From: Ruegeria spongiae
GTDB lineage: Bacteria > Pseudomonadota > Alphaproteobacteria > Rhodobacterales > Rhodobacteraceae
Assembly (NCBI RefSeq): GCF_023502395.1
Contig: NZ_JAMFMB010000006.1
Location: 62,001-126,000 of the forward strand
DNA: 64,000 bases
Direction of reading: 5' to 3'
Under the pieces are notes generated by a model. It did no database searches. It was not told the DNA's origin and was given only the letters and a program-made list of their open reading frames with translations. Shown piece by piece: positions 1 to 64,000 of the stretch. The translations under genes were made by a program, and so were the position numbers. How positions within the stretch are numbered: the first letter of the stretch is position 1; the number at the start of each line of letters is the position of its first letter.

Positions 1-363
1 GTCGACGATGCCCAGAAACGGGCCATCCGCATCCGACAGTGCGACCAGCACGCCCCAGGTTGGTGTCCCGCTGATAAAGCCGCGCGTCCCGTCAATCGGA
101 TCGAGCACCCATATCCGCCCACTGGAGCCCGGCGTTTCGCCGAATTCCTCGCCAAGGATGCCGTCATTTGGCCGATGTTGTGCCAAGACCGCGCGCATCG
201 CCTGTTCGGCGGCGCGATCAGCAACCGTCACCGGATCAAACCCGGCATCAAGCTTGTTGTCGGCATCCAGATCGGCGCTGCGGAAATGAGGCAGGATTGC
301 TGCCCGCGCGGCGTCGGCCGCGAGGTTCGCAACTTCGAGATCGGTTTGGTCAGCAGGTGTCAT
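1..363 (-). CDS. hisN: Inositol monophosphatase-family protein, histidinol-phosphatase (HisN) type, 3' end outside window
   Basis: The window holds the first 121 codons; the gene runs off the left edge. The family are Mg-dependent phosphomonoesterases. In Roseobacter-type genomes this subgroup is usually annotated histidinol-phosphatase, the dephosphorylation step of histidine synthesis. Visible motifs are GEEFGE (residues 71-76), which carries the first metal-binding Glu pair, and DPIDGT (88-93), which carries the metal-binding Asps. FISGTPTWG follows, a typical IMPase continuation. The ATG at 363 has only a weak ribosome binding site, but no other start is suitably placed. It lies 52 bases downstream of the XRE regulator on the same strand, so co-transcription is possible. 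The split between HisN and general inositol-phosphatase cannot be settled from half the protein. Confidence 0.85.
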   Translation of the reverse strand, partial: MTPADQTDLEVANLAADAARAAILPHFRSADLDADNKLDAGFDPVTVADRAAEQAMRAVLAQHRPNDGILGEEFGETPGSSGRIWVLDPIDGTRGFISGTPTWGVLVALSDADGPFLGIVD

Positions 364-415
364 ATGAGTGGAGTGCCACCCGCTGTCCTAAATATCAACA
401 ATCTTGAACGATTGA

Positions 416-787
416 TTATGCGACGTCGCTCAGCACACGGGCCAAGTCGAACAGCCTGCGGCGCTGGTTTTCCGGGATCGCATAATAAGACCGCACCAGA
501 TCCAGTGCTTCCTTGTCGCCCATCAGATCGGCAGGGACGTTCGGACGTTCCGGCGTTGTCTTATGCGCCTCGTCCAACCCCTCAAAGAAAAAGCTGACTG
601 GCACGTCCAGCGATTCGGCGATGTCCCACAGGCGCGAGGCGCTGATCCGGTTGGCGCCGGTTTCGTATTTCTGGATCTGCTGAAACTTGATCCCGACCTG
701 CTCGGCAAGCTGCTGCTGGGTCATTCCGATCAGCCAGCGGCGATGTCTGACGCGCTTGCCCACATGGACATCAACGGGATGGGTCAT
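416..787 (-). CDS. XRE-family helix-turn-helix transcriptional regulator
   Basis: A 123-residue DNA-binding protein. The HTH (about residues 20-70) reads MTQQQLAEQVGIKFQQIQKYE, then GANRISASRL and VSFFFEGL. This is the layout of short alphaproteobacterial XRE regulators such as rhizobial PraR; that resemblance is family knowledge. The start is the ATG at 787, preceded by an AAGGAGAT ribosome binding site. An upstream in-frame GTG at 847 lacks one. A short unstructured C-terminus ends in LARVLSDVA. Promoter-proximal dyads (851-861) suggest autoregulation. It is followed by the HisN-type gene. The target genes are unknown. Confidence 0.88.
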   Translation of the reverse strand: MTHPVDVHVGKRVRHRRWLIGMTQQQLAEQVGIKFQQIQKYETGANRISASRLWDIAESLDVPVSFFFEGLDEAHKTTPERPNVPADLMGDKEALDLVRSYYAIPENQRRRLFDLARVLSDVA

Positions 788-850
788 AGGTATCTCCTTT
801 AATCTCCTTCGACGACCACCCGGACTCTGCTTATGGCGCCTCGACACTAT

Positions 851-890
851 CTAACTGTTAGCCGGCGCCATTTAAAAACGTCTAAACGTC
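851..890. promoter_or_regulatory. Dyad CTAACTGTTAG and tandem AAACGTC repeat upstream of the XRE gene
   Basis: CTAAC-T-GTTAG (851-861) is a perfect 11-base inverted repeat lying 64 bases before the XRE start. Two AAACGTC copies follow at 876-882 and 884-890. XRE regulators often bind short odd-length palindromes at their own promoter, so this is a candidate operator; that role is inference. Confidence 0.35.
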
Positions 891-1130
891 CGTCATGCGC
901 CCCAAAAACCGCACCTCAACACTGATGAAACCAGCATCTAGGTTGTACACAGCCCGGTTGATTCTCCCTGACTATACACACGTTCAGGGTTGAAACGTGA
1001 ATTTTTTTTGGTTTCGGGAAGGTGCCGTAGGATCAACTTCGCGCGATCTTCGCTGCTGCATTGCCGCAACGCCGCGTTTGACACGGCGCGCAGGTGGCGG
1101 TTTATGCACTTCAGAACAAACGGAGTCCTC
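891..1130. other. Rest of divergent intergenic region with a CCCTGA/TCAGGG inverted repeat
   Basis: Together with 788-890 this 343-base gap separates the XRE gene from the plus-strand oxidoreductase. CCCTGA (966-971) and TCAGGG (984-989) form a 6-base inverted repeat with a 12-base spacer. I see no convincing small gene. The last bases carry the GGAG ribosome binding site for the gene at 1131. Confidence 0.4.
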
Positions 1131-2090
1131 ATGCGCGCCTATCAAGTCACCCGTTTCGACACACCTCCACAGTTCTGCGATGTTGCGCTTCCCGCACCCG
1201 GCCCCGGGCAGATCGCTGTCGATATTCGCGCCTGCGCGCTGAACTTTGCCGATCTGTTGATGATCAGGGGAACCTACCAGGAAACCCCCGAGCCGCCCTT
1301 TACGCTCGGCATGGAACTGGCGGGGGTGGTGACCGGGACCGGCGATGCGGTCGAGGGCTTCGAACGCGGCGACCGGGTCGCGGTCTATTCCGGCCAGGGC
1401 GGTTTGGCCGATCACGGGGTGTTTAACGCCGCCCGCGCCGTCAGGATGCCTGATGCGATGGGTTTCGAGGCCGCGGCTTCCGTGCTGGTTGCCTATGGAA
1501 CGGGTCATCTGTCGCTTGTGCGCCGCGCACGCCTGCAACCGGGCGAGACGCTGCTGGTGACCGGGGCAGCCGGTGGCGTGGGCCTGACCGCCGTCGAAAT
1601 TGGCGCAAAGATGGGCGCACGGGTGATCGCGCAGGCGCGCGGGGCCGAAAAGCTGGAGATTGCGCGCAAGGCCGGGGCCGAACATCTGATCGACGCCTCC
1701 GAAGACCTGCGCGAACGGGTGCTGCAGCTGGGCGGTGCGGATGTCGTCTATGAGACGATCGGCGGTGACGTGTTCCGCGCCGCCTTCCGCGCCACCCGGC
1801 CCGAAGGCCGCATCCTGCCCATCGGCTTTGCCGGTGGCGAGGTGCCACAGATCCCGGCCAATCACCTTCTGGTTAAGAACCTGACAGTGATCGGCGTCAA
1901 TATCGGGGCCTATCTGAACGTCAACCCAAACGCGCTGCGCGAGAGCTTTATGCAGGTGCTGCGCTGGTGCGAGGCCGGAAACCTGCAACCCCATATCTCG
2001 CATGTATTGCCGCTGGCGGATGCGACCGAGGGGCTGCGCCTGCTGAAAGAACGCAAATCCACCGGCAAGGTCGTGATCTCAATGACGTAG
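1131..2090 (+). CDS. NADPH:quinone oxidoreductase family, zinc-free MDR
   Basis: A 319-residue medium-chain dehydrogenase/reductase of the quinone oxidoreductase (QOR) group, which moves hydride from NADPH to quinones or other activated carbonyls. A GroES-like N-terminal domain (LNFADLLMIRGTYQ) lacks the zinc-binding Cys/His set of alcohol dehydrogenases. The Rossmann motif TGAAGGVGLTA lies near residue 145, and a C-terminal STGKVVI is typical of QOR. The start at 1131 follows CGGAGTCC. The frame is open further upstream to 990, but those codons have no ribosome binding site and do not look like protein. It stands alone between two minus-strand genes. The physiological substrate is unknown. 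Confidence 0.9.
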   Translation: MRAYQVTRFDTPPQFCDVALPAPGPGQIAVDIRACALNFADLLMIRGTYQETPEPPFTLGMELAGVVTGTGDAVEGFERGDRVAVYSGQGGLADHGVFNAARAVRMPDAMGFEAAASVLVAYGTGHLSLVRRARLQPGETLLVTGAAGGVGLTAVEIGAKMGARVIAQARGAEKLEIARKAGAEHLIDASEDLRERVLQLGGADVVYETIGGDVFRAAFRATRPEGRILPIGFAGGEVPQIPANHLLVKNLTVIGVNIGAYLNVNPNALRESFMQVLRWCEAGNLQPHISHVLPLADATEGLRLLKERKSTGKVVISMT

Positions 2091-2106
2091 CAGCCGCTAT
2101 GCCGTT

Positions 2107-2985
2107 TCAGCCAACCGCCTTGAGCGGATGCGAGGCCGGGTTGCGAAAGACCTGGCGGATCATGTTGGCCAATTCCCCGACATAACCCTCGCGCACCCTG
2201 TCGGCGCCATAGAGGTTGATGTGTTGCCCCGGCAGGTCCGGCAGCGCGCCGCCGTGATCAATCACCTCCTGATGGGCCGGTTGTGTCCCTTCCAGCAACA
2301 CGCCAACCGCCAGATCGGCGCTGACGGTCGCCTCGACGGTGCGATCCGAATCGCTGTCGACGCCCATCTCCCATTTGATCCCGGCATCATCCAGCGCCGC
2401 GGTCGCCGCAGTGCGGAAGATGCAGTTCCGGCAGAACCCGATGCGCAAAGGCTTTTTCCGCCAGACCGAGCCATTCAGCGCCCCGACCCAGCGCAGCGGC
2501 GTCTCCTGCAAGGTCTCCGCCCCCTCACCCGCAGGACCTTCGGTGGTCAGGATCAGGTCATAGGTGCCTTTGGCAAAAGCGGCCTTCAACTCGCGGGTGT
2601 TCGAGGTCACAAGATTGACGTTCACGCGGGGAAAGCTGGCATTGAACCGCTGCAGCACGCGCGGCACGAAGGGATGCACCACGTCATGGGGCACGCCCAG
2701 CATCACCTCGCCCTCAAACGCCTGATCGGTCAGCCGGCCGATCACCTCGTCATTCAAGGCCACCATCCGGCGCGCATAGCTCAGCAACTGTTCTCCCGAC
2801 GCGGTCAGCGCGATGCCCCGGCCCGACCGGTCCAGCAGGTCCAGCCCCAAAAGCTCTTCCAACCGCTTGAGCTGCATCGAAACCGCCGATTGCGTCAGGT
2901 TCAAAAACCCTGCGGCGCGGGTCACGCCGCCATTGTCTGCCACGGCCACGAAAGAGCGCAGCGTGGTGATATCGAGATTTCTCAT
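2107..2985 (-). CDS. LysR-family transcriptional regulator
   Basis: A 292-residue regulator. The N-terminal winged HTH (residues 3-62) contains FLNLTQSAVSMQLKRLEELLG, a classic LysR helix. The rest is the periplasmic-binding-like effector domain. The ATG at 2985 has AAGGA eight bases upstream; the GTG at 2991 would sit too close. It is divergent from the DUF1127 gene at 3108, and the gap holds two palindromes typical of LysR control. A likely role is autoregulation and control of the DUF1127 gene. The effector is unknown. Confidence 0.92.
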   Translation of the reverse strand: MRNLDITTLRSFVAVADNGGVTRAAGFLNLTQSAVSMQLKRLEELLGLDLLDRSGRGIALTASGEQLLSYARRMVALNDEVIGRLTDQAFEGEVMLGVPHDVVHPFVPRVLQRFNASFPRVNVNLVTSNTRELKAAFAKGTYDLILTTEGPAGEGAETLQETPLRWVGALNGSVWRKKPLRIGFCRNCIFRTAATAALDDAGIKWEMGVDSDSDRTVEATVSADLAVGVLLEGTQPAHQEVIDHGGALPDLPGQHINLYGADRVREGYVGELANMIRQVFRNPASHPLKAVG

Positions 2986-2996
2986 GTTCACGTTCC

Positions 2997-3036
2997 TTGA
3001 TGGCTATCATCAAAAACATTCGTTTTCATAATGAAA
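2997..3036. promoter_or_regulatory. Two palindromes in the LysR-DUF1127 divergent promoter
   Basis: TTGATG-gctat-CATCAA (2997-3013) and TTTCAT-a-ATGAAA (3024-3036) are perfect inverted repeats in the 122-base gap between divergent genes. LysR proteins bind dyads containing T-N11-A, and the first repeat fits that form. Assignment to the adjacent LysR protein is inference. Confidence 0.5.
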
Positions 3037-3107
3037 CACATTGCCCCATATTGTTCAAGGAAATTGATGAAAGACCCCAAAAGCATCACCAAAGAAAGGG
3101 CAATCAG

Positions 3108-3317
3108 ATGACATTGACAACCGAAAGCCATATCCGCCGCAGCACGCGCAAATCGCTTCGGACGGCCCTGTTCAATGCCTGGGCCGTCTGGCGCCAGCGC
3201 CGCCGGCTGCAGCAGCTTGACGATGCCGCGCTCAAGGATATCGGCATCAATCGCAGCGAGGCCAGGGCCGAGGCGCGCCGCCCGTTCTGGGACGCGCCAG
3301 AGACCTGGCGCACCTGA
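3108..3317 (+). CDS. DUF1127 (YjiS-like) small basic protein
   Basis: A 69-residue Arg-rich protein. The C-terminal half has the DUF1127 pattern: an Arg-rich helix (RQRRRLQQL), then LDDAALKDIGINRSEA. Members are common in Alphaproteobacteria; some bind RNA or tune phosphate and carbon responses, but no activity can be read from this sequence. The start at 3108 follows AAGGG; upstream in-frame codons back to 2997 overlap the regulatory palindromes. It is divergent from the LysR gene, which probably controls it. Confidence 0.85.
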   Translation: MTLTTESHIRRSTRKSLRTALFNAWAVWRQRRRLQQLDDAALKDIGINRSEARAEARRPFWDAPETWRT

Positions 3318-3488
3318 TCCGACCCTGCCGGGCGGGCCACAGAAGGCGGATCGTCCAAACTATTAGCTAAAACTCACGACATTTCCGTCGTAAAAGCTTG
3401 AATTACCCCGCCAGCTTGCCGATATTTGCAAGGAAAGCTGCCGGTCACTCACCGGCGGGGAGAGAGTTTTTGCTGATGGAGAGCTTTG

Positions 3489-4268
3489 ATGGCTGAATTC
3501 GACACGATCCGGACAACGGCGACTGGCGCGCGCGTTGCCCAGATTGACGCGGGACTGCGCGCCCATATGAACAAGGTCTACGGCACAATGTCCGTGGGCA
3601 TGCTGATCACCTTTGCGGCGGCCTGGGCCATCTCGGGACTGGCGGTCACAACTGACCCGTCGGCGGCTTCGGCGCAACTACGCGAGGGGCTGTACCTGAC
3701 CTCGTTCGGCTATGCGATCTACGGCTCGGCCCTGAAATATGTGGTCATGTTCGCGCCACTGGCCTTTGTGTTCGGCTTCAGCGCGGCGATCAACCGGATG
3801 TCGGCAGCAACCGCGCAGACGGTGTTCTATCTGTTTGCCGCCGTCATGGGCCTGTCGATCAGCTCGATCTTCCTGGTCTTCACCGGCCAGTCGATTATCC
3901 AGGTCTTCCTGATCACGGCGATCGCCTTCGCGGGCCTGTCGCTGTGGGGTTACACCACCAAGAAGGACATCTCGGGCTGGGGCAGCTTCCTGATCATGGG
4001 CGTGATCGGCCTGATCGTGGCGTCGATTGTCAACATGTTCTGGCCGATGCCGGGCATGGCCTTTGCGATCTCGATCCTGGGCGTTCTGATCTTTGCCGGC
4101 CTTACCGCCTATGACACTCAGAACATCAAGAACACCTACCTGCAGATGGCCCATGCGGGCGATCAGGAATGGCTGGGCAAAGCCGCCATCATGGGTGCGC
4201 TGAGCCTCTATCTGGACTTCATCAACATGTTCATGTTCCTGCTGCAACTGCTTGGCAACCGCGAATAA
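3489..4268 (+). CDS. Bax inhibitor-1 / YccA family membrane protein
   Basis: A 259-residue inner-membrane protein with about seven hydrophobic segments after a polar N-terminus containing VYGTMSVGMLITF. The C-terminal signature SLYLDFINMFMFLLQLLG is diagnostic for the BI-1/TMBIM/YccA family. Relatives act as proton-sensitive Ca2+ leak channels or modulate FtsH. The ATG at 3489 follows GGAGAG; a TTG one codon earlier is less likely. The gene is monocistronic, closed by a strong terminator at 4296. Confidence 0.95.
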   Translation: MAEFDTIRTTATGARVAQIDAGLRAHMNKVYGTMSVGMLITFAAAWAISGLAVTTDPSAASAQLREGLYLTSFGYAIYGSALKYVVMFAPLAFVFGFSAAINRMSAATAQTVFYLFAAVMGLSISSIFLVFTGQSIIQVFLITAIAFAGLSLWGYTTKKDISGWGSFLIMGVIGLIVASIVNMFWPMPGMAFAISILGVLIFAGLTAYDTQNIKNTYLQMAHAGDQEWLGKAAIMGALSLYLDFINMFMFLLQLLGNRE

Positions 4269-4295
4269 CGCTTCTGCTACAAACCAAGACCTTCG

Positions 4296-4326
4296 AGGGC
4301 GGGCCGTGACGGACCCGCCCTTTTCT
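4296..4326 (+). terminator. Rho-independent terminator of the BI-1 gene
   Basis: GGGCGGGCC / GGACCCGCCC forms a GC-rich stem with a short loop, followed by TTTTCTTTTG. It lies 28 bases after the BI-1 stop codon. Confidence 0.85.
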
Positions 4327-4347
4327 TTTGCCTGAAAGATGCCACCG

Positions 4348-4818
4348 ATGGACATCGTCGCATTAAACAGCGCCGACGCGCACCGCCTGCTGCCGCTGCT
4401 GCATCAGGTCCATGACCTGCACGTTACGCACATGCCTGCCCGATACCGCCCGATCACCAAGGATCAGGACGCGGTGGACTGGCTGGCAGACTGGCTTTCA
4501 CAGGACGAAGTCCACGCTTTTGGCGCTGAGCTGAAAGGTGACTTGGTCGGCTATGCAATCCTTGAGATCGAGCACACACCCGCAACGGTTCTGAAACACG
4601 CGCGCAGCCGGGCGATGCTGCAGCATGTCTGCGTCGATGCCGGCCATCGCAGGCGCGGGGTGGCAAAGGCATTGTTCGGGGCGGCACAGGCGCATCTGGC
4701 CCCGTTGGGGATCAAGGCATACGGCACCACCTATGCCAGCTTCAACACGGCCTCCGCCGCGCTGATGGCATCTCTGGGGTTCCACCCGACGTTGATCTAT
4801 ACGGAGTATCGGCCCTGA
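4348..4818 (+). CDS. GNAT-family N-acetyltransferase
   Basis: A 156-residue acetyl-CoA-dependent acetyltransferase. The acetyl-CoA-binding motif HRRRGVAKALF (about residues 90-100) follows the beta-strand MLQHVCVDAGH. The C-terminal ASFNTASAALMASLGF is the usual GNAT motif B end. An alternative ATG sits three codons upstream at 4339; neither has a strong ribosome binding site. The substrate is not predictable. The next gene is convergent. Confidence 0.85.
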   Translation: MDIVALNSADAHRLLPLLHQVHDLHVTHMPARYRPITKDQDAVDWLADWLSQDEVHAFGAELKGDLVGYAILEIEHTPATVLKHARSRAMLQHVCVDAGHRRRGVAKALFGAAQAHLAPLGIKAYGTTYASFNTASAALMASLGFHPTLIYTEYRP

Positions 4819-4840
4819 AACAGGGCGCGGCAGGCCAGGC

Positions 4841-5347
4841 TCAGCGACAGTTGAGCGGCACCGCCAGGCCTTCGGTCCGTCTGGAGGACTTGCCTTTCTG
4901 ATAGACCGAACCCGCCGGCAGGCAACCGGTCAGGCGCGGCACCGCCGCCCCGAAATTGGCTGTGGTGACCGGCGTGATCTCGAACACAGAATTCTGAGGC
5001 GCGCGCAATACGGCAAACAGCGATCCGTTCACCGCAACCGAACTGAGCATCAGCACCCGGTCAGCACCGCCCACCTCAACCGCGTTGCCAACCACTCGCC
5101 CGCCATTGTCGATCGCAACTAGCGCCTGCGCACCCTGATCCGGCGCATCGCTGATCACTTGCCGCGCGGGCAGTTCCGCAAACGCAACCGGCACAGACAG
5201 GATGCGCCCGAAATAGGCATCGGTGTCGCGGGTTGAAAGCGTGCGTGGCTCGCCGTCGATACCGGTGAAGCCGACACCTTTGCTTGGCCCAAAGGCACAA
5301 CCGGCAAGAGTCAGGGCAGCGAAGGCGGACAGCAGAAAGTGTTTCAT
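4841..5347 (-). CDS. Predicted lipoprotein of unknown function
   Basis: A 168-residue protein with a lipoprotein signal peptide: MKHFLLSAFAALTLAGC, lipobox LAGC with the acylated Cys at residue 17. The mature part has no domain I recognise; it contains two further cysteines (TGCLP and the C-terminal NCR) that could form a disulfide. It is predicted to be anchored in the outer or inner membrane facing the periplasm. The start at 5347 is chosen because the signal peptide begins there; the longer open frame upstream runs into the GNAT gene. Confidence 0.75.
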   Translation of the reverse strand: MKHFLLSAFAALTLAGCAFGPSKGVGFTGIDGEPRTLSTRDTDAYFGRILSVPVAFAELPARQVISDAPDQGAQALVAIDNGGRVVGNAVEVGGADRVLMLSSVAVNGSLFAVLRAPQNSVFEITPVTTANFGAAVPRLTGCLPAGSVYQKGKSSRRTEGLAVPLNCR

Positions 5348-5399
5348 GACGCTCAGTTTTTTGTGGCAGGTGCCCGTCAGGGTAACGGCACCACCCCCG

Positions 5400-5882
5400 T
5401 CATGACAAGCGTTGCCGCATGCGAATGGCCGGGAAGCTGATGCCAGCCTGCAACGGCACCTGCATCGGCCCCTCGATCTGAAACCCCATCGCGGCATAAA
5501 ATGGCACCGCGGTACGGGTCGACCAGCACTCCATCTCGATGATATCTGCTGCGCGCGCCTGAGCCAGCGCATGGTCGAGGATTGCCCGCGCCACCCCGCG
5601 ACGCAGCGCCCTGTGATCGGTGACCACATGCCGGATATGGCCAAGGCCCCGGCGCCTTCGGTCGCGGGTCCAGCCACCGGCGCCCAGTATCGCGCCACCC
5701 TCCTCGGCCACAAAATAGGTGCCGCAGCCAAAAAGCGCGGGCTGCGCCTTGCTGATGAGCGGTAGCGCGGTCACCAGGACCGAGGGCGGATAATCGGGCT
5801 TGAGCAGGCGGGGATAGCTGCGCGCCAGAAGCGCATCGACAGCGGCCATATCAGCCCGTTCGGCCGCCCGGACCCGGATCAT
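5400..5882 (-). CDS. GNAT-family N-acetyltransferase
   Basis: A 160-residue GNAT protein. The strand GLGHIRHVVTDHRALRRG runs into the acetyl-CoA loop RRGVARAIL (about residues 100-115), and VPFYAAMGF near residue 137 is the conserved GNAT C-terminal motif. Its ATG overlaps the stop of the upstream P-loop gene (ATGA, 4 bases), so translation is probably coupled. The pairing suggests a shared transcript, not a shared substrate. The acceptor molecule is unknown. Confidence 0.88.
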   Translation of the reverse strand: MIRVRAAERADMAAVDALLARSYPRLLKPDYPPSVLVTALPLISKAQPALFGCGTYFVAEEGGAILGAGGWTRDRRRRGLGHIRHVVTDHRALRRGVARAILDHALAQARAADIIEMECWSTRTAVPFYAAMGFQIEGPMQVPLQAGISFPAIRMRQRLS

Positions 5883-6403
5883 CGCTTGCCCTCCTGCGAC
5901 CTCAGATAGTCCCGAACCTGCGTGGGATTGCGCAGATAGAACCGGTGCTGATCCGGGCGCGCCTGGTCGTATAGCTGCCGCAGCCGCGCCCGGCTGGACC
6001 GCCGGGTCCGCCAGATAAAGCGGTAGAATTCCGGCGTTTCGCTGTGCCAACCCTCAATGCAGCCCTCGGCCATGTCGGGGCGGTTCTGGCCACGGTTCCG
6101 GATCATCCGTTTGGTCACCCGCCACAGACGCAGCCCCACCGGCAGATCCAGCCAGATCACCGTATCCGCTCGGCTCAGCCTGTTGTCAAAAGTCGCCGAT
6201 AGCCCACCCTCGAAAATCCAGTGCGCGCGGGCCTCGATCTGATGTGCCATGGCGATCTTTTCGGCGCGCGGGCGCGGCTGCCAGCCGGACAGCCAGTGCA
6301 GGTGATCCATATGATAGACCGGCAACCCCGTTGCCCGGCCAAGAAGCCGCGCCAATGTGCTTTTGCCGGAACCCGGCTGCCCGATGATCATCACCCGCTG
6401 CAT
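5879..6403 (-). CDS. P-loop NTPase, adenylate-kinase-like (FlaR-type)
   Basis: A 174-residue nucleotide-binding protein. It begins with a Walker A motif GQPGSGKST (residues 8-16) and has the fold pattern of small nucleoside/nucleotide kinases, including a DHLHW segment near residue 33 and an Arg-rich lid (RMIRNRGQNR). Homologues are annotated AAA-family ATPase or DNA topology modulation protein FlaR, with little biochemical support. The ATG at 6403 is preceded by GGAG. It overlaps the GNAT gene downstream and lies after the rpmG terminator, so its promoter is either read-through or very short. Confidence 0.82.
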   Translation of the reverse strand: MQRVMIIGQPGSGKSTLARLLGRATGLPVYHMDHLHWLSGWQPRPRAEKIAMAHQIEARAHWIFEGGLSATFDNRLSRADTVIWLDLPVGLRLWRVTKRMIRNRGQNRPDMAEGCIEGWHSETPEFYRFIWRTRRSSRARLRQLYDQARPDQHRFYLRNPTQVRDYLRSQEGKR

Positions 6404-6422
6404 CTCAACACTCCGAAACGAA

Positions 6423-6450
6423 AAAGGGCCACGTAACAACGTGACCCTTT
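6423..6450 (-). terminator. Terminator of rpmG
   Basis: On the minus strand AAAGGGTCACGT-TGT-TACGTGGCCCTTT ends in a T-run (CCCTTTTTCG), immediately after the rpmG stop. The stem is near symmetrical, so it may work in both directions. Confidence 0.8.
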
Positions 6451-6479
6451 GCCGTGTCTTTTTCCAGTGAAGGAAAGGC

Positions 6480-6647
6480 TTACTTGATCTTGCCTTCCTT
6501 GTACTCGACATGCTTGCGGACCACCGGATCATATTTGCGCACGACCATCTTTTCGGTCATGGTGCGTGCGTTTTTCTTGGTCACGTAGAAGTGGCCCGTA
6601 CCTGCGGTCGAGTTCAGACGGATCTTGATAGTCGTCGGTTTCGCCAT
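6480..6647 (-). CDS. rpmG: 50S ribosomal protein L33
   Basis: A 55-residue protein starting [20 protein letters not shown] and containing [10 protein letters not shown] and [15 protein letters not shown], the L33 pattern of Alphaproteobacteria. It lacks the zinc-binding CxxC pairs, so it is the zinc-independent (C-minus) form. An AGGAG ribosome binding site precedes the ATG at 6647. It has its own promoter (6711-6738) and terminator (6423-6450), so it forms a single-gene unit. Confidence 0.97.
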
Positions 6648-6710
6648 GGTTTCTACTCCTGCGCCCGAAAGACGCGCAAGCGCTTCCGGTTGAATTCCTA
6701 TGAGCGTGCG

Positions 6711-6738
6711 CTTTTACCCAGAGTGCGGCCCAAGTCAA
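6711..6738 (-). promoter_or_regulatory. Probable sigma-70 promoter of rpmG
   Basis: On the minus strand TTGACT (6738-6733) and TAAAAG (6716-6711) are separated by 16 bases and lie about 65 bases before the rpmG start. The -35 element is one base from consensus; the -10 is weaker. Confidence 0.5.
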
Positions 6739-7039
6739 CCGGAATCGACGGAGCCATGGACAGATTTCCGCTCAGGGCAAGTGCATGCCCTGACACTCGC
6801 GTCAAGCGAGCAACCATTGGTGCGATCACGGGAATGTGATACTGTCTGCAACGCAGGGACCGGGACACATCGGCCGAGGGCAGAGATACGGGTGTGGGGC
6901 GCAAGAATTTGGCACGGCGTGGCCGCATTGCGCATTGGTGGGTTTTTGAACCGATCAGATCGAAATCAGCAGATATTCACGGCGGGTTGCCCCGCGTTTT
7001 TTGAAATCCAATGGCGCTTAAGCGTCGCGGGAAAAAAAC
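6739..7039. other. Intergenic region with a 7-base inverted repeat
   Basis: Between the rpmG promoter and the GYD gene I see no coding potential I can support. TCAGGGC (6772-6778) and GCCCTGA (6787-6793) form a hairpin with an 8-base loop and no T-run. The last 30 bases are A-rich and form the leader of the GYD gene. Confidence 0.4.
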
Positions 7040-7372
7040 ATGGCACTATTCATTACCTATGCTTCATATTCCCAGTCCGGTATCAAAGGCCTTCTGGAAA
7101 AACCGGAAGACAGAACCGCCGTCATCCAAAACCTTCTGTCGAAGGTCGGTGCCCGCCTCGTCGCGCTCTACATGACGACAGGACGCAACGACATCGTGCT
7201 GGTGACCGAAGCCGATGATGGCGCGGATGCGGTGGCCGTTGGCATGGCCGTCTCTGCAAGCGGCTCGCTTTCGGACATTGAAACGGTCCGGGCCTGGTCC
7301 GCTGCTGACTTTGCCGGTATCGCAGAAAAGGCAGGTACGTTGACCGGCGCCTACACTCCGCCCGGAAACTGA
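7040..7372 (+). CDS. GYD domain-containing protein
   Basis: A 110-residue single-domain protein. The pattern MALFITYASYSQSGIKGLLE, then KVGARLVALYMTTGRNDIVLV and a Tyr-rich end (TLTGAYTPPG) fits the GYD family, a dimeric alpha/beta ferredoxin-like fold of unknown function. The leader is A-rich and the ribosome binding site weak. A GGCCCTGC/GCAGGGCC hairpin (7379-7398) follows the stop. It converges with the DUF533 gene. Confidence 0.8.
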   Translation: MALFITYASYSQSGIKGLLEKPEDRTAVIQNLLSKVGARLVALYMTTGRNDIVLVTEADDGADAVAVGMAVSASGSLSDIETVRAWSAADFAGIAEKAGTLTGAYTPPGN

Positions 7373-7378
7373 GAACGC

Positions 7379-7398
7379 GGCCCTGCGCTGGCAGGGCC
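7379..7398 (+). terminator. Hairpin after the GYD gene
   Basis: GGCCCTGC-gctg-GCAGGGCC is a perfect 8-base stem with a tetraloop, 6 bases after the stop codon. T residues come only after a 9-base gap, so termination strength is uncertain. A second stem, CCGTTC-ctga-GAACGG, lies about 80 bases further on, before the convergent gene. Confidence 0.5.
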
Positions 7399-7505
7399 TG
7401 CAAGCCCGTTTTCCGTTTCGGAAACACCCCGCTGGCACCCCTTCATCAGGCTGCGCAGCCCGGTTCTTTGATGTTCCGTTCCTGAGAACGGGGTGGTTTT
7501 GCGAG

Positions 7506-8213
7506 CTAGCCGCGCAGCGGAACGCCCATCTGGGCATGGATCTGGCTACGAGTCGCCTCACTGATTCCGAGAGCTTGCGCGAGCATATCCAGATAGCGGG
7601 CCTCGGAGGTGCTGTCGATGCGCAGCACGGCAACAGAGGTGGCATAGACCTGCGCGGCAGCAGCACCCTGCGCGGCTTGCGCGAGGGCCGCGATATCCAT
7701 CGGCGCGGCCAGTTGCTCTTCGACAAAGGCGCGCTCTTCGGGGCTGATATCGTCCCCAAGTGCGTTCAGGATGATCTGCCGCTCGGAATCGTCGATCTCA
7801 CCATCGGCCTTGGCCGCCTGGATCATCGCCCGCAGCATGAGCTTTGCCTGCTCCTCCATCGCGGTTTCCGCGGGCGTGCCGCGAAACATCGCGCTCATCA
7901 TGTCGGCGGATTGCTTGCCGCTGGACAGGGCCGCCCCCTGCATTGAGGACATCAGCCCGCCCAGACCCGCCATCGCGGCGCCCTGATTGCCCGCGCCCGC
8001 AAACTGGCCCAGCATATTCTGGATTTGCTCAGTCGCGCCGCCGAGGCCGAATTTTTCCGCCATCGCGCCGATCTGGTCGACTCCCATCTGCCCCGGCCCG
8101 CCGGAAAACATGTTCTGCAACCCGGCCATACCGCCCATCTGCTGGTACTTCTCGACACCTTTGGCGGCGGCAAAGCCGACGGCGACAGACGCCAGTGCTT
8201 TCATGAAACTCAT
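7506..8213 (-). CDS. DUF533 (YebE-like, TerB-fold) protein
   Basis: A 235-residue protein. The N-terminal third is Gly/Met-rich (MGGMAGLQNMFSGGPGQMG). The C-terminal part is a helical TerB-like domain with AMIQAAKADGEIDDSERQII, an acidic stretch (DGEIDDSE) conserved in DUF533 and tellurite-resistance TerB proteins. Hydrophobic MKALASVAVGFAAAKG at the N-terminus may be a short membrane-associated segment. The ATG at 8213 follows AAGGAGG. It lies downstream of the rnpB 3' end on the same strand. Function is unknown; E. coli YebE belongs to the envelope-stress regulon. Confidence 0.85.
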   Translation of the reverse strand: MSFMKALASVAVGFAAAKGVEKYQQMGGMAGLQNMFSGGPGQMGVDQIGAMAEKFGLGGATEQIQNMLGQFAGAGNQGAAMAGLGGLMSSMQGAALSSGKQSADMMSAMFRGTPAETAMEEQAKLMLRAMIQAAKADGEIDDSERQIILNALGDDISPEERAFVEEQLAAPMDIAALAQAAQGAAAAQVYATSVAVLRIDSTSEARYLDMLAQALGISEATRSQIHAQMGVPLRG

Positions 8214-8284
8214 CGCAAATCCTCCTTGAAGACCACCAGTGTAATGGTGAATCTGCTTTGAAACCAAATGGATTCGAAGAATAT

Positions 8285-8702
8285 GCGCGGAGGGCCTGTA
8301 AGCCGGATCCTGTTCCGGGGTTGCCCCCTTCGATGACCATTCATCTAGGGCACCCGTTGCCGAGTGCCTCCAGCTGCCAACCCGACCCCTCTCGGCTGAA
8401 GCGAGCCTAGCGGCGGTTTCGGCTGACGCCGACCTGCCCGCGCGGGGGTCCTATTTGGCATTGCTCCCGGTGGGGCTTGCCGTGCCACCGCTGTTGCCAG
8501 CGGCGCGGTGGGCTCTTACCCCACCGTTTCATCCTTACCCTGGTTTGGCCGGAGGTGAACCTCTGACATCCCCAAGGCGGTTTCATTTCTGTGGCGCTTT
8601 CCGTCGGGTTGCCCCGCCCGGGCGTTACCCGGCACCGTTGCTTCAGGGAGTCCGGACTTTCCTCGTGAGGCGCACCCCACGCGGCCATCCGGCCCTCCGC
8701 GC
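8285..8702 (-). ncRNA. rnpB: RNase P RNA (type A)
   Basis: The catalytic RNA that trims tRNA 5' ends. On the minus strand the 5' region has GAGGAAAGTCCGGACTCC, the universal P4/CR-I core, and the 3' region has GGATCCGGCTTACAGG, the CR-V core that closes P4. The ends are defined by helix P1: GCGCGGAGGGCC (5' end, 8702-8691) pairs perfectly with GGCCCTCCGCGC (3' end, 8296-8285). The length of about 418 bases fits alphaproteobacterial type A. A promoter sits just upstream. Open frames across this interval are not genes. Confidence 0.97.
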
Positions 8703-8710
8703 AACTGCGG

Positions 8711-8739
8711 CACCTAGGCTGTGGCTACGGGCGCGTCAA
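8711..8739 (-). promoter_or_regulatory. Sigma-70 promoter of rnpB
   Basis: On the minus strand TTGACG (8739-8734) and TAGGTG (8716-8711) are spaced 17 bases, which puts the start of transcription near 8704. That matches the P1 5' end. Confidence 0.65.
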
Positions 8740-8850
8740 GCCTTGCGGTAGGATTAGGGGCACCCCCTTCTTGGCCTGCGACCAATGCATCCCGGGAAAT
8801 TTTTGGCCCGATGAAGAATGGATCGCGGTGCTGGGTCGCCGAGACGCGCG

Positions 8851-9516
8851 CTAGGCTATTCGCACGGAGTCAATCAACGCCGAGACATCTTCTTGTTCAA
8901 GCGGGCCGTTTGCATAGGGCCGGTGGCGAAGCCGAACGGCAGCCAGCAGTGTGTCGTCATCAATATCCGCCGTGTAGCCAGCGGAGCGTGCCAGAATGCT
9001 GAAGTGCTCGGCGGTGGTGGCTGAATGGTCTACATCAAGCGCGCAAGTGGCTGCCAGACCCTGCCGCTCCAACCGTTTCCAGTCGAAACGCGGGCCGGGG
9101 TCGATCTTGCGGCCCGGCGCCATGTCGGAGTGACCGATCACGTTTTCGGGCGGGATCTCCCAGCGAGCCAGGATGGTGCGCAAGAGCACCTCAAGCGCCA
9201 CCATCTGGGGCTGGGCGAAAGGCGTGGCGCCGGTATTGTCCAGCTCGATCCCGACCGAGCGGGAGTTCAAGTCGCTCAGGCCCCGCCACTCTCCGGCACC
9301 GGCATGCCAAGCGCGGTCCTCTTCACGCACCATTTGCCAGACCTTGCCATCCGCCCCGATCAGGTAATGCGCCGAGACTTCGGCCTCGGGCAGGCAAAGC
9401 CGTTTCAGCGCCGCCTCGGCGCTGGTCATGGCGGTGTAGTGGATCACCACGAAACGGGGCGTCAGCCCGTCCCGGCGCGGGCCGAAATTGGGGGACGGGT
9501 GCCAGAGCGGCTGCAC
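8851..9516 (-). CDS. N-acetylmuramoyl-L-alanine amidase, AmpD-like
   Basis: A 221-residue amidase_2 enzyme that cleaves between MurNAc (or anhydroMurNAc) and the peptide stem in peptidoglycan turnover. Zinc-ligand candidates are the His of FVVIHYTAM (residue 26) and the conserved GHSDMAPGRKIDPG near residue 128, whose His, Lys and Asp match the AmpD active site. The middle has HAGAGEWRG and SVGIELDN, also typical. No signal peptide is seen, so it is probably cytoplasmic. The start is a GTG at 9516, four bases after the stop of the upstream lipoprotein gene, implying one transcript. Confidence 0.9.
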   Translation of the reverse strand: MQPLWHPSPNFGPRRDGLTPRFVVIHYTAMTSAEAALKRLCLPEAEVSAHYLIGADGKVWQMVREEDRAWHAGAGEWRGLSDLNSRSVGIELDNTGATPFAQPQMVALEVLLRTILARWEIPPENVIGHSDMAPGRKIDPGPRFDWKRLERQGLAATCALDVDHSATTAEHFSILARSAGYTADIDDDTLLAAVRLRHRPYANGPLEQEDVSALIDSVRIA

Positions 9517-9519
9517 GCC

Positions 9520-10302
9520 TCAGTTATTGACGGCGCTGCGATACGGGGACGGGTCCCAGCTGCAGGCATAGCCATCGCCGTCGGGGTCCAGCCCTTTGCG
9601 GTCACGCTGCGGCCCGCCCCCTTCGAGGAACGCGATCTGCGCCAGATCGGGCGAGGCGAAACCCGCGCAGTTGCGCTGCGCCTTGGCCTGCAGGTTGAAG
9701 CCCGCCCGTGAATGGACCTTGGTGCCTTTGGGGTGCGACGTGCTCAGCGCGTATTGCACGATATTGGGCTGCGCCGATCCACTGCGTTCCGGCACGGCTG
9801 TGGGCGCGACCTGCTGGTAGTTGGCGCGATTCTGCGCGATCCGCTGGGCGTCGCTTTCGATGCTCTGGCGGCTGGAGACGGCGTTGAAGTCGTTCTCGTC
9901 CGAAATGCCCGCATTGTCGATCATTTGCGGTGCCGGGTTCGAGGGGTTGGCTTGCACGGGCGCAACACCGGAATTGCCTTGCGATTGCTGCAGGGCATAG
10001 GCAGTTTCGCGGGCGATGTCCTCGGCGCTGCCAGTGGCGGGCACAGAGGTGCCGGTGCCGGACACGCCGGGCGTCGGGTTGGCTGCCGTGATCGGTGCGC
10101 CGGTAGAATCATAGCCAACCAGCGTCTCGGAAGAGATCGCAGAGGGGGGTGCCAGTGGATCACCTGTCACGCTCTGCCCGGCCAGTTCGGCCTCGCGCTG
10201 AGCCTGATAGCTGGCTGTGTTGAACCCCGCCCCGGAATCCGGGACGGTCGTCTGACAGGCCGCCAAAATCCCAAAAACGGGAACCAGGTAGTGTACACGC
10301 AT
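9520..10302 (-). CDS. Lipoprotein with Excalibur-like C-terminal domain
   Basis: A 260-residue secreted lipoprotein. The signal peptide MRVHYLVPVFGILAAC has lipobox LAAC. A long low-complexity Ser/Pro/Gln linker follows. The C-terminal part holds two cysteines and GLDPDGDGYACSWDPSPYR, the DxDxDGxxC pattern of the Excalibur calcium-binding domain found in surface proteins. The ATG at 10302 has AGGA at good spacing; an ATG two codons earlier (10308) is possible. It overlaps no gene but sits 35 bases after gatA and 3 bases before the amidase, so a cell-wall role is plausible. Confidence 0.72.
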   Translation of the reverse strand: MRVHYLVPVFGILAACQTTVPDSGAGFNTASYQAQREAELAGQSVTGDPLAPPSAISSETLVGYDSTGAPITAANPTPGVSGTGTSVPATGSAEDIARETAYALQQSQGNSGVAPVQANPSNPAPQMIDNAGISDENDFNAVSSRQSIESDAQRIAQNRANYQQVAPTAVPERSGSAQPNIVQYALSTSHPKGTKVHSRAGFNLQAKAQRNCAGFASPDLAQIAFLEGGGPQRDRKGLDPDGDGYACSWDPSPYRSAVNN

Positions 10303-10337
10303 GACCATCGTCCTGCTGATTTTGTTTCGGCGGGTGT

Positions 10338-11825
10338 CTACCACCATTTCCCGGCTTTGGCCACAAAGCCCGCCGCAGACTCCAGCGCATAGGCCGTATT
10401 CAGCAGATCGCCCTCTTCCCAGGGCCGACCGATCAGTTGCAGACCCAGCGGAAGCCCTTGCTTGTCGACCCCCGCAGGCACCGAGATACCCGGCAGACCG
10501 GCCAGGTTGACGGTCACGGTGAACACGTCATTGAGATACATCTGCACCGGATCGGCATCGGTCATCTCGCCCAGACCAAAGGCCGCCGAAGGGGTGGCCG
10601 GGGTCAGGATCGCATCGACGCCTTGGGCGAACACATCCTCGAAATCCTTCTTGATCAGGGTGCGGACCCGGCGCGCGCGGTTGTAATAGGCATCGTAGAA
10701 GCCCGCCGACAGCACATAGGTGCCGATCATCACCCGGCGCTGCACCTCAGGGCCGAAGCCTTCAGCGCGGGTTTTCTCGTACATCTCGGTGATGCCGTCG
10801 CCCTGCGCCAGCGACGCCCGCTGGCCATAGCGCACCCCGTCATAGCGCGCCAGGTTCGACGAGGCCTCGGCAGGCGCGATCACGTAATAGGCGGGCAGCG
10901 CGTATTTGGTGTGTGGCAGCGAGATATCGACGATCTCGGCGCCCGCGTCTTTCAGCATCGCGGCGCCGTCGGCCCAAAGCTGTTCGATCTCGCCGGGCAT
11001 GCCCTCCATCCGGTATTCTTTCGGAATACCGATCTTCTTGCCCTTGATGTCGCCGGTCAGCATCGCCTCGAAATTCGGTACAGCCAGATCGGCAGAGGTG
11101 GAATCCTTGGGGTCGTGCCCGCACATCGCTTCCAGCATGATGGCGGCGTCGCGCACCGATTTGGTCATCGGCCCGGCCTGATCTAGCGAGGAGGCAAAGG
11201 CGATGATGCCCCAGCGCGAGCAGCGGCCATAGGTGGGCTTGATACCGGTGATGCCGGTGAAAGCAGCGGGCTGGCGGATCGAGCCGCCGGTATCCGTGCC
11301 GGTCGCGGCCAGACACAGGTCAGCAGCCACAGCACTGGCCGAGCCGCCCGAGGAGCCACCCGGCGTCAGCGGTGCATCATCATTGCCGCGCCGCCACGGG
11401 TTGACCACATTGCCATAGGTCGAGGTCTCGTTGCTGCTCCCCATGGCAAATTCGTCCATGTTCAGCTTGCCCAGCATGACGGCACCGGCATCGGCCAGTT
11501 GCTGACTGACGGTGGATTCATATTCCGGCTTGAACCCGTCGAGAATGGCGCTGGCGGCCTGACTTTCCACACCCTTGGTGCAGAAGAGATCCTTGATCCC
11601 CACCGGCAGACCACACATGGCAGGCGCATCACCCGCCTTGAGGCGGGTGTCAGCCGCCGCCGCACGTTCCATCGCCAGTTCAGGCGTCTTGTGAACAAAG
11701 GCGTTCAGGGCACCGGCGTCTTCGATGGCCTTCAGACAGGCCTCGGTCAGCTCGACCGAAGTGGCCTCGCCCTTGCGGAGCAGGTCGCGGGCCTCGCCCA
11801 GGCCCAATGTGTTCAGTTCGCTCAT
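10338..11825 (-). CDS. gatA: Asp-tRNA(Asn)/Glu-tRNA(Gln) amidotransferase subunit A
   Basis: A 495-residue amidase-signature subunit of GatCAB, which hydrolyses glutamine and supplies ammonia to convert misacylated Glu-tRNA(Gln) and Asp-tRNA(Asn). The catalytic Ser-cisSer-Lys triad is complete: K78 (GIKDLF), S158 (GGSSGG) and S182 ([10 protein letters not shown]), with the same spacing as characterised GatA. Its ATG overlaps the gatC stop by one base (TAATG), the usual gatCA arrangement. gatB is not in the window, so the complex is encoded at two loci here, as is common in this group. Confidence 0.98.
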
Positions 11826-12112
11826 TATTCCACCACCTTCGGAACCGCAAAGAAGCCCTCGCGCGCGTCGGGGGCATTGGCCAGAACCTTGTCCTGCTGG
11901 TTGCCGTCGGTCACCACATCCTCGCGCCGCTTCAGCCGCATCGGCGTGACCGAAACCATCGGCTCGACCCCGTCCACATCGACCTCGTTGAGCTGTTCGA
12001 TGAACCCGAGGATCGTGTTGAATTCCGAGGCCAGCGCCGGCAGCGCGTCCTCTTCGACCTTGATCCGGGCCAGCTTGGCCACCTTGGCGGCGGTGCTTTG
12101 GTCAATCGACAT
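11825..12112 (-). CDS. gatC: Asp-tRNA(Asn)/Glu-tRNA(Gln) amidotransferase subunit C
   Basis: A 95-residue helical subunit that wraps GatA and Gat[22 protein letters not shown] at the start, [21 protein letters not shown] in the middle and [12 protein letters not shown] at the end are the three conserved GatC blocks. It is translationally coupled to gatA. The 84 bases upstream, before the FAD oxidoreductase stop, hold its promoter. Confidence 0.97.
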
Positions 12113-12196
12113 CGGCTTCCCTCATATGCGTCAGGGGGCATTTACCGCCGCGCGCGCCGGGTCGCAAGGGCTGGTGCGCGGGATTCACGCGCTCAG

Positions 12197-13498
12197 TCAC
12201 GCCTTCAGAGGCCTGCCACCAAGTCCCCGCAGCCCCTGCCCCTGCAAGGTGGCAACCAGCGCATCGGTGTCGATCTTCTGCACCGCGATCCCTTGCCCCA
12301 GTGCCATTCCCGCCGCAACCCCGGTCGCCTGCCCCATCGCCATGCATTGCGGCATGCCCCGGACCGAGGCGAAGGCGGTTGGATCGGCGCTGAGAATCCG
12401 GCCCGAAAACATCAGGTTCTCGATCCGCCTGGGCACCAGCGCACGGAACGGGATGGTGTAATAGCCGCCCCGTTCGACCATGGCGTCATGGGTCATCTCG
12501 TCAGAGGCGCGCATCACATCGTCGATCGGGTTGTCGCAGGCCACGATCCCGTCCTCGAACTTGCGTCCGCGCGCCAGATCTGCGCCCGCGACCTGCACCA
12601 TCCCCTCCAGCTTGCGGGTCTCACGCACACCCACCGTGGGACTCAGATAGGTCAGGCGCGCCTCTTCGAAGCCGGGAACATCGCTGCGCAGGAAATCGGC
12701 CAGTTGGCGGCAACGGCGGCGGCCCTCCTGGGTGGCCCGCGCCATGGCTTGCGGATCGGTGCCGTCCACGCCCCGGATCACCACCGAGTTGCAGAACACC
12801 GTATCGCGGTGAAAGCCCTTCATCAGGTAGAGCTGTGCCAGATGTTCATGCAGCCGCCCCTCGGCAATACCCCGCGCGGCGTGGTGCCGGAAATACGGGT
12901 CGTCCTCGGCAAAGACCCGGTCCCAGTCGGCATTCACCATCAGGAAGGACAGCGTCACGCCCATCATGTTCCCCTGCCCGTCGCCCAGCGTATAGGGCAC
13001 ACCGGCTTTGGCCGAGATATCGCCATCGCCCGAGCAATCAATCACGATCCCGGCACGGATGCGCTGGGGGCCATGGCGGTCGTAGAAATCAACTGCCGCG
13101 ATCCGGTCGCCCTGCATGCGCGGCGCAACCGCCGTGCTGTTCACATGCACCCGCACGCCCGCCTCTTCGAGCATGTCGAACATGGTGAGCGTTGCCATGT
13201 CATGGTCATACTGGATCTCGGGGCCGAAATTCGCGAGCGTACAGGTGCGTTTTTCGGCCATGGGCGGGTCCATCGTGGCGAGGCGTTGCTCCAACTCCTC
13301 CATCAGCCCGCCAATGCTGACATCCTGCGGATACGCCGCGCCCCAGGGCATGCCCGGGCAAAAGGCCATGACACCGCCCAGCTTCGGCCCGGCCTCGAGC
13401 AGGATCACGTCGAGCCCCTGCCGCCCCGCCGCCACCGCCGCACCAAACCCGGCGGTGCCGCCGCCGATCACCAGCACATCCGCCGTCAGTTCTGCCAT
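12197..13498 (-). CDS. FAD-dependent oxidoreductase (FAD_oxidored family)
   Basis: A 433-residue flavoprotein. The N-terminal FAD-binding motif VIGGGTAGFGAAVAAG (about residues 9-24) is followed by LLEAGPKLGG. An internal IVIDCSGDGDISAKAG and a C-terminal GMPQCMAMGQATGVAA close the FAD site. The pattern fits PF12831, whose members include putative succinate-dehydrogenase-like and xanthan-lyase-associated proteins; substrates are mostly unknown. No signal peptide. It is separated by one base from the ceramidase-like gene upstream, so the two share a transcript. Confidence 0.85.
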   Translation of the reverse strand: MAELTADVLVIGGGTAGFGAAVAAGRQGLDVILLEAGPKLGGVMAFCPGMPWGAAYPQDVSIGGLMEELEQRLATMDPPMAEKRTCTLANFGPEIQYDHDMATLTMFDMLEEAGVRVHVNSTAVAPRMQGDRIAAVDFYDRHGPQRIRAGIVIDCSGDGDISAKAGVPYTLGDGQGNMMGVTLSFLMVNADWDRVFAEDDPYFRHHAARGIAEGRLHEHLAQLYLMKGFHRDTVFCNSVVIRGVDGTDPQAMARATQEGRRRCRQLADFLRSDVPGFEEARLTYLSPTVGVRETRKLEGMVQVAGADLARGRKFEDGIVACDNPIDDVMRASDEMTHDAMVERGGYYTIPFRALVPRRIENLMFSGRILSADPTAFASVRGMPQCMAMGQATGVAAGMALGQGIAVQKIDTDALVATLQGQGLRGLGGRPLKA

Positions 13499-13499
13499 C

Positions 13500-14153
13500 T
13501 CACCCTCGCCTTCTGATCATGTGGCGCCGATAGACCTCGATCATCCAGCCCAGCATGATCGCGTTGAGGATATGCCACAGGAAATGCGTCCCCATCGGCA
13601 GGACCGAACAGATTGGGTCATCCAGCGACCGGAAGGTGATCGACGCGATCAGGATCGCCGCGCCAATTGCCATGCCTCTTGCCGTTTCTGGCGCGCGCGA
13701 CCTTAGACCAGCCGCAAAGATCAAGATTAACAACGGCACCGGTGCATAGATAGACGACCCGCCTAGTCCCGGCACCAGTCCAAAGAGCGGTGCGGTGCCC
13801 ACCGCATAGGGCACGAACATCGCCGTCAGGGCCAAAGCGGGCCAGCGGCTCAGCCTCAGAAAATCGCGATTGACCGCGTAGAAATAGACCAGAATGAACA
13901 GCAAAATAGGGATCACATCCGCCATCGCCGCCCAGACCTGCGCATAGGTGTGAAACAGATAGCTCCCTACCCCGATCATCGCCAGGACCCCCGCCAGAAC
14001 ATGCGCCAGCACCAGGCCTTGCCCGCGCACCCGCCGCCACATGATGAAGGCGGCGATCAGAAACGCGGCATTGGTCACCGCGTTGACCGGCTCGGCCCAA
14101 TATTGCGGCCCCAGCCGTTCGCAATAGCCATCGATTTCGCGCACCCACTCCAT
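13500..14153 (-). CDS. Ceramidase-like (alkaline ceramidase/CREST) membrane protein
   Basis: A 217-residue polytopic membrane protein with about seven hydrophobic segments. Conserved motifs of the alkaline ceramidase/CREST superfamily are visible: EPVNAVTNAAF near residue 21, GVGSYLFHTYAQ near residue 60, an ADVIPI Asp near 78 and GTHFLWHILNA near 187. The Ser, His, Asp and two late His residues form the zinc/catalytic set in this family. In eukaryotes these enzymes hydrolyse ceramide; bacterial members are uncharacterised and could act on other N-acyl lipids. It is transcribed together with the FAD oxidoreductase. Confidence 0.8.
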   Translation of the reverse strand: MEWVREIDGYCERLGPQYWAEPVNAVTNAAFLIAAFIMWRRVRGQGLVLAHVLAGVLAMIGVGSYLFHTYAQVWAAMADVIPILLFILVYFYAVNRDFLRLSRWPALALTAMFVPYAVGTAPLFGLVPGLGGSSIYAPVPLLILIFAAGLRSRAPETARGMAIGAAILIASITFRSLDDPICSVLPMGTHFLWHILNAIMLGWMIEVYRRHMIRRRG

Positions 14154-14210
14154 GGCTTTTTACTTAGCCGATGCTAGGCTGGCGCCAACAGGGAAAAGAG
14201 GAGTGATCGC

Positions 14211-14903
14211 ATGAACATCATCTGGCTTGGACATGGCAGCTTTCGGATCGAGACCGGCGACAAGGTTCTGCTGCTCGATCCGTGGCTGACCGGCAACCCG
14301 GTCCTGCCCGAGGACAAGCATGATGCCGCCATCGCCGGGGCCAGCCATATCCTGCTGACCCACACCCATTTCGACCATGTGATCGATGTGCTGCCTCTGG
14401 CCAAGAAGCTGGGTGTACCTGTCGTGGGCCAATACGACCTGATGGGCTATTGGAGCGAGGCTGAAGGCATCGAAACGGTAGGTTTCAACAAAGGCGGCAC
14501 GGTCGATCTGGGCGGTGTCAGCCTGAGCATGGTGCCTGCCTCGCACAGCTCGACCTTTTCCACCCCCGAGGGGCTGCGCACAGGCGGCAGCGAGGTGGGC
14601 TTCATGCTGCGGGCCGAAGGCAAGACCGTCTACTTCTCGGGCGATACCGACATCATGGCCGATATGGAGTGGATGGGCGACTATTACCAACCCGATATCG
14701 GCGTGCTCAGCGCGGGCGGGCACTTCACCATGGACATGAAGGGCACGGCCTATGCTGCCAAGAGGTATTTTAATTTCCGGACTGTGATCCCCTGCCACTA
14801 CAAGACCTTCCCGATCCTCGAACAATCGGCGCAGGACCTGATCGACGGGCTGCCCGGTGTTGATGTGATTGAGCCGGTTGTCATGCAGAAAATCCCACTC
14901 TGA
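14211..14903 (+). CDS. Metal-dependent hydrolase, UlaG/UPF0173-like beta-lactamase fold
   Basis: A 230-residue MBL-fold hydrolase. HTHFDH (residues 51-56) supplies the first metal site. ASHSS, FSGDTD and PCHYKTFP supply the remaining His/Asp ligands in the order seen in UlaG-like and UPF0173 proteins. UlaG opens ascorbate-6-phosphate lactone; UPF0173 members are untested. No export signal. Its stop overlaps the start of the next gene by one base (TGATG), so the two are translationally coupled and may act on the same compound. Confidence 0.88.
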   Translation: MNIIWLGHGSFRIETGDKVLLLDPWLTGNPVLPEDKHDAAIAGASHILLTHTHFDHVIDVLPLAKKLGVPVVGQYDLMGYWSEAEGIETVGFNKGGTVDLGGVSLSMVPASHSSTFSTPEGLRTGGSEVGFMLRAEGKTVYFSGDTDIMADMEWMGDYYQPDIGVLSAGGHFTMDMKGTAYAAKRYFNFRTVIPCHYKTFPILEQSAQDLIDGLPGVDVIEPVVMQKIPL

Positions 14904-16078
14904 TGCCCGCCTCGGATTTCTCGCAGGCCGAGTATGACCACCGGATAGAAAGAACCCGCGCGGCCATGTCCGCGCAGGGCATCGACACGCTGCTGATCAC
15001 CGATCCCTCGAACATGGCCTGGCTGACCGGCTATGACGGGTGGAGCTTTTATGTCCCGCAGATGGTGATCCTGCCGACAACCGGCGCGCCGCTCTGGTGG
15101 GGGCGGACGCAGGACAAGCCCGGCGCGGCACAGACGACGTGGCTGGCGCCGTCAGACCTGCACGACTGGCCGGAAGAGCATGTCCAGCACCCCGATCACC
15201 ACCCGGTCGCAGCGCTTGTGACGCTGCTGTGCGATCGCGGCTGGACGCGCAATCTGGGCGTCGAGATGGACAATTACTACTATTCCGCCGCCAGCCATCA
15301 TGTGTTGCAGCAGGCCTTTGGCGACGCGGCGCTCACGGACGCGACCGGACTGGTGAACTGGCAACGCGCCGTCAAAAGCCCGGCAGAGCTTGAGATGATG
15401 CGCAAGGCCGGGCAGCTTACGGCGCATATGCACGAGGTGCTGCGCGCGGGATTTCGCGAAGGCGCTCCCAAGCACGAACTGGTGGCTCAGGTGCAGGCGG
15501 CGGGCGTTTCGGGGTTACCGGACCTACCCGGCGACTACCCGGCCATCGTGCCCATCGCGCCGTCAGGCAAAGAGGCTTCGGCCTCTCACATTACATGGAA
15601 CGATCGCCCGCTCACCCGTGGTGAGGCGACCTATCTTGAGATTTCAGGGTGCTTTCACCGCTATCATTGCCCGGCCAGCCGCTCGTTGTTTCTGGGTGAG
15701 CCGCCGGACGACATCCGCCACGCCGAGGCCGCAGTCCTGAGAGCCATCGACGACACGCTCGCCGCCGCCCGCCCCGGTGTGACCTGTGAAGAGGTCGCCG
15801 CCTGTGTCTACGCAAGCTTCGAGCGCGCAGGCTATATCAAGGCCAATCGCACCGGCTATCCCATCGGGCTCAGCTACCCGCCCGACTGGGGCGAACGCAC
15901 GATGAGCCTGCGCCCCGGCGACACAACCCCGCTCGAAGAAAACATGACCTTTCACCTGATGCCCGGCCTCTGGACACCGGATTGGGGCCTGGCGATCACC
16001 GAGAGCTTTGTGGTGACACCCCAGGGGGGCCGCCCGCTTGCCGATATCCCGCGCGAGCTTGTCGTGAAACCCGTATGA
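14903..16078 (+). CDS. doeA: M24-family peptidase-like protein, ectoine hydrolase (DoeA/EutD) type
   Basis: A 391-residue creatinase/prolidase-fold protein. Stretches such as DPSNMAWLTGYDGWSFYV, EMDNYYYSA, LVNWQRAVKS, YPIGLSYPPDWGERTMSL and FHLMPGLW match the DoeA subgroup, which opens the ectoine ring to N-acetyl-diaminobutyrate. Family knowledge: DoeA normally sits with doeB and other ectoine genes. Here it is coupled to an MBL hydrolase and none of those partners is in the window, so another cyclic amide substrate is possible. Metal ligands of prolidases are only partly conserved, as in other DoeA proteins. Confidence 0.75.
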   Translation: MPASDFSQAEYDHRIERTRAAMSAQGIDTLLITDPSNMAWLTGYDGWSFYVPQMVILPTTGAPLWWGRTQDKPGAAQTTWLAPSDLHDWPEEHVQHPDHHPVAALVTLLCDRGWTRNLGVEMDNYYYSAASHHVLQQAFGDAALTDATGLVNWQRAVKSPAELEMMRKAGQLTAHMHEVLRAGFREGAPKHELVAQVQAAGVSGLPDLPGDYPAIVPIAPSGKEASASHITWNDRPLTRGEATYLEISGCFHRYHCPASRSLFLGEPPDDIRHAEAAVLRAIDDTLAAARPGVTCEEVAACVYASFERAGYIKANRTGYPIGLSYPPDWGERTMSLRPGDTTPLEENMTFHLMPGLWTPDWGLAITESFVVTPQGGRPLADIPRELVVKPV

Positions 16079-16091
16079 CGCGGGCAAGTCC

Positions 16092-17069
16092 ATGACCCGG
16101 CCTGTTCGCCCCTCGCCGGAACTGATCGCTGTCGTACAGCGCTGGAATCATGCGGTTCGAACCAAGGACAGGGCCGTGCTGTCCAACATGCTGTCGGGCT
16201 CCGATCACCTGCGGTATCAGGGCACGGCCGAAGGGGAAAGCTGGTCCGGCGCGCTGTTTCGCAAGGGGTTTCCCGATCATGTGGCCGAAATCCCGGATTT
16301 TGACTGGGACGAACACAGCCTCGAGGCCTTCGAATGCGGCGCGGTCGGCTGGGCGCATTGCATCGCAACGCTGCGCTTTGCCAGCAACCAAAAGGCGATG
16401 CTGCACCGGTTCACCTTTGTCCTGCATCTGGAAGACGGGCTGTGGAAGATGATCCAGTTCCACGTGTCCAACCCGATACCGAATATGGAAAAGATCGGCA
16501 TCGAACACAAAGCGCTAGAGGCGCTGATCGACGCGGCGCGGGACGGGTTCCGTCAGGGCCAGCGCGAGGGCATGGCATCGGTGATGTTCACGGATATCGT
16601 CAATTCCTCTGCCATCGCAGAAACGCTGGGGGATCGGGTCTGGACCGAAGCGGTTCGAAAACACCTCGACCTGACCCGTGATGCGATCGAGGGTCAAGGT
16701 GGTCAACTGGTAAAATCGCTGGGCGACGGAACGATGTCCAGCTTCTCTTCTGCGCGGGCCGCGTTGCTGGCAGCCACCGAGTTGCAGCGGCGCAACCGGA
16801 CACAGCAAGAGGACCCACAGCTTCGGATTCGCATCGGAATTCATTCAGGCGACGTGATCCAGACCGATGACGATTTTTTCGGAACGGTCGTGAACAAGGC
16901 GGCACGGGTTGCCGCCTCTGCCGAGCCGGGTGAGATTTGTGTGTCCGATGCGACGCGACTGCTGGCCGGCAGCGAGGGCGATCTGAGTTTCGGGGCCTCC
17001 CGGTCGGTCTTGCTGAAGGGCTTGCCCGGTGAACACACGACCTTCGCATTGAAGTGGTCGCAGACCTAA
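16092..17069 (+). CDS. NTF2-like domain fused to class III adenylate/guanylate cyclase
   Basis: A 325-residue soluble protein. Residues 1-130 look like an NTF2/SnoaL-type alpha+beta domain (WNHAVRTKDRAVLSNML, then HRFTFVLHLEDGLWKMIQFHVS), a fold used to bind small ligands. Residues 160-320 form a class III cyclase domain: FTDIVNSS with metal Asp168, SLGDGTMSSF with metal Asp212, IGIHSGDVI, and VVNKAARVAA with Asn268 and Arg272 of the transition-state pair. The enzyme would make cAMP (or cGMP) as a homodimer. The ligand controlling it is unknown. It sits 13 bases after the DoeA-like gene and overlaps the convergent tadA by 4 bases. Confidence 0.85.
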   Translation: MTRPVRPSPELIAVVQRWNHAVRTKDRAVLSNMLSGSDHLRYQGTAEGESWSGALFRKGFPDHVAEIPDFDWDEHSLEAFECGAVGWAHCIATLRFASNQKAMLHRFTFVLHLEDGLWKMIQFHVSNPIPNMEKIGIEHKALEALIDAARDGFRQGQREGMASVMFTDIVNSSAIAETLGDRVWTEAVRKHLDLTRDAIEGQGGQLVKSLGDGTMSSFSSARAALLAATELQRRNRTQQEDPQLRIRIGIHSGDVIQTDDDFFGTVVNKAARVAASAEPGEICVSDATRLLAGSEGDLSFGASRSVLLKGLPGEHTTFALKWSQT

Positions 17070-17515
17070 CGCCGCGCTGCAAAGAACGCCTTGAGCAGAC
17101 GCTCGGACTCCTCTGCGCCGATCCCATCGTAGACAAGTGGCGCATGATGCGCCTGAGGGTGGCTGAACACGCGCGCGCCATGGGCGACGCCGCCCGATTT
17201 CGGATCGGCGGCACCGTAGTAGATGCGCCCGATCCGGGCAGCGGCCAGTGCGGCGGCACACATCGCACAAGGCTCCAGCGTGACAAAAAGGTCATGCCCG
17301 GTCAGCCGCTCGGACCCGGCAGAGGCGCAGGCGGAGCGCAGGGCAAGGATTTCGGCATGCGCGGTGGGGTCGTTCAGTTCGCGGGTCCGGTTCCCGGCGG
17401 CGGCGGCCACGGTCCCGTCCGGCGCGACGATCACGGCACCCACCGGCACTTCGCCGCGCTTGGCAGCCGCGCGCGCTTCGTCCAGGGCCTGCGCCATGTG
17501 GGATCGGAACACCAT
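17066..17515 (-). CDS. tadA: tRNA-specific adenosine(34) deaminase
   Basis: A 149-residue zinc deaminase that converts A34 of tRNA-Arg(ACG) to inosine for wobble decoding. The catalytic HAE motif (His53, Glu55) and PCAMC motif (Cys83, Cys86) bind zinc and activate water. NDPTAHAEILALR and GRIYYGAADPKSGG are TadA-specific contexts, as opposed to cytidine or guanine deaminases. An alternative ATG lies at residue 7. It is convergent with the cyclase gene and divergent from rluB. Confidence 0.95.
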   Translation of the reverse strand: MVFRSHMAQALDEARAAAKRGEVPVGAVIVAPDGTVAAAAGNRTRELNDPTAHAEILALRSACASAGSERLTGHDLFVTLEPCAMCAAALAAARIGRIYYGAADPKSGGVAHGARVFSHPQAHHAPLVYDGIGAEESERLLKAFFAARR

Positions 17516-17576
17516 GCCCCTGACTGCCGCACATCTTCGGGTTTCGCAAGCCGGGCAAATGGTCTAAAGCCCGGCC

Positions 17577-18410
17577 ATGAGCACCACACCCCCTCCCGGC
17601 GACCGGATCGCCAAGGTTCTGGCCCGCGCCGGGATCGCCTCGCGCCGCGAAGCCGAACGCATGATCGAGGCCGGTCGCGTCACCGTAAACGGCAATAAGA
17701 TCGACAGCCCGGCGCTGAACGTCACTGCCAGTGACAAGATCACCGTCGATGGCAAACCCGTTGCTGAACCCGAACCCGCGCGGCTCTGGCTTTACAACAA
17801 GCCCACCGGGCTGGTGACCACGACCAGCGACGAGAAAGGCCGCGCCACCATCTATGACGGGCTGCCCGAAGAACTGCCGCGGGTGATGACCGTCGGTCGG
17901 CTCGACCTCAATTCCGAAGGGTTGTTGCTGCTGACCAATGATGGCGGCGTCAAGCGCAAGCTGGAACTGCCCTCGACCGGGTGGCTGCGCAAATACCGGG
18001 TCCGGATCAATGGCCGCCCCAAAGACGAGGATTTCGCACCGCTGCGCCAGGGTCTGGTGATCGACGGAGAGCGGTTCCAGAAAATGATCGTGACCCTGGA
18101 CCGCCAACAGGGCGCAAATGCCTGGATCACCATCGGGTTGCGCGAAGGCAAAAACCGCGAAATCCGCCGTGCGATGGAGGATATCGGCTTTGCCGTGAAC
18201 CGGCTGATCCGGGTGTCTTATGGCCCGTTCCAGCTGGGAAATCTCAAGTCGGGCGAGGTCGAAGAGGTGCGCCGTCGGGTGCTGCGCGACCAGCTTGGGT
18301 TGGACGTTGAAGTCAAGCCTGCCGACAAGCCAACGGGCAAACCCACCGGCAAACGCCCCGTCAGGCCGCAACGTCACCGCACGAGCGCGCCCAAAAACCC
18401 ACGCTCATGA
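17577..18410 (+). CDS. rluB: 23S rRNA pseudouridine synthase, RluB type
   Basis: A 277-residue RsuA/RluB-family enzyme. The N-terminal S4 RNA-binding domain (residues 9-65) includes GIASRREAERMIEAGRVTVNG. The catalytic core has GRLDLNSEGLLLLTNDG with catalytic Asp110, followed by GKNREIRRAM. The basic C-terminal tail, rich in Lys, Arg and Pro, is typical of RluB, which modifies U2605 of 23S rRNA. RluE and RluF differ in the tail. It stands divergent from tadA. Confidence 0.93.
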   Translation: MSTTPPPGDRIAKVLARAGIASRREAERMIEAGRVTVNGNKIDSPALNVTASDKITVDGKPVAEPEPARLWLYNKPTGLVTTTSDEKGRATIYDGLPEELPRVMTVGRLDLNSEGLLLLTNDGGVKRKLELPSTGWLRKYRVRINGRPKDEDFAPLRQGLVIDGERFQKMIVTLDRQQGANAWITIGLREGKNREIRRAMEDIGFAVNRLIRVSYGPFQLGNLKSGEVEEVRRRVLRDQLGLDVEVKPADKPTGKPTGKRPVRPQRHRTSAPKNPRS

Positions 18411-18492
18411 GTACTTTAGCGCAACCTTCCCCCTAGCAAGGCGCGCCTGCATCGCCTAGATTCGCGTCAACGTAGCCGCAATCGGGGGAGTC

Positions 18493-18582
18493 ATGTCTCA
18501 ATCTGGCATCCAGAAGGCCGCCTTTATAGGGCTTTTGATCCTGATGCTGGGTGTCGCCACCGGCTGGATCGGCGGGCTCTGA
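18493..18582 (+). CDS. Small hydrophobic membrane peptide, 29 residues
   Basis: ATG at 18493 follows GGGGGAG at a 5-base spacing. The frame encodes a 29-residue peptide of a short polar start (MSQSGIQ), one 18-20 residue hydrophobic helix and a GWIGGL end. The stop is 4 bases before the XpaC start, so it is the first cistron of that run. It has no sequence identity I can name. A single-pass inner-membrane microprotein is the simplest reading. Confidence 0.6.
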   Translation: MSQSGIQKAAFIGLLILMLGVATGWIGGL

Positions 18583-18586
18583 CGTC

Positions 18587-19495
18587 ATGGCACAGAAATT
18601 TGGCGGGAAATACAGCCCGCAATCGACCGATGACACCACACAGATCCCCAACCAGCGCGGCCAGTTCGACGGAGCGCGGGTCGATCCGGCGGGATTCCGC
18701 ACAAATATCCTGTTCCTGCCACCGCTGCTGATTGCGTTCTTTTCGCTCAATGACGGGGCGGTTGGCCTGACTCTGGGGCTGGTTGCCGCCGCCCTGCTGG
18801 TGCTGGCGGCCTGGGTGCTGCGCGAGGGGTTGCGCGCCGAAAGCGCCTATCACGCCCGCAAGGTGGCCCGCCGCCCGGCCTTTCCGCGCAAGATCTTCGC
18901 CTCGGCCCTGACCGGGCTGGGCATCGGTCTGGCCGCCTACAAGAATGATATGCTCGATGCCGGGTCCGCCAGCCTGCTGGCTCCGGCTCTCTATGGTATT
19001 GCCACGGCAGTGCTGCATGGGACGGCGTTTGGCCTCGACCCGATGCAGGACAAGGGCATGGAAGGCATCGACACCTTCCAGCAGGATCGCGTCGCCCGCG
19101 CCGTCGATGAAGCCGAAACGCTGCTGGCCGACATGAGCGATGCCATCAAACGCGCCGGTGATCGCAAGGTCGAGGCGCGGGTCGAACGGTTCCAGACCAC
19201 CGCGCGCGAGCTGTTCCGCACGGTCGAGGAAGACCCGCGCGACCTGACCGCCGCGCGCAAATATCTGACCGTCTATCTGCGCGGGGCCCGTGATGCCTCG
19301 ATCAAGTTTGCCGACATCCATGCCCGCACCAGCGATCCGCAGGCGCTGGCCGATTACACTGCGCTGCTGGACGATCTTGAGCAGAACTTCGCCGCGCGCA
19401 CCCGCAAGATGCTGCTGGATGACCGCAGCGACCTGACTGTTGAAATCGACGTGCTGCGGGAACGGTTGCAGCGCGAAGGCGTGCAGCTGGACTGA
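18587..19495 (+). CDS. XpaC-like protein (5-bromo-4-chloroindolyl phosphate hydrolysis family)
   Basis: A 302-residue protein with two or three N-terminal hydrophobic segments (ILFLPPLLIAFF, then LGLVAAALLVLAAWVL) and a cytoplasmic helical domain from about residue 160. The latter contains QDRVARAVDEAETLLADM and RKYLTVYLRGARDASIKFAD, typical of XpaC. In Bacillus and elsewhere XpaC is encoded beside TelA, as here. The chosen ATG at 18587 has a conserved MAQKFGGKYSP start; the frame is open 12 codons further but overlaps the small peptide. The family name is historical and no enzyme activity is assumed. Confidence 0.85.
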   Translation: MAQKFGGKYSPQSTDDTTQIPNQRGQFDGARVDPAGFRTNILFLPPLLIAFFSLNDGAVGLTLGLVAAALLVLAAWVLREGLRAESAYHARKVARRPAFPRKIFASALTGLGIGLAAYKNDMLDAGSASLLAPALYGIATAVLHGTAFGLDPMQDKGMEGIDTFQQDRVARAVDEAETLLADMSDAIKRAGDRKVEARVERFQTTARELFRTVEEDPRDLTAARKYLTVYLRGARDASIKFADIHARTSDPQALADYTALLDDLEQNFAARTRKMLLDDRSDLTVEIDVLRERLQREGVQLD

Positions 19496-19527
19496 CCGGC
19501 ACGTCTGAGTAATTAGGGGAGAGATTC

Positions 19528-20718
19528 ATGTCCGATACCGTCCGCAAAAAGGCCGCCGAGGCGACCGCAATCGTCGATGAGGTGACCGCGATCACCTTGC
19601 CGGAACCGCAAAACGCCATCGTTCCGCTGGAAGAGGCCGACGAACCGGTCAAGGCCGAAATCCGAAGCCGTATGAACGAGATCAGTATGGACGACACCAA
19701 CTCGATCGTGTCCTTCGGGTCCGGCGCGCAGGCTGAGTTGCAGGAAATCAGTCAGGCCATGCTGGCCGATGTGCGCAACAAGGATGTGGGTCCTGCCGGT
19801 GACAGTCTGCGCAACATCGTGACCACCATTCGCGGCTTTTCGGTCAGCGAGCTGGATGTGCGGCGCAAGGCAAGCTGGTGGGAACGGCTGATGGGCCGGG
19901 CCGCGCCTTTTGCCAAATTCACCGCCCGCTTCGAAGAGGTGCAGGGCCAGATCGATAAAGTCACCGATGACCTGCTGGGCCACGAACATACGCTGCTGAA
20001 AGACATCAAATCGCTCGACCTGCTCTATGACAAGACGCTGGGATTTTATGACGAGCTGGCGCTGTATATCGCGGCGGGCGAGGAAAAGCTGACCGAGTTG
20101 GACAGCACCGACATCCCCGAAAAAGAAGCCGCAGTCGCGGCTGCGCCCGAGGAAGACCAAGTGATGAAGGCGCAGGAGCTGCGCGACCTGCGTGCCGCCC
20201 GCGACGATCTGGAACGCCGGGTCCATGACCTGAAACTGACGCGGCAGGTGACGATGCAGTCGCTGCCCTCGATCCGACTGGTGCAGGAGAACGACAAGTC
20301 GCTGGTGACCAAGATCAACTCGACGCTGGTCAATACCGTACCGCTCTGGGAGACCCAGCTGGCGCAGGCCGTCACCATCCAGCGCAGCGCCGAAGCCGCC
20401 GCCGCCGTGCGCGACGCCAATGACCTGACCAACGAGTTGCTGACCGCCAATGCCGCCAATCTGCGTGAAAGCAACAAGATGATCCGGCAGGAAATGGAAC
20501 GCGGCGTCTTCGACATCGAAGCGGTCAAACAGGCCAATGCCGACCTGATCGGCACCATCAACGAAAGCCTGCAGATCGCAGACGAGGGCAAGGCCAAACG
20601 CGCCGCCGCCGAAGAGGAACTGCAAAAGATGGAGACCGAACTGCGCGATACGCTGGCTTCGGCCAAGGCGCGCAAGGACGGTCTGGGCGACACCGCATCC
20701 ACAGCGGTTCCCGGCTGA
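19528..20718 (+). CDS. telA: TelA / toxic anion resistance protein
   Basis: A 396-residue, mostly helical cytoplasmic protein. The TelA core is seen in VRRKASWWERLMG (about residues 110-122), LLKDIKSLDLLYDKTL and QSLPSIRLVQENDKSLVTKINSTLVNTVPLWETQLAQAV (residues 250-290), followed by coiled coil. Family members support resistance to tellurite, lithium or cell-wall antibiotics, by an unknown route that is probably envelope-related. It is 32 bases after XpaC with a GGGGAG ribosome binding site. DUF2927 follows after 6 bases. One operon is likely. Confidence 0.92.
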   Translation: MSDTVRKKAAEATAIVDEVTAITLPEPQNAIVPLEEADEPVKAEIRSRMNEISMDDTNSIVSFGSGAQAELQEISQAMLADVRNKDVGPAGDSLRNIVTTIRGFSVSELDVRRKASWWERLMGRAAPFAKFTARFEEVQGQIDKVTDDLLGHEHTLLKDIKSLDLLYDKTLGFYDELALYIAAGEEKLTELDSTDIPEKEAAVAAAPEEDQVMKAQELRDLRAARDDLERRVHDLKLTRQVTMQSLPSIRLVQENDKSLVTKINSTLVNTVPLWETQLAQAVTIQRSAEAAAAVRDANDLTNELLTANAANLRESNKMIRQEMERGVFDIEAVKQANADLIGTINESLQIADEGKAKRAAAEEELQKMETELRDTLASAKARKDGLGDTASTAVPG

Positions 20719-20724
20719 CCTTCG

Positions 20725-21699
20725 GTGCGGCGCGCTGGGGCACATTCTCGGGTCCGTGCGACCCGGATCGGGGCCACGGCCCTTGCCCTGGTGCTGCTTG
20801 CCGCCTGTGAGCAGGGCCTTCAAACCTCGCTGACGCCGCCCCTCCGCCCTGAAGGGCTGGTCCCGGCAAAGCCGGTCGTGGTCGCGCCCTCGGCCAAAAG
20901 CCAGGATCTGGCGCGCTACTACGAAAAGGTGCAGAACGATCTGCTGACCCGCGGGCTGCTGCGCGTGGATGGCGGCGGCCCCGACACGCCCTATGATTCC
21001 GAAGATCTGGTGCGCAATTTCGAAGTGATCGCTTTTTTCGACGAATACGCCCAGACCGCAACGCCGCTGTCCAGCCGCCGCGCCAGCGGACGGCTGAGCC
21101 GCTGGTCCGGCCCGGTGCGGATCAGGACCGAGTTCGGTGCCTCGGTCCCGCTGGAACGGCGCGAACAGGACCGCAAGAATGTCGCCAATTTCGCGGACCG
21201 CCTTGCGCGGCTGACCGGGCATCCGATCAGCGCCGGCAGCCGAAACCCGAATTTTCACGTTTTTGTGGCGGGCGAGGACGATACCGCATTTGTCCAGGCG
21301 CGATTGAAACAGATTATCCCCTCGATCAGCGCAAATGAACTGGTGCTGTTCGACGATCTCCCGCGCTCGTTCTATTGCCTTGTCGTTGCTGTATCCGGCA
21401 ATGGCGCGCCGCAGAACTATACCCGCGCGGTGGCGCTTGTGCGGGCCGAACACCCCGATCTGGTGCGGCTCAGCTGCATCCACGAAGAGATTTCGCAAGG
21501 GCTGGGACTGCCCAATGACAGCCCCGCCGCGCGGCCCTCGATCTTCAATGACGATGACGAGTTTGCGCTGCTGACCAGCCATGACGAGAAACTGCTGAAA
21601 ATGCTCTATGATCCGCGCCTGCGGCAGGGCATGACCGCCGACGAGGCCCGCCCGATAACCCAGCAAATTGCGTTGGAACTTACGGGCCCGTCTTCATAG
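20725..21699 (+). CDS. DUF2927 lipoprotein, metalloprotease-like
   Basis: A 324-residue protein with a signal peptide ending in the lipobox LLAAC (Cys28), so it is a lipoprotein. The DUF2927 domain (about residues 90-290) includes NPNFHVFVAG and CIHEEISQGLGLPNDS near residue 252. HEEISQGLGL resembles the HExxxxGLxL helix of zinc proteases, though proteolysis has not been shown for the family. It starts at a GTG (20725) 6 bases after telA. It is probably periplasmic and works on the same envelope function as its neighbours. Confidence 0.8.
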   Translation: MRRAGAHSRVRATRIGATALALVLLAACEQGLQTSLTPPLRPEGLVPAKPVVVAPSAKSQDLARYYEKVQNDLLTRGLLRVDGGGPDTPYDSEDLVRNFEVIAFFDEYAQTATPLSSRRASGRLSRWSGPVRIRTEFGASVPLERREQDRKNVANFADRLARLTGHPISAGSRNPNFHVFVAGEDDTAFVQARLKQIIPSISANELVLFDDLPRSFYCLVVAVSGNGAPQNYTRAVALVRAEHPDLVRLSCIHEEISQGLGLPNDSPAARPSIFNDDDEFALLTSHDEKLLKMLYDPRLRQGMTADEARPITQQIALELTGPSS

Positions 21700-21725
21700 G
21701 CCCAAAGACAGGAGAACGATTGACC

Positions 21726-22874
21726 ATGGGTATTTTCGACTTTCTTTCCGGTGAATTCATCGATGTCATCCATTGGGTCGATGACACCCGCGACACCATG
21801 GTCTGGCGGTTCCAGCGCGAAGGCCATGAGATCAAATACGGCGCCAAGCTGACCGTGCGCGAAGGGCAGTCGGCAGTGTTTGTGCATGAAGGGCAATTGG
21901 CGGATGTGTTCACGCCGGGGCTTTATATGCTCGAGACCAACAACATGCCGATCATGACGACGCTGCAGCATTGGGATCACGGCTTCAAGAGCCCGTTCAA
22001 ATCCGAGATCTATTTCGTCAACACGACCCGGTTCAACAACCTCAAATGGGGCACCAAGAACCCGATCATGCTGCGGGACCCGGAATTTGGCCCCACCCGC
22101 ATCCGCGCCTTTGGCACCTATACGGTGCGGGTGAAGGACCCGGCCAAGTTCCTGATCGAGATCGTCGGCACCGACGGCGAGTTCACCATGGACGAGATCA
22201 GCTATCAGATCCGCAACATCATCGTGCAGGAGTTTTCCCGTGTCATCGCAGGCTCGGGCATTCCGGTGCTGGACATGGCCGCCAACACCGCCGATCTGGG
22301 CAAGCTGATCGCGGCAGAGGTCTCGCCGGTGCTGGACAGCTACGGGCTGGAGATGCCGGAGTTCTACATCGAGAACATCTCGCTACCGCCTGCAGTCGAG
22401 GCAGCCTTGGACAAGCGGACATCCATGGGGCTGGCCGGTGATCTGGGCAAGTTCACGCAATATTCCGCCGCCGAAGCGATGACCGCTGCTGCCACCAACC
22501 CGAGCGGGGGTGGCGGTATGGGCGCGGGCCTTGGCATGGGAATGGGCATGGCGATGGCGCAGCAAATGGGGAACATGGCAGCGGGGCAACCCAGCGGTCC
22601 CTGGGGCGCGCCCGCCCCCGCTGCCACGCAACCGGCAGCATCCGTGGCACCGCCACCCCCGCCCCCCGTTGAGCATGTGTGGCATATCGCGGTGGAGGGC
22701 CAGACCTCGGGGCCGTTTTCCAAGGCCAAGCTGGGGCGGATGGCCACAGCCGGAGAGATCACCCGCGAGACCTATGTCTGGACCGCTGGTCAGGACGGCT
22801 GGAAACGCGCCGAGGACGTGCAGGAACTGGCGCAGCTGTTTACCATTCTGCCACCGCCGCCTCCGGGCATCTGA
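21726..22874 (+). CDS. SPFH-domain protein with C-terminal GYF_2 domain (YdjI-like)
   Basis: A 382-residue protein. Residues 1-240 form an SPFH/band-7 domain of the virion-core/YdjI subgroup (DVIHWVDDTRDTMVWRF, VREGQSAVFVHEGQLADVF, LPPAVEAALDKR). A Gly/Met-rich linker (about 260-290) and a Pro run follow. A GYF_2 (DUF4339) module at about 318-370 has HVWHIAVEGQTSGPFS and YVWTAGQDGW. It has no membrane helix of its own. The TTG at 21720 is an alternative start. Bacillus YdjI pairs with the zinc-ribbon YdjG, and the same pair is seen here. Confidence 0.88.
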   Translation: MGIFDFLSGEFIDVIHWVDDTRDTMVWRFQREGHEIKYGAKLTVREGQSAVFVHEGQLADVFTPGLYMLETNNMPIMTTLQHWDHGFKSPFKSEIYFVNTTRFNNLKWGTKNPIMLRDPEFGPTRIRAFGTYTVRVKDPAKFLIEIVGTDGEFTMDEISYQIRNIIVQEFSRVIAGSGIPVLDMAANTADLGKLIAAEVSPVLDSYGLEMPEFYIENISLPPAVEAALDKRTSMGLAGDLGKFTQYSAAEAMTAAATNPSGGGGMGAGLGMGMGMAMAQQMGNMAAGQPSGPWGAPAPAATQPAASVAPPPPPPVEHVWHIAVEGQTSGPFSKAKLGRMATAGEITRETYVWTAGQDGWKRAEDVQELAQLFTILPPPPPGI

Positions 22875-22877
22875 CCC

Positions 22878-23966
22878 GTGGCGGAGCTTGAGCATCGGTT
22901 TCCCTGCGACCAATGCGGGGCCGATTACCGGTTTGATCCGCAAAGCGGCGGGCTGGTCTGTGGCCATTGTGGCCATTCCGAGCAGATCAGCGCCGGGCCG
23001 TGGAAGGGCGGCGCCCTGCGCGAGTTGGATTTCGACACCGCCATGGCGCAGGCCCTGCCCGAGGCCGAGATCGAAGAAACCCGCGTGCTGTCATGCCCCA
23101 ATTGCGCGGCGCAGGTCGAGTTTGACCCCGACAGCCATGCCGCCGAATGCCCGTTCTGCGCCACCCCTGTGGTGACCGGCACCGGTATCAACCGCCACAT
23201 CAAGCCGCGCGGCGTGCTGCCTTTCGCACTGGACGAGCGCACCGCACAAAAGGCCATGTCGGATTGGCTGGGCGCGCTTTGGTTTGCACCAAATGGGTTG
23301 CAGGACTACGCCCGCAAGGGGCGCAAGATGCAGGGCATCTATGTGCCCTATTGGACCTTCGACGCGGATACCAAATCGCGCTACCGGGGCGAACGTGGCG
23401 TGGTCTATTACGTGACCCGCACGGTCATGCGCGATGGCAAGAAGGTACAACAGCAGGTTCCGAAAATACGCTGGTCACCGAAATCGGGCCGCGTGGCGCG
23501 GTTCTTTGACGATGTGCTGGTGCTGGCCTCACGTTCGCTGCCCAAGAAATACACCGACGCGCTGGAACCCTGGGACCTGCCCGCGCTGGAGCCGTATCAG
23601 CCGGAATATCTGGCCGGGTTCCGGGCCGAGGCCTATACGGTCGAGCTGAAAGAGGGCTATGGCGAGGCGCGCGCGCATATGGACCGGGTGATCGACCGCG
23701 ATGTACGCTTTGACATCGGCGGCGACCGGCAGCGCGTCCACGGGATCGAAACCGCCGTCTCGGATGTGACCTTCAAGCATATCCTGCTGCCGGTCTGGCT
23801 GGCGGCCTACAAGTTCCGCGGCGAGACGTACCGCTTTGTGGTGAATGGCCGGACCGGCCGGGTGCAGGGCGAACGCCCCTGGTCGGTGATCAAGATCACC
23901 ATCGCGGTCACCCTCGGGCTGCTGGTAGCGGCGGGCGTCGGATATGTGGTCGCGACCAATCAATAA
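22878..23966 (+). CDS. Zinc-ribbon membrane-anchored protein (YdjG-like)
   Basis: A 362-residue protein with two N-terminal zinc ribbons: Cys10/Cys13 with Cys28/Cys31, and Cys73/Cys76 with Cys91/Cys94. A conserved middle (GIYVPYWTFDADTKSRYRG, HILLPVWLAAYKFRGETYRFVVNG) and one C-terminal transmembrane helix (VIKITIAVTLGLLVAAGVGYVV) follow. Homologues are often misnamed primosomal protein N' or TFIIB-like. In B. subtilis the similar YdjG anchors YdjI/PspA at the membrane. The start is a GTG 3 bases after the SPFH gene, so the two are coupled. Confidence 0.85.
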   Translation: MAELEHRFPCDQCGADYRFDPQSGGLVCGHCGHSEQISAGPWKGGALRELDFDTAMAQALPEAEIEETRVLSCPNCAAQVEFDPDSHAAECPFCATPVVTGTGINRHIKPRGVLPFALDERTAQKAMSDWLGALWFAPNGLQDYARKGRKMQGIYVPYWTFDADTKSRYRGERGVVYYVTRTVMRDGKKVQQQVPKIRWSPKSGRVARFFDDVLVLASRSLPKKYTDALEPWDLPALEPYQPEYLAGFRAEAYTVELKEGYGEARAHMDRVIDRDVRFDIGGDRQRVHGIETAVSDVTFKHILLPVWLAAYKFRGETYRFVVNGRTGRVQGERPWSVIKITIAVTLGLLVAAGVGYVVATNQ

Positions 23967-23984
23967 GGCATGAAGGGGCAGCGG

Positions 23985-24656
23985 ATGGACCTGCAGGCAT
24001 TGGACGCATTGATGGCAGAGCGGCACTCCTGCCGCGCCTTCGCGCCCACCGAGATACCGAAAGCCACGATCGCGCAGGTCCTTGCCACCGCCCGCCGGGC
24101 GCCAAGCTGGTGCAATGCCCAGCCCTGGCGGGTCGATGTGACCCGTGGTGCCGCGACCGACCGGTTTCGCGCGGCGCTGATCGAACAGGCGCAAAGCACC
24201 GCACCGAAACCCGATCTGCCCTTTCCCGGCTCTTATAGCGGCGTCTTTCAGGACCGGCGGCGCGCCTGTGGCTGGGCGCTCTATGAGGCGGTGGGGGTCA
24301 CCAAGGGCGACCGGGCGGGATCGGCGCGTGAGATGATGCGGAACTTTGCGCTGTTCGACGCGCCGCATTGCGCGGTCATCTCAAGCCCGGCGGAACTGGG
24401 CGCCTATGGGGCGATGGATTGCGGTGGCTTCGTCACCGCCTTTTGCCTGGCCGCTCAGGCGCTTGGCATCGCGACGATCCCGCAAGCCGCGGTGGCCAGC
24501 CATGGCCCGTTCCTGCACCGGTATTTTGACATTCCGCAGGATTTTCTGGTGCTGTGTGCGATCTCGTTCGGTTATTCCGACACCGCGCATCCAGCCAACG
24601 GGTTTCGCACCGATCGGGCTGAACTGGATGCGTTCACGCAGTGGCACGACGGTTGA
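23985..24656 (+). CDS. Nitroreductase family protein
   Basis: A 223-residue FMN-dependent oxidoreductase. The N-terminal [13 protein letters not shown] and [12 protein letters not shown] supply the FMN phosphate-binding and active-site loops; the late [14 protein letters not shown] and [18 protein letters not shown] are typical. It would reduce nitro-aromatics or quinones with NAD(P)H; the real substrate is unknown. The ATG at 23985 has AAGGGG six bases upstream and is preferred over the in-frame ATG at 23970. It is in the same run as the zinc-ribbon gene and dtd. Confidence 0.88.
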
Positions 24657-24675
24657 ACAAGGGAGCGTTGGCGAG

Positions 24676-25125
24676 ATGCGCGCATTGATCCAGAGAGTGA
24701 CACAGGCCCGTGTCACGGTCGAAGGCGAAACGGTCGGTCAGATCGGCGCAGGCCTGCTGATCCTGATGTGCGCCATGCGGGGCGATAACGACGCAGAAGC
24801 GGTACAGCTTGCCGCCAGAATCGCCAAACTGCGGATCTTTCGCGATACGGCGGGCAAGATGAACCTTTCGGTGAAAGACACCGGTGGCGCGGCGCTGGTT
24901 GTCAGCCAGTTCACCCTGGCCGCCGACACCAGACGCGGCAACAGACCCGGATTTTCAGAGGCGGCGGCATCCGATGAGGGCAAGCGCCTGTATCAGGTCT
25001 TTGGCGAACAACTGCACAGCCACGGCATCCCGGTCGAACGGGGGGTGTTCGGCGCGGATATGGCGGTTGAGCTTACCAATAGCGGCCCGGTAACGATCTG
25101 GTTGGACACTGCAGACAGGCACTGA
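24676..25125 (+). CDS. dtd: D-aminoacyl-tRNA deacylase
   Basis: A 149-residue quality-control enzyme that removes D-amino acids (and Gly from tRNA-Ala) from t[18 protein letters not shown] at the start, SQFTLAAD near residue 77 and the cis-Gly-Pro motif [10 protein letters not shown] near residue 136 are diagnostic. An upstream ORF in the same frame overlaps the nitroreductase and is not real; the gene starts at 24676, after GGGAG. It is the last gene of the run beginning at 18493. Confidence 0.96.
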
Positions 25126-25483
25126 ATGCGGCCCGAACGACCCGAAGAAGGAGGAATCAACTTGCCCCGCAGCGCCTGCACCCAGCCTCGAAATGAGGTC
25201 ATCAGGGCACTTGCGCCTGGCACAATTCCCTTTGAAACATGAAAAAGGCAAACCGGGTCGACCCCCGGTCCGGTGCCAAGCGCACCATTGATTCAAGCGG
25301 GGAAGCGACACTATCACCACGCAATGCGACACCGCATTAGGACCAGAGCAAAGCGCAAGAGTGTCCCATGGAGGGCATACCGGACATTAAGCCTTGCCGG
25401 GCGGTGCGAAATACGCAAACCTTGACTCGCCAATCAACAAAAACCGCGCGCCAAGCGCGCAGCTTCTCAACCGGGAGATCTCG
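25126..25483. other. 358-base leader upstream of the ABC operon, with a possible 26-codon peptide
   Basis: AAGGAGG (25148-25154) stands 7 bases before a TTG at 25162 that opens a 26-codon frame ending at 25242 (PRSACTQPRNEVIRALAPG within it). The ribosome binding site is perfect but the codons carry no recognisable product. ACCGGG-tcga-CCCCCGGT (about 25255-25272) and GCGCGC-caa-GCGCGC (about 25446-25460) could fold. The latter lies just before the ribosome binding site of the substrate-binding protein. A TTGACT at about 25422 could be a -35 element. Confidence 0.35.
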
Positions 25484-27070
25484 ATGAACGACCAACTTGA
25501 CTATATGTCCGGCCGCGTGACGGCTGGAAAAATGAACCGCCGTGAGTTCATGGGCAAAGCCGCAGCCTTGGGTGTGTCCACCGCTGTTGCCAGCACCATG
25601 TTTGCCAGCGCGGTCAAGGCAGCCGGCCCGGTCAAGGGCGGCACCTTCAAAATGGGCATCCAGGGCGGTGAAAGCACCAACACCCAGGACCCGGCGCTTT
25701 ATGCATCCGACGTGCCGATCGGTGGTGGCCGTCACTGGGGTGAAACCCTGGTCGAAGTGGACGCCAATGGCGAGTTGGAAGGCCTGGTCGCCGAAAGCTG
25801 GGAAGGCTCGGCAGATGCCAAGACCTGGCGCTTCAAGATCCGCCAGGGCATCGAGTTTTCGAACGGCCAGCCCGTGACCGCCGAGGATGTGAAGCGCACG
25901 ATCGAGCGTCACACCAACGAGGATTCCAAATCGGGTGCGCTTGGCATCGTGCAGGACATCGAGTCGATGCGCACCGATGGCGACACGTTCGAACTGACGT
26001 TGGGCTCGGCCAATGCGGACATGCCCTATCTGATCAGCGACTATCACCTGGTGATCCAGCCCGATGGTGGCTTTGACAACCCGAACGCCGCAATCGGCAC
26101 CGGTCCCTATGTGCTTGAATCGGACGAGCCGGGCGTGCGCATGAGCTTCGTCAAGAACCCCAATTATTGGGACGATTCGATGGGGCATTACGAAAGCACG
26201 GAGATTCTGACCCTCAACGACGCAACCGCACGCACCGCGGCGTTGCAGTCCGGCCAGGTTGACGCGATCATCCGGGTGGAACCGAAGATCGCACAGCTGC
26301 TTGATCGCGCACCGAACCTGTCCGTCAAAAGCGTGTCGGGCCGTGGTCACTATGTGTTCATCATGCATGTGGACACCGCCCCGTTCGACGAGAATGAACT
26401 GCGGCTGGCGCTGAAATACGCGATCAATCGCGAGGAACTGGTCGACAAGATCCTGCGTGGTTACGGTGGCATCGGCAACGATATGCCCATCAACGCAGCC
26501 TATCCGCTGTTCGATGACACGATCCCGCAGCGCGCCTTTGATCTGGAAAAGGCCAAGGAGCATTACGCCAAGTCCGGCCATGACGGCTCGCCCATCATCC
26601 TGCGCACCGCCGATGGCGCCTTCCCCGGCGCGGTGGACGCGGCAGCCCTGTTCCAGCAATCGGCGCAGGCCGCCGGTATTCCGCTGGAGATCAAGCGCGA
26701 ACCCAATGACGGCTACTGGTCGGAAGTCTGGAACGTTCAGCCGTTCTGCGCCTCTTACTGGTCGGGCCGCCCGGTGCAGGACCAGATGTACACCACGGCC
26801 TATCTGTCGACCGCAGACTGGAACGACACACGCTGGAAACGCACCGAATTCGACGAGATGCTGCTGTCGGCAAAGGCCGAACTGGACCCGGCCAAGCGCA
26901 AGGAGATCTACTCCAAGATGGGTCGGATGGTGAACGAGCAAGGCGGTCTGATCTGCCCGATGTTCAACGACTTCATCGACGCCGTGTCGAACAATGTGCA
27001 GGGTTGGGAAAGTGATCCGAATGGCGCAATGATGAACTGGTATGCTCCTAAAAAGACCTGGAAAGCCTAA
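25484..27070 (+). CDS. Peptide-type ABC transporter substrate-binding protein, Tat-exported
   Basis: A 528-residue family 5 solute-binding protein. The N-terminus has a twin-arginine motif (MNRREFMGK near residue 17) followed by a hydrophobic stretch ending ASAVKAAG, so export by Tat is likely. Body motifs such as GETLVEVDANGELEGLVAESWE, YVLESDEPGVRMSFVKNPNYWDD and LRLALKYAINREELV are typical. It captures a peptide, opine or similar ligand in the periplasm; the ligand cannot be read from sequence. It is the first gene of a four-gene operon. Confidence 0.92.
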   Translation: MNDQLDYMSGRVTAGKMNRREFMGKAAALGVSTAVASTMFASAVKAAGPVKGGTFKMGIQGGESTNTQDPALYASDVPIGGGRHWGETLVEVDANGELEGLVAESWEGSADAKTWRFKIRQGIEFSNGQPVTAEDVKRTIERHTNEDSKSGALGIVQDIESMRTDGDTFELTLGSANADMPYLISDYHLVIQPDGGFDNPNAAIGTGPYVLESDEPGVRMSFVKNPNYWDDSMGHYESTEILTLNDATARTAALQSGQVDAIIRVEPKIAQLLDRAPNLSVKSVSGRGHYVFIMHVDTAPFDENELRLALKYAINREELVDKILRGYGGIGNDMPINAAYPLFDDTIPQRAFDLEKAKEHYAKSGHDGSPIILRTADGAFPGAVDAAALFQQSAQAAGIPLEIKREPNDGYWSEVWNVQPFCASYWSGRPVQDQMYTTAYLSTADWNDTRWKRTEFDEMLLSAKAELDPAKRKEIYSKMGRMVNEQGGLICPMFNDFIDAVSNNVQGWESDPNGAMMNWYAPKKTWKA

Positions 27071-27081
27071 GGGCCCAGAGT

Positions 27082-28038
27082 ATGCATCCCGTAGTGAAAC
27101 TGGTTGCTCAGCGCCTCGCGCTGAGCCTCCTCCTCCTCCTCGCCGCTTCGATCCTGATCTTCGCGGGCACGATGATCCTGCCGGGCGATGTGGCACAATC
27201 CATTCTGGGCCAGTCAGCCACCCCTGAATCACTGGCAAACCTGCGTGAAGAACTGGGGCTGAACGACCCACCCGTCACGCGCTATTTCGATTGGCTCTTT
27301 GGTGCAATGCAAGGCGATCTGGGCACCGCGCTGACCAACGGGCGCGACATTGCCGAGAGCATCGGGCAACGCCTGTCGAACACTCTTTTCCTTGCGTTCT
27401 GGGCCGCCATCATCTCGGTGCCGCTGGCCATCCTGCTGGGCCTGATCGCGGTGCGCTACAAGGACCGCTGGCCCGACAAGCTGATCTCGGGGGTGACGCT
27501 GGCCTCGATCTCGATCCCGGAATTTCTGATCGGTTACCTGCTGATGTATTATCTGGCCGTGCAACTGGGCTGGTTCCCGTCGGTCGCGATGATCAATGAC
27601 GGCATGAGCCTGGGTCAGAAACTGCAATCCATCGCCCTGCCGGTCATCGTTCTGACGCTTGTGGTTCTGGCGCATATGATGCGCATGACCCGCGCCGCGA
27701 TCCTGAACGTGATGCAGTCAGCCTATGTCGAAACCGCCGAACTGAAAGGTCTGAGCGGATTTCAGGTCATCTACCGTCACGCCTTTCCCAACGCCATCGC
27801 GCCGATCGTGAACGTGGTCATGATCAATCTGGCCTATCTGGTCGTCGGCGTTGTGGTGATCGAGGTGGTCTTTGTCTATCCCGGCATGGGACAGTATCTG
27901 GTCGATCACGTGTCGAAACGTGACGTGCCCGTGGTGCAGGCCTGCGGCCTGATCTTTGCGGCGGTCTACATCTTGCTCAACATGATCGCTGACATCGTCT
28001 CGATCCTGGCGAACCCGAGACTGAGGCATCCGAAATGA
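27082..28038 (+). CDS. ABC transporter permease, DppB type
   Basis: A 318-residue inner-membrane permease with about six membrane helices. The cytoplasmic EAA loop reads YVETAELKGLSGFQVIYRHAFPNAIAPI, matching the binding_protein-dependent transport signature of DppB/GsiC. The N-terminal SILIFAGTMILPGDVA is typical of this subfamily. It starts 11 bases after the substrate-binding gene and overlaps the next permease by 4 bases. Confidence 0.93.
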   Translation: MHPVVKLVAQRLALSLLLLLAASILIFAGTMILPGDVAQSILGQSATPESLANLREELGLNDPPVTRYFDWLFGAMQGDLGTALTNGRDIAESIGQRLSNTLFLAFWAAIISVPLAILLGLIAVRYKDRWPDKLISGVTLASISIPEFLIGYLLMYYLAVQLGWFPSVAMINDGMSLGQKLQSIALPVIVLTLVVLAHMMRMTRAAILNVMQSAYVETAELKGLSGFQVIYRHAFPNAIAPIVNVVMINLAYLVVGVVVIEVVFVYPGMGQYLVDHVSKRDVPVVQACGLIFAAVYILLNMIADIVSILANPRLRHPK

Positions 28039-28850
28039 AGAATATCCCAATCTCTGCACTGATCGGGCTGTTCCTCACGGCCGTCTATTTTCTCATGGCA
28101 TTGCTCGCGCCGATCATCGCCCCTTACGGCATGGCCGAGGTGGTGGGCGACGTGTGGGAGCCTGCCTCATCCAAATATTGGCTGGGCACCGACAATATCG
28201 GGCGCGATCTGCTCAGCCGGATGATCTATGGCGGGCGTACAACGATCTTCATCGCCACCGCCGCGACGATCATCAGCTTCGTGACCGGGTCGGTTCTGGC
28301 CTTCTTCGCCGCTGTGATGGGCGGTTGGGTCGATCAGGTTCTGTCGCGCTTCGTCGATCTGATCATGTCGATCCCGACGCTGATCTTTGCGCTGGTGGTG
28401 CTGTCGGTGATGCCGGTGACCATTCCGATCCTGATCCTGGTGATGGGTCTGCTCGACTCCACCCGTGTCTATCGTCTGGCCCGTGCCGTGGCGGTGGATA
28501 TCTCGGTCATGGATTATGTCGAGGCCGCGCGCCTGCGCGGTGAGAAAATCGGCTGGATCATCTTCCGGGAAATCCTGCCAAACGCGCTCAGCCCGCTGAT
28601 CGCCGAGATGGGGCTGCGCTTCATCTTCGCGGTGCTCTTTGTGTCCACCCTGTCGTTCCTTGGCCTTGGCGTGCAACCGCCCGAGGCGGACTGGGGCGGC
28701 ATCGTGAAAGAGAACAAGGAGGGCATCGTCTACGGCATTCCCGCCGCCCTGCTGCCGGCTGTCGCCATCGCCACGCTGGCGATCTCGGTGAACCTGGTGG
28801 CCGACTGGGTACTCAACCGCACCACATCGCTGAAAGGAGGCCGAGGATGA
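28035..28850 (+). CDS. ABC transporter permease, DppC type
   Basis: A 271-residue permease with about six membrane helices. Features of the DppC group are WLGTDNIGRDLLSRMIYGGRTT near residue 50, the EAA loop YVEAARLRGEKIGWIIFREILPNALSPL and the C-terminal FLGLGVQPPEADWGGIV. It pairs with the DppB-type protein to form the pore. Start and stop overlap the flanking genes by 4 bases each (ATGA). Confidence 0.93.
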   Translation: MKNIPISALIGLFLTAVYFLMALLAPIIAPYGMAEVVGDVWEPASSKYWLGTDNIGRDLLSRMIYGGRTTIFIATAATIISFVTGSVLAFFAAVMGGWVDQVLSRFVDLIMSIPTLIFALVVLSVMPVTIPILILVMGLLDSTRVYRLARAVAVDISVMDYVEAARLRGEKIGWIIFREILPNALSPLIAEMGLRFIFAVLFVSTLSFLGLGVQPPEADWGGIVKENKEGIVYGIPAALLPAVAIATLAISVNLVADWVLNRTTSLKGGRG

Positions 28851-30484
28851 GCGATCCGCTTCTCAAGGTCCGCGACCTGAAGATTGGCGCAACTGTCTAC
28901 CCGCCGGGCGAAAAGCCCCATGACATCGAAATCGTGCACGGGGTCAGCTTTGACCTCGCGCCGGGAAAGGTGCTGGGGCTGATCGGTGAATCCGGGGCCG
29001 GGAAGTCGACCATTGGCCTTGCTTCGATGGCCTATGGCCGGGGTGGTGTGAAAATCACCGGCGGCGAGGTCTGGGTCAATGGCCGTGACATCCTCAAGTC
29101 ATCGGTCCGCGACATCCGCAACCTGCGCGGGGCCGAGGTCACCTATGTGTCGCAATCGGCGGCGGCCTCGTTCAACCCGGCCAAGAAGATCATGGATCAG
29201 GTGGTCGAGGCTGCGGTGGAACAGAAGAAGTTCAGCCGCAAAGAGGCCGAGGAACGCGCTCGCACGCTGTTTGCCAAATTGGGCCTGCCCGATCCGGACA
29301 ATATCGGTAAGCGGTTTCCGCATCAGGTCTCGGGCGGTCAGCTGCAGCGCTGCATGACGGCGCTTGCGCTATGTCCCGAACCTGATCTGGTGGTCTTTGA
29401 CGAGCCCACCACAGCGCTTGACGTGACCACACAGATCGACGTGTTGATGGCGATCAAGGAAGCCATTCGCGACACCGGTGTTGCCGCGCTCTACATCACC
29501 CATGACCTTGCGGTTGTGGCGCAGGTCAGCGACGACATCATGGTGCTGCGGATGGGGGATATGGTCGAATATGCCCATACCGATCAGATCATCAACAGTC
29601 CCAAGGAAGAGTACACGCAGGCGCTGGTCTCGGTCCGGTCGATCGAGCATGAGGAAAAGAATCCCACGCCGGAACCGGTGCTGAGCGTCAAGAACATCAC
29701 GGCGCGCTACAAGGGTCTGAATTTCGACGTGCTCAAGAATGTGACGGTCGATCTTCATCCCGGCCAGACGCTGGCCGTTGTTGGCGAATCCGGGTCGGGC
29801 AAATCGACGCTTGCGCGGGTTATCACCGGATTGCTGCCGCCCAGTGACGGGCAGATCGACTTTGCCGGGCGCACCCTGTCACGCGATCTGGCAGGCCGCA
29901 CCCGCGAGGACCTGCGCGAGTTGCAGATGATCTACCAGATGGCGGATGTGGCGATGAACCCGCGCCAGACCGTCGGCACCATCATCGGCCGCCCGCTGGA
30001 GTTCTACTTCAACATTCGTGGCAGCGAAAAGCGCAAGCGGATCATCGATCTGCTGGACGAGATCGAACTGGGCGAGAAGTTCATGGACCGCTACCCGGCG
30101 GAACTGTCGGGCGGTCAGAAACAGCGCGTCTGCATCGCGCGGTCGCTGGCGGCAAAGCCCAAGATGATCATCTGTGACGAGGTGACCTCGGCGCTCGATC
30201 CGCTGGTGGCGGATGGCATTCTCAAGCTGCTGCTGGACCTGCAGAAGATCGAGGATGTGGCCTATCTGTTCATCACCCACGATCTTGCAACGGTGCGCGC
30301 CATCAGCGATTCAATCGCGGTGATGTATCAGGGCAAGGTGCAGCGCTATGGCTCGAAATCCGAGGTACTCAGCCCGCCCTTTGACGACTATACCGACCTG
30401 TTGCTCAGTTCGGTGCCCGAGATGAAGCTGGGCTGGCTGGAAGAGGTGGTCGCCCATCGCAAGATGGAAAGCGCCGGGAACTGA
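28847..30484 (+). CDS. Fused double ABC ATPase of a peptide-type transporter (DppD-DppF)
   Basis: A 545-residue protein containing two complete nucleotide-binding domains. NBD1 has Walker A GESGAGKST near residue 49, signature VSGGQLQRCM and Walker B VVFDEPTTALD. NBD2 has Walker A GESGSGKST near residue 310, signature LSGGQKQRVC and ICDEVTSALD. Many related systems use two separate proteins; here they are fused, which is also found in GsiA. It energises the permease pair upstream. A strong terminator follows. Confidence 0.94.
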   Translation: MSDPLLKVRDLKIGATVYPPGEKPHDIEIVHGVSFDLAPGKVLGLIGESGAGKSTIGLASMAYGRGGVKITGGEVWVNGRDILKSSVRDIRNLRGAEVTYVSQSAAASFNPAKKIMDQVVEAAVEQKKFSRKEAEERARTLFAKLGLPDPDNIGKRFPHQVSGGQLQRCMTALALCPEPDLVVFDEPTTALDVTTQIDVLMAIKEAIRDTGVAALYITHDLAVVAQVSDDIMVLRMGDMVEYAHTDQIINSPKEEYTQALVSVRSIEHEEKNPTPEPVLSVKNITARYKGLNFDVLKNVTVDLHPGQTLAVVGESGSGKSTLARVITGLLPPSDGQIDFAGRTLSRDLAGRTREDLRELQMIYQMADVAMNPRQTVGTIIGRPLEFYFNIRGSEKRKRIIDLLDEIELGEKFMDRYPAELSGGQKQRVCIARSLAAKPKMIICDEVTSALDPLVADGILKLLLDLQKIEDVAYLFITHDLATVRAISDSIAVMYQGKVQRYGSKSEVLSPPFDDYTDLLLSSVPEMKLGWLEEVVAHRKMESAGN

Positions 30485-30501
30485 GTCCGTATTCAACCCT
30501 C

Positions 30502-30529
30502 AAAACGGCGGGTCTGACCCGCCGTTTTT
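30502..30529 (+). terminator. Rho-independent terminator of the ABC operon
   Basis: AAACGGCGGGTC-tg-GACCCGCCGTTTTT: a long GC stem with T-run, 17 bases after the ATPase stop. Confidence 0.9.
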
Positions 30530-30590
30530 AGATTCGGGCCGTTATGGACGCGCCTGTCATCAGTTCAGAAAGTTGGCGGAGGAGTATGCC

Positions 30591-31199
30591 ATGCACAGAA
30601 TTGGCGTGTTGATTTTTCCAGGCTTCGAGCTGCTCGATGTCTTTGGGCCGATGGAAATGTTCGGATTGCTTCCCGACAAGTACGAATTGTGCATGGTCGC
30701 TGAGACGCCGGGACCCGTCGCCAGCAACCAGCGCCTGTCCGCTTATGCCGAACACGGACTCCACGATGACGACACCTATGACATCCTTTTTGTTCCCGGC
30801 GGTGCGGGGACGCGCAAGGAAATCGGCAACCGCCCCCTTCTGCGCTGGATCGCAGAGGTGTCGGCGCAGGCCGAATACACGCTGAGCGTCTGTACCGGCA
30901 GCGCCCTGCTTGCGCGGGCAGGTCTTTTGGATGGGCGCAAAGCCGCGACCAACAAATCCGCATTTTCCTGGGTCGAGGAACAGGGGCCGAAGGTGAAGTG
31001 GCAGCGGCAGGCGCGCTGGGTCGAGGACGGTCCCTTCATCACCTCATCCGGGGTCACGGCGGGGATGGATATGGCGCTTGGGGCCATCGCCCTGATGCAT
31101 GGGCAGGACACCGCGAGAGATGTTGCCAGATGGTGCGAATACACCTGGCAAGAGGACAAGACCAACGATCCTTTTGCGCGGATGTATGGGCTGGTCTGA
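30591..31199 (+). CDS. DJ-1/PfpI family protein
   Basis: A 202-residue glutamine-amidotransferase-like protein. Cys101 in LSVCTGSALLARAGLLDG sits at the nucleophile elbow, and Glu13 (FPGFELLDVFGP) is the partner residue. ATNKSAF and SGVTAGMDMALG are shared with isonitrile hydratases and with the ligand domain of GATase1-AraC regulators, but no HTH is attached. Possible roles are isonitrile hydratase or glyoxalase-like repair. The ATG at 30591 has GGAGGAG; upstream codons start with TTG and are not used. Confidence 0.87.
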   Translation: MHRIGVLIFPGFELLDVFGPMEMFGLLPDKYELCMVAETPGPVASNQRLSAYAEHGLHDDDTYDILFVPGGAGTRKEIGNRPLLRWIAEVSAQAEYTLSVCTGSALLARAGLLDGRKAATNKSAFSWVEEQGPKVKWQRQARWVEDGPFITSSGVTAGMDMALGAIALMHGQDTARDVARWCEYTWQEDKTNDPFARMYGLV

Positions 31200-31293
31200 T
31201 CGGGACCAGCGCAACGTCCTACACGCGCGACGATACCCCATTGCCTGACCGAGATTTGCTCGCCACAAAACACCAAAGGCAAGGGAGAGTGCC

Positions 31294-32130
31294 ATGGACC
31301 GTAAACTGCTGCTGATCATTCTCGATGGGGTGCCCTGGCGCAATTTCCGCAGGTTGTTCGGCAATCTCGAAGGCTGGGTGGTATCCGGCGAGGCGCGGGT
31401 CTGGAAGCACCGTGCAGTGCTGCCCTCGACCTCGGCAAGCTGTTATGCCTCGATCCATACCGGGGTGGTGCCGGCGGAACATGGCTGCACCGGCAATGGC
31501 AACGTGTTCCGGCTGGGCCACAAGGACGTGTTCTCGCAGACCCGCGCGGCGGGCGGGGTGACCGGGGCGGTTGCGCATAGCTATTGGTCCGAGTTCTTCA
31601 ACCGCCACCCGTTCGACCATGTCCGTGACGTGGAATATGACGAGCCCGAGAGCGCCACGATCAACCATGGCCGGTTCCACAGCATGACAGGCTATGGCCA
31701 CGCCAACCAGATGACGCCATGCGATGTCGACCTGTTTGCCTCGCTGACCAATCTGTGCCAGCGGTTCGACCTCGATTACGGCCTGCTGCACACCTGCACG
31801 CTGGACAGTATGGGGCACCGGTTCTTTCACGACTGCCCCGAGATGGACCATGCCTGTTTCGTGATGGACGAGATGCTGGCCCCCTTCATCCCGCGCTGGC
31901 GTCAGATGGGCTATGAGGTGATCGTGACCGCGGATCACGGTCAGGACGCGCGCGGCCATCATGGTGGGCGCGACCCACTGCAACAGGAAACCGCGCTGTA
32001 TTATTTCGGAGACGCCGACGGGCCAGAGAGCGATGCGGTAATCGAGCAGGTGCAATTGGCCCCGACGATTCTGTCACGGCTGGGCGCTCCGTTGGCCGAA
32101 ACGATGCGGGCCGAGCCTTTCCTGCGCTGA
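31294..32130 (+). CDS. Alkaline phosphatase / type I phosphodiesterase family protein
   Basis: A 278-residue cytoplasmic protein of the nucleotide pyrophosphatase/phosphodiesterase superfamily. The N-terminal ILDGVPW holds the first metal Asp, LPSTSASCYASIHTGVVP the nucleophile Thr/Ser, and TADHGQDARGHHGG the second Asp-His metal site. A LDSMGHRF motif lies between them. It is shorter than secreted NPPs and has no signal peptide. A role in phosphonate or nucleotide-sugar hydrolysis is possible; the substrate is unknown. Confidence 0.85.
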   Translation: MDRKLLLIILDGVPWRNFRRLFGNLEGWVVSGEARVWKHRAVLPSTSASCYASIHTGVVPAEHGCTGNGNVFRLGHKDVFSQTRAAGGVTGAVAHSYWSEFFNRHPFDHVRDVEYDEPESATINHGRFHSMTGYGHANQMTPCDVDLFASLTNLCQRFDLDYGLLHTCTLDSMGHRFFHDCPEMDHACFVMDEMLAPFIPRWRQMGYEVIVTADHGQDARGHHGGRDPLQQETALYYFGDADGPESDAVIEQVQLAPTILSRLGAPLAETMRAEPFLR

Positions 32131-32140
32131 GAGCGGCGAC

Positions 32141-32159
32141 AAGGCGCCAGCAGCGCCTT
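32141..32159. terminator. Hairpin between convergent genes
   Basis: AAGGCGC-cagca-GCGCCTT, 10 bases after the phosphodiesterase stop and 15 before the convergent hydrolase stop. No T-run, so a weak or bidirectional terminator at best. Confidence 0.4.
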
Positions 32160-32173
32160 GATCCCCACCCCCG

Positions 32174-33097
32174 TCAGTCGTAAGGCCAGAGCCCCTGCCC
32201 CAACGCCTCGATCGCGAGGGAAATCCGCTCAAAACTGGCGCGCGCGCGGGGTACGGAGTGGCGGGCGCGCAGATAGCCATGCACCAGCCCCTCTTCGTTG
32301 ATCCAGCACACCTTGCCGCCCGCTTCCAGCAACCGGTCGCGATAATCGCGGCCGTCATCACGCAGCGGATCGCAATCGGCGGTGATGATCACCGTCGGGG
32401 GCAACCCGGAAAAATCGCTGTCCTGCAGGGGTTCATAGGTGGGATCGTCGGTTGGCTCCTCGCCAAGGCTGCGGATGCTGGCATAGAACTTCACGTCGGC
32501 ACGGCTGAGCATCGGGGCGTGGGCATGCTCCAGATAAGACCCCTGGTCGCGGTCACCACCGAAGCCGGGATAGATCAGAACCTGCCCCAGCACATTTTGC
32601 AGACGCCCGCGCGCATGATGCGCGACACAGGCGGCCAGTGTCGCGCCTGCACTGTCACCGGCCAGCACAATCGGGTCGCCATAGGTGTCCGCCGCCCATT
32701 CACTCGCGGCCCAGCAATCCTCGAACTGGGCCGGGTGCCGATGCTCGGGGCAGAGCCGATAGTCGATGGACACCACCCGATAGCCGGTCTGGGCACAGAT
32801 TTCGGAACAGACGTCGTCGTGGCTGTCGAGGCCCCCCAGCACAAAGCCGCCGCCATGGATATAGATCACCGTGCGGGTCGGCTGACCCGCTGAATAGACG
32901 CGGACCCGGACGCCATTTGCATCCAGGTCCTCAGAGGGGATTCCCTCGGTTTCGCTTTGCCGAAAGGCGTGGCACATCCGGTCATAGACCTGCCGCTGCT
33001 CTTCGATTGACAGGCTTACCGCATCGTCGGGGTAATATTCCGCAGTTCTGCGGATGAACTCCTGTGTCTCAGCATCTAGCAGCGCGTCGTAGTCCAT
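32174..33097 (-). CDS. Alpha/beta hydrolase, hormone-sensitive lipase family
   Basis: A 307-residue esterase/lipase. HGGGFVLGG near residue 81 forms the oxyanion hole, GDSAGATLA near residue 147 contains the nucleophile Ser, and TADCDPLRDDG plus GLVHGYL supply the catalytic Asp and His. No signal peptide, so it acts in the cytoplasm on short acyl esters. It starts 13 bases downstream of the acyl-CoA synthetase stop, which suggests a common transcript and perhaps a role in acyl compound breakdown. Confidence 0.9.
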   Translation of the reverse strand: MDYDALLDAETQEFIRRTAEYYPDDAVSLSIEEQRQVYDRMCHAFRQSETEGIPSEDLDANGVRVRVYSAGQPTRTVIYIHGGGFVLGGLDSHDDVCSEICAQTGYRVVSIDYRLCPEHRHPAQFEDCWAASEWAADTYGDPIVLAGDSAGATLAACVAHHARGRLQNVLGQVLIYPGFGGDRDQGSYLEHAHAPMLSRADVKFYASIRSLGEEPTDDPTYEPLQDSDFSGLPPTVIITADCDPLRDDGRDYRDRLLEAGGKVCWINEEGLVHGYLRARHSVPRARASFERISLAIEALGQGLWPYD

Positions 33098-33110
33098 TCA
33101 CTCTCCCGGA

Positions 33111-35000
33111 TCAGGCGGCCCATTCCCATGGGCGCGTGTAATCGCCCAGAATCTTGGACACATCCTCGTCCGAGGTACCGTTGGCGTCAAGCTGTGCGAC
33201 AAGGCCACGTTTCTTGTCGTCGACAACCGAGACCACCCGTGCCGCGACCTCGCCCTTTTCCAGCGCGATGTTGTAGACTCGCGTGATCGCGTCCTTGCGC
33301 AGGTCGGGTTTGAACACCTTGCCCACCGCCGTTTTCGGCAGTTCGGGCAGGATGGTCAGATGCTTGGGTTGCGCCGCGCGTTCGTGGATATGAACGTCGC
33401 AATATTTCATCAGTTCTTCGGTGGTCACCGAAGCGCCATCCATCAGTTCCACATAGACGCAAGGCACTTCACCCGCATATTCGTCGGGCTGGCCGATGGC
33501 ACCGGCAAAGGCGACCGCCTCGTGACCCAGCAGCGCCTCTTCGATCTCGGCGGGGTCGATATTGTGACCGCCGCGAATGATCAGATCCTTGGCGCGGCCG
33601 GTGATCCACAGATAGCCATCCGCGTCGAAACGGCCCAGATCGCCGGTGCGCAGGTATTTTTCATTGTGGTAGAGATCGCGGTTCTTGGCCTCTTCGGTGT
33701 AGGTATGGCCCGCCACAACGCCCGGGTTCGAGACACAGATCTCGCCGATCTCGTCCACCGCAGCTTCAACAGGACCATCAGCGGTGTCGTTGTAGATCTT
33801 CACATCCGTATAGGGCAGCGGCACCCCGATCGAACCGATCTTCTTTTCCCCGTCGGTGGGGTTGAAGGACACCAGACAGGTCGCCTCGGTAAGGCCGTAG
33901 CCTTCGACGATCTCGACGCCAGTGGTCTCTTCGAAGCGGCGGAACAGTTCCATCGGCAGCGGGGCTGAACCCGAGAAGGCCAATTTGATGCTGGAGATAT
34001 CAGCATCCACCGGACGCTGCATCGTGGCAGAGATCGCGGTCGGCACGGTGATGATGAAGGTGATCTTCCACCGCTCGACGAGTTTCCAGAAATTGTCGAA
34101 GACACCATCGCCGCGATAGCCCTGCGGGGTCGGGAACACCACATGCGCGCCCCCGGCGACTGCCGAAGTCAGGATCGCCTGACACGCCAGCACATGGAAC
34201 ATCGGCAGCGGGCAAATGATGTTGTCACCGACGCCCATCAGCAACTCTTTGCCCAGCCAGCCGTTATAGATCATGCCGGAATATTTGTGCTGCGCCACCT
34301 TGGGCATCCCGGTGGTGCCGCCGGTGTGGAAATAGCAGGCAACGCGATCTTCGGTGGAATCCGCGAAACTCAGCGTCGTCGGCTGCTTTGACATTTCCTT
34401 GTTGAAGTTCTTGTAGTCGGCATGGGCCAGATGCTCCTTGCCTTCCAGCTTGGGGCGCACCAGCGGGACGATCCAGGATTTCGGCGGCGTCAGATAGCGG
34501 TTCAGATCAACTTCAAGCACCGCGTTCACGTTGGGCGCATGGCGGACGGCCTCGGCCACCTTGCTTGCGACATCGGTCTTGGGGAAGGGTTTCAGCGTCA
34601 CCACAACCTTGGCGTTGGTTTCGCGCAGGATCGAGGCGATCTGCTCGGGCTCCAGCAGCGGGTTGATCGGGTTGGCGATACCGGCGACCGCAGCGCCCAT
34701 CAGGGCAATGGCGGTCTCGTTGCTGTTGGGCAGCACATAGGCCACCACGTCTTTCTCACCCACACCCAGCGAGCGGAACAGGTTCGCCGCCTGGGTCACC
34801 TTGTCCTTGAGCCCCGACCAGGTCAGCGTTTCGGCCTTGTCGGTCGGCCCGGACAGCAGCTGAAAGCTGATGGCGTTGTTGTTGGGGTGTTTGGCCGCGG
34901 TTTCCGACAGCAACTGATAGAGCGTGACAGGTATGTCCCGGTCCGCCCAGGGCATTTCATTTTCGATTGCAGCGCAGTCTTTGATACCGGCAAAGGCCAT
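33111..35000 (-). CDS. Acyl-CoA synthetase (AMP-forming)
   Basis: A 629-residue ANL-superfamily enzyme that activates a carboxylic acid with ATP and CoA. The AMP-binding loop FHTGGTTGMPKVA, the EGYGLTEATC motif, YLRTGDLGRFDADGYLWITGRAKDLI and the C-terminal PKTAVGKVFKPDLR lysine region are all present. It is longer than typical FadD, in line with a Roseobacter acyl-CoA synthetase subgroup. The ATG at 35000 follows GGGAGAA. Chain-length specificity is unknown. Confidence 0.92.
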   Translation of the reverse strand: MAFAGIKDCAAIENEMPWADRDIPVTLYQLLSETAAKHPNNNAISFQLLSGPTDKAETLTWSGLKDKVTQAANLFRSLGVGEKDVVAYVLPNSNETAIALMGAAVAGIANPINPLLEPEQIASILRETNAKVVVTLKPFPKTDVASKVAEAVRHAPNVNAVLEVDLNRYLTPPKSWIVPLVRPKLEGKEHLAHADYKNFNKEMSKQPTTLSFADSTEDRVACYFHTGGTTGMPKVAQHKYSGMIYNGWLGKELLMGVGDNIICPLPMFHVLACQAILTSAVAGGAHVVFPTPQGYRGDGVFDNFWKLVERWKITFIITVPTAISATMQRPVDADISSIKLAFSGSAPLPMELFRRFEETTGVEIVEGYGLTEATCLVSFNPTDGEKKIGSIGVPLPYTDVKIYNDTADGPVEAAVDEIGEICVSNPGVVAGHTYTEEAKNRDLYHNEKYLRTGDLGRFDADGYLWITGRAKDLIIRGGHNIDPAEIEEALLGHEAVAFAGAIGQPDEYAGEVPCVYVELMDGASVTTEELMKYCDVHIHERAAQPKHLTILPELPKTAVGKVFKPDLRKDAITRVYNIALEKGEVAARVVSVVDDKKRGLVAQLDANGTSDEDVSKILGDYTRPWEWAA

Positions 35001-35162
35001 TGGCAGTTCTCCCTCGATTTTTGGCGCACGGCGATCCAAAGCCGCCGATTTTCCGGCGAAACCTGCATAGAACCGCCGTTCAGCGCAAGAATCACCCTAA
35101 CGTCAAGTTTGTCACTCTACGCCACTTGCCGCCACGTCATTCGAGGTTTTTGGGGCCGAAGG

Positions 35163-36971
35163 TTACTCGGCAGCCATACCTTCGGTGAATTGCAGCCTTG
35201 CAAGCCGTGCATAGAGGCCCCCTTGCGCGACCAATTCATCGTGCTTGCCCTGGGCAATGATTCGCCCGTTCTCAAGCACCACGATCCGGTCGGCCTTTTT
35301 CACCGTTGCCAGCCGGTGCGCGACGATCACGGTGGTGCGTCCGGCACAGAGCACATCCACCGCCTGCTGTACCGCCCGTTCGCTTTCGGCATCCAGTGCC
35401 GAGGTGGCCTCGTCCAACAGCAAGACCGGCGCGTCGCGCAAGATCGCGCGGGCGATGGCGATGCGCTGTTTCTGGCCACCCGACAGCATCACGCCGCGCT
35501 CGCCGACATAGCTGTCATAGCCTTCCGGCAGGGCGGCGATGAAGTCATGCGCGGCGGCGGCGCGCGCGGCCTGTTCGACCTCGCCGTCGCTGGCGGCGGG
35601 GCGACCGAAGCGGATATTGTCGCGTACCGAGCTGGCAAAAATCACCGGGTCCTGCGGCACCAGCGCGATATGGCGGCGGAAATCGTGACGCGACAGGCTG
35701 TGCAGGTCGGCCCCGTCCAGCGTCACCCGCCCCTGGTCGGGGTCATAGAACCGCTGCATCATCTGGATCACGGTGGTCTTGCCCGCGCCCGAGGGCCCGA
35801 CCAGAGCCACGGTTTCCCCCGGCGCAACTGTCAGCGACAGGTCGTCCAGCGCCAGATGTTCGGGGCGCGACGGATAGCGGAAACTCACTGCCTTGAGCGC
35901 TATCTCACCCTTCACCGGTTCGGGCAGTTGCGCCGGTGTATCAGGGTCCAGCACGGTATCCTTTGCGTGCAAAAGCTCCACCAGCCGCTCGGTGGCCCCG
36001 GCCGCGCGCTGCAATTCGCTCCAGATCTCTGACAGTGCCGCAACCGAGCCTGCCATGATCACCGAATAGATCACGAACTGGATCAGCGTCCCTTCGGTCA
36101 TTGTACCCGAGCGGACTGCATTCGCGCCCATCCACAGCACGCCGACCACGCCGCTGAAGACCAGAAAGATCACAATGACGGTCAGAATGGCGCGGGTGCG
36201 GATGCGCTCGCGCGAGACCTCGTAGGAGGTCTCGGTCATTTCGGCGAATTGCGCGCGGCTGGCACCCTCGCCGGTATAGGCTTGCACCGTCTGCACCGCG
36301 CTCAGTGCCTCGCCTGCGCTGCCCGAGGAGGCGGCGATCCAATCCTGGTTCTCGCGGCTGATCCGGCGCAAACGGCGCCCCAGCACCAGAATGGGCACGA
36401 TCACGATGGGGATCAGCAGCAGGACCATACCGGTCAGTTTGGCCGAGGTCAGCAGCATCAGGATCAGACCGCCGACAAACAGCAACATGTTGCGTAGCGC
36501 GATCGACACGGAGGAGCCGAGGACAGACTGGATCAGCGTTGTGTCGGTGGTGATCCGGCTGAGCACTTCGCCGGTCATGACGCGTTCAAAGAACTCGGGA
36601 CTCATGCCGATCACCCGGTCGAACACCGCCATGCGGATGTCGGCCACCACCCGCTCGCCCAGACGGGTCACCAGCGCGTAGCGGATGCCGGTGCCCACAG
36701 CCAGAACCGCGGCAATGCCCAGCGCGGCAAGAAAGTAGCGGTCCAGCAGGTCGCCATCCTCGATGCGGAAATGATCGACCACGCGGCGCACCGCCAGAGG
36801 CAGCGTCAGCGACATACTCGCTGTCAGCACCAGCGCCGCGACGGCGCCCGCCATCAGCCCCTTATAGGGCAGCATGAACGGCCAGAGCGCCCCCAGAACC
36901 CCCAGCTTGCGTGAGGTGGCGCGCTCTTCGCTGGCATTTGGTGCGGGCTGAGCGGGTTTCGATCTGGCCAT
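35163..36971 (-). CDS. ABC transporter, fused permease-ATPase half-exporter (MsbA-like)
   Basis: A 602-residue half-transporter. Residues 30-330 form a six-helix exporter domain with an intracellular EAA-like loop (GEALSAVQTVQAYTGE). The C-terminal NBD has Walker A GPSGAGKTT near residue 378, signature LSGGQKQRIA and Walker B VLLLDEATSALDAESE, followed by AHRLATV. It works as a homodimer exporting lipid or drug. An ATG five codons upstream (36986) is also possible; neither has a strong ribosome binding site. Confidence 0.92.
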   Translation of the reverse strand: MARSKPAQPAPNASEERATSRKLGVLGALWPFMLPYKGLMAGAVAALVLTASMSLTLPLAVRRVVDHFRIEDGDLLDRYFLAALGIAAVLAVGTGIRYALVTRLGERVVADIRMAVFDRVIGMSPEFFERVMTGEVLSRITTDTTLIQSVLGSSVSIALRNMLLFVGGLILMLLTSAKLTGMVLLLIPIVIVPILVLGRRLRRISRENQDWIAASSGSAGEALSAVQTVQAYTGEGASRAQFAEMTETSYEVSRERIRTRAILTVIVIFLVFSGVVGVLWMGANAVRSGTMTEGTLIQFVIYSVIMAGSVAALSEIWSELQRAAGATERLVELLHAKDTVLDPDTPAQLPEPVKGEIALKAVSFRYPSRPEHLALDDLSLTVAPGETVALVGPSGAGKTTVIQMMQRFYDPDQGRVTLDGADLHSLSRHDFRRHIALVPQDPVIFASSVRDNIRFGRPAASDGEVEQAARAAAAHDFIAALPEGYDSYVGERGVMLSGGQKQRIAIARAILRDAPVLLLDEATSALDAESERAVQQAVDVLCAGRTTVIVAHRLATVKKADRIVVLENGRIIAQGKHDELVAQGGLYARLARLQFTEGMAAE

Positions 36972-37254
36972 TATGTGGTCTCGCATTCAGGTCTTTTCGG
37001 GGGGCTGCGCCCCTTTGGCCACGCTTCATGACCCCGCGCCCCGCGCAGGTCAAGCAAATGCGCATCCGCTGGGCTGCGGCCAAACTGCACAAATGCAGCG
37101 CGATTTCGCATTTACGAGGGCGGGCACGGGTCCAAACCCCGCGATCCTGCCCGGAGTGGCTTCAGGGCGCGCCCACAGAAAATCACATCTTTTCAGGGGA
37201 ATACCCGGCAATTTCGCGCAGTCTTTCGCGAAAAGCTTACCGGGAGGGGATTCT
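36972..37254. other. Intergenic region between the ABC exporter and tRNA-Gly
   Basis: The 283 bases hold the exporter's promoter region. I see no gene I can support. ORFs crossing this interval continue into the tRNA and are spurious. Confidence 0.4.
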
Positions 37255-37328
37255 TGGAGCGGGTAGCGGGAATCGAACCCGCACCTTAAGCTTGGAAGGC
37301 TCTTATGATACCATTTCACCATACCCGC
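37255..37328 (-). tRNA. tRNA-Gly (anticodon TCC)
   Basis: 74 bases with encoded CCA. Acceptor GCGGGTA pairs with TACCCGC before TCCA. The anticodon loop CTTCCAA gives TCC, reading GGA/GGG. The T-arm GGTTCGATTCC is canonical. The arrangement matches bacterial tRNA-Gly(UCC), such as E. coli glyT. Confidence 0.97.
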
Positions 37329-37341
37329 CAAGAACCCGTGC

Positions 37342-37370
37342 GTCCTAGAACACGCACCGAACAAGGTCAA
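37342..37370 (-). promoter_or_regulatory. Promoter of tRNA-Gly
   Basis: On the minus strand TTGACC (37370-37365) and TAGGAC (37347-37342) are 17 bases apart and end 13 bases before the mature tRNA 5' end. Both match sigma-70 elements well. Confidence 0.7.
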
Positions 37371-37432
37371 TAGCTGCCGTTTTTCGAATGCGGCTGATCT
37401 GCTGTTTTACGCCGTGGCCTCCCCCAAAAGCA

Positions 37433-37460
37433 AACCGGCCCGCAAATTCGCGTGCCGGTT
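37433..37460 (-). terminator. Terminator of the MBL hydrolase gene
   Basis: On the minus strand AACCGGC and GCCGGTT form a 7-base stem around a 14-base loop, followed by TTTGCTTTTGG. It lies 23 bases after the stop of the gene at 37483. Confidence 0.6.
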
Positions 37461-37482
37461 CACCCGTGAGTGGCAGCGGGGG

Positions 37483-38475
37483 TCAGCTTGTGAGGGCATT
37501 ATGCCCGAAATACAGGAACTCGCGGTCGCGGCCTGCAATGTCCCCCGCTTCCAGCGACAGGCTGGCGCTGTCCAGCATCTTGTAGCTCTGCTGGGATTTG
37601 ACCCATTCATCGGCATTCTGAAGCGTGGTCAGCGTATAGCTTGTGGTCTCGTTCAGATAATGCGTGGGGATCACGATTTTGGGCTTGAGCTTTTCCACGA
37701 TGGCGTTGCCCTGATCATAATCCAGAATGTGCTGCGAGCCGTCCACCGGCAGGGTCAGCACGTCGACCTGACCGATGGCGTCCCAGAACTCCTGCGGCGG
37801 GTCATGCCGGTTGTCGCCCCAGATCAGCGTGCGGATACCGCCGGTTTCCACCAGATACACCACCATATCCATGTGGCTGACATTGTCCGGCGGGCAGGCC
37901 TGAACGCCGAATTCGCCCAGCGCGTTGGTCCAGTCATACCAACCCGGCGCGCGGCAGACATGTTTATCGGCAAAGCCGGTGATCCTGATGTCGGCAAATT
38001 CGAAGTTTCCAACCATCCGGTCCAGCACCATGGTCGAGACAGGGCGGTGAATCGCATCGTGGTCGAAATGGGTATGCGTGGACATGCAGATATCCACCGG
38101 GGTCTCTGGAAATTCATTCTTGAACCAAAGCCCCCACGCGCCCGAGGGATCGTCCCGCCAGGGATCGAACAGAATTGTGGCCCCGCCCGGTGACGTGATC
38201 TTGATCGCGCAATGGCCGAAATAGTCGATGGCAACTGCGCCTTCGACCGTATTGCCGGTGGTCTTCTGCAATTCGATCACGCCATTGTTGTTGCCCGGCT
38301 GTGTCCAGTCGGTGGATTGCGCCTGAGCGGAGGTGCTGCTCAGCAGGTTCGCAGCCCCGCCCACGCCAGCGGCCCCGGCGGCCATGAAGAAGGACCGGCG
38401 CGACAGGCCCGGTGCCATATCGTCCCTGCCCCCGCGCAGCAGCGTCGGTTTCAGGTTCAGGTCGTCTTTTTCCAT
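37483..38475 (-). CDS. Tat-exported MBL-fold metallohydrolase
   Basis: A 330-residue protein. The twin-arginine signal LSRRSFFMAAGAAG (residues 24-37) ends near SAQAQ (about residue 52), so it is exported folded. The MBL domain has HTHFDH (His134, His136, Asp138, His139), a WGDNRHD region near 220 and PTHYLNE near 282. It belongs to the L-ascorbate lactonase/UlaG-like branch. The substrate is unknown. It is the only exported MBL protein in the window. Confidence 0.87.
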   Translation of the reverse strand: MEKDDLNLKPTLLRGGRDDMAPGLSRRSFFMAAGAAGVGGAANLLSSTSAQAQSTDWTQPGNNNGVIELQKTTGNTVEGAVAIDYFGHCAIKITSPGGATILFDPWRDDPSGAWGLWFKNEFPETPVDICMSTHTHFDHDAIHRPVSTMVLDRMVGNFEFADIRITGFADKHVCRAPGWYDWTNALGEFGVQACPPDNVSHMDMVVYLVETGGIRTLIWGDNRHDPPQEFWDAIGQVDVLTLPVDGSQHILDYDQGNAIVEKLKPKIVIPTHYLNETTSYTLTTLQNADEWVKSQQSYKMLDSASLSLEAGDIAGRDREFLYFGHNALTS

Positions 38476-38597
38476 TTTTGGTTTCCCTGTTGTCTCGCGA
38501 TCCGGGGATGTCCTCGGATAATGTCAGGGTAGCAACCGGAGCCTCTAGCAGAGGTATCGAAAAACCATGGGGGAAACATGGGGCAAAACCCCATGGT

Positions 38598-39626
38598 TCA
38601 CTGAATGGACAACAGCAGGCTGCGCAGGTTCTGACCACTGCGTTTCAAGCCAAGTTTTGCGCGGATGTTGTTGCGGTGAAATTCGATCGTGCTGGGCTCG
38701 CGCGACAGCGTGCGGGCAATGTCCTTGGTGGTCTGACCGCGCATGATAAGCTGCGCGATCTCCTGCTCGGTTGGGGTCAGGGCCTCGAACACGGTGGTCA
38801 ATTGCCCACTCATATCAGAGGTGATCGACTTCAGGTTATCCTCAGCCAGTTCCAGATAGGCACGGCCAGCGGGATCCCGGGTGAGCCGGCCGTGCAGCTT
38901 CGACAGATGTGGAATGACCAACCCCTTGATCTGGCGCAATATCTTGGCGTCATATTCTTCGCGCGAGGTTTCCACGCTGCTGAGCAGAACGCGCAGGGCG
39001 GCATTGGCCTCCTCCAAATCCGCGGTGCGGCTGGCGACGCGATGTTCCAATTGATCCAGCGTTGCCTGCAGTTCCGACTCAAGCGTGATGCGCCGGTCAA
39101 TCTCGATCAGCAGTTCGAGATCGGCCTCGATCACGCGGGCGAACTCCTGCAGCCCCTCGCGGAAAAGCAATGCCCGCCGGTTGCGGCGGGTGTCGAGGAC
39201 GCAGATCGTCCCAAAGACCGTCCCGTCGGGCCATTTCAGCGGGTAGCCGATATAGAACCGCATGCCATGTTCCATATCGTCATTGTCGACCCAGTCCGGA
39301 TCGCAGGTCGCATCCTCGACCGTCAATTCGCCGCCGCGCTGCAGAACGCCGTAGCAATAGAGCTTTTCATTGAGCGTGAAGCGGCAGCCAGTGGCATAGG
39401 GGTTGCCCTCGGTCCGGCTGGTGACAAAGACCGAATGGTGCGGCTCCTGCGTGCGCATCACGAGGCTGGCAGGCACGTCGGCAACATGTGCGATCAGGTC
39501 AACGATCCGCTGCCATTTGGCAATGGTCTCTTGTGATATGTCGGGCTTTGAACGGATTGCGCCGGACTTTCCTGTCGATGATCCGTGCAACTCTAGTGGC
39601 GAACCCCGCCAGCAGGCAAGCGCCAC
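38598..39626 (-). CDS. GAF-domain LuxR-type regulator
   Basis: A 342-residue regulator. Residues 35-165 form a GAF-like sensory domain (YCYGVLQRGGELTVEDATCDPDW, RFYIGYPLKWPDGTVFGTICVLD, a pattern found in phytochrome-like GAFs). A coiled coil spans about 170-225. The C-terminal LuxR HTH (residues 280-335) reads LTPTEQEIAQLIMRGQTTKDIARTL, then STIEFHRNNIRAKLGL. It may bind a small ligand or chromophore. The start is unclear: the first in-frame codon is GTG at 39626, with TTG choices downstream. Confidence 0.8.
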   Translation of the reverse strand: MALACWRGSPLELHGSSTGKSGAIRSKPDISQETIAKWQRIVDLIAHVADVPASLVMRTQEPHHSVFVTSRTEGNPYATGCRFTLNEKLYCYGVLQRGGELTVEDATCDPDWVDNDDMEHGMRFYIGYPLKWPDGTVFGTICVLDTRRNRRALLFREGLQEFARVIEADLELLIEIDRRITLESELQATLDQLEHRVASRTADLEEANAALRVLLSSVETSREEYDAKILRQIKGLVIPHLSKLHGRLTRDPAGRAYLELAEDNLKSITSDMSGQLTTVFEALTPTEQEIAQLIMRGQTTKDIARTLSREPSTIEFHRNNIRAKLGLKRSGQNLRSLLLSIQ

Positions 39627-39658
39627 CGGGCGCGGGTGCCGTGCCGGAGCGGGCCTGC

Positions 39659-40579
39659 CTATCTGGAATGTTCGTTCACCAGCGTTTGCAAGAACGCATG
39701 TGTGATCCGGTTCGGCTCGGGGCTGCGCCGGTTGACGGCGGAAAACGTTGCGCGATAGTTCAACTGCTCCGGAAGGAGCATCTTCATCTGCCCCTGTTCC
39801 ACAAAGCTCTTTGTCAGATGATCGGGCAGGAACCCAAGATAGCGGCCTGACAGGATCAGGATCGACAGCGCATGTTCACTCTGGACTTTCGCCGCGCGGC
39901 GCAGTTTGAGCGTCTGGCCGACATGCAGGTTCGGAGAGTTGACGCTGATGCCCGCGTAGCGCGTTGCGCGGATATCATCGAGCGTCAGGCTGGCTTGGTC
40001 GCGATCAAAGAACGGATGCCCCTGACCGCAGAACAGGTACATGTTTTCGGTGTAGATCGGGACATAGTTCAGACTTTTCGACACCCGGTGCTCGGCAAGG
40101 ATTCCGACATCGACATCGCCGCTGATCAACCTGGCTTCGATGACATTGGGCGGTTCGAGCGACAGTTCGATCTGCACATCCGGCGCCAGCAGGTTGAAGG
40201 TGCGGATCGACCGGGCAAGATGGGAATCGGGGTTCGACGCGCATTGATCGAACAGGGCGACATGAATTCTGCCAACCAGATCCTGTTTTATTTCATTCAC
40301 TTCGGCCTGGAAATCGGACACCGACAGCAGCAGCCGGTCCGCCGCTGCAAGTACTTTTGACCCATCTTCCGTCAGCGAAAAACCACCCGGCCCCCGGTTG
40401 CACAGCTTTAGCCCCAACCGAATTTCGAGATTGGATAAGTACTTGGAAATCGTGGATCTTCCGATGTTCAGCTCGGTCTCGGCGGCGGACAGGCCACCGC
40501 TTTCGACTACCGACCTGAAAATCCTCAATAAATTGATGTCGGCCTCGCCGACCTTGGTAACAAGTGACTGCCGCGCCAT
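39659..40579 (-). CDS. LysR-family regulator of the taurine cluster
   Basis: A 306-residue LysR protein. The HTH (about residues 15-70) reads LSAAETELNIGRSTISKYLSNLE, an unusual version in which the recognition helix is IGRSTISKYL. The effector domain follows. It is divergent from the TRAP operon at 40748 with a dyad in between. The position makes it the probable activator of tauKLM-tauXY-xsc; the inducer would be taurine or sulfoacetaldehyde. TauR of some relatives is MocR-type, so the name tauR is not applied. Confidence 0.85.
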   Translation of the reverse strand: MARQSLVTKVGEADINLLRIFRSVVESGGLSAAETELNIGRSTISKYLSNLEIRLGLKLCNRGPGGFSLTEDGSKVLAAADRLLLSVSDFQAEVNEIKQDLVGRIHVALFDQCASNPDSHLARSIRTFNLLAPDVQIELSLEPPNVIEARLISGDVDVGILAEHRVSKSLNYVPIYTENMYLFCGQGHPFFDRDQASLTLDDIRATRYAGISVNSPNLHVGQTLKLRRAAKVQSEHALSILILSGRYLGFLPDHLTKSFVEQGQMKMLLPEQLNYRATFSAVNRRSPEPNRITHAFLQTLVNEHSR

Positions 40580-40615
40580 GTTATGTTCGCCATTTATGAA
40601 ACTTTACGCTCAATA

Positions 40616-40632
40616 GTTACCATTTTGGAAAC
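40616..40632. promoter_or_regulatory. Candidate LysR-binding dyad before tauK
   Basis: GTTaCC-atttt-GGaAAC is an imperfect 17-base inverted repeat, 37 bases from the LysR start and 115 from tauK. A T-N11-A core is present. Role inferred from position. Confidence 0.4.
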
Positions 40633-40747
40633 GCGAATCGCAAGCTACACGAGTCTGCACCGGGGCAGATTCGGACTGGAACATGTGCAGAGGAGCGCAT
40701 TCCGGCGCGCACCCCGTTTATCAGGACAAACATGCCGGAGGACATTC

Positions 40748-41764
40748 ATGTCATTTCTAAAGCGGGTCTGCACCACAACTGCGGCCATTTCCATTACAGC
40801 CATGCTGGTCGCGGGGGCAGCACAGGCCAAAAACTTCAAGATCGCAGTGGGCGACAGCGGCGGTTCCAGTCAGGAGGCAACCGGGCTGGGTTTCAAATCC
40901 GCGCTCGAAGAGCTGTCCGGTGGCAAGCATACCGCGACGTTGTTCCTCAATGGCCAGCTCGGCTCCGAACAGGATACCGTCAACGACGCGGCCATCGGCA
41001 CGCTCGATATGTCGCTGCTGGCGATCAACAATATCACCCCGTTCTCGCCGACCGTCGGCGTGTTCACCCTGCCTTACGTGATCCTCAGCCTTGAAGATGC
41101 CGAAAAACTGACCCAAGGCCCAATCGGTCAGGAACTGACCGAGAACACGATCAACGATGCCGGTGTGCGCATCATCGCCTGGACTTACACAGGGTTCCGC
41201 GTTCTCACCAACTCGAAAAAGCCGGTAAAATCGGTGGCCGATCTGGAAGGCCTCGTGATCCGCGTTCCCAAGAACGAGATCATGATCGACACCTACAAGT
41301 CCTGGGGTATCAGCCCGACGCCGATGGCGTGGTCGGAAACCTTTGCCGGTCTGCAGACCAAAGTTGTGGATGGACAGGACAACCCCTACACCACCATCAA
41401 CGCGATGAAGTTCTATGAAGTTCAGAAATATGTGACCAACATTCGTTACATCTTCTCGATCGAGCCGCTCATCATTTCCGAGCAGGTGTTCCAAGAACTG
41501 TCCGCCGAGGATCAGGAAATCATCCTTACGGCCGGCAAAGCCGCAACGCAGGCCTCTGCCGACTTCCTGCGTGAAAAGGAAGCCGAGATCAAAGAGATCC
41601 TGATCGAAAAAGGCATGGAAATCGTCGACCCCGAGAATGGCGAAGCTGAATTCATCGAACTGGCAACCACCGCTGTGTGGCCGAAGTTCTACGAAAGCAT
41701 CGGCGGTGTTGAAAAGCTCAACGCTGTGCTGGCCGAAATTGGCCGCGATCCGGTTTCGCAATAA
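40748..41764 (+). CDS. tauK: TRAP transporter substrate-binding protein, taurine type
   Basis: A 338-residue periplasmic DctP-family protein. A cleavable signal peptide ends in AGAAQAKN (about residue 27). The family signature SWGISPTPMAWSETFAGLQTKVVDGQDNPYTTI (residues 176-208) contains the DGxxNP ligand-binding core. The ATG at 40748 follows GGAGGA. The gene order matches tauKLM of Rhodobacter sphaeroides, where it delivers taurine. An intercistronic hairpin follows the stop. Confidence 0.88.
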   Translation: MSFLKRVCTTTAAISITAMLVAGAAQAKNFKIAVGDSGGSSQEATGLGFKSALEELSGGKHTATLFLNGQLGSEQDTVNDAAIGTLDMSLLAINNITPFSPTVGVFTLPYVILSLEDAEKLTQGPIGQELTENTINDAGVRIIAWTYTGFRVLTNSKKPVKSVADLEGLVIRVPKNEIMIDTYKSWGISPTPMAWSETFAGLQTKVVDGQDNPYTTINAMKFYEVQKYVTNIRYIFSIEPLIISEQVFQELSAEDQEIILTAGKAATQASADFLREKEAEIKEILIEKGMEIVDPENGEAEFIELATTAVWPKFYESIGGVEKLNAVLAEIGRDPVSQ

Positions 41765-41790
41765 TCAAAGACCAAACGGTCAACAAAAAT

Positions 41791-41812
41791 GGGGGCGCCT
41801 GATGGTGCCCCC
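41791..41812 (+). promoter_or_regulatory. Intercistronic stem-loop between tauK and tauL
   Basis: GGGGGCGCC-tgat-GGTGCCCCC: a 9-base stem with one G-U pair, 26 bases after the tauK stop and with no T-run. Such stems protect the upstream mRNA so that binding protein is made in excess over the membrane parts. Confidence 0.7.
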
Positions 41813-41831
41813 TACATAAAGGGAGGGTCAG

Positions 41832-42392
41832 ATGTCGAAATTTTGGGGATTTGTAGACAACATCGAAAGCTATATCTGCCGCACATTGCTGGCGATGTTC
41901 GTTTGCCTGCTGATGCTGCAAGTCATCGTGAGGACGCTGTTTGCATTCTCGTTTTCGTGGGTCGAGGAACTGTCGATCTACATGTTCGTCTGGTTCGTCT
42001 TCTTTGGCGCCAGCTACGCCGCCAAGATGGGCGCCCACAACCGGGTCACGTTTCAGTTCAAGTTCCTGTCGGCCCGCGCGATCAAGTATATCGAGGCCTT
42101 CGCGGACCTCTTCTGGATCTTCTTCAACGTCGTATTCGTCTATCTGGCGATCGACTTCATCTTCAACAAGATGAACAAGTTCCAGTCGTCGCAGACCCTC
42201 GGGTTCCACCTGAGCTGGGTCTATATCGTCCTGCCCATCGCCTTCACGCTGATGACCATCCGGGTGATCCAGGTGAACTACCGCAAATTGATATTGGACG
42301 AAGAGATGGTCGACCCGGATTCGATCGATCTCGACGCTGTCAAAGCTGAAATCGAAAGCCATGACACTTCCAGCTCTGAGGGAGACAAGTAA
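41832..42392 (+). CDS. tauL: TRAP transporter small permease, taurine type
   Basis: A 186-residue DctQ-type membrane protein with four hydrophobic segments: CRTLLAMFVCLLMLQVI, YMFVWFVFFGASYAA, FADLFWIFFNVVFVYLAI and WVYIVLPIAFTLMTI. AKMGAHNRVTF is the conserved loop after helix 2. GGGAGGG precedes the ATG. It stabilises TauM; its stop overlaps the tauM start by one base. Confidence 0.9.
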   Translation: MSKFWGFVDNIESYICRTLLAMFVCLLMLQVIVRTLFAFSFSWVEELSIYMFVWFVFFGASYAAKMGAHNRVTFQFKFLSARAIKYIEAFADLFWIFFNVVFVYLAIDFIFNKMNKFQSSQTLGFHLSWVYIVLPIAFTLMTIRVIQVNYRKLILDEEMVDPDSIDLDAVKAEIESHDTSSSEGDK

Positions 42393-43732
42393 TGGGCGCC
42401 GAAATTATCCCACTGCTGTTTGGCGGATTTCTTTTTCTGCTGTTCATCGGTGCTCCGATCACCGTGGCGCTTGGCGTCTCGACCCTGATCACCTTCCTGT
42501 ATCTTGGGGAAAACCCCATCAAATTCGTCCAGATCGCCTTTACCTCGGTCGGGTCCTTCCCGCTGATGGCGCTGCCCGCCTTCATTCTGGCCGGTGCGCT
42601 GATGGAGGCATCAGGGCTGTCGCGACGGCTTATCAATGTCGCCGAAAGTTTCGCCGGTCCGTTCACCGGCGGCATGTCGGCTGCAACCGTCATGGCGTGC
42701 CTGTTCTTTGGCGCGATCTCGGGCTCTGGCCCGGCGACCACCGCCGCCGTCGGCATGTTGATGATCCCGGCCATGATCGACCGCGGCTATTCCAAAGGCT
42801 TCGCGTCGGCCATTACCGCCTCGTCAGGGGGCCTTGGCATCGTGATCCCGCCCTCGATCCCGCTGATCATCTTCGGCATCGCCGCGCTTGGCATGCCGCC
42901 CCCACCCGAAGCGGTGGAGGAGTTCGGCCAGTTCCAGACCGTTTCGATCCCGAAACTCTTCATCGCTGGTTTCATGCCCGCCTTCCTGATCGCAGGCAGC
43001 CTGCTGCTGATGAACTATGTGCTGGCGAAAAAGAACAACTACACGGGCAGCAGCGAAGGCTGGTCCGCACGCCAGATGTGGTGCGAGTTATATCGCGGCT
43101 TTTGGGCGCTGATGGCCCCGGTGGTGATCCTTGGCGGCATCTACTCGGGTTATTTCACCCCGACCGAAGCGGCCATCGTTGCGATCTTCTATACGCTGAT
43201 CGTGGGTGCGTTCATCTATCGTGAACTGTCCTGGAAAAGCCTGTTCGGCGCGCTGGAAACCACCACATGGCTGACCGGCCGGGTGCTGCTGATCATGTTC
43301 ACCGCAACGGTGTTCGGGCGGCTGCTGGTCGAAAACCAGGTACCGGCCGTGATCGCGCAGGGTATGCTGTCCTTTACCGACAACATCTATGTGATCTGGA
43401 CGCTGGTCATCCTGTTCCTGCTGTTTGTCGGCATGTTCATGGAGACCCTGGCAACGATCCTGATCCTGGTCCCGGTGATGCTGCCGGTGGCATATAGCGT
43501 CGGTATCGACCCGATCCACTTCGGCGTGGTGATGGTCTGCACCCTGGGCATTGGCTTCCAGACACCGCCGCTGGGTGAAAACCTGTTCATCGCGTCGGGC
43601 ATATCGAAGATCTCGATCGAAGAGATATCGCTGCGTGCCCTGCCCTTTGCCTTCATCAATACCGTCGCGATCTTCATCATCGCTTTCTTCCCCGATATCT
43701 CGCTCTGGCTGCCGCGCGTGTTCGGCTACTAG
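42392..43732 (+). CDS. tauM: TRAP transporter large permease, taurine type
   Basis: A 446-residue DctM-type permease with about 12 membrane helices. SGSGPATTAAVGMLMIPAM and SSGGLGIVIPPSIPLIIFG carry the Na+ sites; GFQTPPLGENLFIASG is the second inverted-repeat half. It catalyses sodium-driven import of taurine delivered by TauK. It is translationally coupled to tauL. Confidence 0.93.
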   Translation: MGAEIIPLLFGGFLFLLFIGAPITVALGVSTLITFLYLGENPIKFVQIAFTSVGSFPLMALPAFILAGALMEASGLSRRLINVAESFAGPFTGGMSAATVMACLFFGAISGSGPATTAAVGMLMIPAMIDRGYSKGFASAITASSGGLGIVIPPSIPLIIFGIAALGMPPPPEAVEEFGQFQTVSIPKLFIAGFMPAFLIAGSLLLMNYVLAKKNNYTGSSEGWSARQMWCELYRGFWALMAPVVILGGIYSGYFTPTEAAIVAIFYTLIVGAFIYRELSWKSLFGALETTTWLTGRVLLIMFTATVFGRLLVENQVPAVIAQGMLSFTDNIYVIWTLVILFLLFVGMFMETLATILILVPVMLPVAYSVGIDPIHFGVVMVCTLGIGFQTPPLGENLFIASGISKISIEEISLRALPFAFINTVAIFIIAFFPDISLWLPRVFGY

Positions 43733-43763
43733 GCGCGATCAAACGGAAAAAGGAACTGACATC

Positions 43764-44255
43764 ATGAAACAAAAGATAACGCAGATCCTCTTCGCGACCG
43801 CTCTGACGCGCCACTCAAGCTATGCGTTGACGCACGCGGCCAGTCTGGCCGAGGCAACCGGGGCCAAGCTGCATGTTCTGCATGTTGCCGAACCGCTCAG
43901 CGACGATGCGCTGATCACGATGCGGATGTTCATGCAGGATGCGGGCTCGCGCGCTGAGGCGCTGAAGGCCCGGCATGACCACATGAAGGCTGTCCTGACC
44001 GAACGGCAAAAGGAGTTCTGGGCGACTCTACCCGAAGAAGACCGGGGCATTCAGGACCAGATCGAATCGATCGAGATCATCGACGGGCATCCCGCCGAGG
44101 TGATCCTGCGCCGCGCCCGCGAGTTGAAATGTGACCTGATCGTGCTGGGAGCCCATGAACACGGGTTCTCGCAAACCTTCCTGGGCACCGTCGCCAAGCG
44201 CGTCCTGCGCCGCGCCGATATCCCGACATTGGTCGTCCCCTATAGGGACGACTGA
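43764..44255 (+). CDS. Universal stress protein of the tau cluster
   Basis: A 163-residue UspA-fold protein. The N-terminal QILFATALTRHSSYALTHAASLA and the C-terminal DLIVLGAHEHGFSQTFLGTVAKRVLRRADIPTLVVP contain the G-2x-G-9x-G(S/T) ATP-loop region in altered form (GAHEHGF). A Usp gene is found at the same place in the R. sphaeroides taurine cluster. Its role there is not settled. It lies 31 bases after tauM. Confidence 0.9.
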   Translation: MKQKITQILFATALTRHSSYALTHAASLAEATGAKLHVLHVAEPLSDDALITMRMFMQDAGSRAEALKARHDHMKAVLTERQKEFWATLPEEDRGIQDQIESIEIIDGHPAEVILRRARELKCDLIVLGAHEHGFSQTFLGTVAKRVLRRADIPTLVVPYRDD

Positions 44256-44288
44256 CCTACTACCTAACCCTCTACGAAAGTACAAAAA

Positions 44289-44675
44289 ATGACCGATACC
44301 CTCACCGCCAAGGATTTGGCGGATACCTTTGATGCGTTCAATCGTCACGATATTGACGGCGTGATGACCCATTTTGCCGATGACTGCGTGTTCTACACCG
44401 TCGGCGGTGACGAGAAATATGGCAACAAGGTCGAAGGCGCCGCTGCCATCGCCGCCGCATTCTCTGGTGTCTGGGCTGGCATGAAGGACGCCCATTGGGA
44501 TCACCACAGCCATTTCGTTCATGGCGACCGCGCCGTTTCCGAATGGATATTCTCGGGCACTGACGCCAATGGCATGCGCATTGAGGCCGAAGGCGCCGAT
44601 CTGTTCACGCTGCGCGACGGCAAGATCGTCGTCAAACAGGCGCTGCGCAAGTCCCGGCCGATGTTCAAGGCCTGA
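44289..44675 (+). CDS. tauX: Taurine dehydrogenase small subunit
   Basis: A 128-residue SnoaL/NTF2-fold protein: LADTFDAFNRHDIDGVMTHFADDCVF, YGNKVEGAAAIAAAF and a final LRDGKIVVKQALRK. In R. sphaeroides-type clusters a small protein of this size and position is TauX, needed with TauY for taurine dehydrogenase. It carries no heme motif (no CxxCH). The name rests on cluster order plus size; a free-standing SnoaL protein is the alternative. Confidence 0.75.
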   Translation: MTDTLTAKDLADTFDAFNRHDIDGVMTHFADDCVFYTVGGDEKYGNKVEGAAAIAAAFSGVWAGMKDAHWDHHSHFVHGDRAVSEWIFSGTDANGMRIEAEGADLFTLRDGKIVVKQALRKSRPMFKA

Positions 44676-44707
44676 GTCTCACCCCTCCTTTCCCGCGAGA
44701 ATTCGTC

Positions 44708-46114
44708 ATGGTTGATAATGCGATCCCCCGCCACTGGCCCAAAGCCAGCTATGACCCCAAATACGATCCTATTGTCGATGCCGGTCCGGGCCACAACCGC
44801 GACCATGCACCGACCTACTGGATCGGCACTGCAGGCACCCCGCCTCAGGATGACGGCCCCGTGTCCGGCGATTTCGACGCCGATGTGGTCGTCATCGGCT
44901 CGGGCTATACCGGCTTGTCCACCGCCATCCATCTGGCCAAGGAACATGGCATTCAGGCCGTTGTGCTTGAGGCCAATACCGTCGCCTGGGGCTGTTCCAC
45001 CCGCAATGGCGGGCAAGCCCAGATTTCATCCGGACGGTTGAAACGCTCGCAGTGGATTCAGCGCTGGGGCGTGGATGTGGCCAAGGGGATGCATGCCGAG
45101 GTCACCGAAGCCTTCGAGCTGTTCAACGACCTGATCGCGCAAGACGATATCGACTGCGATCCGCAACCCGGAGGGCATTACTATATTGCCCACCGGGACA
45201 AGGTGATGGCGGGGCTGGAGAAGGAAAGCGCACTGCTGAACGAGACCTTCGGGTACGGCTCGCGCATCATGTCGCGGGAGGAACTGCATGAAAGCCATGT
45301 CCGCGACCAAGAGGCCGCCGGGGCCATGTGGGAACCGGACGGCACCTGCATCCATGCGGGCAAGCTGGCCTTTGGCTATGTCAACATGGCACGCCGTCTG
45401 GGGGCCAGGATTCACACCGCCAGCCCGGTGACAGGCTGGACCACCAAGAACGGCGTGCATCACCTACGCACACCGGGTGGTACCGTGCGGGCCAAGAAAG
45501 TGGCGCTGGCCACGGCGGGGTACACGCCGCCGGGCCTGAACGAAAAGACCAGGCACCGGCTGATGCCGATCCTGTCGAACTCGCTGGTCACGCGGCCGCT
45601 GACCGAGGCCGAACTGGCTGAATGCGGCATCCAGACCAAGTCACCGCTGACCGATACGCGTACTTTGCGCCACTATTACCGGCTGTTGCCCGACAACCGG
45701 ATGCAGATCGGCAGCCGTAGTGCCCTGACCGGGCGCGATGCGGAAAACGACAAGCACCTAGCGATGCTGAAAAAGGGTCTGGCCCGCAAATTCCCGGCGC
45801 TGGAGGATATCAACCTGGATTATTCCTGGTGGGGGTGGGTCGATGTCAGCCACGACATGATGCCCCGGATCTTTCAGCCCAACCCGGACGAGCAGATTTT
45901 TTACGCCATGGGCTATGGCGGCAATGGCGTGATGTATTCCGCACAAGCTGGCCGCCGCCTGGCCCAGCTGGTGGCGGGCGACAAATCGGACAAGGCGTTC
46001 TCGCTGCCGATCTTCACCTCGGCGCTGCCCAGCCATGGTCTGCTGACCCCCTTCCGCCGCGCAGGCCAGAGATTTGCATATGTCTGGTACTACCTGAAAG
46101 ACGAAATTATCTAA
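44708..46114 (+). CDS. tauY: Taurine dehydrogenase large subunit, FAD flavoprotein
   Basis: A 468-residue DAO-family oxidoreductase. The FAD Rossmann motif VVVIGSGYTGLSTAIHLA (residues 60-77) and VAWGCSTRNGGQAQIS near residue 95 match the gamma-glutamylputrescine-oxidase-like group. IFYAMGYGGNGVMYSAQAGR near residue 397 closes the FAD site. It oxidises taurine to sulfoacetaldehyde and ammonium, passing electrons to the respiratory chain. It precedes xsc by 42 bases, which fits: its product is the Xsc substrate. Confidence 0.82.
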   Translation: MVDNAIPRHWPKASYDPKYDPIVDAGPGHNRDHAPTYWIGTAGTPPQDDGPVSGDFDADVVVIGSGYTGLSTAIHLAKEHGIQAVVLEANTVAWGCSTRNGGQAQISSGRLKRSQWIQRWGVDVAKGMHAEVTEAFELFNDLIAQDDIDCDPQPGGHYYIAHRDKVMAGLEKESALLNETFGYGSRIMSREELHESHVRDQEAAGAMWEPDGTCIHAGKLAFGYVNMARRLGARIHTASPVTGWTTKNGVHHLRTPGGTVRAKKVALATAGYTPPGLNEKTRHRLMPILSNSLVTRPLTEAELAECGIQTKSPLTDTRTLRHYYRLLPDNRMQIGSRSALTGRDAENDKHLAMLKKGLARKFPALEDINLDYSWWGWVDVSHDMMPRIFQPNPDEQIFYAMGYGGNGVMYSAQAGRRLAQLVAGDKSDKAFSLPIFTSALPSHGLLTPFRRAGQRFAYVWYYLKDEII

Positions 46115-46156
46115 CACTCTCAGTGAGCTAACGCTCCACTCACAAGGATTCACACC

Positions 46157-47935
46157 ATGAAAATGACAACCGAAGAAGCCTTCGTCAAAACCCTGCAGAT
46201 GCACGGAATCGAACATGCGTTTGGTATCATCGGCTCGGCAATGATGCCGATCTCGGACCTGTTCCCGCAAGCCGGGATCACCTTCTGGGATTGTGCGCAT
46301 GAATGCACCGGCGGCATGATGGCCGACGGCTTTACCCGCGCCACCGGAGAAATGTCGATGATGATCGCCCAGAACGGCCCCGGCATCACCAACTTCGTGA
46401 CCGCCGTCAAAACCGCCTACTGGAACCACACACCGGTTCTGCTGGTCACGCCGCAAGCGGCCAACAAGACCATCGGTCAAGGCGGCTTCCAGGAGATGGA
46501 GCAGATGCGCATGTTCGCCGATTGCGTCGCCTATCAGGAAGAGGTCCGCGACCCCTCGCGCATCGCCGAAACCCTGAACCGCGTGATCATGGAGGCCCAC
46601 CGTGCCTCTGCCCCGGCCCAGATCAACATCCCGCGCGATTTCTGGACCCAGGTTGTCGATATCGAGATGCCGACCATTCTTGAATTCGAGCGCCCCTCGG
46701 GTGGTGACGCCGCCATTTCTGAGGCCGCCGAGCTGCTCAGCAATGCCGAGTTTCCGGTCATTCTGAACGGTGCCGGCGTGGTTCTGGCCGACGCGATCCC
46801 GGCCTCGGCAGCGCTTGCCGAACGTCTGACCGCCCCGGTCTGCTGTGGCTATCAGCACAATGACGCCTTCCCCGGCAATCATCCGCTGCATGCCGGGCCG
46901 CTGGGCTATAACGGCTCGAAAGCGGGGATGGAACTGATCAGCAAGGCCGATGTGGTCCTGTGCCTGGGTACCCGTCTGAACCCGTTCAGCACACTGCCGG
47001 GTTACGGGATCGACTATTGGCCCTCCAATGCCAAGATCATTCAGGTCGACATCAACCCGGCCCGTATCGGCCTGACCAAGAAGGTCTCGGTCGGCATCAT
47101 CGGGGACGCCAGGAAAGTGGCCGAGGGCATTCTGGACCGTCTGGGCGATAGCGCCGGTGACGCAGGCCGCGAAGCCCGCAAGGCCGCCATCGCCACCGCC
47201 AAATCCACCTGGGCGCAGCAGCTGTCCAGCATGGATCACGAGGATGATGATCCCGGCACCACCTGGAACGAGCGTGCCCGCAACCGGCAGCCCGATCACA
47301 TGAGCCCCCGGCAGATGTGGCGCGCCATCGATGCCGCGCTGCCCAAGAACGCGATCATCAGCTCGGATATCGGCAACAACTGCGCCATCGGCAACGCCTA
47401 TCCGTCTTTCGAGGAGGGCCGCAAATACCTGGCACCGGGCCTGTTCGGCCCCTGCGGTTATGCCTTCCCGTCCATTCTGGGCGCCAAGATCGGTCAACCG
47501 GATGTGCCCGTTGTGGGCTTTGCCGGGGATGGCGCATTCGGTATCTCGATGAACGAGATGACCGCCTGCGGTCGCGACGACTGGCCTGCGATCACTCAGG
47601 TGATCTTCCGCAACTACCAGTGGGGTGCGGAAAAGCGCAACACGACCCTGTGGTTCGAGGACAATTTCGTCGGCACCGAGTTGGACCTGAATGTCAGCTA
47701 TGCCGGTATCGCCCGCGCCTGCGGTGTCGAAGGCGTTCAGGTGACCAGCATGGAACAGCTGACCGATGAGCTGAACAAGGCCATCACGCGCCAGATGAAG
47801 GACAACAAGACCACCTTCATCGAAGTGCTGCTGAACCAGGAACTGGGCGAGCCGTTCCGCCGCGATGCGATGAAAAAACCTGTCGCCGTTGCCGGGATCG
47901 ACCCGAGCGACATGCGCTCCAAGCGCGTGGCCTGA
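46157..47935 (+). CDS. xsc: Sulfoacetaldehyde acetyltransferase
   Basis: A 592-residue thiamine-diphosphate enzyme that converts sulfoacetaldehyde and phosphate to acetyl phosphate and sulfite. MKMTTEEAFVKTLQMHGIEHAFGIIGSAMMPISDL at the start, the NGPGITNFVTAVKTAYWNHTPVL motif and the ThDP/Mg loop FAGDGAFGISMNEM... with FRNYQWGAEKRN are typical of Xsc. The GGFQEMEQM segment separates it from acetolactate synthase. It makes the central cleavage of taurine, isethionate and sulfoacetate metabolism. pta, which converts acetyl phosphate to acetyl-CoA, does not follow it. Confidence 0.97.
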   Translation: MKMTTEEAFVKTLQMHGIEHAFGIIGSAMMPISDLFPQAGITFWDCAHECTGGMMADGFTRATGEMSMMIAQNGPGITNFVTAVKTAYWNHTPVLLVTPQAANKTIGQGGFQEMEQMRMFADCVAYQEEVRDPSRIAETLNRVIMEAHRASAPAQINIPRDFWTQVVDIEMPTILEFERPSGGDAAISEAAELLSNAEFPVILNGAGVVLADAIPASAALAERLTAPVCCGYQHNDAFPGNHPLHAGPLGYNGSKAGMELISKADVVLCLGTRLNPFSTLPGYGIDYWPSNAKIIQVDINPARIGLTKKVSVGIIGDARKVAEGILDRLGDSAGDAGREARKAAIATAKSTWAQQLSSMDHEDDDPGTTWNERARNRQPDHMSPRQMWRAIDAALPKNAIISSDIGNNCAIGNAYPSFEEGRKYLAPGLFGPCGYAFPSILGAKIGQPDVPVVGFAGDGAFGISMNEMTACGRDDWPAITQVIFRNYQWGAEKRNTTLWFEDNFVGTELDLNVSYAGIARACGVEGVQVTSMEQLTDELNKAITRQMKDNKTTFIEVLLNQELGEPFRRDAMKKPVAVAGIDPSDMRSKRVA

Positions 47936-48022
47936 GACCACACCCCGTCGCGGCCAACCGGCTGCGGCGGGGGCTGAACGAAGATAACGAAACTCCCCGC
48001 CGGGCCCTGTGTCCGGTCTCTG

Positions 48023-48059
48023 GGCACCCTCCTGTTCCCTCCGGGCAGTCGAGGGTGCC
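48023..48059 (+). promoter_or_regulatory. Stem-loop between xsc and tauZ
   Basis: GGCACCCTC (48023-48031) and GAGGGTGCC (48051-48059) pair perfectly over 9 bases around a 19-base loop. The 3' side ends 19 bases before the tauZ ATG. There is a short T stretch (GTCTTTC). It could be a partial terminator or an mRNA stabiliser. Confidence 0.6.
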
Positions 48060-48078
48060 GTCTTTCAGGATTGGCAAG

Positions 48079-49113
48079 ATGCAGACTGCAGATTTCGCCC
48101 GTACCAAAGTACAGGGCCTTTCTGGTTTTTTACGGTTGAACGGACAAGGGTTTCTTGTGTCCGCCGTTGTTGCGGCCGCGGCACAGTTTCTGTCCGAACA
48201 TTATGGCGCCCCGGCCATGCTGATGGCATTGTTGCTGGGCATTGCCTTTCACTTTCTGGCCGAGGACGGCCCCTGCAAACCGGGGATCGAGTTCACCTCG
48301 CGCACCGTTTTGCGCTTTGGTGTCGCGTTGCTGGGCGCCCGGATCAGCGTCGAGCTGATGGTTGGGCTTGGGGCAGGCCTGATCACCGTGGTAGTGGCGG
48401 GCGTCATTGCCACCATCCTTTTTGGTCTGCTTGGCGCACGGCTTTTGGGGCGCGGCTGGCGCTTCGGGCTGCTGACTGGCGGGTCGGTTGCGATCTGCGG
48501 CGCGTCGGCGGCGATGGCGATCTCGGCGGTGCTGCCCAAGAACGAGCATTCCGAGCGCAACCTGATCTTCACCGTCCTGTCGGTGACCGTGCTGTCGACC
48601 GTCGCCATGATCGTTTACCCGATCCTGACCCAGACTTTCGCATTCAACCACGAATATTCCGGGGTTTTCCTGGGCGGCACTATCCACGACGTGGCCCAGG
48701 TCGTTGGCGCGGGGTTCTCGGTTTCCGATCAGACCGGCGAAGTCGCAACCCTGGTCAAACTGATCCGCGTCGCGATGCTGGCCCCGGTGGTCCTGGTGAT
48801 CTCGATCCTGGTGCGCCGCTATGCCGAGGATGGCGAGGCCGACGGCAAACGCCCGCCGATCCTGCCCTTCTTTGTGGTCGGGTTCCTGATCTTTGCAACG
48901 ATGAACTCCCTCGGGCTGATCCCGGCGGCGGTTGTTGACCTTATGAGCAGCCTCAGCCGCTGGGCCCTGCTGATCTCGATTGCCGCGGTCGGCATGAAAA
49001 CCTCGCTCAAGCGCATTCTTGACGTGGGCGGTCAGGCGATCGTGCTGATTGTCGCCGAAACCATCTTCATCGCGATTCTTGTCCTCGCGGGCGTGGTGCT
49101 GATCGGCCACTGA
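48079..49113 (+). CDS. tauZ: YeiH/PSE-family membrane protein, TauZ-type sulfur-anion exporter
   Basis: A 344-residue polytopic protein with about ten hydrophobic segments. LGIAFHFLAEDGPCKPGIEFTSRTVLRFGVALLGARIS, GGSVAICGASAAMAIS and GGTIHDVAQVVGAGF are the conserved blocks of COG2855. TauZ, SuyZ and CuyZ of this family are thought to export sulfate or sulfite made during sulfonate breakdown. The ATG at 48079 has AGGA; the GTG at 48055 lies inside a stem-loop. Confidence 0.85.
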   Translation: MQTADFARTKVQGLSGFLRLNGQGFLVSAVVAAAAQFLSEHYGAPAMLMALLLGIAFHFLAEDGPCKPGIEFTSRTVLRFGVALLGARISVELMVGLGAGLITVVVAGVIATILFGLLGARLLGRGWRFGLLTGGSVAICGASAAMAISAVLPKNEHSERNLIFTVLSVTVLSTVAMIVYPILTQTFAFNHEYSGVFLGGTIHDVAQVVGAGFSVSDQTGEVATLVKLIRVAMLAPVVLVISILVRRYAEDGEADGKRPPILPFFVVGFLIFATMNSLGLIPAAVVDLMSSLSRWALLISIAAVGMKTSLKRILDVGGQAIVLIVAETIFIAILVLAGVVLIGH

Positions 49114-49172
49114 AGGCCCCAGGATCACACTCGGACCGACAAAGCCGCCAGATAACAGAAGGAACTCAAGCC

Positions 49173-49538
49173 ATGCAAACCCATGTCATCGACATTGCCA
49201 ATGACGCGCCGCAATCCACCGGCCAGCGGCGTTTGGCCGACCTGCCCGACCGCGTCGTCTCGGGCGATCCGCATCACGACACGGAAATCCAGTTCACCAG
49301 CCCCGACGGCAAGTTGACCGCAGGCACCTGGACCTCGACGCCGGGCAAGTGGCACGCCTTCACCGATAAGGATGAATACTGCTACATCGTCTCGGGCCAT
49401 TGCGCCCTGATCCATCAGGACGGCACCCGTCGCGAATTCCGCGAGGGCGCGTCGTTTTTCATTCCCGACGGGTTTGTCGGCTTCTGGGAGGTGATCGAGA
49501 CCACCACCAAACATTTCGTCATTCGGGACACCAAATAG
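49173..49538 (+). CDS. Cupin_3 (DUF861) protein at the end of the tau cluster
   Basis: A 121-residue single-domain cupin of the EutQ/ureidoglycolate-like DUF861 group: GTWTSTPGKWHAFTDKDEYCYIVSGHCALI, then FREGASFFIPDGFVGFWEV. Only part of the metal-binding His set is visible (H in KWHAF, E in DEYCY). It lies 59 bases after tauZ on the same strand, so it may belong to the operon. No role in taurine metabolism is known. Confidence 0.8.
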   Translation: MQTHVIDIANDAPQSTGQRRLADLPDRVVSGDPHHDTEIQFTSPDGKLTAGTWTSTPGKWHAFTDKDEYCYIVSGHCALIHQDGTRREFREGASFFIPDGFVGFWEVIETTTKHFVIRDTK

Positions 49539-49569
49539 CCCCACCTTCGGCGCCGGGGCCGCAGCCCCG

Positions 49570-50262
49570 TCACCGGCCCGGCAAATCCTGCGACCTGCCC
49601 CAGCGCTTCTGCGGAATGCGGTCGAGGATCGCCCTGGGCCGGTCCGGATCGTCCTGCAGCGCCTGGGTGTTATCGGTGGCGAGATAGCCCGGCGCAATGG
49701 CGTTGACGTTCAGCCCATGCGGCGCCCATTCATTGGCCAAAGCCTTGGTCAACTGCCCGATCCCGCCCTTCGAGGCGGAATAGCCCGGCACCGTAATCCC
49801 GCCCTGAAACGTCAGCAGTGACGCAGTGAAGATGATCTTGCCATGCCCCCGTTCGACCATCCCCCGCCCGATTTCGCGCGATAGGATGAACTGGGCCGAG
49901 AGATTCACCTCAATCACCTCATCCCACCAGTCGTCGGGATGTTCGGTTGCGGGTTTGCGCCGGATCGTGCCGGCATTGTTGACCAGAATGTCCGGCGCGA
50001 CCCCGTCCGCAGCCAGTTGCCCGGCAAATCCCAGCACCGCGCCCCGATCCGAGAAATCGCATTGATATCCCCGGAAGCCGCGCCCCATGGCGGCGACGGC
50101 CTGTTCCACCTCGCTGCCCGAGGGTTCCAACGTGGCCGAAACCCCGACGATATCCGCCCCGGCTTCTGCCAGCGCCTCGGTCATGCCGCGCCCGATGCCG
50201 CGTTTGCACCTGGTGACCAGCGCCGTCTTGCCGGTCAGGTCAAAGCTTGCCAGGACGCTCAT
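49570..50262 (-). CDS. KduD-like short-chain dehydrogenase, truncated and mutated
   Basis: A 230-residue SDR similar to 2-dehydro-3-deoxy-D-gluconate 5-dehydrogenase. VNNAGTIRRKPATEHPDDWWDEVIEVN and the catalytic GYSASKGG with Tyr and Lys are intact, as is the Ser before them. Two lesions stand out. The cofactor motif TGxxxGxG reads T-R-C-K-R-G-I-G, so its first Gly is Arg (GGG to AGG). The protein also ends at RWGRSQDLPGR, about 20-25 residues early, lacking the VFLASDASDYVNG...VDGG tail that forms the tetramer interface. The missing end is not found in another frame. Probably inactive. It overlaps the broken dehydrogenase upstream by 4 bases. Confidence 0.7.
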   Translation of the reverse strand: MSVLASFDLTGKTALVTRCKRGIGRGMTEALAEAGADIVGVSATLEPSGSEVEQAVAAMGRGFRGYQCDFSDRGAVLGFAGQLAADGVAPDILVNNAGTIRRKPATEHPDDWWDEVIEVNLSAQFILSREIGRGMVERGHGKIIFTASLLTFQGGITVPGYSASKGGIGQLTKALANEWAPHGLNVNAIAPGYLATDNTQALQDDPDRPRAILDRIPQKRWGRSQDLPGR

Positions 50263-51299
50263 AGATCCCCTTCGACCTTGATCAGGCTTTTCATCGCGGT
50301 CGGGCTGCGGTCCAGCGCCTGAAACGCAGACTGTATGTCCGAGAGCGGGCTGATATCGGTGATCATCGTGTCGGCGTCGATGCCGCCTTCGGCAATGAGC
50401 GCGATGGCCGTCTCGTAGTCTTCGGGTTCATAGACCCTTGCACCGATCAACTTCAGCTCGCGCCAGAAGAACTGGAACAGGTCAATGCTTGGTTTCTGCG
50501 CGTGAATGGCGACCATCACGATCCGCGCCCGCGTCGCCGCCACTGCGGTCATCGCATCGACGCCGGGCTGGGTTCCGGACACTTCGAACACCACATCCGC
50601 GCCCTTGCCGCCGGTGCGCGCCTCGACAGCACCCTGCAGATCGGCCTCGACAGGGTTGACGGTGTCGAAGCCCAGCGTCTCGGCAATGGCCAGACGGTTC
50701 GGGTTGACCTCGGACTTCAGCACATTGCCTCCCGCATCGCGGGCAACCATCGCCACCAGCACCCCAATCGGCCCGCCGCCGATCACCACCACATCCTCGC
50801 CGGGCTGCAACCCGGACAGGCGCACGTCGTGGCAGGCCACCGCCACCGGTTCGATCAGAGCGGCATGATCCATGCGCAGATCGTCGGGCAGCACATGCAG
50901 CGTATGGGCGGGCACCGTCCACAGTTCCTGCATCGCGCCATCGGTATCGAGGCCAAGGAATTTCAGCTTGTGACAGATATGTGCATGCCCGGCATTACAG
51001 GCGGGACAGGCACCGCACGGGTCCAGCGGGCGCACCACAACTTTCTGCCCCGGCCTGACATCCGCAACGCCCGCGCCAACCGCCGCGACCACACCGGACA
51101 TCTCATGGCCGATCACGCGATCGAACCCAACGCGTGCGTCCATATTTCCGTGATGGACATGCAGGTCGGTGCCACAAATACCGCAATAGGCAACGCGCAG
51201 CGTGACCTCATCCGTGCCGGGGTCGGGGGGCTTGATCTGCTCGACCGAGAAGCTTTACTCGCCGCGATAATAGGCGGCTGTAATGGTTTGATCGCTCAT
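50259..51299 (-). pseudogene. Zinc-dependent alcohol dehydrogenase (idonate/threonine dehydrogenase-like), nonsense mutation
   Basis: A 347-codon frame from the ATG at 51299 is intact except for TAA at codon 15 (51257-51255). The sequence reads MSDQTITAAYYRGE, stop, then SFSVEQIKPPDPG and on through CGICGTDLHVHHG, GHEMSG, DPCGACPACNAGHAHICH (structural zinc Cys set) and GGGPIGVLVA (NAD fold). Restart at a later ATG (51143) would lose CGICGTDLH and its catalytic-zinc Cys. One base change would repair it. Without readthrough the gene is dead. It belongs to the sugar-acid run and overlaps the KduD-like SDR. Confidence 0.85.
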
Positions 51300-51353
51300 G
51301 ATCCTGCATCCTTGTCTGGAATTTCATTGCCCGTCCTGAGGATCTGTCGACCG

Positions 51354-52217
51354 CTACCCGAAATGCGCCTTGAACTGCGCGATGCACTGACGGAACCCGG
51401 TCTCGAAATCGCCATTGCCGGGGTGGTAGACGGATTCGAAACTGATCACGCCGCCATAGCCATCTGCGCGCAGCGCATCGCCCATGGGCTGGAACTGATC
51501 CGCCAACTGCCCTTGCCCCATCTCACGCACATGCAATGTCGCGCGCGGCGTATCGACCTGCACATCCTTGATATGGATATGACCCAGATAACCGTTCCTG
51601 ACCTCGCTATAACCTTCTGGAAAGGCGCGTTCATGGCACCAGCAGTTATTGGCCGGGTCCCACAGCACCTTCAGCGCATCCTTGGCATCCAGATCGTCGA
51701 TCAGCCTGCGGGCGGTATAGTTGGAATTTACCATCGTGCCGTTGCCGGTCTCGACCACCAGTGTCACACCCGCGTCTCGGGCCACATCGACAGCGGGGGC
51801 AATCAGCGGCAACATCGCGTCCCACGCGCCATGGGCCACATTCCACTTTTCGGCCCCGTTATACCCCCAGAGGATCTGCTCCTTCTTCGGCGTCATGATC
51901 CGAACCAGCGGTGATCCCACCACATGGGCCATGTCGATCACCCGCATGAGCGCGTCCATATGCCGGCTGTGCAATTCATCGCCCGGCCTGTTGGCTGCGG
52001 TCATACCGGCAAAGACATGACGGCTGAGGCAGCTGACCGGTTTGCCCCGCGCGCGCAGCAGGGCGTCGATCTCGCGGATCTCATCGGGCGAATGGTTGCC
52101 CACCTCGGTATCGCCCACGAATTGCAGTTCGGCATAGGTCAGGTCAAATTCGTCCATCACATCCACCGCATGGACCAGATCGCGGCTGATGCCGTCGCAG
52201 ATTACGCCAAGTTTCAT
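51354..52217 (-). CDS. Sugar phosphate isomerase/epimerase family TIM-barrel protein
   Basis: A 287-residue xylose-isomerase-like (AP_endonuc_2) barrel. VVETGNGTMVNSNYTARRLID near residue 155 and LWDPANNCWCHE near residue 185 hold the metal-binding Glu and Asp; HIHIKDVQVD near 215 has His and Asp, and ISFESVYHP near 262 the last Glu. Members isomerise or epimerise keto sugars and keto acids. It starts 12 bases after the HIBADH-like gene, in the sugar-acid run. Confidence 0.87.
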   Translation of the reverse strand: MKLGVICDGISRDLVHAVDVMDEFDLTYAELQFVGDTEVGNHSPDEIREIDALLRARGKPVSCLSRHVFAGMTAANRPGDELHSRHMDALMRVIDMAHVVGSPLVRIMTPKKEQILWGYNGAEKWNVAHGAWDAMLPLIAPAVDVARDAGVTLVVETGNGTMVNSNYTARRLIDDLDAKDALKVLWDPANNCWCHERAFPEGYSEVRNGYLGHIHIKDVQVDTPRATLHVREMGQGQLADQFQPMGDALRADGYGGVISFESVYHPGNGDFETGFRQCIAQFKAHFG

Positions 52218-52229
52218 GTCCTGCCCTCC

Positions 52230-53117
52230 TTAGCGGTGCAGTTCCGCACCGACGATCTCTTCCATCACGCGGGTACAGATCCAGTTGTCGCCATGGGGGT
52301 ATTTCGTCTTGCCCTGATGGAAGATCTGCATCGCGCTCGCGGCCATGAACAGCGGCACACCAAGCTCTTCAGCCATGCTGAGCGAGATGGTCAGGTCCTT
52401 GTGCATGGTCCCGATCCCCGAGCCGGTGCCCTCGAATTTGCGGTCGATGATATTGCCGAGCGCGGTGTTGGTGATGCCGCAGCCCGCGCTGGAGGTGGAG
52501 AACACGTTATAGAGCACCTCACCGCTCACCCCCGCCTTGGCCGCCAATGCAGCGGCCTCGAAGGTTGCGCCGAACATCGCGCCGATCAGCGATTGCAGGC
52601 AGGCCTTGACCACCTGCCCCTCGCCGGGCCGGGTGCCCACACGGTGGATGGTGCCCGAGACCGCCTCCATCACCGGCGCAAAACGGTCCAGCACCGCAGC
52701 CGCGCCCGCTGCCATCATGGTCAGTGTCCCGCCCTGCGCGCCGGGAAACCCGCCCGAGACCGGGCTGTCGATCAGGTGAATGCCCGAGCCGTCCATCGCC
52801 GCGCCGATCTCGCGGGCCTCGGCGGGTTTGATCGTGGCGGTCAGGATCACCGCGCCACCTTGTGCCATATGGCTGATCAACCCGTCCGCGCCCAGAATGA
52901 CCGATTTCGCCTGATCGCCGTTCATCACCATGACATAGACCGCATCCGCGTTTGCCCCGACCTGTGCCGCACTGGTGACAGGTTCGCCCCCCATCTCGGC
53001 AAAAGCCCGCATCCGCGCGTCATCCAGGTCCAGACCGCAGGTCTGAAATCCGTTCGCCATCAGGTTCCTGGCCAGCCCGCTGCCCATGTCACCCAGTCCG
53101 ATTACGCCAACCCTCAT
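52230..53117 (-). CDS. NAD-binding 3-hydroxyisobutyrate-dehydrogenase-like protein (threonate type)
   Basis: A 295-residue beta-hydroxyacid dehydrogenase. GVIGLGDMGSGLARNL at the start is the NAD motif, DSPVSGGFPGAQGG the substrate loop, and GEGQVVKACLQSL holds the catalytic Lys. The usual KxxNN is KACLQ, so one Asn is replaced by Gln, as in some L-threonate/LtnD-like enzymes. It would oxidise a 2- or 3-hydroxy acid sugar derivative. The gap of 127 bases to the DMT gene may hold a promoter. Confidence 0.88.
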   Translation of the reverse strand: MRVGVIGLGDMGSGLARNLMANGFQTCGLDLDDARMRAFAEMGGEPVTSAAQVGANADAVYVMVMNGDQAKSVILGADGLISHMAQGGAVILTATIKPAEAREIGAAMDGSGIHLIDSPVSGGFPGAQGGTLTMMAAGAAAVLDRFAPVMEAVSGTIHRVGTRPGEGQVVKACLQSLIGAMFGATFEAAALAAKAGVSGEVLYNVFSTSSAGCGITNTALGNIIDRKFEGTGSGIGTMHKDLTISLSMAEELGVPLFMAASAMQIFHQGKTKYPHGDNWICTRVMEEIVGAELHR

Positions 53118-53244
53118 ATCAACTTCCCAGTTTCTTCCGGTGTCACCGGTGTTGCGTCTGGCGCCTCAGCGCCGGTTCAAGCCGGGGTTTCAGGCGCATT
53201 GCAAAGCGCCGGGCGGTCCGGAAGACACCCCTGCCCTATTTGGA

Positions 53245-54144
53245 TCACGTTATGGCCGCACGCCCCCGCATCCGCTCGCGCTGCCAGATGATCACGCCCG
53301 AGAGCACGATCAGCGCCGCCCCCAGCAGGGTCGCAGCATCCGACAATTGATCGAACACGATGTAGCTGGCGATGGTCAGATAGATCAGAAAACTGTAGGA
53401 AAACGGCATCAGCACGCTTGCGGTGGCAAAACGATGCGCGCGGGTCAGAAGCTCGTGCCCGGCCCAGCCACAGGCCCCCAGCGCCGCCCAAAGCGTCAGG
53501 ATCACAGGATCACTTGAGGGCTGCCAGATCGCAAAGGCAAACGGCGCGAGCAGGATGGTTCCCACCGCGCCGGTAAAGAATTGCATGGTGCGGCTGCTGA
53601 CCTCACCCGCCAGATGCCGGGTCAGGAGGGCATAGATCGCAAGGCCGGTCGCATTCAGGATCGCAAGCGGTGCCGCCCAGTGGAAATCCGCACCAAACGG
53701 GTTGATGGCCACCAGCACGCCCACAAACCCCAGCAGGATCGCGCCCCAGCGCCAGGGACCGACATGCTCGCCCAGCAGCGGGACGGATAGCAGGCAGACG
53801 ATGATCGGGGCCGAGAACATGATCGCGGAGACCAGCGTCAGCGACAGATAGGTCAGCACGAAGAAATTGCCGACCGTCGCCAGCGCCAGCGACGCCGCCC
53901 TCAGAGTCAGCAGGCCGAAATGGCGGCGGATCGGTTCCATGGGTCCAAGCCCGCGCAAGCCCGCCTCGCCCAGTGAGACCACAAAATGCCCGGCATAACG
54001 CAGAAAGGCCAGCTGCAACGCCGGCAAGCCCAGCGCCAGCATCCATTTGACCGAAGTATCCACGACCGAGAACAGCAGGTAAGCCGTCAGCATCATCACG
54101 ATGCCCAGCGTCGGGCGATCAGAGAGCACCGGGGCCGTCACCAC
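53245..54144 (-). CDS. EamA/DMT-family permease
   Basis: A 299-residue membrane protein of ten hydrophobic segments in two EamA repeats: MMLTAYLLFSVVDTSVKWM and ILLGFVGVLVAINP in the first half, LAIYALLTRHLAGE and GAALIVLSGVIIWQRER in the second. It starts with a GTG, 2 bases after the stop of the upstream dehydrogenase. It may export or import a metabolite of the cluster. Family members are very broad in substrate. Confidence 0.88.
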   Translation of the reverse strand: MVTAPVLSDRPTLGIVMMLTAYLLFSVVDTSVKWMLALGLPALQLAFLRYAGHFVVSLGEAGLRGLGPMEPIRRHFGLLTLRAASLALATVGNFFVLTYLSLTLVSAIMFSAPIIVCLLSVPLLGEHVGPWRWGAILLGFVGVLVAINPFGADFHWAAPLAILNATGLAIYALLTRHLAGEVSSRTMQFFTGAVGTILLAPFAFAIWQPSSDPVILTLWAALGACGWAGHELLTRAHRFATASVLMPFSYSFLIYLTIASYIVFDQLSDAATLLGAALIVLSGVIIWQRERMRGRAAIT

Positions 54145-54145
54145 C

Positions 54146-55042
54146 TCAGCCCGGTTTGGCCGCGAAACGCGCCACGAAATGGTCGATCATCTGGCTGACC
54201 ATCTCCTCGCCACGTCCCTCGTCCACCGCCGCGCGCAGCGCGCCCAGCGCCGCCGGGGCCATTTGCGAGGACACGCCTGCGTCCCGCGCCATTTGGTCGT
54301 AATAGCCCACATCCTTGGCGGCGTTCTTGATGGCAAAGGCCAGCATCGACGGGTCGCCATCAACACCATACGCCTTGACGAAATCCATCATCCCCGAATG
54401 CAGCGGCCCGGCGGCCATCACGTCATAGACGCTTTGTCGGGGGACGCCCGCAACATCAGCCATAGCAAAAGCCTCGGCCATGGCGTTGGCGACAGTCATG
54501 CCAAAGAAGTTGTTGATCAGCTTGACCGTATGGCCCGCGCCCAGCGCACCCAGGTGAAAGACGTTCTCGCCCAGATCATCAAGCACCGGCTTGACCCGGT
54601 CATAGGCCTCGTTGTCCCCAGCCGTCATGATGTTGAGCTGTCCCTGCAGCGCATGGGCCGGGGTACGGCCCAGCGGCGCGTCCAGATAGGCACCCCCTGC
54701 CTCTGCCACCTCTGCCCCCAGCATGCGGGTGCTGGCGGGCAGCGAGGTGCCGAAATCCACCACAACCGCGCCGGGCCGGAGCCCGGCGATCACGCCCTCG
54801 GGCCCGCGCATCCGCGCCTCGACGCTGGCCGAGGTATCCATGCAGAGCATCACCACATCGCTGGCCTCGGCCACCGCGCGGGCCGAGGCGACCTCGGTCG
54901 CACCACGCGCCACGGCGGCCTCCACATTGGCACGCGACCGGTTGGCCATGACCGTCACGCCATAGCCGCGATCCTGCAACCGATGAACCATGGCCGATCC
55001 CATCAATCCCAGGCCAATAAATCCGATTTCCGGTTTGCTCAT
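54146..55042 (-). CDS. 3-hydroxyisobutyrate-dehydrogenase-like protein, second copy
   Basis: A 298-residue beta-hydroxyacid dehydrogenase. IGFIGLGLMGSAMVHRL (NAD site), DAPLGRTPAHALQGQL (substrate loop; LGRTP instead of the usual VSGG) and GAGHTVKLINNFFG with the catalytic Lys and intact KxxNN. The altered substrate loop points to a different hydroxyacid from the paralogues at 52230 and 61724. It sits between Gfo/Idh/MocA and the DMT permease on one strand. Confidence 0.88.
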   Translation of the reverse strand: MSKPEIGFIGLGLMGSAMVHRLQDRGYGVTVMANRSRANVEAAVARGATEVASARAVAEASDVVMLCMDTSASVEARMRGPEGVIAGLRPGAVVVDFGTSLPASTRMLGAEVAEAGGAYLDAPLGRTPAHALQGQLNIMTAGDNEAYDRVKPVLDDLGENVFHLGALGAGHTVKLINNFFGMTVANAMAEAFAMADVAGVPRQSVYDVMAAGPLHSGMMDFVKAYGVDGDPSMLAFAIKNAAKDVGYYDQMARDAGVSSQMAPAALGALRAAVDEGRGEEMVSQMIDHFVARFAAKPG

Positions 55043-55063
55043 CCCTTGCCCTCTCTTTGCTGC

Positions 55064-56086
55064 TCAGACCACATGGGCCATATCTCCGGTCTTGATATCT
55101 GCCGCCAGAAGCGCCTCGATCCGGCAGGTGGCTTGCAGGCTTCGCGCCGCATCATCGAGACTGATGATGGGCGCTGCCGTCCCGTCGATCACTTCGAGGA
55201 AATGCCCCAATTGCGCGTCGAGCGGCACAGCCCTTTGCGCCTCCAGTCGCGCGGGGCTTGGTGCTTGCGACCAGTCTCGCGCACCGGTCCAGAGCGTCAG
55301 CGACGGGAAGGAGACCGCGCCGGATGTGCCGGTGATCCACCACATATCCTGTCCGGTTGTGGCGATATTGGGGTTCTCGCCGGTCGCCGCCTCAAACCCC
55401 CAGGGGCTGGGCGCGGTGTCGGCAAAGCTGATCGTGCCACAGGCCCCCGAGGCAAAGCGCAGCGCAACGGCACCGCTTTCGACCCGGCCTGCCGCGCGCT
55501 GGGGTTGGGCACCAAAGCCGCAGATGTCGGTGATCTCGCCCAGCACGAAGCGCAGCAGATCGATGTCATGGACCAGGTTGATCATCACCGGGCTGCCTTC
55601 GGACTGGCGCCAAAGGGCCGAGAAATAATCCTCGGGCTTGCGCACCGACCAGATCAGGGTCGAGCTGATCGGATCACCTATCGCCCCCGAGCCCACAACT
55701 TCGCGCAGCACATCCACTGCCGGGTGATAGCGGCGATGGTGACCGACCAGGCAGCGCACCCCGGCGCGCGCGGCGATCTGGGCCAGATCATGAGCCTGCT
55801 CCACGGTGGTCGCGACCGGCTTTTCGATCAGCATGTGCCAGCACCGCGCCGCGCAATGGACGCCTTGCGGGTGATGCAGCCCGGTGGGTGTGGCGATGAT
55901 CGCACCATCCACCGGGACATCCACGTCGAAGAGGTCTCGAAAAAACGGGGCCGTTTCATCCGCCCGCGCAGGATCGGCATCCACCACCCCGGCCAAAACG
56001 CAACCCGGATGGCAGTGCACCGCGGCCACATGGCGACTGCCGATCAGCCCGGCGCCAATGACGAGGATGCGCTTTGGCTGCGTCAT
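55064..56086 (-). CDS. Gfo/Idh/MocA-family oxidoreductase
   Basis: A 340-residue NAD(P)-dependent sugar or inositol oxidoreductase. ILVIGAGLIGSRHVAAV at the start binds NAD; IEKPVATTVEQAHDL with EKP near residue 87 and GHHRRYHPAVD near residue 115 are typical. The conserved catalytic region MINLVHDIDLLRFV near residue 163 has His and Asp. It would oxidise a sugar or sugar acid in this cluster. Its start is 10 bases after the TRAP large permease stop, so it is in the same operon. Confidence 0.9.
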   Translation of the reverse strand: MTQPKRILVIGAGLIGSRHVAAVHCHPGCVLAGVVDADPARADETAPFFRDLFDVDVPVDGAIIATPTGLHHPQGVHCAARCWHMLIEKPVATTVEQAHDLAQIAARAGVRCLVGHHRRYHPAVDVLREVVGSGAIGDPISSTLIWSVRKPEDYFSALWRQSEGSPVMINLVHDIDLLRFVLGEITDICGFGAQPQRAAGRVESGAVALRFASGACGTISFADTAPSPWGFEAATGENPNIATTGQDMWWITGTSGAVSFPSLTLWTGARDWSQAPSPARLEAQRAVPLDAQLGHFLEVIDGTAAPIISLDDAARSLQATCRIEALLAADIKTGDMAHVV

Positions 56087-56096
56087 TGCTCCTCCC

Positions 56097-57725
56097 CTAA
56101 AGCAGAACGGTGACGATGGACGGCCAGATCAGCAGCACCGCCAGCGCCAGGATCTGCACACCGATAAAGGGCAGGAACCCGCGGAAGATGTCGGTCAGCG
56201 AGATATGCGGCGGGGCCACGGATTTGAGGTAGAACGCCGCCGGTCCAAAGGGCGGAGACAGGAAACTGACCTGCATGTTCATACAGAACAGCACCCCGAA
56301 CCAGATCGACACATGCTGCGGGCTGAGCTGGCCGACAAAGCCGATCTCTTCGATCGGCAGGCGTTGCACGATGGGCAGAAAGACCGGGATGATCAGCAGC
56401 ACGATCCCGACCCAGTCCATGAACGCCCCCATGAAAAGCAGGATCAGCATCATGGTCAGCAGCACCAGCATCGTGGGCATGTCGGCCCCCACGATCAGAT
56501 CCGCGATATAGCGTGGCCCGCCTGCAAGCGTATAGGCCCCCGACAGTGCCGCCGCGCCCACGGTGACCCAGATGATGGTGCCGGTCGAGCGCAGCGTGCG
56601 CATCAGGCTGTCCCAGACCAGCGCGACCGAGGCCTCACCCCGGAACAGAGCGATGATGAACACGGCCATCGCCCCCATGCCGGCGGCTTCGGTGATGCCG
56701 GTGATGCCGCCATAGATCGAGCCAAGCACGACGCCGATCACCGTAAACGGCGGCACCAGGCCCTTACCATGCGCCCAGCCGAGCTTTGACCGCTCGCGCC
56801 CGAAGACCACAAAGATCAGCGCCAGCCCAAGCACAAAGCTGATCACCAGCCACGGAATGTGATGGGGCATGCCCAGTGCGATGGGATCCACGTTTTCGCC
56901 CAGCGCCGCGTTCTGCCCGGTCAGGGTCAGGAACCCGACCCGCACCAGCAACAGGGCGGATACACCCGCCAGCAGAATCGACAGAAAGGCGGCGAACATG
57001 CCCAGTTTCTGCACCCCGGTCGGATCGCCAGGCTGCGGTGTGGGCAGCGGCGCGTCCTCGGGCCTGAGCTGGGTGCGGATCACAATGTAAAGGATGATGA
57101 AACTGGCCAGCATGAAGCCCGGCACAAACGCCCCGGTGAACAGCGCCTTGATCGAGGTTTCGGTGATCAGACCATAGATGATCAGCACAATCGAGGGCGG
57201 GATCATCGTGCCCAGCGAGCCTGACGCGCAGATCGTGCCAATCGCGAGGTTCTGGTTGTAACCCAGCCGCAGCATCTGCGGCAGCGCGATCAGGCCCAGC
57301 AGCACAACCTCTCCGCCAATGATCCCCGACATGGCCGCCATGATCACCGCCATCAGCGAGGTCACGATGGCAATCCCGCCGCGCACCCGGCTGAGCCAGA
57401 AATCCAGCGCGTTGTACATCTCTTTCGCGATGCCGGATCGTTCCAGCAACGCCGCCATGAAGATGAACAGGGGCACGGATATGAGCACATATTCCGTTAA
57501 CAGGTCGAATATCTTCTGGGTTAGAATGTATAGCGCGCCGGTGCCGGGCCGCCCTGTCAGCATGCCTTCGCCAAAGCTGAGCGGGTTGAAGATCAGCTCG
57601 GGCTCGAACTTCATGATCATCACCGCCAGCGCCAGCACCGCTGAGGCAAAACCCAGCGGCATCCCGATCGCCAGCAGGATGATCAGGCCAAAGACCAGAA
57701 CAAGCGAGATCGTTCCTACATCCAT
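56097..57725 (-). CDS. TRAP transporter large permease, long form
   Basis: A 542-residue DctM-type permease, about 100 residues longer than usual (430-450). GGEVVLLGLIALPQML and GSLGTMIPPSIVLIIYG are in the first half; FLSPPFGPAAFYLKS is at the end. The extra stretch (about residues 225-335) has two additional hydrophobic segments, the second continuing into LVISFVLGLALIFVVFGRER. Na+-coupled import of a sugar acid is likely. Its start overlaps the DctQ stop by one base. Confidence 0.9.
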   Translation of the reverse strand: MDVGTISLVLVFGLIILLAIGMPLGFASAVLALAVMIMKFEPELIFNPLSFGEGMLTGRPGTGALYILTQKIFDLLTEYVLISVPLFIFMAALLERSGIAKEMYNALDFWLSRVRGGIAIVTSLMAVIMAAMSGIIGGEVVLLGLIALPQMLRLGYNQNLAIGTICASGSLGTMIPPSIVLIIYGLITETSIKALFTGAFVPGFMLASFIILYIVIRTQLRPEDAPLPTPQPGDPTGVQKLGMFAAFLSILLAGVSALLLVRVGFLTLTGQNAALGENVDPIALGMPHHIPWLVISFVLGLALIFVVFGRERSKLGWAHGKGLVPPFTVIGVVLGSIYGGITGITEAAGMGAMAVFIIALFRGEASVALVWDSLMRTLRSTGTIIWVTVGAAALSGAYTLAGGPRYIADLIVGADMPTMLVLLTMMLILLFMGAFMDWVGIVLLIIPVFLPIVQRLPIEEIGFVGQLSPQHVSIWFGVLFCMNMQVSFLSPPFGPAAFYLKSVAPPHISLTDIFRGFLPFIGVQILALAVLLIWPSIVTVLL

Positions 57726-58594
57726 CAGTCAGACCCCACGCTGCGTTTGATTGCTTCAAGTTCTTCTTCGTCGATATCGTCCGCCGCTGTGTGCACGGTC
57801 GGCTCAAGGTTCCAGTCGGCGATCAGGTTGACGATCGCCTGAAGCGCGATCAGCACCACGGTGATCAGCACCATCGGCTGCATGGTGGCGGGTATCGGCG
57901 GGTCGAAGGCGGTGCCGAACATCTCCCATTTGTAGAATTTTGTGACAAAAACCTGGTGGTAGCTGCCGAAGACCAGAAAGAACGCAAAGATCGCCAGCAG
58001 CACGACCGAGATCGTGTCGAACAATTTCTGCATCCAGCGCGGCGCAAGGTCATACAGGATGAAAATGCGGATATGGCTGCGCTGCTGCATCGCATAGATG
58101 CCCGAGGCCATGAACACGAACCCCGCAATCCACAGCGTCAGTTCGTTCGCCCAGAGCGTCGGGGCCTCGATCACGTAGCGCAGGAAGACCTCATACAGCA
58201 TCACGCCGGTCATCGAGATGATCATCATCATCGTGACCCGACCGATGAACAGCGCGATCCGGTCGATCGACCGCCAATGCGGATATTCCATCGGCGCAAC
58301 CTTCACGGTGAGGCAGCCGATCACGAAGACGATCGGGATCAGGATCAGCGCGGCCCAGTCCAGCGCATCGGCGATCCCGCCGAACAGGCCCGGCAGGCCG
58401 GGGGTGACATCCTTGCGCAGATGCAGCTCGCTCATCTGGTCGAACAGGCTGGGATTGTCTGGCGGAATGAAATCCAGAAGATAGGCGGGCGTGTGCCAGA
58501 TCGCCCAGCCCGTGCAGATCAGAAAGGCAAGGGGGATCACCCATTCCCAAAATCCACCGGTTTCCTCTTCCAAGACGCCCCCTCCCTTGCTCAT
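57725..58594 (-). CDS. TRAP transporter small permease, long form
   Basis: A 289-residue DctQ-type protein, longer than the usual 160-200. After an N-terminal helix (VIPLAFLICTGWAIWHT) and a polar loop that includes an ALDWAALILIPIVFVIGCL segment, the DctQ core has MLYEVFLRYVIEAPTLWANELTLWIAGFVFMASG near residues 160-195. It pairs with the long DctM. It overlaps the upstream enolase-family gene by 4 bases. Confidence 0.88.
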   Translation of the reverse strand: MSKGGGVLEEETGGFWEWVIPLAFLICTGWAIWHTPAYLLDFIPPDNPSLFDQMSELHLRKDVTPGLPGLFGGIADALDWAALILIPIVFVIGCLTVKVAPMEYPHWRSIDRIALFIGRVTMMMIISMTGVMLYEVFLRYVIEAPTLWANELTLWIAGFVFMASGIYAMQQRSHIRIFILYDLAPRWMQKLFDTISVVLLAIFAFFLVFGSYHQVFVTKFYKWEMFGTAFDPPIPATMQPMVLITVVLIALQAIVNLIADWNLEPTVHTAADDIDEEELEAIKRSVGSD

Positions 58595-59757
58595 GTGATT
58601 TCATAATGCCGGATGAAATCCGGGTCTGGTTCGATGCCCAGACCCGGACCACCCGGGATCGCGACGCGGCCTGCGCGCGCCCTGACCTGGCCCTGAATAT
58701 CCAACGGCTGCAGCAGCAGGTCGTCGCGGAACCTGTTATCGGTTGTGTCGAACTCCAGCATCGGCTCCCACGGGTGCAAGCCACCCGGCAGGGGCGGCAT
58801 CGCGGCCAGCAATTGCAGGTTGGCGGCCACCGCGATGGCCGAGCCCCAGACATGATTGGCCACCGGTGTGAAATGCGCGTGGCACAGTGCCAGAACCCGC
58901 AGATATTCGGTGATCCCGCCCAGCGCGCAGACCTCGGGCTGGGCAATGTCCAGCCCCCGGTTTTCCAGAATGCGGCGCCAGCCCCAGCGCCCGAATTCAG
59001 CCTCGCCACCTGATATATTGATGCTCAGCCCGGCGCGCAATTCGCGATAGCCGTCATGATCCGCGGGTGCCACGGGCTCTTCGAACCAATAGGCATCCAG
59101 TTCCTCCAGCGCCCGCCCGACATAGAAGGCATCACTGGTCGTGTAGCAGTGGTTGGCATCGACCATGAACGGAAAATCGTCGCCGACACCGCGACGCACG
59201 GCACACGCCAGTTCGACATCCGGTTTCGGGCCAAACCCAACCTTCATCTTGGTGGCGGCAAAACCCATTTCGCGGATCGCGGCGGCCTCATCCTCGAAGC
59301 GGCGGGCCAGATCACCGACGGGTTCGTCCCGCAGCATCATGCCATAGCCATAGACCGGCACATCGCTGCGATGCGCGCCACCGATCAACTTATGCACCGG
59401 CAGGCCCGCCGCCTTGCCCGCAATATCCCAGAGCGCGATATCCACCCCCGAGAGCGCCTGCATCGGCATGCCTTTCTGGCCGTGATCGCGCAGAAGATTG
59501 TAGACCTTGTGCCAGATCACGTCGCGGTCCAGCGCCTGCATGCCCAGCACCATTGGCCGGATCACCCGCTCGACAATGGTCTTGTTGGCCAGAGCCACGG
59601 TTCCGGGACCAAAACACTCGCCCCAGCCGGTCAGCCCGGCATCGGTGTCAACCCTGACCAGATGCGCGCTGCGCGTGCTGTAATATTGCTGCGAATAGCC
59701 CAGCGGTTCCGGCAGGTCATACTGCAGCACATGGCTGGTGATCCCGGTGATCTTCAT
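58591..59757 (-). CDS. Enolase superfamily dehydratase/racemase (mandelate racemase-type)
   Basis: A 388-residue enolase-superfamily enzyme. Metal ligands are Asp200 (MVDANH), Glu226 (WFEEP) and Glu252 (SGGEAE). The catalytic KxK is K170-M-K172, and His302 (NHVWGSAI) is the other acid/base, placing it in the mandelate racemase subgroup. The dyad partner position reads QPE (Glu275), where many have Asp. It most likely dehydrates an aldonic or uronic acid to a 2-keto-3-deoxy acid. The start at 59757 is preferred to the open frame further upstream. Confidence 0.9.
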   Translation of the reverse strand: MKITGITSHVLQYDLPEPLGYSQQYYSTRSAHLVRVDTDAGLTGWGECFGPGTVALANKTIVERVIRPMVLGMQALDRDVIWHKVYNLLRDHGQKGMPMQALSGVDIALWDIAGKAAGLPVHKLIGGAHRSDVPVYGYGMMLRDEPVGDLARRFEDEAAAIREMGFAATKMKVGFGPKPDVELACAVRRGVGDDFPFMVDANHCYTTSDAFYVGRALEELDAYWFEEPVAPADHDGYRELRAGLSINISGGEAEFGRWGWRRILENRGLDIAQPEVCALGGITEYLRVLALCHAHFTPVANHVWGSAIAVAANLQLLAAMPPLPGGLHPWEPMLEFDTTDNRFRDDLLLQPLDIQGQVRARAGRVAIPGGPGLGIEPDPDFIRHYEIT

Positions 59758-59823
59758 CCTGCGCCAGTCTGTCAGATTAGGATTGGTCCGGCAGGACACC
59801 TGCGCCCTGCCGCCAGTCGCTTA

Positions 59824-59838
59824 CCGTGCAAAGCACGG
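59824..59838 (-). promoter_or_regulatory. Intercistronic stem-loop after the second TRAP dctP
   Basis: CCGTGC-aaa-GCACGG, 8 bases after the dctP stop on the minus strand, with no T-run. It stands where the tauK-tauL hairpin stands and may likewise protect the dctP message. A further GGCAGG...CCTGCC repeat lies closer to the enolase gene. Confidence 0.6.
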
Positions 59839-59846
59839 GGGTTGGG

Positions 59847-60866
59847 TTACATCGCACCCATACCGGTCAGGAACTCGATATGGCTGTTCAGCAGTTCCTT
59901 GGATTCCGGTGTGGTGGCAAACTCGGTCCACCCGGCCTTCACCGCCTGACGGAACTTGGCAAGCTCTTCGGGCGACCATTCATAGAGGTTCACGCCCTGG
60001 TCCCGCAGCAGCTTGGCGTTCTGGGCGTTCTTGACCTCGTTCAGCGTGGCGTTGTGCAGCGCCAGCGCGTCCATGGCGACGGTCATGATGGCCTTGTGGT
60101 GATCCGGCATCGCCTCCCATACGTCCATGCGGCAGGCCAGATGGTCGGCAGGCATCGAGTGGAAACCCGGATAGTTGGTGTGCTTGGCAATGTCATAGAG
60201 GCCAAGACCAATATTGTTGGTCAGGTTGGCGGCATCCGCGCCATCGATGATGCCTGTTTCCAGCGCGGTGAAGATCTCGTTGAAATCCATCACGATGGGC
60301 GAGGCGCCGAGGTTCTTGAACACCAGCGTCGCCATGCCCGGGGGCGAACGGAACTTCCAGTCCTTGAAGTCTTCCACACCGCTGATGGGCTTGGTCGAGG
60401 ACAGCGATTCAGGCCCCGGAATCCACCAGCCGATGAACTGCATGTTGTGGCCGTTATAAAGCTCGTTGATCTTCGCACGGCCATCGCCATGCAGCAGCCA
60501 GGCCATCTGCTGATAGGGGTTGGCATAGCCGCCCATCAGGTCGCCCGCGAACTGGAACGCCGGGTTCTTGCCGGTCTGATAGGCGCCACCGGTCATGTCG
60601 CAATCCAGAATACCGGTTGCGGCCGCGTCAAATGTCTCGGCCGATTTCACGACGGCAGAGGAATAAAACATCTCGATCTCGATCTCGCCATTGGACATGG
60701 CAGTCACGTCATCAACGAATTTCTTGGCCAATTGGCCAGACAGCGTCTCGGGCGAGAAATGGGTCTGGATGCGTAGCGTGGTGGTCTCTGCCGAGGCCGA
60801 AAGCGCCGCCCCGACCGACAAGGCCGCAGCCGACACCGCAACCGAAAATATCCTGAGTAATTTCAT
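59847..60866 (-). CDS. TRAP transporter substrate-binding protein (DctP)
   Basis: A 339-residue periplasmic protein of the TRAP DctP family. The signal peptide ends in LSASAETT (about residue 26). Ligand-site motifs include GWWIPGPESLSSTKPISGVEDFKDWKFRSPPG and DFNEIFTALETGIIDGADAANL near residues 180-202. The ATG at 60866 follows GGAGGA. It is the first gene of a minus-strand run through the enolase, TRAP permeases and Gfo/Idh/MocA. Confidence 0.92.
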   Translation of the reverse strand: MKLLRIFSVAVSAAALSVGAALSASAETTTLRIQTHFSPETLSGQLAKKFVDDVTAMSNGEIEIEMFYSSAVVKSAETFDAAATGILDCDMTGGAYQTGKNPAFQFAGDLMGGYANPYQQMAWLLHGDGRAKINELYNGHNMQFIGWWIPGPESLSSTKPISGVEDFKDWKFRSPPGMATLVFKNLGASPIVMDFNEIFTALETGIIDGADAANLTNNIGLGLYDIAKHTNYPGFHSMPADHLACRMDVWEAMPDHHKAIMTVAMDALALHNATLNEVKNAQNAKLLRDQGVNLYEWSPEELAKFRQAVKAGWTEFATTPESKELLNSHIEFLTGMGAM

Positions 60867-60924
60867 TATGTCCTCCCTGGTTTTTGCAGATGCGGCTGAG
60901 GTCTCCTCTTCCCTGTGCCGCATT

Positions 60925-60944
60925 TGGTATGACTAAACTAGTCA
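60925..60944. promoter_or_regulatory. Candidate GntR/FadR operator before the TRAP operon
   Basis: TGGTATGACTA (60925-60935) fits the FadR-subfamily consensus TNGTNNNACNA exactly. It overlaps a perfect palindrome TGACTA-aac-TAGTCA (60930-60944). It lies 59-78 bases before dctP and about 110-125 from the divergent GntR start. Confidence 0.55.
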
Positions 60945-61027
60945 GCCCCCCTTTTTCTGACAAGAAAATTGTGCATTTTTCTAAAATTTCGTAATTCTTA
61001 TTGTTTGGCGAAATTTTTGGGGTATTT

Positions 61028-61038
61028 TGATCCGACAA
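61028..61038. promoter_or_regulatory. Degenerate operator-like site before the GntR gene
   Basis: TGATCCGACAA is one base from the FadR-type consensus (third base A for G). It lies 13 bases before the GntR start. The longer string TTTGATCCGACAA resembles the site at 62732 upstream of the dehydratase gene. Autoregulation is inferred. Confidence 0.4.
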
Positions 61039-61051
61039 TTGGAACAAACTC

Positions 61052-61711
61052 ATGACCACATCCCCCTCGCTTCATGACACTCTGCGCGACCGCGTGGTAA
61101 ACGGAGAATTCGCGCCGGGCCAACGGCTTAGGCCGGAAGCGCTGCGCAAGGATTATGACTGCTCCGCCAGCGCGGTCCGCGAATCCCTGTTCCGCCTGTC
61201 CACCGTGGGCCTTGTCGATTTCCAGGAGCAGCGCGGTTTTCGTATCCCGCAGCGGTCACCCACCCTCCAGCATGATCTGACCCAATTCCGAATCCTTCTG
61301 GAATCCGAAGGCGCGTGCCGATCGGTCCGCAATGGCGGCGTCGCCTGGGAGGCCAGGCTGGCGGCGGCCCATCACAAACTGTCCCATATCGAAAGCCGGA
61401 TCGGCGATGATCGGGAGACATCAATGCTGCTGACGCTCTGGACCGAGGCAGAGCTGGAGTTCCACCAGACCCTGATCGAAGCCTGCGGGTCGGACATCCT
61501 CAAACAGACCCATGCCCGCATCTATCAGCAATTTCGCCAGCAAATGATCAGCAGCGACCGCGAGTTCGCCTATATCGCTGAAAATGTCGAAGAACATCGC
61601 AGCATTCTCGAAGCGGCGCTCGCTCATGACGAGGCGCTTCTCCGGCAGCGCATCCACGACCACCTGTCGCGCAATCTGCTTCCGAAGAATCCCGGCACCG
61701 CAGAGGCCTAG
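61052..61711 (+). CDS. GntR-family regulator with FCD domain
   Basis: A 219-residue FadR-subfamily regulator. The N-terminal winged HTH (residues 5-68) reads GQRLRPEALRKDYDCSASAVRESLFRLSTVGLVDFQEQRGFRIP. The FCD ligand domain follows, with TEAELEFHQTLIEACGS and VEEHRSILEAALAHDEAL holding conserved Asp/His-type metal positions. It is divergent from the TRAP operon and probably represses it and the dehydratase gene at 62765, released by a sugar acid. Confidence 0.92.
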   Translation: MTTSPSLHDTLRDRVVNGEFAPGQRLRPEALRKDYDCSASAVRESLFRLSTVGLVDFQEQRGFRIPQRSPTLQHDLTQFRILLESEGACRSVRNGGVAWEARLAAAHHKLSHIESRIGDDRETSMLLTLWTEAELEFHQTLIEACGSDILKQTHARIYQQFRQQMISSDREFAYIAENVEEHRSILEAALAHDEALLRQRIHDHLSRNLLPKNPGTAEA

Positions 61712-61723
61712 GTGCGAGGGCTG

Positions 61724-62623
61724 TCAGGGCGTGTCGGTTGCCACGCGCCCGTTCAGGTCCAGCAGTTCTTCGAACAGGCCCGAATGGTCACGGTCCGCAC
61801 CGTCCAGTTCCGCCACATAGCGCTGAAACCTGTCACGGATCGCGCGCGCACTCGGCAGGACAAGGTTCAGCCCCTCGGCCTCGGCCAGCGCGTTGTCCAG
61901 GTCTTTGACTTGCAGGCGCGATGGCCCGCCGGGGGTGAAATCGCGCGCGCTCATCCTTGCGCCATGCTGTTGCAGGATGGCGCTGTCGGCAAAGCCACCC
62001 TTCAGCGCGTCGCGCACCGCCGTTGCATCCGCACCACCCGCCTCAAGCAGCAATGTCGCCTCGGCCACCGCGCCGATGGTGATGGCAACGATGGTCTGAT
62101 TGGCCAGCTTCGCCAATTGTCCCGCGCCGGTCGGCCCCACATGCACGGGCCGGCCCAACGCCTGCAACACGGCGCGCGCACGGTCCAATATCTGAGGGGC
62201 ACCGCCAACCATGATCGCAAGGCTTGCCTGCTCGGCCCCGCGAGTTCCGCCCGAGACCGGCGCATCCAGTACCTCGACACCGATCTGCTGCAGGCCATCG
62301 GCCAGCGCGCGCGCCTCGTCCGGTTTGGTGCTGGACATGTCGACCCAGATCGCGCCCTGTTTCAGCGCGGCGCGCAGCCCCCCCTGCCCGGCAAGGTCCA
62401 GAACCGCGCGGCCATCGGACAGCATGCTGATCACCACATCCGCATCCGCCACCGCCTCGGCAGCAGAGGCCGCGACCCGCGCGCCGAACTCTGCCAGCGG
62501 GGCCGCCTTGTCCGCGCTGCGGTTCCAGACGGCGGTGTCGAACCCGGCGGCAAGCAGGTTCCGCGCCATCGGAAACCCCATCAACCCGGTCCCAAGCAAG
62601 GCGGTCCTGATCTTTGATTGCAT
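61724..62623 (-). CDS. 3-hydroxyisobutyrate-dehydrogenase-like protein, third copy
   Basis: A 299-residue beta-hydroxyacid dehydrogenase. [16 protein letters not shown] is the NAD motif, [14 protein letters not shown] the intact substrate loop, and [15 protein letters not shown] holds the catalytic Lys with KxxNQ. The ATG at 62623 follows a G-rich ribosome binding site (AAAGGGGACGGGAC). It is convergent with the GntR gene (12-base gap) and divergent from the dehydratase. It likely oxidises a hydroxyacid intermediate, such as tartronate semialdehyde chemistry in the reverse sense. Confidence 0.9.
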
Positions 62624-62733
62624 GTCCCGTCCCCTTTTCCAGACCGTGCCAGCATCGACCCACACCCGCGCATGACCAAGTTCGCCCTTGCAGCCCGCCG
62701 CCACATCCTGTCTGATTGCGCTAACGTCTTATT

Positions 62734-62744
62734 TGGTCCGACAA
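62734..62744. promoter_or_regulatory. Candidate GntR/FadR operator before the dehydratase gene
   Basis: TGGTCCGACAA fits TNGTNNNACNA exactly. It lies 20 bases before the ATG at 62765, within the 141-base divergent gap. The wider TTTGGTCCGACAA nearly matches 61026-61038 before the GntR gene, which is the natural candidate to bind both. Confidence 0.55.
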
Positions 62745-62764
62745 AACTCATGGGAGAGGAAACC

Positions 62765-64000
62765 ATGCCGAAAGTAAAGCCCGAAGACCTGAGGTCGCGG
62801 CAATGGTTCATGAACCCCGAAAACCCCGAAATGACAGCGCTGTATCTGGAGCGATACCTGAATTACGGGCTTACGCGGGAAGAGTTGCAATCGGGCAAGC
62901 CGGTGATCGCCATCGCCCAGACCGGCAGCGATCTGAGCCCGTGCAACCGGCACCATCTGGAACTGACCAAGCGGGTGCGCGACGGGATCATCGCGGCGGG
63001 TGGCACGCCGCTGGAAGTGCCGGTGCATCCCATCCAGGAAACCGGCAAACGGCCCACGGCGATGCTGGACCGCAACCTCGCCTATCTGTCGCTGGTCGAG
63101 ACGCTGTTCGGCTACCCGATCGACGGGGTGGTGCTGAATATCGGTTGCGACAAGACCACACCCGCGCTGCTGATGGCGGCGGCAACGGTCAATGTACCCG
63201 CCATCGCGCTTAGCGTCGGGCCGATGCTGAACGGCTGGTATCAGGGCGAGCGCGCAGGCTCCGGCACGGTGATCTGGAAAGCACGCGAGAAGCTGGCCGC
63301 GGGTGAGATCGACGACACCGAATTCATGGAGATTGCCGCCGCCTCGGCCCCTTCGGTGGGATATTGCAACACCATGGGCACCGCGACGACGATGAACTCG
63401 CTGGCCGAGGCGCTGGGTATGCAGCTGCCCGGCGCGGCGGCGATCCCGGCGCCCTATCGCGAGCGCGGGCAGATCAGCTATGAGACCGGCAGACGGATCG
63501 TCGACATGGTCTGGGAAGATCTGCGACCCAGCGACATCATGACCCGTGCTGCTTTCGAAAATGCCATCGTCATCAACTCGGCCATCGGCGGGTCGACCAA
63601 TGCACCGATCCACCTGAACGGCATTGCGCGGCATCTGGGCGTGCCGCTGGATAATGACGACTGGCAGGCGGTGGGCCATCAGGTGCCGCTGCTGGTCAAC
63701 CTGCAACCCGCCGGAGAATATCTCGGCGAGGACTACCACCGTGCCGGTGGAGTCCCGGCAGTGATAGGCGAACTGCTTGCGGCCGGGCTGCTGCCCCATC
63801 CGGATGCGATCACCGCGAACGGGCAGAGCATGGATGACAATTGCCGAGCCGTGCGTTCGGGCAATGCAGATGTCATTCGCCCACTGGCGCAGGCCTTGAA
63901 GCCCGAGGCGGGGTTCATCAACCTCAAAGGCAACCTGTTCGACAGCGCGATCCTGAAAACCAGCGTGATCAGCCCGGAATTCCGCGCCCGCTACCTGTCA
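62765..64000 (+). CDS. IlvD/Edd-family sugar-acid dehydratase, 3' end outside window
   Basis: 412 codons are visible. The [Fe-S] cluster and Mg site motifs are DLSPCNRHH (Cys60), NIGCDKTTP (Cys128, with Lys130 as the carbamylated lysine) and [20 protein letters not shown] (Cys201). The sequence leans to the aldonic-acid dehydratases (L-arabonate/D-xylonate type), not to IlvD proper: it starts [22 protein letters not shown]. It would produce a 2-keto-3-deoxy acid, like the enolase-type dehydratase nearby. GGGAGAGGAAACC precedes the ATG. Confidence 0.9.

What the first reader, a model, noticed from the sequence alone, without database searches (positions are those of the whole stretch)
18493..23966. 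Envelope-stress-like operon joining XpaC-TelA with a YdjI/YdjG-type SPFH and zinc-ribbon pair
Five genes plus a small peptide run with gaps of 4-33 bases: microprotein, XpaC, TelA, DUF2927 lipoprotein, SPFH-GYF and zinc-ribbon TM protein. XpaC-TelA and YdjI-YdjG are each known pairs in Firmicutes. Their combination with a periplasmic, HExxxxGL-containing lipoprotein suggests a cross-envelope module with a cytoplasmic scaffold, a membrane anchor and an outer sensor or processor. I know of no described function for the whole set.
Basis: partly seen in the sequence, partly recalled or inferred. Interest (0 to 1): 0.65.

Follow-up and report, generated by a model that had tools for sequence, protein, structure and literature searches.

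The report
Fused TelA and SPFH membrane operon
A block of genes that nearly every sampled bacterium of one order carries joins two old membrane-stress gene pairs into one unit and adds an exported protein that looks like a protein-cutting enzyme with its metal-binding site rewritten; what the unit does has not been shown, but it is now directly testable.

Summary
At 18493-23966 lie, on one strand with gaps of 3-32 bases, a 29-residue membrane peptide, XpaC, TelA, a DUF2927 lipoprotein, an SPFH-GYF protein and a double zinc-ribbon tail-anchored protein (ZnR). The link is not chance: SPFH follows TelA on the same strand within 5 kb in 115 of 121 Rhodobacterales genomes, and contiguous XpaC-TelA-SPFH-ZnR recurs in four genomes of three other alphaproteobacterial families (TelA 54-57% identical). 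DUF2927 is absent from those four. Outside Alphaproteobacteria none of 17 SPFH genomes examined links it to TelA; there SPFH-ZnR stands alone or, in an Enterococcus plasmid, with TPM (as YdjI-YdjG-YdjH).

DUF2927 models as a matrix-metalloproteinase (metzincin) fold, but the zinc-binding HExxHxxGxxHD reads EExxQxxGxx[ND]D: an altered or lost active site, so a sensor or binding protein rather than a standard zinc protease.

Most likely role (inferred): an inner-membrane protection module in which the ZnR-anchored SPFH scaffold positions XpaC-TelA, much as YdjGHI positions PspA in Bacillus. This genome has no detectable PspA. Reported Rhodobacter telA tellurite resistance and Listeria telA nisin tolerance fit. 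Function and physical contact are untested. Verdict: a new variant of known kinds.

The parts
18426..18437 (+). Conserved upstream element CTTCCCCCTAGC, followed by a -10-like block (CCTAGATT) about 18 bases after its CTAG
   Evidence: Alignment of 65 upstream regions: 11 of 12 positions at least 93% identical, the first 82%. The 10-mer TTCCCCCTAG occurs exactly somewhere in 72 of 80 relatives and 4 times in the 4.59 Mb genome (reversed control 2). Match within 2 mismatches upstream in 8 of 30 order-wide TelA loci. Promoter role inferred.
18493..18582 (+). 29-residue single-membrane-span peptide
   Evidence: homologous frame in 79 of 80 relatives; purifying selection in frame; hydropathy peak 2.09
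18587..19495 (+). XpaC (PF10112), N-terminal membrane segments and a domain after them
19528..20718 (+). TelA (PF05816), no membrane span, long helices in a low-confidence model
20725..21699 (+). DUF2927 lipoprotein (PF11150): metzincin-like fold with EExxQxxGxxND instead of HExxHxxGxxHD; lipobox LAAC followed by E
21726..22874 (+). SPFH (Band_7_1, PF13421) with Pro-rich linker, GYF_2 domain and Pro-rich tail; no membrane span
22878..23966 (+). ZnR: two zinc ribbons (four CxxC pairs), YdjG-type, C-terminal membrane span 340-358
23970..24656 (+). Nitroreductase, 3 bases after ZnR; probably co-transcribed here; found in 63 of 80 relatives after ZnR with variable gaps, not core

Best explanation
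The block is one functional module of the inner membrane, made in Alphaproteobacteria by joining XpaC-TelA to a YdjI/YdjG-type SPFH-ZnR pair. Proposed working: ZnR, anchored by its C-terminal span with its zinc ribbons in the cytosol, recruits the soluble SPFH protein to the membrane. SPFH oligomerises, perhaps with GYF domains gripping the Pro-rich linkers or tails of neighbours. The platform positions TelA, a soluble long-helix protein held at the membrane by XpaC, at damaged or perturbed membrane, so TelA fills the place that PspA fills in the Bacillus pspA-ydjGHI system. In Rhodobacterales a secreted DUF2927 lipoprotein with a metzincin-like fold and a rewritten metal site was added as an outward-facing binding or sensing part, and in the Roseobacter group a 29-residue membrane peptide as a small XpaC partner. 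Shown here: gene order, conservation, domain content, fold prediction and site replacement. Inferred: all contacts, topology details, recruitment, membrane protection and the sensing role.
For: SPFH follows TelA in 115 of 121 order genomes; XpaC lies upstream in 30 of 30 order-wide TelA loci read. Contiguous XpaC-TelA-SPFH-ZnR in 4 genomes of 3 further families, at 27-34% (XpaC), 54-57% (TelA), 46-56% (SPFH) and 40-49% (ZnR) identity, without collinear flanks. In a 192-genome class sample all 9 genomes with a strong Band_7_1 protein (E 1e-70 or better) carry TelA, against 17 TelA genomes in all: Fisher p 3e-11, or 5e-8 without the own order, not corrected for ancestry. In the order, G200 and G295 lack both TelA and SPFH, and G274 has only a weak TelA and no SPFH. 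ZnR homology to an SPFH-ZnR-TPM set. Literature: YdjI with YdjG/H brings PspA to the membrane (PMC8581546, abstract and passages; PMC9239133, passages); an XpaC-like gene and telA1 of L. lactis at 10.3 and 3.44 in a table of its transcriptomic response to membrane-protein overproduction (PMC3139573, title, start of abstract and one table passage); Listeria lmo1967 mutant more sensitive to nisin and tellurite (PMC12791056, passage); R. sphaeroides telA listed as a tellurite-resistance determinant (PMC6955997, passage).
Against: No contact, localisation or phenotype has been measured. SPFH-ZnR stands without TelA elsewhere: 0 of 17 non-alphaproteobacterial SPFH genomes link them, and 4 of 17 have a TelA at all, each on another contig. 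The co-occurrence beyond linkage is thin: of the 9 class genomes, 7 are the linked ones; in G128 TelA belongs to the other TelA-x-XpaC arrangement on another contig, and in G010 TelA is of a remote type, far from SPFH. With the Band_7_1 cut-off of 24 bits instead of E 1e-70, 25 genomes count and 10 of them have TelA; the extra 16 are weak matches. G270 has XpaC-TelA-DUF2927 without SPFH. The TelA model is weak (pLDDT 70.6) and no PspA/ESCRT-III entry is in the listed matches. SPFH lacks the YdjI zinc ribbon, and no TPM protein is among the genes scanned in the block. 37 of 121 order genomes carry a divergent PspA as well, so PspA is not simply replaced. 74 of the 80 close loci also keep the tadA-rsuA flank, so those loci alone prove little.
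Confidence: 0.43

Rival explanations
1. The block is chiefly a metalloid-oxyanion (tellurite, selenite) resistance operon: TelA-XpaC limit uptake or damage of oxyanions, and the rest serves the same end.
For: telA of Rhodobacter sphaeroides, same order, is cited as a tellurite-resistance gene (PMC6955997, passage; the 1997 original is not held). A strong TelA is in 118 of 121 order genomes, one per genome, so that gene is by inference this ortholog. Paracoccus TelA was seen in a plastic biofilm metaproteome (PMC11962581, passage).
Against: A gene kept by almost the whole order in a block with a lipoprotein and a scaffold is hard to explain by a rare oxyanion (inference). Listeria telA affects nisin as well as tellurite, and lactococcal xpaC-telA are in a membrane-protein stress response table. 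No Ter family or redox domain is among the Pfam matches of the five proteins.
Confidence: 0.2
2. Two independent membrane-maintenance modules share one promoter because the same condition calls for both; no physical complex exists across the two pairs.
For: Each pair occurs without the other beside it in other lineages. G128 keeps TelA-XpaC and SPFH-ZnR on separate contigs.
Against: Joined order kept at about 55% TelA identity without collinear flanks. TelA is present in 9 of 9 strong-SPFH alphaproteobacterial genomes of the class sample, though in the two unlinked ones TelA is of another type.
Confidence: 0.27
3. DUF2927 is an active metallopeptidase using an unusual metal site (Glu/Gln/Asn ligands) and processes envelope proteins on command of the module.
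For: MMP-like fold (Z 10.3, 147 residues aligned, rmsd 3.1); the Glu at the catalytic position is invariant in 62 of 62 aligned sequences.
Against: The three His ligand positions read Glu, Gln and Asn/Asp in 14 of 15 distinct sequences, and none has HExxHxxGxxH. The register against metzincins is my reading of the motif, not a printed residue map.
Confidence: 0.12
4. Chance neighbourhood kept only by recent common ancestry.
For: 74 of the 80 nearest loci also share the tadA-rsuA flank.
Against: Recurrence in three other families at 27-57% identity without collinear flanks.
Confidence: 0.02

Closest known systems
Bacillus subtilis pspA-ydjGHI operon (Psp membrane-stress system)
   Same: A soluble Band_7 SPFH protein beside a membrane protein with two zinc ribbons; a further soluble partner (PspA there, TelA here) encoded with them (PMC8581546 and PMC11237479, passages)
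   Different: No PspA or TPM/YdjH gene in the block; GYF instead of a zinc ribbon at the SPFH C-terminus; adds XpaC-TelA, DUF2927 and a micropeptide
XpaC-TelA (XpaC-YaaN) pair of Firmicutes
   Same: Both families, XpaC before TelA (Listeria lmo1966-1967 in PMC12791056; lactococcal llmg_1115-1116 in PMC3139573)
   Different: There named as a pair; here followed by SPFH-ZnR
TelA-(solute-binding+VWA)-XpaC clusters of other Alphaproteobacteria
   Same: TelA and XpaC families
   Different: XpaC short and downstream of TelA, separated by an about 1.6 kb gene, seen as solute-binding plus VWA by Pfam in L183; no SPFH-ZnR in those loci. Similar spacing in L176, L181 and L185, whose middle gene was not scanned
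Matrix metalloproteinases / metzincins
   Same: Predicted fold of DUF2927 residues 98-298
   Different: HExxHxxGxxHD (recalled) replaced by EExxQxxGxx[ND]D
SPFH-ZnR dyads of Vibrio, Comamonas, Tsukamurella; SPFH-ZnR-TPM of Enterococcus
   Same: Adjacent SPFH and ZnR genes, ZnR 36%, 33%, 31% and 25% identical to the query
   Different: No TelA or XpaC beside them

Membership tests
XpaC family (PF10112) | Score above the curated cut-off | tested here: met
   105.4 bits, cut-off 29.8
TelA family (PF05816) | Score above the curated cut-off | tested here: met
   360 bits, cut-off 30
DUF2927 (PF11150) | Score above the curated cut-off | tested here: met
   207.5 bits, cut-off 26.2
YdjI-type SPFH | Band_7_1 domain without a membrane span | tested here: met
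   337.7 bits, cut-off 24; no hydropathy peak above 1.6
YdjI-type SPFH | C-terminal zinc finger/ribbon | tested here: not met
   GYF_2 at 319-368 instead; the Enterococcus relative has a sub-cut-off double zinc ribbon match
YdjG-type protein | Two N-terminal zinc ribbons and a membrane span | tested here: met
   Eight Cys invariant in 74 of 74; span 340-358; Pfam zinc-ribbon matches stay below their cut-offs
YdjG-type protein | Homology to the zinc-ribbon protein of an SPFH-ZnR-TPM operon | tested here: met
   25.3% over 94%, E 3e-25; B. subtilis YdjG itself was not at hand
YdjG-type protein | YpeB/NTF2-like middle domain | not tested
Psp response system | PspA/IM30 protein encoded | tested here: not met
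   No PF04012 match at E 1e-10 in the own genome; 37 of 121 order genomes have one
ESCRT-III/PspA-like membrane remodeller (for TelA) | Shared fold | tested here: inconclusive
   Model pLDDT 70.6; helical matches only, best Z 12.5 to alpha-pore-forming proteins, below the helical caution level of about 13
Metzincin peptidases (for DUF2927) | Metzincin fold | tested here: met
   MMP-7 Z 10.3, 147 aligned, rmsd 3.1; the 50 listed entries are MMP or MMP-like catalytic domains (a second look at Foldseek's matches). Foldseek's best E is 3.7e-3 with probability 1.00; no match reached 1e-3, and a few unrelated folds stand lower in its list. Rests on a predicted model.
Metzincin peptidases (for DUF2927) | Zinc-binding HExxHxxGxxH | tested here: not met
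   EExxQxxGxx[ND]D in 14 of 15 distinct sequences, 13 of them with N; none has HExxHxxGxxH
Metzincin peptidases (for DUF2927) | Bound zinc and peptidase activity | not testable with these tools
   Needs protein
Known anti-phage defence systems | Match to a PADLOC model | tested here: not met
   0 families for 5 proteins at E 0.1

The most novel reading that the evidence does not exclude
TelA is a second, PspA-independent effector of YdjI/YdjG-type SPFH scaffolds: Alphaproteobacteria replaced PspA by XpaC-TelA to build their own membrane-repair machine, and Rhodobacterales fitted it with an outward-facing sensor made from a metalloprotease fold whose zinc site was rewritten. It would explain both tellurite and nisin phenotypes of telA as membrane damage phenotypes.
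Probability: 0.22. Interest if true: 0.78.

Novelty: new variant of a known kind. Interest (0 to 1): 0.52.

Why it matters
TelA is named for tellurite resistance, and a review says that the molecular basis of most such systems is unclear (PMC6955997, passage). Here it is a near-universal gene of one bacterial order, one strong copy per genome, tied to a scaffold of a kind known to bring PspA to the membrane in Bacillus. That makes a plain prediction (TelA localisation depends on SPFH and ZnR) that one mutant and one fluorescent fusion can test. The DUF2927 result turns a family of unknown function into a metzincin-fold family with a replaced metal site, found in 120 of 121 order genomes searched.

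Tried and rejected
Anti-phage defence: no PADLOC match for the five proteins. RNA element: no Rfam match at the gathering score in 17000-26000. PspA: none in the own genome at E 1e-10; presence of PspA shows no tie to the contiguous block in the class sample (1 of 7 against 27 of 185, p 1.0). TelA as an ESCRT-III fold: not supported; the listed matches are long-helix proteins, led by ClyA-type alpha-pore-forming proteins at Z 12.5, under the level at which helical matches mean much. GYF ligand idea: all 76 close SPFH proteins have a Pro-rich tail, 56 of them PPG plus a residue from a set that included Ala, so the recalled PPG-hydrophobic GYF motif is met only loosely; no PPG-hydrophobic motif in the XpaC, TelA, DUF2927, ZnR or peptide sets. 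Promoter class: the upstream element and -10-like block recall sigma-32-type promoters (CTTG-N18-CCGATGTT in L119, L120 and L122, which are of one genus), but that consensus is recalled, and the passages seen of a Rhodobacter RpoH paper (PMC3441632) neither name telA nor print a consensus; left open. A sigma-70 scan found nothing on this strand. My first count of the element in order-wide loci (6 of 30) left out 12 loci lying in reverse; the recount is 8 of 30. My first count of the peptide (71 of 80) demanded ATG; one search adds 8. Extra genes in the SPFH-ZnR gap (cytochrome b561, CPCC protein, DSP-like phosphatase) vary and are not core. Sequence-only searches of the PDB with DUF2927, TelA, SPFH, ZnR and XpaC queries gave nothing useful except the GYF domain of a gliding protein for SPFH. 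Papers: DUF2927 in 0 held papers; XpaC, TelA, SPFH (two of three) gave 21 papers, none of the 15 listed on such an operon; TelA, tellurite, Band 7, XpaC (three of four) gave one, on Listeria; searches listed none on it either, as far as titles and abstract starts show.


Full report
What is there. Six genes run on the + strand at 18493-23966 with gaps of 4, 32, 6, 26 and 3 bases: a 29-residue peptide, XpaC, TelA, DUF2927, SPFH-GYF and ZnR. Pfam places XpaC, TelA, DUF2927 and SPFH far above their cut-offs; ZnR has only sub-cut-off zinc-ribbon matches. Upstream lies an rsuA-type pseudouridine synthase gene.

The peptide is a gene. A short membrane frame, mostly with QK near its start and GGL at its end, lies next to the XpaC start in 79 of 80 relatives: 71 with ATG, 5 with GTG or TTG, and 3 with a matching sequence but an unclear start; the 80th locus, L075, is cut at the start of XpaC. 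It was not recognised in 5 loci outside that group (which prints 73 of 85 because two unlike sequences, in L174 and L189, also passed its rule). In 65 sequences the median pN/pS is 0.31 in frame and 1.24 and 2.35 in the shifted frames; the pairs are not independent, so this is a comparison, not a test.

How far the order is kept. The 80 nearest loci, the best of 484 matches to the window's DUF2927, all hold XpaC-TelA-DUF2927 in this order; SPFH follows in 78 and ZnR in 73. Of the 7 without ZnR, 4 are short loci that end at a contig end (L030, L037, L060, L079) and 3 have 6 kb after DUF2927 without it (L004, L028, L055). In 74 of the 80 the tadA-rsuA flank is shared too, so these loci say little on selection. 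In 121 Rhodobacterales genomes a strong TelA is in 118 and a strong Band_7_1 SPFH in 117, all 117 with TelA; in 115 SPFH follows TelA on the same strand within 5 kb. The two others are G237 (different contigs) and G299 (13.6 kb apart). XpaC lies before TelA in 30 of 30 TelA loci read, the 30 best by score; I did not search XpaC in the rest. In 3 genomes (G197, G209, G212) the TelA-SPFH gap has no room for DUF2927. G270 has XpaC-TelA-DUF2927 but no SPFH; G200 and G295 have neither TelA nor SPFH, and G274 has only a weak TelA. DUF2927 is in 120 of 121, often with a second copy elsewhere.

Outside the order but inside the class (192 genomes), 17 genomes have TelA above the cut-off and 9 have a strong Band_7_1 protein (E 1e-70 or better); all 9 are among the 17 (Fisher p 3e-11; 6 of 6 and p 5e-8 without the own order; not corrected for ancestry). 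By the Band_7_1 cut-off itself 25 genomes count and 10 of them have TelA; the extra 16 are weak matches, probably other SPFH proteins. Four of the 9, G112, G046, G100 and G188 from three families, hold contiguous XpaC-TelA-SPFH-ZnR without DUF2927. Identity to the window is 27-34% for XpaC, 54-57% for TelA, 46-56% for SPFH and 40-49% for ZnR. Frames called from the whole window find no collinear neighbours there; the one flank match, the amidase gene after ZnR in L174, is 29% like a window frame at 10338-11825, on the other side of the block. One flanking gene scanned per locus gave four different families. G128 and G010, the other two outside the order, have TelA unlinked and of other types: G128's is in the TelA-x-XpaC arrangement, G010's scores only 39 bits with my TelA profile. 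So the four-gene block looks like the old core, and DUF2927 and the peptide like later additions.

Outside the class, in a phylum sample of 299 genomes, 17 non-alphaproteobacterial genomes have Band_7_1 SPFH. In the stretches I took, some cut by contig ends, 0 of 17 have TelA or XpaC beside it, 9 of 17 have ZnR beside it with a high score, 3 have a weak ZnR match and 5 none. Four of the 17 have a TelA, each on another contig. Of 12 plasmid records with a ZnR match I opened five: Vibrio, Comamonas and Tsukamurella show SPFH-ZnR, Enterococcus SPFH-ZnR-TPM, and the unannotated Paracoccus denitrificans record shows TelA-DUF2927-SPFH-ZnR, with no XpaC recognised in the 1.8 kb before TelA. SPFH, ZnR and TPM proteins are what B. 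subtilis YdjI, YdjG and YdjH are described as in PMC11237479 (passages). The joining of the two pairs was therefore seen only in Alphaproteobacteria.

DUF2927. Its AlphaFold2 model is good (pLDDT 84.5, pTM 0.79). Foldseek's best match is the MMP-11 catalytic domain (E 3.7e-3, probability 1.00); no match reached 1e-3, and a few unrelated folds stand lower in the list. VIA-align, a second look at those matches, gives MMP-7 at Z 10.3 with 147 residues aligned at 3.1 A, and the 50 listed entries are MMP or MMP-like catalytic domains. The local motif C-x-H-E-E-x-x-Q-G-L-G-x-x-[ND]-D is invariant in the 81 close sequences, with N in 78. Set against the metzincin HExxHxxGxxHD (recalled), Glu254, Gln258 and Asn264 stand where the zinc-binding histidines should be, while Glu255 stands at the catalytic position. 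This argues against a standard zinc peptidase and for a binding or sensing domain. The register is my reading of the motif; no residue map was printed. The protein has a lipobox LAAC with Glu after the Cys; a simple lipobox pattern was found in 57 of 81 close sequences as I called their starts.

SPFH, ZnR, XpaC, TelA. SPFH has no membrane span and has a Pro-rich linker, a GYF domain and a Pro-rich tail (tail in all 76 close sequences), where the Enterococcus relative has a zinc-ribbon-like match. ZnR has four CxxC pairs and a C-terminal span. XpaC has at least one and probably two or more N-terminal spans, TelA none. The TelA model is mostly very long helices at low confidence; matches to ClyA-type pore-forming proteins (Z 12.5) and the lack of a listed PspA match are both inconclusive.

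Function. Nothing here measures it. In B. subtilis, YdjI with YdjG and YdjH is required to bring PspA to the membrane (PMC8581546 abstract and passages), with two-hybrid data placing YdjI between PspA and YdjG or YdjH (PMC9239133 passages). In Lactococcus an XpaC-like gene and telA1 stand at 10.3 and 3.44 in a table of the response to membrane-protein overproduction, in a paper on the CesSR stress regulator (PMC3139573, title, start of abstract and one passage). In Listeria a lmo1967 (TelA-like) mutant is more sensitive to nisin and tellurite (PMC12791056 passage). R. sphaeroides telA is listed among tellurite determinants (PMC6955997 passage). The own genome has no PspA match at E 1e-10, and 37 of 121 order genomes have a divergent one. 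The reading I favour is that TelA, held by XpaC, is the effector that an SPFH-ZnR platform positions at the membrane. The main rivals are shared expression without contact and a dedicated oxyanion-resistance role.

Regulation. The stretch before the peptide holds CTTCCCCCTAGC and, about 25 bases on, a -10-like block, both strongly conserved in 65 aligned sequences. The 10-mer TTCCCCCTAG is exact somewhere in 72 of 80 relatives and has 4 sites in the genome (control pattern 2). Within 2 mismatches it is found upstream in 8 of 30 order-wide TelA loci, and not before XpaC in the four block loci outside the order. It is probably a clade-specific control site of unknown binder.

Verdict. A real, strongly conserved operon of known families in a combination for which I found no description in the searches made, with a new structural reading of DUF2927. 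New variant of known kinds; interest moderate, with a clear experiment that could raise it.

Noticed in passing
18426-18465: A 12-base element CTTCCCCCTAGC plus a -10-like block, nearly fixed in Roseobacter relatives; binder unknown. One of the 4 exact genome sites of its inner 10-mer lies about 140 bases before a frame that by eye starts with a twin-arginine-like export signal (L242).
   Followed up: partly
18493-18582: A 29-residue membrane peptide gene, present in 79 of 80 relatives, short enough to be missed by gene callers.
   Followed up: yes
L246:6824-8191 (own genome, contig 65): A second DUF2927 protein with a long C-terminal extension after the metzincin-like domain and the same EExxQ site.
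   Followed up: partly
L247:2320-12651: Several DUF2927 genes close together in another alphaproteobacterium (7 matches in that genome), one with a degenerate motif.
   Followed up: no
L190 (genome G299), about 5.6-16.6 kb: About 11 kb inserted between the DUF2927-SPFH-ZnR genes and TelA, with an integrase-like reading frame by eye (not checked): perhaps an island inside the operon.
   Followed up: no
L176, L181, L183, L185: Another TelA arrangement: TelA, a gene of about 1.6 kb (solute-binding plus VWA in L183), short XpaC.
   Followed up: partly
L005:8135-8656; L007:8078-8395; L002:8176-8652; L012:9516-9935: Variable genes between SPFH and ZnR in relatives: cytochrome b561, CPCC protein, DSP-like phosphatase. 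A reverse-strand Hsp20 gene (one scanned, L012) follows ZnR, and similar frames are seen in several other loci.
   Followed up: partly
19513-21666, minus strand: A 717-residue open frame antisense to TelA and DUF2927; most likely a by-product of high G+C coding, not a gene.
   Followed up: no
TelA model (window 19528-20718): Best structural matches are ClyA-type alpha-pore-forming proteins (Z 12.5); inconclusive, worth a deeper alignment.
   Followed up: partly
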